The notes under the pieces: model-generated | The model's database searches: none | The model's input: only the letters and a program-made list of their open reading frames with translations | Told to the model about the DNA's origin: nothing | Position numbers and translations under genes: made by a program | Source of the DNA: Opitutus sp. GAS368 | GTDB lineage: Bacteria; Verrucomicrobiota; Verrucomicrobiia; Chthoniobacterales; Chthoniobacteraceae | DNA: 33,217 nucleotides | Assembly: GCA_943329925.2 (NCBI GenBank) | Contig: CALQFT020000017.1 | Location: 1-33,217 of the forward strand | Direction: 5' to 3' | Shown here: positions 1 through 33,217 of the stretch, piece after piece | Layout of the letters: each line of letters starts with the position of its first letter | Position numbering within the stretch: the stretch's first letter is position 1

Positions 1-82
1 GACAAGTTATCGGGGAGGAATGGGGTGTTTTTTGGATTGAAGGCGCCTTTTCTTGCCAAACCCAGCCGCCTATACTCGCTTC

Positions 83-1573
83 ATGGCTTACCGATCTACC
101 GTGGAATTTATTGCTGCCCTCGAGAAGGCCGGTGAACTCGTGCGCATTCCTTTTCCTGTTGCAACTGAGTTGGAAATCACCGCGTGGGCTGATCGTGAAA
201 TGAAGTCCCCCGGCGGCGGCAAAGCGCTCCTGTTTGAGAAACCTACGGTGAATGGAGTGATCTCGTCCTTCCCCCTAGCGATAAACACCATGGGCTCGCG
301 AGCTAGGATGGCGCTCGCCTTGGGCATCGCCGACGTGGACGAGCTCATGAACCAAATGCGCCTCATCTTGAAGGCCAAGCCCCCCACCAATTTGCGCTCC
401 GCCTGGACGCTCGCCCTCCAGGGACTCGACCTGCTTAACGCCAAACCCAACCACGTGCGCACCGGCCCCGCCCAAGAAGTCGTCCACCGCTTCGAGGAGC
501 CGCTCACTCCACAGGCCCTCGCTGCACGCCTCCCCACACTGCTGGATCTGCCCATCCTCCAATGCTGGCCCGACGATGGCGGCCGCTTCATCACCCTCCC
601 TTGCGTCCACACCAAAGACCCCGATACCGGCGAACGCAATTTAGGCATGTACCGCATCCAAATCTACGACCGCCAGACCACCGGCATGCACTGGCAGGTC
701 CACAAAGTGGGCGCGCGCCACGGGAAACGTTATTACGAAAAAAACGAGCCCATGCCCGTCGCCATCACCATCGGTGGCGACCCCGCCTACGCCTTCGCGG
801 CCACCGCTCCCTTGCCCGACGGTTTGGACGAACTGCTCTTCGCCGGGTTCATTCGCAAGCGCCCTGTGGATCTGGCGCCTTGTTTGACAGTCCCTTTGGA
901 TGTCCCTGCAGACGTGGATTTTGTCATCGAAGGGTTTGTTCATCCCGGCGAACTCCGCGACGAAGGCCCTTTCGGCGATCACACCGGCTTCTACACCCCA
1001 GTGGACAAGTACCCGGTGTTCCACATCACCGCCATCACTCACCGGCGGGATGCTGTTTACCCCTGCACCATCGTGGGGATTCCGCCCATGGAAGACTTCT
1101 ACATGGGCACGGCCAGTGCGCGGATCTTTCTGCCGGTGTTCCAGATGAACTTCCCGGAAATCGTCGATATCGCGCTTCCCGCAGAGGGCACCTTTCACAA
1201 CCTGGTCTTTGTTTCCATCCGTAAACAATACCCGTGGCAAGCCTACAAGATCATGCACGGGCTCTGGGGAATGGGGCAGATGATGTTCGCAAAGTACATC
1301 GTCGTGGTGGACGCCGATTGCGACGTGCACAACACCAGCGAAGTCCTCTTCCGCATGTGCGCCAATACCGATCCCCAGCGCGACAGCATCGTCACCAAGA
1401 ATCCCAGCGACGCGCTTGATCACGCGCCGACCATCGCCAATTTAGGCACGCACATGGCTTTTGACGCCACGCGCAAACTCCCCGGCGAAGGCTATCACCG
1501 CGTCTGGCCCGAACTCGTTAAGATGCCCGCCGAGATCGCCGCCCGCGTGGACGCCATGCGCCGCACATTGTGA
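83..1573 (+). CDS. UbiD-family prenylated-FMN-dependent decarboxylase
   Basis: Predicted 496-residue cytosolic (de)carboxylase of the UbiD family, close to the length of E. coli UbiD. Family members use prenylated FMN made by a UbiX-type flavin prenyltransferase to decarboxylate aromatic or unsaturated acids, classically in ubiquinone or menaquinone synthesis. Visible family blocks are the NLGMYR segment with following TTGMHWQ and HKVGARH (about residues 186-213), GGDPAYAFAA (about 231-240) and the active-site segment EGPFGDHTGFYTP (about 294-306), then PPMEDFYMG. The ATG at 83 is chosen over a TTG at 53 because MAYRSTVEFIAALEKAGELVRI is the usual N-terminus of the family. No ubiX or quinone gene is nearby, so the substrate is open; a menaquinone-route decarboxylase is as likely as a true ubiquinone one. 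It converges on the sulfatase gene with a 16-base gap. Confidence 0.9.
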   Translation: MAYRSTVEFIAALEKAGELVRIPFPVATELEITAWADREMKSPGGGKALLFEKPTVNGVISSFPLAINTMGSRARMALALGIADVDELMNQMRLILKAKPPTNLRSAWTLALQGLDLLNAKPNHVRTGPAQEVVHRFEEPLTPQALAARLPTLLDLPILQCWPDDGGRFITLPCVHTKDPDTGERNLGMYRIQIYDRQTTGMHWQVHKVGARHGKRYYEKNEPMPVAITIGGDPAYAFAATAPLPDGLDELLFAGFIRKRPVDLAPCLTVPLDVPADVDFVIEGFVHPGELRDEGPFGDHTGFYTPVDKYPVFHITAITHRRDAVYPCTIVGIPPMEDFYMGTASARIFLPVFQMNFPEIVDIALPAEGTFHNLVFVSIRKQYPWQAYKIMHGLWGMGQMMFAKYIVVVDADCDVHNTSEVLFRMCANTDPQRDSIVTKNPSDALDHAPTIANLGTHMAFDATRKLPGEGYHRVWPELVKMPAEIAARVDAMRRTL

Positions 1574-1589
1574 GTGGATCTTCGGCGGC

Positions 1590-3164
1590 CTATTTCACCA
1601 ATGCTCCACCGGGACCTTGTCCAGGCTGCCAGGGATGTTTGCCTTTCTCTGTGTCGTCTGGTGGCAAGCTTTCGGCAAACTGATCCTCGTCTTTTAATTC
1701 ATCACGCAGCCGGGAAAGCTCAGTCTTGAGAACTTTAACCAACCCAGCGGATTCTGGGGCATCGTAAATGTTGTTTAACTCATCGGGGTCTTTCACCAAG
1801 TCGAACAACTCCCAAGCGTTTTTCTTCCAAAAATAGATTAACTTATGAGTCGTGGTACGCACGCCATAGTGGGCGCGCGTGTTGTGGTGGCCGGGATCGT
1901 GGTAGTAGCGGTAATACATGGATTGCCGCCAGTCGCTTGGCTTTTCGCCTTTGAGAATTGGCACCAGCGAATGTCCCTGCATATCAGACGGAACCGGCAT
2001 GCCAGCGATGTCCAAAAAGGTGGGCGCATAGTCCACATTGAGCGCAAACAAATCACTCACGGCGCCGGCCTGGGTCACGCCGGGCCAAGAAACCATCAGC
2101 GGAATTCGCAGCGAATGATCGTACATGAAGCGCTTGTCGTACATCCCGTGGTCCCCCATGAAAAATCCGTTATCCGTCGTGTAGATAACGACGGTGTTTT
2201 GCGCGAGGCCCTCGTCTGCGAGCCACTTCCGAAGCCGGCCGACTTCATCGTCGACGCTCTGCACACAGGCAAGATAGTCGCGCATCAAATGCTGATATTT
2301 CCAAGATAAGAGCGCATCGCCGGAGAGCGTTTTTTTTATCCCATTTTCCTCCACCTCCACCTCTGTGGGTCTGACTGCCAACCACTTCTTGTTTTCCTGC
2401 GGAGACAAACCGCTTGGAGGCACCAACTTCAAGTCATTACGCGTGAGACTGCGCACCACCGATTGGTCGTTTTCAGGTAACGCCGCCGGGCGGGTGGCGT
2501 AATCGTCGCGCAGGGTTGCGGGCTCTGGGATGATGCGATTGGCGAACTTCGCGGCATTTTCCGGCGTGGGCTCCCAAGCGCGATGCGGAGCCTTGTGGTG
2601 CAGCATCATGAAAAACGGCTTGTCCTTCGGCCGCTGTTGCAACGCCTCAATGCCAAGGTCCGTGATCACCTTCGTGGCGTAACCCGGATAAACGCGCAGG
2701 CCTGTGTTGTCGTAAAGAATGGGATCCCAATAGCGCCCTTGGCCCGGGAGAATGTTCCATTTGTCGAACCCCATCGGATCCGACCCGAGATGCCATTTAC
2801 CGGTCATCACGGTGTAGTATCCACCAGCCTGCATTAACTTTGCGACGGTCTGCTGTTGACCATTGAAGGTATTAAAAACGGGCGTGCCGTTGAGATGCGA
2901 GTATTTTCCAGTAAGCAACGTGGCACGACTTGGGGTGCAGATGGAATTGGTAACGAAAGCGTTTTTGAAGCGCACTCCGTCCGCCGCGAGTTTGTCGAGA
3001 TGGGGCGTGATATTGACTTTGGAGCCGTACGCCGAAATCGAGTGGTAGGCGTGATCATCCGTCATGATAAACAGGATGTTGGGCCTATTCGCGGGCTTGG
3101 AATCGGCCGCCGCACGAAGAGGCAGCGGAGCCAATAGGAGGAGAGCGAGGGAGGGGAACTTCAT
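1590..3164 (-). CDS. Secreted type I (formylglycine) sulfatase
   Basis: A 524-residue sulfatase with a signal peptide (MKFPSLALLLLAPLPLRAAA), so it is exported. The maturation motif C-T-P-S-R (Cys76) is the C-x-P-S-R type, whose cysteine is converted to formylglycine by a sulfatase-modifying enzyme encoded elsewhere. The N-terminal metal-binding pair sits in PNILFIMTDDH, and TTDNGFFMGDHGMYDKR is the second conserved block with metal-binding Asp/Asn. Such enzymes remove sulfate esters, most often from polysaccharides in this bacterial group; the substrate cannot be read from the sequence. The ATG at 3164 is preferred over a TTG at 3173 because it starts directly before the signal peptide. It is the last gene of a same-strand set with a CBM9-like glycan protein and two secreted hydrolases, which supports a carbohydrate substrate. 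Confidence 0.92.
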   Translation of the reverse strand: MKFPSLALLLLAPLPLRAAADSKPANRPNILFIMTDDHAYHSISAYGSKVNITPHLDKLAADGVRFKNAFVTNSICTPSRATLLTGKYSHLNGTPVFNTFNGQQQTVAKLMQAGGYYTVMTGKWHLGSDPMGFDKWNILPGQGRYWDPILYDNTGLRVYPGYATKVITDLGIEALQQRPKDKPFFMMLHHKAPHRAWEPTPENAAKFANRIIPEPATLRDDYATRPAALPENDQSVVRSLTRNDLKLVPPSGLSPQENKKWLAVRPTEVEVEENGIKKTLSGDALLSWKYQHLMRDYLACVQSVDDEVGRLRKWLADEGLAQNTVVIYTTDNGFFMGDHGMYDKRFMYDHSLRIPLMVSWPGVTQAGAVSDLFALNVDYAPTFLDIAGMPVPSDMQGHSLVPILKGEKPSDWRQSMYYRYYHDPGHHNTRAHYGVRTTTHKLIYFWKKNAWELFDLVKDPDELNNIYDAPESAGLVKVLKTELSRLRDELKDEDQFAESLPPDDTEKGKHPWQPGQGPGGALVK

Positions 3165-3332
3165 AAGGGTCAATAGAGTCCGAAACTGTGGAGTTCTCTT
3201 TGGTTACTCGTTGCCACGAGGGAAGTCACACCAGAAATCCGCCGCCCGAGGATTTGGTCTTCAGTTCTTTTTTGGGCGCGCGCTGTGGAGGGCGGGGCGA
3301 CTTTTCGCACTACAAAAGCTGTGCTCTCAGAT

Positions 3333-6300
3333 TTAGTCCTCAAACTCGGTGGCCGTTGGGCCAAGTTCAAGCTGGGCGCCGTCAATCCAGATTTGGCCCG
3401 GCTCACGGAGGCGGACTTCGTAACGAGCTTCACTGACGTTGGCGGGGATCAGACCCGTGATGGAGTAGCGTTGCCACTCGGTGCTAAGTTTGATCGTAAT
3501 GGCTTCGCCACGCTCCTTTTCGGCGTTCATCTGCGAGCAACGCAGCCACACATCGCGGCCGGGTTGATCGGCTTTGAGATAAACCGAGAGGGTGTAAGTT
3601 TGGGCGGCATTGCTCGCGGGATCGCAGCGTAACATTAATTGCTCGTAGCCGCTGCTGGTGGTCTTTGTGAGTTGGATACAGCGTTTTCCAAAGAGGGCTC
3701 CGTTCTCGCTAATCGTGGCGCCTGGCGTCATGAGGCAGTAGTCGGCACAACCTGCCGCGGTGGCATCCTCGAAGCTGGGATTGGGCAGTACATTTTTGCG
3801 CCCTTTTCTGAAACCGCCTGCGAGAAAGGGTTCCACGCTCATGAGGTCTGGCTTCAGCACAACCTGCTGCACACTCACAGCTTTGGCGCCCGTGTCGCCG
3901 GTGCTCTGCACATACCAAGCGCGTGTGGCATACGGCTCTAGGGTGTCGTTGAAGCCATGGTCGTGGATCTCCATGTTTTGAGAGCCAAACACTTCCTTGG
4001 CGGACGTCATTTGATCGAAGGCAAAGAGGCAACGCACGGGATGATGACGACCGTTGGCTGCCAGCAGGATGACTTGCCCCTGCTCGTTTTGGAAAATACC
4101 GACGTGAACATCCGGGTAGCGCTCGGCTTTGGGTTCAAAGGGGGATTCAACAAAGCTGGGAACACCGTCCACTGCGTCCACCACAGCCCGGTTGTAGCGG
4201 ATGCCAGTCAATGGCTCTGGGCCTGCGATGAAGGGGGTGAGTTGGCTGATCTCCTTGCCAAGTTGCTGGCACGTTTGCCAGTCCGTCTCCCGCATGTTGC
4301 TGTAGGCGAAGTTGAAGATGCCAGTGGCCCGATAGATGAGGGCGAGATAGGTCTGGCAGCGAATCTCGGGAGCCGTCAGCGGTCGCTTGTAGAGGCGGCT
4401 CCAGCGCGGACAGGCGAGGATTTGCCAAACCGGCAGTCGTCCTGTCTCGGCACGTTGCCGGGTCATCCAAGCGATCTTGGCAACGTGATTGGGAGTGCTG
4501 CGCACCTCGTCCCCCGCGGGCGGATGCCAATAGGGATCGGTCACAAGGATGTCACACCAGTTCGTATAATCCGTGCCTTCGGGGATGTGGCTGGAGTAGT
4601 TGACAATGACGGGATGGTAGCCATCGGCTTGTCGGACTCGGGCAAAGTATTCCTGGCCGAACCTCACTTGGTTGAACGCCTCTTTGGGCAGGGGCTCGTC
4701 CATGATGAAGTGCGCGGCGAGATTCGGGGCGTGCTTCACAGCTTCGACTCCGGCGATCATGCGATCGAGGTTTTTGTGGAAAAACTCGCCGTAGATCGCC
4801 TCGCGTTCGGGAAGCGAGATCGGCAGCGTGAGTACATTTTTGAGCTGGGTGAGGTTTTGCGAATTCGTGATGCGCTGCACTTGTTTCAAAAGATCGCCGT
4901 CATAGCGTGCGTGCGCGTCCCAGATGATCGGCTCCGCGCATTCGTCGGGGCAACTGACGAGTGCGAGGCGATATTTCGCCGCCAGTCGCTGGTAGTTCGC
5001 CATGCCCTGCGGCGTGGTCTTGTTCCAAACCACAAAGGTATTGAATCCTCGCTCTGCAAGCTGTTTGAACGCTGCTTCATCGTCGTCGCGCACTCCAGAC
5101 ATGATCACGCCAAAGGGCACAAACGGTTTGCCATTATCCAATACCATACGTCGAGCTTGATCGATCTTCCACTCCGCTCCCGGCTGGGGCTGCAGTCTCC
5201 GCAGGGGAAGCTTGAGTTCAAAGATCACCCGCTCGTCACGATGAAGCTGCAGCGTGATGGACTCGCTCAGCGGAACCTTGAGCTGACCGCTGCGAAGCAC
5301 CGGAGAGACGCTTCCGAGTTCCTTTCCTTCCGCCGAACGCGCAACCAGCTTCAGCCCTGCGCTTGGATTGACCCGGTAGTGAATCACCGCCTCGGCTTCG
5401 CTGGTGTAGTAGTTGCGATCCAGGAAGGCTGTGAGTGGCCGCCACGCGCTGGTGTCCTCGATGAACTCGGTGCCAAGCACTTCATCCGTGGCGGCATCAA
5501 GCAAGTTCAGTTCCGCCTGCTCAGGGTTGGGATCCTGTAAGGCGAGCTGCGTTTCGAGGATTTGTTTGGGCTCCAACTTTAACACCTCTCCTCGAGTTGA
5601 ACCGATGGCCAAGCGCACCTTGGCCGTGGACGCTCCATAATTTTGCAGGCTGACACGAGCTGCCGACATCTCTGCACTCGCCTTGCTGATGCCAACCAGC
5701 GGGGGTTGCCGAATCTCTAGTGCGGCAGGAAAACCAGCGACAGCACGAAACGCAGCCGGCTCATGAAAGCTGCTCTTCACAGGCGACCAACTGCTGCTTT
5801 CGCGCGATTCGCTGATGACCACGTTCTGGGAGTCAATCACCGGCACGCGTCGATTGCGGGCTATGTTGAGTCGCAGGTCGTGGAATCCGCCGCCGGAACG
5901 CAGCAGGGAGAGCGGCACCGCGATCTCTGCCGTCCAACCGTGATCAGTGCGGCGAGTGGCCGAGCGCCAGGGCACATCCCAGTATTTCTTCACGGCCGTG
6001 CCGGTGATGAGCCGCTCATCCCGTGCGCCACCGAAGCTCAAAGCATAATGGTAAAAGTAAGCAGGTTCCGTCACTCGCGGGGCGAGGAAAATCTCGATCG
6101 ACTCATCCTTCATCGCACCACGGTCATGTCCCTTCACTGTGGGCTGCAACAACTTCATCGCCTCGTGCCGGCACTCGATGCCGATGTAAAACCAAGCATC
6201 ATCGTGCGCGAGCCGGAAGGTGGTCTCAGCGACCTGCTTGCCAGTTTGAAACACCGTGAAGTCAGACTGCGCCGAAGCCTGAGACCAGAACGACTCTTCC

Positions 6301-6398
6301 AATACGCCGTCGATGATTGCCGTGCCGCGAACCACAACGGCTTCGGCTGCATGAAGTCTGGTGATTAAGACGAGCGAGAGAAAAAGAAAACGTATCAT
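3333..6398 (-). CDS. Large secreted protein: CBM9-like domain, glycoside-hydrolase-like TIM barrel, C-terminal CBM-like domain
   Basis: A 1021-residue exported protein with signal peptide MIRFLFLSLVLITRLHAAEA. Residues about 20-215 resemble a family 9 carbohydrate-binding (DOMON-like) module: IDGVLEESFWSQA, then AWFYIGIEC, then DESIEIFLAP. The middle has beta-sandwich-like sequence (about 240-405). Residues about 415-720 look like a beta/alpha barrel: LDNGKPFVPFGVIM, then GFNTFVVWN, then AAHFIMDEPLP with a candidate acid Glu568. Residues about 855-1021 resemble a CenC-type jelly roll (NPSFED at the start, IWIDGAQLELG near the end). I do not recognise an established glycoside hydrolase family, so activity is inferred only from architecture. 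The ATG at 6398 is chosen over a TTG at 6434 because it begins the signal peptide. The esterase gene is 57 bases upstream and the sulfatase 168 bases downstream. Confidence 0.8.
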   Translation of the reverse strand: MIRFLFLSLVLITRLHAAEAVVVRGTAIIDGVLEESFWSQASAQSDFTVFQTGKQVAETTFRLAHDDAWFYIGIECRHEAMKLLQPTVKGHDRGAMKDESIEIFLAPRVTEPAYFYHYALSFGGARDERLITGTAVKKYWDVPWRSATRRTDHGWTAEIAVPLSLLRSGGGFHDLRLNIARNRRVPVIDSQNVVISESRESSSWSPVKSSFHEPAAFRAVAGFPAALEIRQPPLVGISKASAEMSAARVSLQNYGASTAKVRLAIGSTRGEVLKLEPKQILETQLALQDPNPEQAELNLLDAATDEVLGTEFIEDTSAWRPLTAFLDRNYYTSEAEAVIHYRVNPSAGLKLVARSAEGKELGSVSPVLRSGQLKVPLSESITLQLHRDERVIFELKLPLRRLQPQPGAEWKIDQARRMVLDNGKPFVPFGVIMSGVRDDDEAAFKQLAERGFNTFVVWNKTTPQGMANYQRLAAKYRLALVSCPDECAEPIIWDAHARYDGDLLKQVQRITNSQNLTQLKNVLTLPISLPEREAIYGEFFHKNLDRMIAGVEAVKHAPNLAAHFIMDEPLPKEAFNQVRFGQEYFARVRQADGYHPVIVNYSSHIPEGTDYTNWCDILVTDPYWHPPAGDEVRSTPNHVAKIAWMTRQRAETGRLPVWQILACPRWSRLYKRPLTAPEIRCQTYLALIYRATGIFNFAYSNMRETDWQTCQQLGKEISQLTPFIAGPEPLTGIRYNRAVVDAVDGVPSFVESPFEPKAERYPDVHVGIFQNEQGQVILLAANGRHHPVRCLFAFDQMTSAKEVFGSQNMEIHDHGFNDTLEPYATRAWYVQSTGDTGAKAVSVQQVVLKPDLMSVEPFLAGGFRKGRKNVLPNPSFEDATAAGCADYCLMTPGATISENGALFGKRCIQLTKTTSSGYEQLMLRCDPASNAAQTYTLSVYLKADQPGRDVWLRCSQMNAEKERGEAITIKLSTEWQRYSITGLIPANVSEARYEVRLREPGQIWIDGAQLELGPTATEFED

Positions 6399-6455
6399 CG
6401 ATTGGGAATACCTGACTTGGAATGACGATTGCAAAAAAGGTCGCTATGCGACGGA

Positions 6456-7571
6456 TCAGCGCTTCGCTTTGAGGTGCCGGTCGAGTAGTTCCTCAGCGGC
6501 AGTCTGCGCCTCCGCCGGGTATCGGTGTCCTTGGCGGTGGTTAAGCAAACGCACGTTATCCCGCGCGCCCAACAGATCATAGACTGGGCGGGCAGCGTCG
6601 ATGAAGACGGCGCTTTGATCGCTGTCGGCTGAATCACCGGCGAGCAAAAGAAACGGTCTGGGCGCGATCAGCGCGAGGAGTTCATGGTGCTCGTGGTTGA
6701 AGGTCGCCGGCCGACCGAGCGGACCGAGATACCAGGGCGCATCCCAGTTGCTAAAGGTGAGTCCGATGCCGCCTTCGCTGAACACGGCGACCTTGAAGCG
6801 CTCGTCGAACGCGGCGGCGTAGAGCACTTCCTTCGCCCCCAGTGAATGGCCCAAACACCCGATGCGCTCGCGGTCAACCAGTGGCAACGATTCCAGATAA
6901 TCCGCCGCCCGGATGCCGTCCCAAGTCATTCGCGCCATGCCTTTCCATGTCGGATGACTTTGTTGCAGACGCCTCGCCCACTCAGCGTAAGTGGCTCCTT
7001 CATCGAAGACGAAGCAACGAGGGCACACCACTACGTAACCGCGTTTCACGAGCTGCACACCTTGCATCAGTTCGGGCACGGAAGCATCCAACCCTGCGGC
7101 CTGCTTTGCGTGCGTCTTCTCGGTTTGATGGAATACAACGACGCCGGGGAGCTTCCCCGTGGCGTTCTTGGGAATGAGCACGTAGGCATCAGTGAACACC
7201 CCTTCCTCGATCTGATATTTTACGTGCTGGCGCGTGAACTCCGGGAGCGTTTCGGTGGCCAGCACCTCCACCTTCAATGCAACGCGTTCCTTGGGAAAAT
7301 CGCCGAGGAAAGCCTGCCACTCCGCGCGCACAGCGTCGCGCCGCTTCATCCATGCTGGCGCGGAAGTGATGGGCAGCCCGCCCTCGTCCACGAGCAGCGG
7401 CCGGAGCTGACCAATCGTTCGTTCGGCGGCGGACAAGTGCGGCGACACAGACCCACACAGCGCAAGGGCAGCGAGGAGGAGAGATGCCTGCCGTCGCATC
7501 GAACTGAAAAGCGATATGGCAAAAAACGCCGAGGCGGCGCGGATTCGATGGATGCTCGGGGGGATCATCAT
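6456..7571 (-). CDS. Secreted alpha/beta hydrolase (esterase-like)
   Basis: A 371-residue alpha/beta-hydrolase with an exported N-terminus. The nucleophile elbow is G-H-S-L-G (Ser243), followed by AKEVLYAAAFDERFK. The probable acid lies in LLLAGDSADSDQS and the histidine in LLNHRQGHRYP, so the triad looks complete. The segment PGVVVFHQTEKTHAKQAAG and the late NHEHHELLALIAPRPFLLL are typical of the esterase / prolyl-oligopeptidase-like hydrolases common in Planctomycetes and Verrucomicrobia. The start is uncertain: ATG at 7571 gives a long basic leader, whereas the internal ATG at 7499 (MRRQASLLLAALALCG) gives a textbook signal peptide. Neither has a Shine-Dalgarno motif. Its position between another hydrolase and a CBM9-like protein suggests de-esterification of a glycan, but the substrate is inference. 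Confidence 0.85.
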   Translation of the reverse strand: MMIPPSIHRIRAASAFFAISLFSSMRRQASLLLAALALCGSVSPHLSAAERTIGQLRPLLVDEGGLPITSAPAWMKRRDAVRAEWQAFLGDFPKERVALKVEVLATETLPEFTRQHVKYQIEEGVFTDAYVLIPKNATGKLPGVVVFHQTEKTHAKQAAGLDASVPELMQGVQLVKRGYVVVCPRCFVFDEGATYAEWARRLQQSHPTWKGMARMTWDGIRAADYLESLPLVDRERIGCLGHSLGAKEVLYAAAFDERFKVAVFSEGGIGLTFSNWDAPWYLGPLGRPATFNHEHHELLALIAPRPFLLLAGDSADSDQSAVFIDAARPVYDLLGARDNVRLLNHRQGHRYPAEAQTAAEELLDRHLKAKR

Positions 7572-7648
7572 GGGTTAAGTAAATGTTTCAGAGCTACTTT
7601 TGAGATGTCCTTGCCGGCAAGGCGGCGAGGGAGGACCAACGTCTTTCA

Positions 7649-9754
7649 TTACTTGCTTCCTGCCGCCTCGCCCTCGACTCCAATCATCTTGCGGAGGTCG
7701 GGCAGGTCATAGTGCCGCAAGACTCCATGCACGGTGTTCACGGATTGATCGACCGCTTCCGTAGCGCTAACCAACGAGTCCCACGACGGGATCATCTCCC
7801 GGAGTGTGGTAGATTTGTAGGCTGTACGATCCAGTGCGGCAGCGTGGAGCGCAGGGATGGCGGCTTCACCGATGGCGAGAAGATGGACTTCATCGGCCAT
7901 TGTTTTCAACACGCGGGTCCAACGTCCAACATCGTCCGTACGCATGCCTACGTAGCTCTTGCCCATAAGGTAGGCGGTGAGAATTTCGAGATTGTCGCGA
8001 CCAAAGCGACCCGCACCGAATACCTTTCGGCGCAGGCCGGTCTCGGTCTCGCCGATGCCGCGCAGTTCGGCGGCGAGAACGGTGTGGCCTTGTTGCACGA
8101 GTTGCTCAATCGGCCCACCGGGCGCAGCGTCGGTCTTCATGCTTGTCCCGTGAAGATAGAGCGTGGCTTTGCGGCTGGGCTTCTTCGGCACAAAGAGCAG
8201 CGCGGGAAGCCTGAGGCCCTCTTCGGCGGCGATGGCCACCTTGGTGATCTTGCAGAAATCGCGCTCGATGATTCCGAGTTTCTCTATGCTGGGCGTCGTG
8301 TCATCCGCTCGCGCCCCGATGGTCTCACGAATGGTTTTTTTCTTTGCAACATCATCCATGCGGAGCCAAGTACTCTCGCGGGATTTCCTCAGCGCGATGG
8401 CGATCTCTGCATTGATCTCAAACACTGAGCGTTCACCCGGCGTGAGCAGCACTTGGCCTTTCGGCATGCACTGAAGTTGTTCAGGAGTCCAATCGGGCAG
8501 ACTGAGCGCTCGCAGTTCGTCGTCGGTGAAGGAGTCCGGCAGTTTCGCGATCTCGCGCACGATCACATCTTTGCCGAGCAGCCAGCGGCTCATGAAACGC
8601 GTGACGGCCTCGCGCAATTGGAGTGTGAAACCATGCGGCGCGTCGGGCACGGCCATATCAATTGTTTCCGGGGAACCCAGGCGTGAATAGAAGCGCTTCG
8701 CATCGCGAAACACCTCCCACGTTCCGCCAAAGTCGAAGGTCGCATCGCGTTTTCCAGCGCAGATGAGCGTGGGCTTCGGGGCGCGCATGATGCAGTAGTC
8801 CGCCTCGTCCATGCCGAAGGCAATCTGGCCGAATATGTTCTGCTCGCCGTCTTGGGGGCCCAACGTCTCTATGAGCTTGCGGAACGTGGTGAGGTAGCAA
8901 CCCGGTGCTGCAGCGACGATGCGATCTTCGAGCGCCATGAGATACGCCGTCTCAGTGCCACCGCCGCTGTTGCCGGTGCAGCCGATTTTCTCGGCGATGA
9001 TGTCCTTGCGGCTTTGCAGGTAATCGATGACGCGCATCCCGTCCCAGATGCGAAACTGCGCCACATTCGCACCGATCAGCGCGCTGCTGAAGCCGGTCGC
9101 CGTGTGCTCGGTCGTGCACATCAGCCGCACGTTGGGATGCGGCACCTTCACATGCGGCGCATCGTCGAAAACGGTGCGCTCCTTGGTCGTGTCGAGCATC
9201 TGGTAGCGCTCGCCCTGCCCGATGGGGTCGTAGCAAATCGCCGCCATGCCGTGACGCGCCAGCAGCATGCAGACAAGCTGATACTGACCAGCCGCCTTCC
9301 CATCATGGCTGTGCCCACACGCCACAAGCACCGCAGGCCACGGCGGTGGAGTCTCCGGGAGGTAAAGATTGGCCGTGAGATGAAACGCAGGCCGCGTCTC
9401 TAAGATGATCTTTTCCACCCGGTAGCCGTTGCCCTTCAGCGTGCCCGTGATACGCGCATCAAGCGGCGTTCGCTCAGGCAGCCCGCCGATGCGTTCAAGG
9501 AAAAACGTCCGCCGCTGCTCCTGCCATTCGCGACAGGCGGCCGCGCTCTTGAGCATCTTCTCAAATGCCCCGCTACGCAGCTCCGTCATCGCTACGAACT
9601 CGCGCGTGAGCCACTGTTCAAAGGCTTGCTCCGCCGTCACACCGTCGGCGGCGGGCTTGAGGACAGTGAGGTCTTCGGCACCGAGCGAGATGGTCTGAGC
9701 GCTGAGTGCTGATGCGATGCATAGAATCGTGGCGTAGGATCTGAATCTGCTCAT
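7649..9754 (-). CDS. Secreted two-domain alpha/beta hydrolase (acetyl-xylan-esterase-like), second domain apparently inactive
   Basis: A 701-residue exported protein with signal peptide MSRFRSYATILCIASALSAQTISLGAE; the ATG at 9754 is preferred because the upstream reading frame back to 9895 adds unrelated sequence before it. The N-terminal hydrolase domain has LVACGHSHDGK, CYDPIGQGER and the nucleophile elbow G-N-S-G-G-G (Ser263), with a histidine in DAPHGF. This matches the large esterases often annotated as acetyl xylan esterases. The C-terminal part (about residues 520-690) has a second hydrolase-like fold start (ATLYLHGTSM, then AAELRGIGET), but the elbow position reads AIGEAAIPALHAA with no serine, so this half is probably structural or binding. 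It is the first gene of the four-gene secreted cluster, 77 bases before the next hydrolase. Confidence 0.85.
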   Translation of the reverse strand: MSRFRSYATILCIASALSAQTISLGAEDLTVLKPAADGVTAEQAFEQWLTREFVAMTELRSGAFEKMLKSAAACREWQEQRRTFFLERIGGLPERTPLDARITGTLKGNGYRVEKIILETRPAFHLTANLYLPETPPPWPAVLVACGHSHDGKAAGQYQLVCMLLARHGMAAICYDPIGQGERYQMLDTTKERTVFDDAPHVKVPHPNVRLMCTTEHTATGFSSALIGANVAQFRIWDGMRVIDYLQSRKDIIAEKIGCTGNSGGGTETAYLMALEDRIVAAAPGCYLTTFRKLIETLGPQDGEQNIFGQIAFGMDEADYCIMRAPKPTLICAGKRDATFDFGGTWEVFRDAKRFYSRLGSPETIDMAVPDAPHGFTLQLREAVTRFMSRWLLGKDVIVREIAKLPDSFTDDELRALSLPDWTPEQLQCMPKGQVLLTPGERSVFEINAEIAIALRKSRESTWLRMDDVAKKKTIRETIGARADDTTPSIEKLGIIERDFCKITKVAIAAEEGLRLPALLFVPKKPSRKATLYLHGTSMKTDAAPGGPIEQLVQQGHTVLAAELRGIGETETGLRRKVFGAGRFGRDNLEILTAYLMGKSYVGMRTDDVGRWTRVLKTMADEVHLLAIGEAAIPALHAAALDRTAYKSTTLREMIPSWDSLVSATEAVDQSVNTVHGVLRHYDLPDLRKMIGVEGEAAGSK

Positions 9755-9969
9755 GTGGCTGGGGGGGGAGTTGGGCCTAGTGCTAAAAATAGCAAAACAG
9801 ATAGATGACAGGAGATTGTCGGCTTGCAAAAGATTTCGCGATCTAAAACTCAAGGACTTCCTCAACTCCATCCAGACTAACAATATGCCCACCACTCCTG
9901 ATCCAGAGACAAACTTACACCATCTCTTTTAGGTTTATGGCTGATTAAAAGACCTCAGCACCTGGAAAC

Positions 9970-9987
9970 ACGGAGCCCCAGCTCCGT
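9970..9987. repeat. Perfect 7-bp intergenic hairpin with 4-base loop
   Basis: The arms acggagc (9970-9976) and gctccgt (9981-9987) are exact reverse complements around the loop ccca. No T-run follows immediately on either strand, so a simple intrinsic terminator is unlikely. It could be a dispersed intergenic palindrome (REP-like) or part of a regulatory leader for the hydrolase cluster. Confidence 0.5.
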
Positions 9988-10098
9988 AATGACTGTCTGA
10001 GTTTTTGGAGCGTTAAGTCCCGGGAGAGAAGGACCAGTTTTGTTCAAGATTTGGTATTACACTGGCGTAAGGGCTCGCTCGGCCATGGATCGGAGTCA

Positions 10099-10147
10099 CA
10101 GGCGGAGAAACGAATTCCTCCGCCTGCTCCGTTTGCCGTGGGGCAAA
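10099..10147 (-). terminator. Two consecutive hairpins downstream of clpB, possible terminator region
   Basis: Reading in the clpB direction, the first hairpin (10147-10132) has 6-bp arms tttgcc/ggcaaa with a 4-base loop, and begins 19 bases after the stop codon. The second (10126-10099) has 9-bp arms caggcggag/ctccgcctg with a 10-base loop. No T-rich tract follows, so if they end transcription it would be imperfectly or with Rho; they may instead protect the 3' end of the message. Confidence 0.35.
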
Positions 10148-10166
10148 ATTCCCTTACGTGCCGAAG

Positions 10167-12755
10167 TTACGGACTCTCTGCTTTCGTCGTCTCGAACTCG
10201 ATAGTGCCGTTGTGCGTTTCGGCGTGGATGTGATCCCCTTCCTTGAAGCGGCCTTCCAGCAACGCCAGCGAAAGGGGATCCAGCAGACGGCGCTGGATGG
10301 TACGCTTCAGCGGCCGTGCGCCGTACACCGGATCGTAGCCCTCCTCCGCGAGGAGCGTTCGCACGGCAGCGCTGACATGGAGTTCCAGCTTCTGCGGCGC
10401 CATGCGGGCTTCCAGTTGCGCAAGTTGAATGGTCACAATCTCCGCCAGATCCGCCTCGCTGAGCCGGTCAAACAAGATTGTTTCGTCGATCCGGTTCAAA
10501 AACTCGGGCCGAAAATGCTCGCGCAACGCCTGCGTCACGAGCGCCTCGCGCTGCTCCGCGTTCTCCACCTCCAAAATATGCTGGCTGCCAATGTTCGAGG
10601 TCAGGATCACCACGGTATTCTTGAAATCCACGGTGCGACCTTGGCTGTCCGTGATTCTTCCGTCGTCCAAAAGCTGTAGCAGGATGTTGAACACCTCTGG
10701 GTGCGCCTTTTCAATCTCGTCAAACAGCACCACCGCGTACGGCCGCCTGCGCACCGCCTCCGTCAACTGCCCGCCTTCCTCAAACCCGATGTACCCGGGA
10801 GGCGCCCCCACCAACCGCGCAACGGAGTGACGCTCCATGTATTCGCTCATGTCGATGCGCACCATCGCTGATTCGTCGTCGAACAAAAACGACGCGAGCG
10901 CCTTGGCAAGCTCCGTCTTGCCCACGCCTGTCGGTCCCAGGAAAATAAACGATCCAATCGGCCGGTTGGGATCCTGCAACCCCGCCCGTGCGCGTCGCAC
11001 AGCGTTGGCCACCGCCTTTATCGCAGGGCGCTGTCCGATCACCCGCTTGCCGAGGCGCTCCTCCATGTGGACAAGTTTTTCCCGCTCGCCTTCGCGCAGG
11101 TTTGTCACCGGAATGCCCGTCCAAGCAGAGATGACCTGGGCAATGTTTTCCTCAGTAACCTCTTCCCGCAGCATGGGTTTTCCACCCTGCAAGGATTGCA
11201 TCCGCTTGTCCTGCTCTTGGACTTGCCTTTGTGCTTCGGGTAAAAGTCCGTATTGAATTTCGCTCGCCCGACCCAAGTCTCCCTTGCGTTGCGCTTGTTC
11301 CAATTCCAAACGCAGCTTCTCCGTGCGCGCCGTCAATTCGCGGACCTTTTCGATCTCGCCCTTTTCGATCAACCACTGCGATTTCAAGCGCGTCGCCTCC
11401 TCCTTCACCACGGAGAGCTCTCGCTCGATGCGTTCTAGCCGGTCGCGGCTCGCCTGATCCGTTTCCTTTTTCAGTGCCTGGCGCTCCATCTCCAACTGCA
11501 TGCTTTGACGCTCCAATTGATCAATTTCTGCTGGCATGGATTCCAGCTCGATTTTCAAGCGCGCAGCGGCCTCGTCCATAAGATCGACCGCCTTGTCGGG
11601 TAAAAACCGGTCCGCGATGTAGCGGCTTGAAAGCGTCGCGGCAGCCACCAGCGCGGAGTCGGCGATACGCACTCCGTGATGGACTTCGTAACGCTCCTTG
11701 AGCCCGCGCAGGATCGCGATGGTGTCCTCGACGCTGGGCTCGTCTACGTACACGGGTTGAAAGCGGCGTTCCAGAGCGGGATCCTTTTCAATGTGCTTGC
11801 GGTATTCATCCAAGGTTGTCGCCCCAATGGTGCGCAATTCTCCCCGAGCGAGCGCCGGCTTGAGCATGTTGGAGGCATCCATGGAACCCTCCGCCGCTCC
11901 GGCACCGACCAAAGTGTGAAGCTCGTCGATGAACAAAATGACCTGTCCCTGCGAGTCCTGGACGTCCTTTAAAAACGCCTTGAGCCGGTCCTCGAACTCC
12001 CCGCGGAACTTGGCTCCGGCGACCATCGCCCCCAAATCCATCGCAATGAGCCGCTTGTTCTTAAGCGATTCAGGCACGTCCCCTGACACGATTCTCCGCG
12101 CCAAACCTTCCGCAATCGCCGTCTTCCCCGTCCCGGGCTCTCCGATGAGCACCGGGTTGTTCTTCGTGCGCCGAGAAAGCACTTGCATGACCCGGCGAAT
12201 TTCCGAATCCCGCCCAATGACAGGATCGATTTTCCCTCGGTGCGCTAGCGCGGTGAGGTCGCGTCCATATTTTTCCAGCGCCTGATATTTCGCCTCCGGA
12301 TTCTGATCAGTGATGCGCTGGGAGCCCCGTACTTTTTGCAGCGCGGCAAGCAGGGAGGGATGAGTTAACCCGACTTCCTTCAGCATCCGGCTCAGGGGTA
12401 ACTTTCCTTGCACGAGCGCGAGGAGGTAATGTTCGGCGCTGAGGTACTCGTCTTTAAGGCGCGTACGCTCCGCCTCGGCGGCGGTGAGCATGGCCACCAA
12501 ATCCCGCGAGGGACCGGGAACCGTAGTGCCCGAAGCGGTGGCGCGGCGGGCGAGCTCGGGGTCGAGCAACTGGCGCAACATGGAGGGGGAGGCCCCTGCG
12601 TTTTCGATCAGGGGTAGGGAGACTCCCTCGGGCTGGGTCAAAAGCGCGTCCAGAAAATGTTCGTTGTCGAACTCGGTGTGCTGGCGGCGGGCGGCGCTTT
12701 CGTGAGCAGCGTCGAAGGCTTGGCGGAATTTTTCAGTAAAGCGTTCGGGATTCAT
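10167..12755 (-). CDS. clpB: ATP-dependent disaggregase ClpB
   Basis: An 862-residue AAA+ disaggregase that, with DnaK, threads and refolds aggregated proteins in the cytosol. Order of parts: Clp N-domain (1-145), first AAA+ module with Walker A GEPGTGKT (205-212) and Walker [16 protein letters not shown], the coiled-coil M-domain rich in Glu/Arg/Gln (about 410-530), second AAA+ module with GPTGVGKT, then [12 protein letters not shown] and ILTSNIGSQ, and the C-terminal domain with [15 protein letters not shown]. The length and the M-domain separate it from ClpA and ClpC. The ATG start gives the standard [15 protein letters not shown]-terminus. No CIRCE element is visible upstream, and the start is not preceded by a Shine-Dalgarno motif. 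pyrD lies 173 bases upstream on the same strand; dnaK is about 8 kb away on the other strand. Confidence 0.98.
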
Positions 12756-12928
12756 AGTAGGATTGACTGAAGGCTGACTGCAGAAACTATCTCAGTATAA
12801 TGCAGGAACAGTGCCAGTGCTTGTGCTTCTAGAAATTTGTCGCTTTAGTGCGAAACCTGCGCCAAATCAGCTCATTTAAGCCCAAGCTTCGTGCCATTTT
12901 GACACACGCCTCGCCCCTATTCTCTCCC

Positions 12929-13939
12929 CTATTTCAGGCTCTTCAAAATGGCGCGGTGAATCCCACGCACAAGTCCCGGCCCAGCATACACCAGCCCAGT
13001 GTAAATTTGGATCAGAGCCGCCCCTGCATCCAAGCGCGCCATGGCGTCATCCGATGACCCGATTCCCCCGACAGCGATGACTGGCAGCCCCGTGTTGCCG
13101 ACAATAAACTTGAGCACCGCCAACGCACGCGCCTTCAACGGCTGGCCGCTCAAGCCCCCCTGCTCTCGCCGTGACTCCGGTACGCAACTGTGGTCGATGG
13201 TCGTGTTGGTCGCAATCACTCCAGCGAGCTTGTGGATCTCAACCAGCGCCAAAATCTCCTCGATGGCGGCCCATTCCAAATCAGGCGCGATTTTGAGCAG
13301 CACCGGTAGACGTGTGGTATTGGCGGCTTGCACCGCGGAAAGCAGTCCGTCCAACGCCGACTTGTCCTGCAATTGGCGCAGCCCCGGCGTATTGGGCGAG
13401 GATACGTTGAGCACAAAGTAATCGCCGTAATCGCGCAGTCTCACAAACGACTCCACGTAATCAGCGGTTGCCTCCTCCAATGGAGTGACCTTCGATTTGC
13501 CCAGATTCACACCAACGGGAATGCCAGGCCAGCGGCCACTCTCCCGCAGCAGTCGCAACCGGTTGGCCACTGCGTCGGCCCCTTGATTGTTGAACCCCAG
13601 CCTGTTGATGACAGCCTCCATTTCCGGCAGCCGAAACATCCGAGGCTTGGGATTGCCCGGTTGCGCCTTCGCCGTGACTGTCCCAATCTCGGCAAATCCA
13701 AACCCAAGCGCTTCCCATCCCGGCAGCGCCACCGCATTTTTGTCGAATCCAGCCGCCAACCCCACCGGGCTGGGAAATCGCACGCCGAATACCGTGCGGG
13801 CCAGTCGAGGGTCGGGCGCGGGTGAAAGCCGGTTGAGCGCCGGCCCGGCGATTTCCAAACAGTCCATGGCAAAATGATGGACGGATTCCGGATCAAAAGA
13901 GAACAGAAGGGGACGAACGAGGTGCCGATAAAAACTCAC
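12929..13939 (-). CDS. pyrD: Quinone-dependent dihydroorotate dehydrogenase (class 2)
   Basis: Oxidises dihydroorotate to orotate in pyrimidine synthesis, passing electrons to membrane quinone. Class 2 features are the N-terminal amphipathic helix SFYRHLVRPLLFSFDPESVHHFA, the FMN-binding GLAAGFDKNA, the block INRLGFNNQGAD, the catalytic-serine loop NVSSPNTPGLRQLQ, KIAPDL, ATNTT and the C-terminal AVGGIGSSDDA with IYTGLVYAGPGLV. The start is set at the GTG at 13939, which gives 336 residues, the same length as E. coli PyrD. The frame is open further upstream to a GTG at 14005, which would overlap the preceding kinase gene by 23 bases and add about 22 residues not expected for the family. It is the last gene of a tight HAD phosphatase - kinase - pyrD set. 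Confidence 0.95.
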   Translation of the reverse strand: MSFYRHLVRPLLFSFDPESVHHFAMDCLEIAGPALNRLSPAPDPRLARTVFGVRFPSPVGLAAGFDKNAVALPGWEALGFGFAEIGTVTAKAQPGNPKPRMFRLPEMEAVINRLGFNNQGADAVANRLRLLRESGRWPGIPVGVNLGKSKVTPLEEATADYVESFVRLRDYGDYFVLNVSSPNTPGLRQLQDKSALDGLLSAVQAANTTRLPVLLKIAPDLEWAAIEEILALVEIHKLAGVIATNTTIDHSCVPESRREQGGLSGQPLKARALAVLKFIVGNTGLPVIAVGGIGSSDDAMARLDAGAALIQIYTGLVYAGPGLVRGIHRAILKSLK

Positions 13940-13982
13940 ACCCACAACAAAACGCAGCGCCGCCCCGGGCCGCAATTGTTTT

Positions 13983-15011
13983 TCAACGCCAAGACGCCAA
14001 ACCACGCAAAGGAATCCAAAGCCAATCCGGGCGGTGGCGCATTTCGTAGAGGGCCTCGTAAATAGTTTTTTCCCATGCCAGGCCGTCTAGGCAGCTCCTC
14101 CAGGCGCTCCCTAGAATTGGTGCGGAGCGAGTCCATGCATCCAAAAACGCTTCCTGCAAAGTCTGTTGCGCACCATCAGATGCGCCGCTTAGCGCCACTG
14201 CATACGCGAAGGATCGCAACATCCCAGCCGCATCTCGAAGCGGTGTATCCAACAGCCTGCGCTCCGCAAGCGGCCGGGTCGGCTCCCCCTCAAAATCGAC
14301 GAAGTAAAAACGCCGCACCCCATCCTCCTTCCGCTCCAAAGCCTGTCCCAAATGCAAATCGCCATGCACCCTGCATTGCACTCCGCTCAGCGATAATCTC
14401 GCGAGCTGCTCGACTCGCCCTCTCCACCCATTCTCACCAGTCACCCAATCTCGCCGCAACTCGCTCCACGTTTCCTCTGGCACCGCGAAGGGTCGCTCCC
14501 CTCCCAGCGCGCTAATCCATTGCTCGATGCCACCAATTAGACGTCCGATCCAGCGTTGCTGCGCCACCGCATCCCAAGCCATCGCAGCAAACGGCGTCCC
14601 AACCGCACCGGATCCCAGAACGGCGTGCAGCTCGCCCACGCAACGGCCGAGGTCCCGCGCGTATCCCTCGTCCACAACGCCTGTGCGCAATGCCTCCACG
14701 GTGTAATCCCACGCGGACGCTCCCTCCACCCACCTCTGGACAAAGGCGCGCGTTATCCTAGCCTTCCCTCGACGTTGGTCAAGCCGCGCGCCAAATTCTG
14801 GAGCATCTCCATATCCTTGTGATCGCAAAAATTGTGCGACTTCAGGCTCGGGATGAATCCCCGTCTCCGGATAGCGATACCATTTCAGCAACCACTCGCC
14901 CGACGGACCATCTCCGCGCCACAAATGGTTTGTAGAATGACCGTCGTGCCTCCTCCAGCGCGTCCCCCTCGCCCGAAATGCCCCACGCTCCACATGCCAG
15001 TCTGCGCGCAT
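13983..15011 (-). CDS. Maltokinase-like (Mak/Pep2-type) phosphotransferase
   Basis: A 342-residue kinase of the aminoglycoside-phosphotransferase fold. Its C-terminal half carries the block characteristic of maltokinase, which makes maltose 1-phosphate for the GlgE alpha-glucan route: R-V-H-G-D-L-H-L-G-Q (about 214-223), DFEGEPTRPLAERRLLDTPLRD (about 239-260) and AGMLRSFAYA. The likely ATP-binding lysine is Lys43 in WLLKWYRYPETGIHPEPEV, also typical of this family. It is about 110 residues shorter than actinobacterial Mak, so the extra N-terminal cap is largely missing. No treS, glgE or glgB is within the window, so the substrate could be maltose or another sugar. The gene starts 8 bases after the HAD phosphatase stop codon, indicating co-transcription; pyrD follows. 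Confidence 0.75.
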   Translation of the reverse strand: MRADWHVERGAFRARGTRWRRHDGHSTNHLWRGDGPSGEWLLKWYRYPETGIHPEPEVAQFLRSQGYGDAPEFGARLDQRRGKARITRAFVQRWVEGASAWDYTVEALRTGVVDEGYARDLGRCVGELHAVLGSGAVGTPFAAMAWDAVAQQRWIGRLIGGIEQWISALGGERPFAVPEETWSELRRDWVTGENGWRGRVEQLARLSLSGVQCRVHGDLHLGQALERKEDGVRRFYFVDFEGEPTRPLAERRLLDTPLRDAAGMLRSFAYAVALSGASDGAQQTLQEAFLDAWTRSAPILGSAWRSCLDGLAWEKTIYEALYEMRHRPDWLWIPLRGLASWR

Positions 15012-15019
15012 AGAGAAAC

Positions 15020-15811
15020 TCAGGCGCCTGGCAGGGCGAACTCTCCCAGCGCGCTTAAATGCGCCAGAGCCTCCACAATGCCCGTGCTGCAGCGACCTTC
15101 CGCCACAAAGCCGCCCGCCGCGCGCACCGCCGCCTGCACCGCTTCCACCGCGTTGCTGGGACAGGCCACCCAGTGCGCGTGGGTGCCGTCGAGCATCGGC
15201 AGGTCATTGTAATGATCGCCCGCTGCGAAAATTTCATCCCGGCTAATATCCGTCAGACGAGCCAATTCCCCCAGCGCGGTGCCCTTGCTGTAAGCCTCGT
15301 GGCAGAAGCGCACCCAAATTGTGTTCCGCATGTAGGCAAAGCCGGGAACCTTTATACGCTCGGCTTCCAAAAACTCGCAGATCAGATCCATGTCCGACTC
15401 CGACTTCGACGCCAAGCCCACCATCCGCTCCCCTTCATAGATCGGATCGGCGTGAACGCTCTTTTTCAAAAAGCAGCGGATGTCCTCCAAAAAGCCAGAG
15501 GCCGATTCAAACAGCGTGTCGTGCTCTTCATAACAACGCCGGTTCCACTCCCCGAAGTCTTGCCACTGGCCATCCAATCCACGATGAAACACCTCACGCT
15601 CAGCCGTCACCACGAAATCTGGAGTCACGGTAAAGTTAAATTCGCGCAAGCCGTCATCCACAAAAGGAAGATCCCGGCCGGTGTTAATGGCCCAAAACAC
15701 CCCGCGGGATTGGAGCATTTTAAGCGTGGAAAACAGCTCTGGATCAACCGCCGGACTTCCGAAGTGGTCAACCAGCGTGCCGTCAAAATCTGTGCTAATC
15801 AGGCGAATCAT
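15020..15811 (-). CDS. HAD-superfamily phosphatase (class IIB, Cof/sugar-phosphatase type)
   Basis: A 263-residue cytosolic hydrolase. The HAD motifs are all present: motif I DFDGTLVD with nucleophile Asp8 and acid Asp10, motif II threonine in AINTGRD, motif III lysine in SKGTALGELA (Lys176), and motif IV GDHYNDLPML (198-207). The large cap between motifs II and III is the IIB arrangement found in Cof-type, sucrose-phosphate and mannosylglycerate-phosphate phosphatases. The exact substrate is unknown; a sugar phosphate is likely because the next gene, 8 bases downstream, is a maltokinase-like sugar kinase. The ATG at 15811 starts the HAD domain directly. It is divergent from the small gene at 15858, with only 46 bases between the two start codons. 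Confidence 0.85.
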   Translation of the reverse strand: MIRLISTDFDGTLVDHFGSPAVDPELFSTLKMLQSRGVFWAINTGRDLPFVDDGLREFNFTVTPDFVVTAEREVFHRGLDGQWQDFGEWNRRCYEEHDTLFESASGFLEDIRCFLKKSVHADPIYEGERMVGLASKSESDMDLICEFLEAERIKVPGFAYMRNTIWVRFCHEAYSKGTALGELARLTDISRDEIFAAGDHYNDLPMLDGTHAHWVACPSNAVEAVQAAVRAAGGFVAEGRCSTGIVEALAHLSALGEFALPGA

Positions 15812-15857
15812 CAGACTAAGATTGACTCAAGGGCTAAAACTTTTCACGAACTTCCCC

Positions 15858-16139
15858 ATGAAAAGCGCATACGAACTCGCGATGGAACGATTGGAGAAGC
15901 ATTCACCTACAGCAGCACTGAGTGCGGCACAAAAGGAGCAAATAGCTGAAATAGAATCTTTTGCAAAATCAAAAACAGCTGAAAAAGAGCTCTTTTTGAA
16001 GGAACAAATGGCCAAAGCCGCCGCCAGTGGCGATCACGCCGGAATCGGCCAACTCGAGCAACAACTCGCCTACGACCTCCAACGCATCCAATCCAACGCT
16101 GAAGAGCAGAAGGAAAAAGTAAGGGCCGCCAAGCGTTAA
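15858..16139 (+). CDS. Small charged, probably coiled-coil protein of unknown function
   Basis: A 93-residue protein starting MKSAYELAMERLEKHSPTAA. It is almost entirely composed of Ala, Glu, Lys, Gln and Leu, with heptad-like spacing from about residue 22 to the end, and no signal peptide or membrane segment, so a soluble helical hairpin or coiled coil is expected. The frame is open upstream to 15681, but that part is antisense to the HAD gene, and the ATG at 15858 opens a natural N-terminus. I have the impression that small proteins with this start are widespread in Verrucomicrobiota, but I cannot confirm that here and know no function. It ends 57 bases before the convergent ABC transporter stop. 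Confidence 0.7.
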   Translation: MKSAYELAMERLEKHSPTAALSAAQKEQIAEIESFAKSKTAEKELFLKEQMAKAAASGDHAGIGQLEQQLAYDLQRIQSNAEEQKEKVRAAKR

Positions 16140-16196
16140 ACTCCCCACTTCGGGGCGCGCAAAGGAAATGTCATCGATACAAGGCTATGACTAGAT

Positions 16197-18026
16197 CTAT
16201 GCCCGCGTGAAATACGCGTGCAGCTTTGCGTATACCCCCTGAAGAACAAGCAGTTCACTGTGCGTGCCGCGTTCCACAATCTCACCGTTTTCTAACACGA
16301 GAATAAGGTCGGCTCCGCGGATTGTGCTCAAGCGGTGGGCCACAACAAAGCTTGTGCGCCCATGCAGCAGGGTGGCCAGAGCGCGTTGAATCCGAGCCTC
16401 AGTTGGGGCGTCGATGGCACTGGTGGCCTCGTCCAAAATGAGCAGGCGCGGATTTAGAAGTAAGGCGCGCGCAAAGTTCACCAACTGCCTTTGCCCGGAA
16501 GAGAGACCAGTCCCACCCTCACCCACTGGGGTTAGAATTCCTTGAGGTAACGCCTCAATTAAATCGCCGAACCCGAGCCGCCGCGTGACCTCCATCGCCT
16601 CTTCCTCAGTCGCCTCCGGGTGCGCAAACCGGATATTGTCCAGCACCGTCCCCTCGAATAAAAAGCTGCTCTGTTGAACCACCCCCATCTGACGGTGCAG
16701 CGAGTCGGATTGGATTTCGTTAATTTCCATGCCATCCAAGAGCAGCTTTCCGCTCTCGGGCAAATACAACTTGGCAAGCAGGTTCGTGATGGATGTCTTC
16801 CCACTCCCAGTGTGTCCGACCAGCGCAACCGTCTGTCCTGGCATGGCGCAAAAGTTGATGTTTTTGAGCACGTGTCGACCCGGCTCGTATGCAAACCAGA
16901 GCTTTTCAAACTCCACGCGGATACCCACTGGAGCCTCCTTGGAATTTTCAGGTGCGGCGAGTGGCAGCACTCCGGGTGCGTCCGACCACGCCGGCGGGGT
17001 GTCCAACAAACGGAAGACCCGCTCGGCGCCAACCATGGCAGCCAGCGCGGAGGCATACTGATTTCCGACGCTTTTAACCGGCTCAAAGAGCAGCGCGGAG
17101 AGGAAGAAAAACTGCACAATATCGCCGATGCTCTCCGTGGAGCCGGGGGCGAGGATTCGCCATGATCCTACAAGTAGCAGCAGGGCAGTGAAGCCCTGTG
17201 TGATGCATTCCAAAAGCGGCAAAAAAAGTGCCGAGGTGCGCGCCATCACCATGTTGTATCCCGCCTGATCCGCGGCGAGGTCCCGGAAATACGCTGCGTT
17301 TACATCTTCTCTCACAAATCCTTGCGTGACACGCACGCCGCTCACAGATTCGGCGAGTGTAGCGGCGATGCGGCTGTAACTCTCCGACGCTTTGCGTTGT
17401 GCCTCGGTCACGCGCTTGGTGAAGGTTCGGTTCAAAACCCAAACAATGGGGGCCAGTGACGCCACCATTAAAAACAAGACGCGGTCGTAATAGAGCATCA
17501 AGGCAGAGGCGACCAGCATCTGGCCGATTTGAACCGCGCTGATAAATACGACGTCCTGCACTCCAGTGCGGATGCTATCGATGTCCGTGGTGACTCGCCC
17601 AATGATCCGACCGGTTTTAGTTTTGTCGAAGTAAGACATCGGCATTCGCAGCACATGCTGGAATACGGCGGCGCGCAAATCATGGATCACAGCCTCTCCC
17701 AATAGGAGCGCGAGTTTGTAGCGGTAATGAAAAAGGAAATTAGTCAGGGCGGCCAACGCGGCGAAGCCCACCGCGCCGTAAATGACGCCTTTGGCGTCGC
17801 GATGCGCGATGGGGCCGTTGATGACGGCGGCCATTGCCCAAGTTCCAATCGGCAGTAAAGCAGCCCGTAAACAAACGTGTATACTCAACGGAATCAGCAG
17901 CCTGCGGTGTGGCTTTGCGTATTGAAATACGCGTCGTAGCAGCGCGAACACATTGTCCTCGGGCCGGTGCTGTGTGGTCTCCGGATCGTGGCGCACGAAG
18001 GTGAGTGGGACGGCGCGCGGGTTCAT
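16197..18026 (-). CDS. ABC exporter half-transporter (TMD-NBD), canonical catalytic glutamate
   Basis: A 609-residue membrane protein with an N-terminal type IV exporter membrane domain (six predicted helices, residues about 40-330) and a C-terminal nucleotide-binding domain: Walker A GHTGSGKT, Q-loop VVQQSSFLFEGTV, signature G-L-S-S-G-Q, Walker B LLILDEATSAID with the catalytic Glu, and H-loop AHRLS. It resembles MsbA/multidrug or lipid exporters; the substrate is not readable. The signature motif is LSSGQ instead of LSGGQ. The start codon overlaps the stop of the preceding half-transporter by four bases (ATGA), so the two are translationally coupled and probably heterodimerise. The 30-residue cytosolic N-terminal extension is normal for this type. 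Confidence 0.92.
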   Translation of the reverse strand: MNPRAVPLTFVRHDPETTQHRPEDNVFALLRRVFQYAKPHRRLLIPLSIHVCLRAALLPIGTWAMAAVINGPIAHRDAKGVIYGAVGFAALAALTNFLFHYRYKLALLLGEAVIHDLRAAVFQHVLRMPMSYFDKTKTGRIIGRVTTDIDSIRTGVQDVVFISAVQIGQMLVASALMLYYDRVLFLMVASLAPIVWVLNRTFTKRVTEAQRKASESYSRIAATLAESVSGVRVTQGFVREDVNAAYFRDLAADQAGYNMVMARTSALFLPLLECITQGFTALLLLVGSWRILAPGSTESIGDIVQFFFLSALLFEPVKSVGNQYASALAAMVGAERVFRLLDTPPAWSDAPGVLPLAAPENSKEAPVGIRVEFEKLWFAYEPGRHVLKNINFCAMPGQTVALVGHTGSGKTSITNLLAKLYLPESGKLLLDGMEINEIQSDSLHRQMGVVQQSSFLFEGTVLDNIRFAHPEATEEEAMEVTRRLGFGDLIEALPQGILTPVGEGGTGLSSGQRQLVNFARALLLNPRLLILDEATSAIDAPTEARIQRALATLLHGRTSFVVAHRLSTIRGADLILVLENGEIVERGTHSELLVLQGVYAKLHAYFTRA

Positions 18027-19879
18027 GTGGTAGCGAAATTAGCATTGGCGGACTCCCCGGAATCAGCCTGCAGAAGCGCCGCTGTTCGGTAATAGCCGGA
18101 GATCTGCACCAACTCGTCATGCGTCCCTGCTTGAACGATCCTGCCGTCCTCGATCACTAAAATCAGCGAAGCACGTCGCAGCAGCGCTGGGCGATGCGCG
18201 ATGATGAATGTCGTTCTCCCCTGCATCGCGGCTTCCATGGCCTCGGCAATTTCATGCTCGGTCCCCGGATCGACTGCGGCGGTGGGGTCATCCAAAAGCA
18301 GCAGTGCTGGCTCGAGAAGCAGAGCCCGCGCAATAGCTAACCGTTGCCGTTGGCCGCCCGAAAGACCAACGCCGGCCTCGCCCAGAACCGTTTCATAGCC
18401 GCCGGGAAGCTCGGTAATAAAGTCGTGTGCCGCCGCAATCTTCGCCGCCTTTTCAATTTGCGCTTGGGTTGCTGAGGGGCGGCCAAACGCGATATTTGCG
18501 GCGATGGTCGTACTGAATAAAAAGCTATCCTGAAATACCATCCCGACCTGCTGGCGCAGATAGAGAAGATCCATTTCACGAATGTTAACGCCGTCCAGCA
18601 AGACTCGGCCTTCCGATGGATCGTAAAAACGGGGGATTAGATTCAGTAGGCTGCTCTTGCCGCTTCCAGTCGGACCAACCAGCGCAACACATTGGCCTGC
18701 AGTTATTTTAAAACTCACGTCTCGCAGCACTGAATCCGTAGCGTGGGTGAAAGAGACCCCCTCGAATTGAAGCTCTCCACGAATTGCCGTCGTAGGAAGC
18801 GGCTTATCTGGTGCATGGATTTGGATGGGAGCGTCGAGTACCTCGAAGACTCGTTGCGCCGCACGCAGACATTGCTGCATGGAGTTCGCGATGTTCCCGA
18901 TCCCAGCGATTTGCCCAGAAAACTGTTGTAGAATCGCGGCAAATCCTACCAACCCAGTGCCCACGCCGATCTCACCGCGCACAGCCAGCCAGCCACCGTA
19001 ACCGAGCAGCACAATGACGTTCACCTGACTTAGAAAGAGGGTGATGGGAACGAAGGTTGTGACTTGTGAAAAGATGCGGTGTTGGGCGTTGCGGACCGCA
19101 TCGTTGGCGGCTTCCAGTCGAGCGAGTTCAGCGTCTTCGCGGGCAAATGTTTTGATAACCTGCACGCCCCGAATCGTCTCAGCCAGGCGCTGCACGAGCG
19201 AATCGAAGAGTTCACTGCCCAGCTTGTAGGAGGGGCGCGCCGCCCGTGAGAAAAATGTGGAACACGCCCATAACAAAGGGGTTGTGGCAAGGCATGCCAG
19301 CGTGAGTTTGACGTGTACCGCCAGCATATACGCCAGCGACGCGCAGACAGATACGATGAGCGTCACCACAGGAAAGAGCACGCCGTCGACAAAGAGACGC
19401 ACCGATTGGACATCGCCACCAATTCGATTGATGAGGGAACTGCTGGAGTTTGAGTCGAAAAAACGAAAGTTGAGCCGTTGCAGTTTGTCATAGCACTCCG
19501 CGCGCAGATCCACAACAAGCCGTCCTTGAAGCAGTTCTCCAAACCAAATGCCGTTGAAATATCCGAAAGCGAATCGCACAAGTGCCAGCAGCAGTATGCC
19601 AACGGCAACCCCCTCGAGAGCCCTTATGGCAGGCCAATCCGGCGGAGGCGTCAGTGCCGCTGGCCAGGCGGGAGCTCGGACAGAGGGGTCCAGCGCATAG
19701 CGCAACGTGTCGATACCCAGCCCAGTAAGCCCGATGGTTGCAAGCGTTGACCCCAATAGAATCATCTGCGCTGCAAGGATTTTAATGCAGCCCCAACGAT
19801 ACCGCCAGCTTAGCGCGAGCAGTCTGCGTAGCAGCTGCAAATTCGAAAATTCCTTCCCTTGGAATGTAACTGGTTTCAA
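18023..19879 (-). CDS. ABC exporter half-transporter (TMD-NBD) with Asp replacing the catalytic Glu
   Basis: A 618-residue half-transporter, first gene of the pair. The membrane domain (about residues 20-345) is followed by an NBD with Walker A GPTGSGKS, Q-loop VFQDSFLFSTTI, canonical signature L-S-G-G-Q, Walker B LLLLDDPTAAVD and H-loop AHRPALL. The residue after the Walker B Asp is Asp instead of Glu, so this ATP site should hydrolyse weakly. The start is uncertain: the TTG at 19879 has an in-frame stop codon 9 bases upstream (no longer N-terminus is possible), while a second TTG at 19840 lies 10 bases after aagggaagga, one of the few purine-rich Shine-Dalgarno-like stretches in the window, and would give 605 residues. 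Confidence 0.9.
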   Translation of the reverse strand: MKPVTFQGKEFSNLQLLRRLLALSWRYRWGCIKILAAQMILLGSTLATIGLTGLGIDTLRYALDPSVRAPAWPAALTPPPDWPAIRALEGVAVGILLLALVRFAFGYFNGIWFGELLQGRLVVDLRAECYDKLQRLNFRFFDSNSSSSLINRIGGDVQSVRLFVDGVLFPVVTLIVSVCASLAYMLAVHVKLTLACLATTPLLWACSTFFSRAARPSYKLGSELFDSLVQRLAETIRGVQVIKTFAREDAELARLEAANDAVRNAQHRIFSQVTTFVPITLFLSQVNVIVLLGYGGWLAVRGEIGVGTGLVGFAAILQQFSGQIAGIGNIANSMQQCLRAAQRVFEVLDAPIQIHAPDKPLPTTAIRGELQFEGVSFTHATDSVLRDVSFKITAGQCVALVGPTGSGKSSLLNLIPRFYDPSEGRVLLDGVNIREMDLLYLRQQVGMVFQDSFLFSTTIAANIAFGRPSATQAQIEKAAKIAAAHDFITELPGGYETVLGEAGVGLSGGQRQRLAIARALLLEPALLLLDDPTAAVDPGTEHEIAEAMEAAMQGRTTFIIAHRPALLRRASLILVIEDGRIVQAGTHDELVQISGYYRTAALLQADSGESANANFATT

Positions 19880-19939
19880 TGCGGGTTATATTACTGGAAG
19901 AGCGTAAAATCAGAATCGGGACGTCCAATCTTCGACTTT

Positions 19940-20200
19940 TTAAAACAGTTTGAGTCCACGCTCCTGGCCTATCACCGGCACGAGTTCCTCGGTGATTTGG
20001 ATGCCAATCCATGGCTCGGCCGCCCTAGCCGCCCTCTCTGCTGGAGTGTTTGTGTGCTGGGGCACACGCTGGGGGATCCTTGGCTTCACGGCGGATGGAG
20101 CCCCTTGCACTACGGCGGCCGCCGGTTTGGAACTGGCGCATGCCGCGAGCAGAAGAAACCACGGACCAATTGAAGACAGAGCTAAGAGGCTTTGACGCAC
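19940..20200 (-). CDS. Possible small lipoprotein
   Basis: An 86-residue frame starting with GTG: VRQSLLALSSIGPWFLLLAAC has a short basic N-terminus, a hydrophobic core and a lipobox L-A-A-C with Cys21, followed by an Ala/Pro-rich, poorly structured stretch and the end WIGIQITEELVPVIGQERG. An ATG at 20248 in the same frame would hide the signal sequence behind 16 extra residues. No homologue is recognised. It would be transcribed towards the ABC exporter pair, whose start is 60-100 bases downstream, and could be an accessory lipoprotein. The evidence is only the lipobox and an open frame in an otherwise empty 680-base interval. Confidence 0.35.
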   Translation of the reverse strand: MRQSLLALSSIGPWFLLLAACASSKPAAAVVQGAPSAVKPRIPQRVPQHTNTPAERAARAAEPWIGIQITEELVPVIGQERGLKLF

Positions 20201-20559
20201 AAAATCGAGAAGTTGAAGGGTGAACCGGCGGGGCCGTTGGCAAACCATAGCCCGTGGCGAGAGTCCCGCAAGGCCATGCACGCCGTTCCGGGCGAAATGA
20301 CCAACACAACGTTTGGTGAACACACGCTCCGCCCTAAGAAGCCGCAACAAGCACACGGTGCGTCAGAGTGGCGCATTTTACATTGGCGCACGTGTGCCAG
20401 ATGCCGGGAGTGACACACCAACGCACCACCACCAACAATACACAAGTGACTAATGTTTAGTAGTTTAAAGATGACAAACAAAGATGGCGCGGCCCTTGCT
20501 TCTGTATCGGCGGTCAGACTTCGAGTCCGAAATACAAACGTCCAAACTCCGAACTTTCT
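20201..20559. other. Intergenic interval upstream of dnaK
   Basis: About 360 bases without a supported gene. It should hold the dnaK promoter. I looked for the CIRCE inverted repeat (TTAGCACTC / GAGTGCTAA) and for a sigma-32 type CTTGAA / CCCCAT pair and see neither. No Shine-Dalgarno motif precedes the dnaK start; the last bases are gaactttct. Confidence 0.6.
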
Positions 20560-22497
20560 ATGGCAAAAATTCTAGGCATCGACCTCGGCACCACCAACTC
20601 CTGCATGGCAGTCATGGAAGGCGGGGAGCCTGTGGTGCTCGAAAACAGCGAAGGCGCACGCACGACTCCGTCGATTGTGGCCTTCACCAAAACCGGCGAA
20701 CGCGTGGTGGGTCAGGCCGCCAAACGTCAAGGCATCACTAACGCGCAAAACACGATCTTTTCCGTCAAGCGCTTCATGGGCCGCAAATATGATGAAGTCC
20801 AGGATGAGCTCAAGCGCATCCCGTACAAAGTCGTCAAAGCACCCAACGGCGACGCTCACATTCAAGTGACCGTCGGTGGCGAGACCCGCACATACTCTCC
20901 GCCGGAAATCAGCGCAATGATCTTGAGCAAGCTCAAGGCAGACGCCGAGGCGAAACTAGGTGAAACCATCACCCAAGCAGTCATCACTGTTCCGGCGTAC
21001 TTCAATGATTCCCAGCGCAATGCGACCAAGGATGCAGGCAAGATTGCCGGGCTTGAAGTGTTGCGAATCATCAACGAACCCACCGCCGCATCCCTCGCTT
21101 ACGGGCTGGATAAAAAGAAAGACGAGAAAATCGCCGTGTACGATCTCGGTGGCGGCACCTTCGACATCTCGGTGCTGGAAATCGGCGACGGCGTCTTCGA
21201 AGTGCGTGCCACCAACGGCGACACGCATCTGGGCGGCGATGACTGGGACAATCGTCTCATGGATTGGGTCACTAACGAGTTCAAGGCCGACACCGGCATT
21301 GATCTCTCCAAGCAACCCGACGCCATCCAGCGCGTAAAAGAGGAATCAGAAAAAGCGAAAATTGCTCTCTCTTCCTCGCAGCAATACGAAATCAATCTCC
21401 CGTTCATCACGGCCGACCAGACCGGGCCAAAGCACATTCAGAAGTCGCTTTCCCGCTCAAAGTTAGAGCAGCTCACTGACGACCTTTTTGAGCGCACGAT
21501 GAAACCCGTGCGCGCCTGCTTGGCCGATGCCAAGCTCGCAGAGAAAGACGTCGACGAACTCGTCCTCGTGGGAGGAATGACCCGCATGCCCAAGGTCGTT
21601 GAAACCGCGCGCAACATCATCGGCAAAGAACCACACAAGGGTGTGAATCCGGACGAAGTTGTCGCCGTAGGCGCGGCAATCCAGGGCGGTGTGCTGCGCG
21701 GTGATGTGAAGGACGTTTTGCTTTTAGATGTCACCCCGCTGACGTTGGCAATCGAAACGGCCGGTGGTGTCGCCACCCCGATGATCCCTCGCAACACAAC
21801 GATCCCGACACGCAAGGCGCAGATTTTTTCCACCTACTCAGAAAATCAGCCCGGTGTGGAAATTGTTGCATTGCAAGGTGAACGCAGCATGAGCCGCGAC
21901 AACAAGCAGCTTGGCACTTTCAAGCTCGACGGAATCCCGCCAGCCCCGCGCGGAGTGCCGCAGATCGAGGTGACCTTCGACATCGACGTCAACGGTATCC
22001 TCCATGTCTCGGCCAAGGATCTCGGTACGGGCAAGGAGCAAAAAATCTCCATCACCGGCTCGAGCGGCTTGAGTAAGGAAGAGGTTGAGCGCATGCAGCG
22101 CGAAGCTGAGGCGCACGCCGAAGAAGACCGGTTGGCACGCGAATCAGCCGAGGTGCGCAATAACGCGGATAATCTCGCCTACCAGTGCGAAAAGCAGGTT
22201 AAAGATTTGGGCGATAAACTTCCCGAAGATAAGCGCACCGGTATCGAGAAAGCCGTGGAAACGGTACGCTCCGCGCTGAAAGGTAGCGATGTGGAAGCGA
22301 TCAAAACTGCTTACACGGATTTGCAGAATCAATTCCAAGCTGTCAGCGAAGAACTTTACAAGCACGCCGGAGCGGCTCCCGCTTCGGAAGACCATGCCAG
22401 CGGAGCGGCAAGCGCCTCCGCGAAAAAGGACGGTAAAAGTGACGTAGTGGACGCAGAGTTCGAAGTCGTCGATGACGACAAGAAAAAGCATTCCTAA
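20560..22497 (+). CDS. dnaK: Chaperone protein DnaK (Hsp70)
   Basis: A 645-residue Hsp70. The ATPase domain starts [29 protein letters not shown] and includes [28 protein letters not shown], the phosphate-2 loop [13 protein letters not shown] and [11 protein letters not shown]. The interdomain linker is [12 protein letters not shown], followed by the substrate-binding beta domain and an alpha-helical lid. The disordered C-terminus ends with [18 protein letters not shown], the usual bacterial client-tethering tail. Works with DnaJ and GrpE, neither of which is in the window, and with ClpB, which is. groES starts 128 bases downstream on the same strand, forming a dnaK-groES-groEL chaperone cluster. 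Upstream there is no recognisable CIRCE element, so control by HrcA is not supported. Confidence 0.99.
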
Positions 22498-22537
22498 ACG
22501 CGCCGTCCGCATGGCATAACGCCAAACCCCTTTACCC

Positions 22538-22579
22538 GTCTGCCTGCGCCTCTGGTTCAACCCGACAAAGCAAGCAGAC
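22538..22579 (+). other. Imperfect inverted repeat in the groES leader
   Basis: The arms gtctgcctgc (22538-22547) and gcaagcagac (22570-22579) pair over 10 positions with one mismatch around a 22-base loop, 46 bases before the groES start. It could form a leader hairpin that influences heat-dependent expression or mRNA stability. It does not match CIRCE, and it may be fortuitous. Confidence 0.3.
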
Positions 22580-22625
22580 AGCGTAATCCAGAAACCCAAA
22601 ACCAAACTAGTACAACAAGACCACC

Positions 22626-22919
22626 ATGAGCGTTAAAATTCGCCCCCTCGGTGATCGGGTTCTCGTAAAACCGATCGAGGAAACTGAACTCAAAAAAGGC
22701 GGGATCATCATCCCAGACACGGCTAAAGAAAAGCCGCAGGAAGCAGAAGTCGTTGCCATCGGCACCGGCAAACATGACGAGCACGGCAAGCTCATCGCCT
22801 TCACCGTAAAGAAAGGTGACAAGGTTATCATCTCCAAGTACGGCGGCACGGAAGTGAAGCTCGACGGAGTCTCCTATCTCATCCTCCGCGAAGACGACAT
22901 CCTCGGGATCGTCAGCTAA
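22626..22919 (+). CDS. groES: Co-chaperonin GroES
   Basis: A 97-residue co-chaperonin, the standard length. It begins [19 protein letters not shown], contains the mobile loop [20 protein letters not shown] (about residues 17-36) that docks on GroEL, the beta-barrel segment [18 protein letters not shown] and ends [10 protein letters not shown]. It forms a heptameric lid on GroEL in the cytosol. groEL starts 48 bases downstream, so the two are co-transcribed. The start is preceded by acaagaccacc, with no Shine-Dalgarno motif. Confidence 0.99.
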
Positions 22920-22955
22920 TCGTAGGAAAACCAACCCATCCCAAACATCTCTTAA

Positions 22956-24599
<1,644 letters not shown>

Positions 24600-24648
24600 G
24601 TCTGAAATGAACCGACAGCGGTTCGTTTGAATCAATTGTGATTCATTT

Positions 24649-24686
24649 AAACGCCGGTCTCCGAAAGGGGGCCGGCGTTTTATTTT
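24649..24686 (+). terminator. Rho-independent terminator of the groESL transcript
   Basis: The arms aaacgccgg (24649-24657) and ccggcgttt (24672-24680) are exact reverse complements around a 14-base loop, directly followed by the T-rich tattttc tract. A smaller hairpin, gaatca/tgattc with loop attg, lies just before it (24630-24645). Position after the groEL stop, with no further gene on this strand, fits termination. Confidence 0.85.
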
Positions 24687-25025
24687 CCCGAGGACTGTGG
24701 CGATGCATGTGAAGGCAATCGATGCGCCGGTGCTCGAGCAGCAAAGACATCCAATTTTGTCGCAGAAGGAGTCGTTTGTCGCTCCAAACGAACACGCCGA
24801 TGCTGTTGCCGCTTATGAGCATGCGCGCGACGTGTGCCGCCACCGGCTTTCAGAGTGCCAAAAATAAAGCGTTCCTTTCCCCTCTCACAAACACCCAGAT
24901 AGGCGTCGGAGAAGCGGATGGAATTCCTGCGTCTCGTCGAAGATGTGACGTGAGAAAATGAGCCTACCCCGAGGGCTATGGCATGGCAGCACACTTCGGT
25001 GCCGCCATGCCCAGTGCCACCTTCG
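24687..25025. other. Intergenic interval between groEL terminator and katG
   Basis: About 340 bases in which the short open frames on both strands have no recognisable domain and an unnatural Arg/His/Ser-rich composition. The only clear structure is the strong hairpin at 24980-25011 just behind the katG stop. Confidence 0.6.
24980..25011 (-). terminator. Strong hairpin 14 bases behind the katG stop, possible terminator
   Basis: The arms ggcatggcagcac (24980-24992) and gtgccgccatgcc (24999-25011) pair over 13 positions with one mismatch that is a G-U pair in the katG-sense RNA, around a 6-base loop. There is no immediate T-run on the minus strand, so it may act as a Rho-assisted terminator or as an mRNA 3'-end stabiliser. 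Confidence 0.5.
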
Positions 25026-27461
<2,436 letters not shown>

Positions 27462-27514
27462 TTATCTGATTCCGAAATTTCTCTGGGTAGTTGCTTCCTT
27501 TCCCACCCCGAAAG

Positions 27515-27529
27515 CCGGCGCCTCGCCGG
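27515..27529 (-). terminator. Short GC hairpin between the DUF1552 gene and katG
   Basis: The arms ccggcg (27515-27520) and cgccgg (27524-27529) are perfect around a 3-base loop and lie three bases past the DUF1552 stop. Without a T-run it is a weak terminator candidate; it may only partly separate the two genes. Confidence 0.3.
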
Positions 27530-27531
27530 GA

Positions 27532-28848
27532 TTAGGCAAGAGGCAAAACGCCATCGACACATAGGTCTGCTTGGCCGAATGTTTTCAAGCCCGTGTGCCC
27601 CAGCGCCTGGGCTAGCGTGAGCCAAAGCCGGTTGTGCGGGACGTTGTCCAGTTTGGAAAAACGGCCCATCTTGAAGCCGCCCCCGCCGCCAACCATGACG
27701 ATAGGCACATTGTCCAAGGTGTGACTGTTGCCCTTGCCCAATTCGTTAGTCCAAACCACCAGCGTGTTGTCCAAAAGCGAGCCTTCGCCGGAGGGCTCGG
27801 GGGTTTCAGCAAGACGTTTGGCGAGATAGGCCACCTCTCCGGCAAACCAAGAGTTGATCTTCACCAGTTTGGCGAAGGCCTCCTGGTTGGTGTCCGGTTC
27901 GTGGGACAACGCGTGATGGCCTTCCTGAACCCCGAGCCAACGCATTTGCGCGCCCCCGACGCTGCGCATGTATTGAAAAGTGGCGACGCGGGCCATGTCG
28001 TTGGTGAAAGCGTTGACCAGCAGGTTGAGCTGCATCCGGCTGAGCTGTGGGGTGTTGTCGTTGACCAGTTCGATGCCCGGATCGAGGTCAGGGAGGGGAT
28101 GTTCGACGTGCACGGCTGGGGCCTTTAACTCAGCCTCCATGGAACGCACCAGCGTGAGGTGCTCCTCGAGCATCTGCTTGTCCCGGGCGCTGAGCTTTGC
28201 GGCAACCTTTTTCAGGTCGTCCTTCACGTCGTCCATGATGCTCACCAGACTGTCCTTGTCCTTTATCTGCCCATACATTTTGGCAAACATTTGGTACGGA
28301 TCGTCTATGGGTGAGACGGGTTGGTTGGCGCCAAGGTAGGACATGCGCGTCCAAGGGTCGGCGCGGTTGGGGACGGCGACACCAAACTCGAGCGAGCCGA
28401 AGCGGGTCTGCGTTTCGGGACGGGCTTGGAACGCCTTTTTGATTTCTTGATCGATGGAAATATTACTCGCCCAACCCGCAGGAGCTCCGCCACCGCCCAT
28501 GATGTTGCCGGGAAGGAGATGGTCGGCGGTGAGCAGGCAACTCATTCCCCGCATGTGCTGGTCGCCGTCGCCCTTGATCTTGTTGTAGACGCCCTTGAGC
28601 ATAAGGGTCTGGCTCTTGAAGGGCTCCAGCGGTTGGAGGATGGATTTAAACTGGAAGTTCTCTCCCTCGACATCCGGCCAGAACTCTGTGGGCACGGTGC
28701 CGTTGGGCGTGAAGATGATGACGAGACGCTGCTTTCTGGACCCTTGAGCGGCAGCGGCGTTCAAACTCGGCAGCGCGGAGAGGAAGGGCAGCGAGGCGGC
28801 GGAGACGCCCAGATTACGCAAAAATTCGCGGCGGTTAAGAGGGTTCAT
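27532..28848 (-). CDS. Tat-exported DUF1552 family protein
   Basis: A 438-residue protein with a clear twin-arginine leader: NRREFLRNLGVSAASLPFLSALPSLNAAAA. The body matches the DUF1552 family, related in fold to the DUF1501 / alkaline-phosphatase-like proteins: LVIIFTPNGTVPTEFWPD at the start, GDQHMRGMSCLLTA, then VQEGHHALSH, and LLDNTLVVWTNELGKGNSHTLDNVPIVMVGGG near the end. The biochemical function of the family is not established. In Planctomycetes and Verrucomicrobia, DUF1552 genes are usually found next to DUF1592/DUF1588-type cytochrome c genes, as here: the upstream gene ends 42 bases before this start. Export as a folded protein to the periplasm is therefore expected. Confidence 0.9.
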   Translation of the reverse strand: MNPLNRREFLRNLGVSAASLPFLSALPSLNAAAAQGSRKQRLVIIFTPNGTVPTEFWPDVEGENFQFKSILQPLEPFKSQTLMLKGVYNKIKGDGDQHMRGMSCLLTADHLLPGNIMGGGGAPAGWASNISIDQEIKKAFQARPETQTRFGSLEFGVAVPNRADPWTRMSYLGANQPVSPIDDPYQMFAKMYGQIKDKDSLVSIMDDVKDDLKKVAAKLSARDKQMLEEHLTLVRSMEAELKAPAVHVEHPLPDLDPGIELVNDNTPQLSRMQLNLLVNAFTNDMARVATFQYMRSVGGAQMRWLGVQEGHHALSHEPDTNQEAFAKLVKINSWFAGEVAYLAKRLAETPEPSGEGSLLDNTLVVWTNELGKGNSHTLDNVPIVMVGGGGGFKMGRFSKLDNVPHNRLWLTLAQALGHTGLKTFGQADLCVDGVLPLA

Positions 28849-28890
28849 AACGGTTTTTAAGTGTGACAGAGGGAAAGGAAAGAAGCGCCA

Positions 28891-31317
28891 TTAATTGCCG
28901 GCGACTTTTGGAGCGGCGGGCGGAATACCGGCAGAAGCCTTTGTCATGACGACGTCGACCAACAGTTTGCGGATGTCGAAGCCGTTGGTGGCGAATTGCG
29001 TGCGCAGCTGCTTGAGGGTGTCCGCTCCGAAGGCGGCGGGCGGCTGTTTGATTGCATAGAGGAACAGCTGCCGCACGAATGCATCGTGCGCATTGACGCT
29101 TGAGACCGCGTAGTTGGCGACGTCTTCGGGGCCGGTGAAGTGAAGGGAGGTGCCTTCTTCGGCGTCGAAATCCACCGTGGCGTTGACGGGTTTGCGGTTG
29201 TCCTCGGAGCGCCAGCGGCCTATGGCGTCGAACTGTTCAAGGGTGAAACCCAGGGGATTGATGACGCCGTGGCAGCCTGCGCAGGAGGCGTTTTTGGTCA
29301 GAGAGGACACTTTTTCCCGCATCGTGAGACTCGGATCGAACTTGGCGTCCTCAAAAGCGACGGCGACGGAGGGGTTCTTTAAATTCACCCCCACCACGCT
29401 ACGGCTCAGGAAGACGCCGCGATGAATCGGAGAAGTCGTCCGGTTGTAGGCGAGGGAGGAGAGCAAGTAAGGATGCGTGAGCACTCCGGCGCGCCTGCCG
29501 CGCAGCGGCACGATGCGCTGAAATTCGGCGCCTTCAAGGGTTTGACCGTAGACGCGCCCCAAACGCTGATTGAGCCACAAATGGTTAGCCTGAAAAAGCC
29601 GCCGATAATCGGGCTGTTCACCCCACACCACTTCGTCGAGGAACAAGAAGAGCGACTTGCGCAAATCGGAGCGGAGAGCCTCGTCAAATTCAGGAAAAAG
29701 CGCGGCGTCCTTGGCGGCGTGTTCGGCGCGCTCCAAGTCGAGCCACTGCTGGAAAAAGCCGCGCAGCTTGGCCTTCGTACGCGGATCGGCCACCATGCGC
29801 TGCGCTTCCTTGCCGATCTGCTCCTTGGTGTGAAGCCGCCCCTCGCTCGCCGCCTTCCACAACGTGGGGTCCGGCAACGAATCCCAGAAGACCAGCGCCA
29901 GTCGGGAGGCTACGGAAAAGTCGTCGAAAACCTCCCCTTGAGAAAGTTCCGGGTAAAGAAAGCGCGGCGACTTCAGCGTGAAAAGCACGAGGCGTTTGAC
30001 CGCGATGGCAGGGGTGGGCGCGGCTTGGAAAACGCGTTCGATGAGTGCTGCGTTTTGCGCGTCGCTCAACGGGCGACGGAAGGCTGTTTCGACAAAGCGG
30101 CGGCAGAAGCGCTGCAGCTTTTCCACGCGATCAGGGGCGCCGGCTTTGCTTCCGGAAAGCGCATCGAGGGTCGTTTCGACGTGGGCGGCGACTTCAAGCG
30201 CGGCGGTGGTGGTGGCCTGATCCCACTCTTTGGAAATGGTCGTGCCGCGTTCGTAACCGTCGCTGCGATCGTCTGCCGGCAGAGCGGTTTTGACCACCAT
30301 GTTGGTGCTGATTTCCTGCGGCATCACTTGGGATTGCGGCACGGTTTCCAACACGCCGTGCGGCGGTTTCCAGAGCAGTTCCACCGAGGCGCTGCGGTCC
30401 TTGAACTTAAACATGGCGAGGGAAATCCGGTAACAACGGCCGCCCAACAACAAAATACTTTTGCGCTCCTCGCGCGGCTCCGGGCCCGGCGTCACCCAAG
30501 AGTCGATGAGGGGCTCGTCCGGCTCGTTCACCCAGAGGCGCACGCCGTTCTCCGTCTTCACCACGAACTCGTACGAGCCGGTTTCCGGCGCGTAAATCGA
30601 GCCAGTCCAGCGGACGTTGAATTCTTCGGGAATCATCTTTTCCGGATCGGGACTTCCCGGGCCGAAGTGCATTGAGATTTGCGGATCCACCCTGTCGAAT
30701 TTTTCCGCTCGGCGCGGCTTTTTGTCCTTCTTTTTCGCGACCAACTCCCGGTTCTCCGCCTCCTCCTCTGGGGTGGCAAATGCGAACCCAGAATAGGCCC
30801 CGCGCCATCCACGCTGAGGACCGAGCGGTCGGTCAAAGCCTTGACGGAAACGGCCGAGAAGGTCGGCCACAGAGTTCTGATATTGGGAGACGGTCAGGCG
30901 GGAGAGACTTTCCTCCACGGGGTGCGTTCTGGCCTGGGCGGTGAGTGAATAAAAAGCGTCGTAGATAAAGGCGGCGACGGCTTCCGCGTCGGGGCCGGTG
31001 CAGGTGCCTTCCTTGCCCTCAGGCATGGTTTTGGAGATGATGCGCACCAGCGAGCGCAGGCTGCGGGAGCCAGCGAGGGGATCGTCGTATTTGCCCACGA
31101 CGCCTTCGCCGCGCTTCCCATGGCACTCGGCGCAGGACTCGCGGTAAATGGCGGCGCCTTGGGGCTCGGGTGTCGGCGCTGAAACTGACGCTGGAGTTGG
31201 TGTCAGCGCTGGCGCTGGAGTGGCGGTTTGCGCAAACACGCTTCCAGCCAGAAGCAGGCTGCCTGTTGCAAGACAAGCGGCTAAATGGGCGAAAAAGTAA
31301 GAAACGCGTGCGGGCAT
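28891..31317 (-). CDS. Secreted dihaem DUF1592/DUF1588/DUF1587/DUF1585-type cytochrome c protein with PA14 domain
   Basis: An 808-residue exported protein with signal peptide MPARVSYFFAHLAACLATGSLLLAGSVFAQ and a Thr/Pro/Ala-rich linker. First haem site C-A-E-C-H (62-66) in a cytochrome c domain with a methionine in KTMPEG; second site C-A-G-C-H (679-683) in the C-terminal DUF1588 part. Between them: a DUF1587-like start (LSRLTVSQYQNSVADLLG), a PA14-like sugar- or surface-binding domain (VRWTGSIYAPETGSYEFVVKTENGVRLWVN), the DUF1595/1592 region (FVETAFRRPLS, then LYPELSQGEVFDDFSVASRLALVFWDSLPD), LAYNRTTSPIHRGVFLSR and a DUF1585 end. Function unknown; electron transfer in the periplasm is inferred from the haem motifs. 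ATG 31317 is chosen over ATG 31416 because it begins the signal peptide. Confidence 0.9.
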   Translation of the reverse strand: MPARVSYFFAHLAACLATGSLLLAGSVFAQTATPAPALTPTPASVSAPTPEPQGAAIYRESCAECHGKRGEGVVGKYDDPLAGSRSLRSLVRIISKTMPEGKEGTCTGPDAEAVAAFIYDAFYSLTAQARTHPVEESLSRLTVSQYQNSVADLLGRFRQGFDRPLGPQRGWRGAYSGFAFATPEEEAENRELVAKKKDKKPRRAEKFDRVDPQISMHFGPGSPDPEKMIPEEFNVRWTGSIYAPETGSYEFVVKTENGVRLWVNEPDEPLIDSWVTPGPEPREERKSILLLGGRCYRISLAMFKFKDRSASVELLWKPPHGVLETVPQSQVMPQEISTNMVVKTALPADDRSDGYERGTTISKEWDQATTTAALEVAAHVETTLDALSGSKAGAPDRVEKLQRFCRRFVETAFRRPLSDAQNAALIERVFQAAPTPAIAVKRLVLFTLKSPRFLYPELSQGEVFDDFSVASRLALVFWDSLPDPTLWKAASEGRLHTKEQIGKEAQRMVADPRTKAKLRGFFQQWLDLERAEHAAKDAALFPEFDEALRSDLRKSLFLFLDEVVWGEQPDYRRLFQANHLWLNQRLGRVYGQTLEGAEFQRIVPLRGRRAGVLTHPYLLSSLAYNRTTSPIHRGVFLSRSVVGVNLKNPSVAVAFEDAKFDPSLTMREKVSSLTKNASCAGCHGVINPLGFTLEQFDAIGRWRSEDNRKPVNATVDFDAEEGTSLHFTGPEDVANYAVSSVNAHDAFVRQLFLYAIKQPPAAFGADTLKQLRTQFATNGFDIRKLLVDVVMTKASAGIPPAAPKVAGN

Positions 31318-31455
31318 GATGGAGCCAATAGAATAGTGAAGAAAGGCGGTTTTATTAGAACACCCTGCAGAGAATGGCGCAGTCTCAAAGAATGTCAGGC
31401 ATCGCGGATTCTTCATGGTGTTACAGCCTCAACAAATGTTTCACTGATTTTCATC

Positions 31456-33177
31456 ATGCGCCTGCCCCTCTCCCTCGCTTTCTTTGTGTTGCCCAGCCTT
31501 GCGCTGGCCCAAAATGCCGCCCCCACTCCCGCCCCGCCCAAGGGGGAAGTGCTTCAGTTTACTCTGGAAAATAGCAAGGTGTTCCCCGGCACCACCCGAC
31601 AGTTCTGGGTGTACGTTCCGGCCGCTTACAATCCGGCAAAACCGGCCTGTTTGTATGTGCATCAAGACGGGGTGGCGAATAAGGCGCCCGAAGTTTTCGA
31701 TGAACTCATCGCCAAGGGCGAGATGCCCATGACCATCGGGGTCTTTGTCCAGCCCGGGCGCGTGAAGGCCGCCGCCCCCGACACCGGCGACCGCGTCAAC
31801 CGCTCCTTTGAATACGACTCGCTCTCCCCGGATTACGCCAAGTTCCTCGCCACGGAATTGCTGCCCGCCGTGGAAGCCAAGACGGCCTCCGACGGGCGCG
31901 CCATTCATCTTTCGCATGACCCCAACGACCGCGCCATTGGCGGCCACAGTTCCGGCGCCATCGCCGCGCTCAACGCTGCCTTCGAGCGCCCCGATTTGTT
32001 TCACCGCGTCTTTTCCGGAATTGGCAGTTTTACCGATATTCGCGGCGGCGACAGATTTTCATCTTTAATCCGCAAAACGGAACCCAAACCGCTCCGGGTT
32101 TTCGTACAAGACGGCGCGGGTGATTTGAACAATTCCTTCGGTGATTGGTGGATGTCCAATCAAACATTGGAGCGCGCTTTGCAATTTTCAGGATACGAAG
32201 TTGCCCATGCTTGGGGAGAAGGCGGGCATAACGGAAAAGAGATTGGAATAATCTTTCCCGATGCGATGCGTTTTCTCTGGAAAGACTGGCCCAAACCAGT
32301 GGCGATGCCGCTGGGTGGCGATGCGTTCCAAAAGATGCTGATCCCCGGGGAAGATTGGACGTTGGTGAGCGAAGGTTACAAGTTTCTGGAAGGCCCGGCA
32401 ACCAATGCCAAAGGGGATTTGTTCTTTAACGATGTTCCAAACAGCAAAACCTATCGCCTCAACGCGGCGGGTAAGCAGGAGACTTTCATCGAGGAATCCG
32501 GCAAGGGAGACGGTCAGGCCTTCGGCCCCGATGGTCGCCTTTACGCGGTTGCAGGCGGTGAAAACAAGATTGTCGCCTATAAACCGGACGGTTCCATGGA
32601 TGTGATCGCCGAGGGCTTTCGCGGCAATGATTTGATCGTAAGAAACGATGGTAAAATTTATGTCACAGAACCGGGCTGGACGGGAAAAGATCCCAGCCAT
32701 ATTTGGTTGATCCTGCCCGATGGGACCAAACGTATCGTGGATACGGGATTGAAGTTTTCCAACGGCATCGCGCTTTCACCCGATCAAGCGCTGCTTTATG
32801 TCGCAGATACGAAAACGCACTGGGTTTATTCGTATCAGATCCAAGCCGACGGCGCTCTGGCCTACAAACAGCGCTTCTTCCAACTCGCCGTACCCGACCT
32901 CGCCGACGACTCCGGCGCGGATGGGCTGGAGGTTGACACCGAGGGCCGCGTTTATGTCGCTACTCGCATGGGCATCCAAGTCTGCGATCCAGCCGGCCGC
33001 GTCCAGTGCATCCTGCCCATGCCCAACGGCAAGGTCGCGAACATGGCCTTCGGCGGTCCGCAACACGACCTCCTGTATGCGGCGTGCGGCGACAAGCTCT
33101 TCAAACGCAGGCTGCGCACCCACGGGGTGCAGTCCTTTGTGGCACCGTTGGCCAACAAGAAAACCAACGGCGGATAG
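31456..33177 (+). CDS. Secreted esterase / SMP-30 gluconolactonase-like fusion
   Basis: A 573-residue exported protein with signal peptide MRLPLSLAFFVLPSLALAQ and an Ala/Pro linker. Residues about 30-280 are an Esterase-D / enterochelin-esterase-type alpha/beta hydrolase: FWVYVPAAYNP, nucleophile elbow G-H-S-S-G (Ser165), a candidate Asp in FVQDGAGDLNN and His258 in EGGHNGKE. Residues about 300-565 are a six-bladed SMP-30/gluconolactonase propeller: EGPATNAKGDLFFND with Glu312, GLKFSNGIALSPD, and SGADGLEVDTEGRVYVAT, which supply the usual metal-binding Glu/Asn/Asp. The product may hydrolyse an ester and then a lactone of the same sugar compound; this is inference. ATG 31456 is preferred over an in-frame start at 31285 because it begins the signal peptide. 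It is divergent from the cytochrome c gene with 138 bases between starts. The last 40 bases of the window carry no feature. Confidence 0.88.
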   Translation: MRLPLSLAFFVLPSLALAQNAAPTPAPPKGEVLQFTLENSKVFPGTTRQFWVYVPAAYNPAKPACLYVHQDGVANKAPEVFDELIAKGEMPMTIGVFVQPGRVKAAAPDTGDRVNRSFEYDSLSPDYAKFLATELLPAVEAKTASDGRAIHLSHDPNDRAIGGHSSGAIAALNAAFERPDLFHRVFSGIGSFTDIRGGDRFSSLIRKTEPKPLRVFVQDGAGDLNNSFGDWWMSNQTLERALQFSGYEVAHAWGEGGHNGKEIGIIFPDAMRFLWKDWPKPVAMPLGGDAFQKMLIPGEDWTLVSEGYKFLEGPATNAKGDLFFNDVPNSKTYRLNAAGKQETFIEESGKGDGQAFGPDGRLYAVAGGENKIVAYKPDGSMDVIAEGFRGNDLIVRNDGKIYVTEPGWTGKDPSHIWLILPDGTKRIVDTGLKFSNGIALSPDQALLYVADTKTHWVYSYQIQADGALAYKQRFFQLAVPDLADDSGADGLEVDTEGRVYVATRMGIQVCDPAGRVQCILPMPNGKVANMAFGGPQHDLLYAACGDKLFKRRLRTHGVQSFVAPLANKKTNGG

Positions 33178-33217
33178 GGGCCCTTCCCCATTGGGCGAGC
33201 GGCGGACACCTCATACC

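Follow-up and report, generated by a model that had tools for sequence, protein, structure and literature searches.

The window analyzed here, a 33,217-nucleotide stretch of Opitutus sp. GAS368 DNA (contig CALQFT020000017.1), encodes a secreted multidomain protein whose barrel, as judged by alignment, is a member of a very large family left unnamed by Pfam and NCBIfam models. Profile comparisons show homology of this barrel to clan GH-A, the family being either derived from GH-A or sister to it, and the alignments show that the carboxylate of the GH-A nucleophile column is missing, with Asp-Glu on β-4 and an acidic-x-Tyr motif on β-6 retained. This is a GH-A-related family with non-canonical catalytic residues, which probably either cuts sugars by another route or only binds them.

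The initial annotation had described a 1021-residue protein with CBM9-like, barrel, and CenC-like parts. The ORF is real and lies on the minus strand (Table 1), which had not been stated; the plus-strand frame across 3333-6398 is interrupted by stops. The CBM9-like part was borne out by a match above the Pfam cut-off. For the CenC-like part the picture is mixed, since an NCBIfam match above its cut-off makes a jelly-roll-like module plausible at the C terminus but the PF02018 (CBM_4_9) match there (E = 0.038) falls below the Pfam cut-off. The β-sandwich behind the barrel (about residues 736-834) gives weak Malt_amylase_C-like matches in 7 of 35 family members. AlphaFold2 models of the whole protein and of the barrel, built from six near-identical sequences, had mean pLDDT values of 33.8 and 37.4, respectively. 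With both below 40, strand assignments were therefore made by alignment, and β-strand numbers are to be read in this sense throughout.

Table 1. Features of the barrel-protein gene and its neighbors (window coordinates)
Feature	Position	Strand	Basis or remark
Secreted multidomain protein, 1021 aa, whole ORF	3333..6398	minus	ATG at 6398
Likely signal peptide, residues 1-17, MIRFLFLSLVLITRLHA	6348..6398	minus	Read from sequence by eye
CBM9-like domain, residues 29-166	5901..6314	minus	Pfam PF06452 (CBM9_1), 24.7 bits vs. cut-off 23.4
(β/α)8-type catalytic-like domain, about residues 411-735	4194..5168	minus	Profile-profile and PDB profile matches
D567-E568-P569, β-4 pair, within AAHFIMDEPLP	4692..4700	minus	Alignment; E568 is the predicted general acid/base
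D621-P622-Y623, β-6 motif	4530..4538	minus	Family alignment
β-7 segment P656-VWQILAC-P664, contains L661 and A662	4407..4433	minus	Alignment
C-terminal β-sandwich behind barrel, about residues 736-834	3897..4193	minus	Kept in family alignments A3/A4
C-terminal CenC/CBM4_9-like module, residues 867-1018	3345..3800	minus	NCBIfam NF048003, 46.8 vs. cut-off 36 bits
α/β hydrolase, 371 aa, glucuronyl-esterase/DLH-like	6456..7571	minus	Pfam; 57 bp upstream of barrel-protein gene
Type I sulfatase, CTPSR motif	1590..3173	minus	Pfam; downstream of barrel-protein gene

The fold of the barrel was placed by profile comparison. A phmmer search of the PDB with the single window protein gave no match, and neither PF02449 (GH42) nor PF13320 (GH123_cat) matches it in Pfam. 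A family profile run against the PDB with hmmsearch found GH158 (9oro) as its best match (E = 3e-19), together with GH42 (9ta3, 4.5e-12; 3tts, 1.3e-11) and GH2 glucuronidases (1e-10). With the 85-member alignment, hhalign returned 98.7% for GH42, 97.7% for GH2, 97.4% for GH5, 89.1% for GH123, and 1.3% for GH20, on which GH20 membership was rejected. Control pairs gave 30% for GH42-GH123, 27% for GH5-GH123, and 0.6% for both GH2-GH123 and GH20-GH123. The placement near GH-A and GH123 rests on the wider family, because the small clade of the window protein, taken alone, gives no significant profile match to GH42 or GH123.

That family is broad. The barrel of the window protein falls in no Pfam or NCBIfam family, in line with the initial annotation, which could not place it in a named family; some relatives show weak Pfam GH42 or GH2 matches, one of them at or just above the GH42 cut-off. 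A barrel-only profile picked up remote members in the same class, which were added to alignment A3. Searching 288 sampled genomes of the host phylum with the A3 profile gave family members in 130, and 5-7 scored copies in many of these. The family extends to Deinococcus plasmids. Three scans of viral contigs turned up no diverse relatives. Among the relatives, L060 shares the order CBM9-barrel with the window protein. We found no description of the barrel family in the literature covered, from which subscription papers were mostly absent. All residue counts below refer to an alignment of 85 distinct family members, with about 20% identity across the phylum.

The stretch AAHFIMDEPLP, to which the initial annotation had drawn attention, is present, and its Glu568 does sit at the GH-A acid/base position as claimed. 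The bare tripeptide is weak evidence: DEP occurs once in the protein and proves little because 0.2 copies are expected by chance at the same composition. Its conservation among distant relatives, by contrast, is not chance, to judge from the alignment. Both in the PDB alignments and in hhalign, the family Asp-Glu falls column for column on the Asn-Glu of known enzymes (GH158, GH42, and GH2 in the PDB), so that Glu568 occupies the acid/base column of the clan GH-A β-4 feature, preceded by Asp rather than Asn. We infer from this that E568 is the general acid/base. Asn precedes the acid/base in all 18 GH42 controls that cover the position, and Asn-Glu is present in all 19 GH2 and all 20 GH5 controls. 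In the family, position 567 is Asp in 83/85 members, 568 is Glu in 72 and Asp in 12, 621 is Asp in 70 and Glu in 12, and 623 is Tyr in 84. Positions 568 and 621 pair as E/D in 69 members and as D/E in 12, never as D/D or E/E. This reciprocal swap, one event in a single clade, suggests that the two residues are coupled.

On β-7 the picture is different. The second carboxylate on strand 7, whose absence the initial annotation had named as grounds against its own proposal, is absent from the profile alignment. The GH42 nucleophile column, Glu in 19/19 controls, corresponds to L661 and is nearly always P, L, I, or V in the family (acidic in 0/85). The following position is Gln in 69/85 members, Ala in 7 (including Ala662 here), and Glu in 5. 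The GH42 motif PFLLME(Q/S), whether aligned through PDB sequences or by hhalign, places its nucleophile Glu on the hydrophobic residue that precedes the family Gln. Since both GH42 alignments put the Gln one residue past the nucleophile, a reading in which Gln replaces the nucleophile Glu was dropped. The claim of a new glycoside hydrolase family is partly supported: a GH-A-related family unnamed in Pfam and NCBIfam exists, and a new family in the sense of these models, rather than of CAZy, is plausible, but the claim is incomplete because the strand-7 carboxylate is absent.

Several subfamilies depart from the usual motifs. The clade with Asp-Asp on β-4 and Glu-x-Tyr on β-6, the reciprocal of the usual arrangement, makes up 12/85 members (loci L067, L068, L071, L073, L141, L142, L144, L152, L153, L154, and L164). 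The Deinococcus plasmid members (L261:3836-5047 and L262:2851-4038), which are annotated as hypothetical, have Asp-Asp on β-4, keep the β-7 Gln, and lie in exopolysaccharide-type loci with an LCP protein, glycosyltransferases, and a flippase. Shortened related barrels with MDSP in place of MDEP (L007:1069-2094, L017:1072-2094, and L059:1072-2121) are likely inactive, judging by this substitution; an "NEP" motif in these three was rejected as the β-4 motif, as it lies elsewhere in the alignment. A small subfamily (L056:856-2151 and L174) carries a β-7 Glu at the family Gln position and should help to date when the nucleophile was lost.

Closer to the window protein, five full-length orthologues (L018-L022, 84-87% identity) all keep D567-E568-P569. 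Across the orthologues the barrel shows the lowest dN/dS (0.11-0.14), which argues that it is under purifying selection and the gene therefore functional. The MAGs that carry them are labeled Verrucomicrobiaceae, Prosthecobacter, uncultured Verrucomicrobia, and, in one case, Bacteroidetes; the latter contig (L021, CANJZE010000044.1) holds an 85%-identical orthologue with its neighbor, and its label is probably a binning error. The α/β hydrolase still adjoins the barrel-protein gene in L020, L021, and L022 (84-86% identity) and is a probable operon partner. Adjacency of the sulfatase is not conserved in the orthologues, for which reason it was rejected as a substrate clue. Two of the orthologues, L018 and L022, are copies within one MAG (CANIBP01) with unlike neighbors, DUF4838 and a rhamnogalacturonan-lyase-like protein lying near one copy and the α/β hydrolase adjoining the other. 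More widely, family genes neighbor DUF4838, α-rhamnosidase, GH109, rhamnogalacturonan-lyase-like, and chondroitinase-B-like genes and LacI/GntR regulators, a context that is catabolic but mixed, without specificity for amino sugars. Elsewhere in the window, a 748-aa protein (7649-9895, minus strand) has weak matches to several α/β-hydrolase families, possibly with two such domains, and was placed in no NCBIfam family. A 342-aa protein without a Pfam match (13983-15011, minus strand) resembles C-terminal parts of trehalose-synthase-type maltokinase and glucosamine kinase, below NCBIfam cut-offs.

Our leading reading, a tentative one that stays short of probable, is that the window protein is a secreted multimodular N-acetylhexosaminidase-like enzyme, in which a GH-A-related barrel would work by a substrate-assisted retaining mechanism. 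Substrate assistance is suggested because the nucleophile is absent and an Asp precedes the acid/base, as in GH123 and GH20, and also because the profile match to GH123 is closer than for other GH-A families. In such an enzyme, D567 would hold the 2-acetamido group of β-GalNAc/GlcNAc or of a similar 2-acylamino sugar, the acetamido carbonyl would attack C1, and E568 would protonate the leaving group and then activate water; Y623 is a candidate to bind the acetamido oxygen. Attachment to a polysaccharide would fall to the CBM9-like and CenC-like modules, and the probably cotranscribed α/β hydrolase may remove ester groups of the same glycan. Several observations count against parts of this scheme: the active-site Tyr of GH123 has no clear equivalent, the GH123_cat model of Pfam does not match the protein, and its small clade taken alone matches neither GH42 nor GH123 significantly, which weakens the substrate-assisted reading, and the lack of any pointer to amino sugars in the gene context, together with the absence of a GH20 or GH123 (PF13320) match from the genome carrying the barrel protein, weakens the N-acetylhexosaminidase reading.

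The strongest rival, somewhat unlikely in its own right, is a lectin-like pseudoenzyme in which the nucleophile has been lost and the barrel only binds glycan, like chitinase-like lectins. It would account for a nucleophile column that is non-acidic in 85/85 members, for the two flanking binding-type modules, for the missing family Gln in the window clade as well (A662), and for the MDSP subfamily. However, D-E and D-x-Y are near-invariant phylum-wide at about 20% identity (the Deinococcus members vary them) when such residues usually drift in pure lectins, the E/D swap still leaves two carboxylates, and many copies per genome fit enzymes. We also consider it unlikely that this is a standard retaining GH-A enzyme with a nucleophile shifted, for example, to E678, or with a β-7 register off by one. 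Such an enzyme might draw on E678, which opens the helix following β-7 and is Glu in 77/85 members, or on the Glu found one residue past the GH42 nucleophile column in 5/85, and the β-7 register was set by alignment; yet residues 661 and 662 are both non-acidic here, the family consensus is P, L, or I followed by Gln, and hmmsearch against PDB GH42 sequences gives the same register as hhalign. A normal GH-A enzyme is not supported, the nucleophile column being non-acidic. Less likely still is an inverting glycosidase, or another acid/base enzyme, with E568 and D621 as its acid/base pair: position 621 is acidic in 82/85 members and in one clade exchanges its acidic residue with position 568, but that exchange is one evolutionary event, and a β-6 Asp (DxYP) is common in GH42, whose catalytic pair is two Glu, so this Asp may be structural.

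These readings differ in their consequences. With many copies per genome in glycan degraders, family members risk being mistaken for GH42/GH2-like β-galactosidases or annotated no further than hypothetical protein. If the family works without the GH-A nucleophile, it would exemplify an enzyme clan switching mechanism and open the origin of GH123 to testing; should it consist of pseudoenzymes, the similarity to GH42 would be misleading for annotation.

Among known enzymes, GH42 β-galactosidases share a homologous barrel over ~230 columns that include β-4, β-6 (DxYP), and β-8 (the hhalign match of 98.7%), but they have Asn-Glu where Asp-Glu is found here, and they keep the nucleophile Glu (19/19 vs. 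0/85). GH158 of clan GH-A, the best PDB profile match, aligns from β-1 to β-6; its acid/base motif is Asn-Glu rather than Asp-Glu, and the β-7 half is unaligned. The GH148 enzyme EngU likewise combines a GH42-like barrel with a CBM4-type module and was discovered outside known families (PMC5725463). Unlike the family of the window protein, EngU retains its two catalytic Glu residues, E239 and E581, as demonstrated by mutation (PMC5725463). The GH123/DUF4091 β-N-acetylgalactosaminidases (PF13320) have Asp-Glu(-Pro) in the same place without a β-7 nucleophile, share a conserved Gly and aromatic residue on β-8, and match over a profile spanning β-4 to β-8 (89%), in which hhalign aligns the family DEP to the catalytic DE. 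In GH123 and its DUF4091 relatives, the Asp of this motif stabilizes the 2-acetamido group and the Glu is the acid/base of a substrate-assisted mechanism, for which thiazoline complexes, mutants, and NMR provide evidence (PMC11087588). However, the first strands of GH123 do not align with the family, the flanking domains differ, and the active-site Tyr on β-7 (Y392 of NgaLy) has no evident equivalent in the barrel; the column of W431 of NgaLy is Tyr, Phe, or Trp in 81/85 members and Phe697 in the window protein. We offer only as a doubtful conjecture that the family turned a GH-A barrel into a substrate-assisted N-acetylhexosaminidase, through loss of the nucleophile and a change from Asn-Glu to Asp-Glu, which would link GH-A to GH123 evolutionarily.
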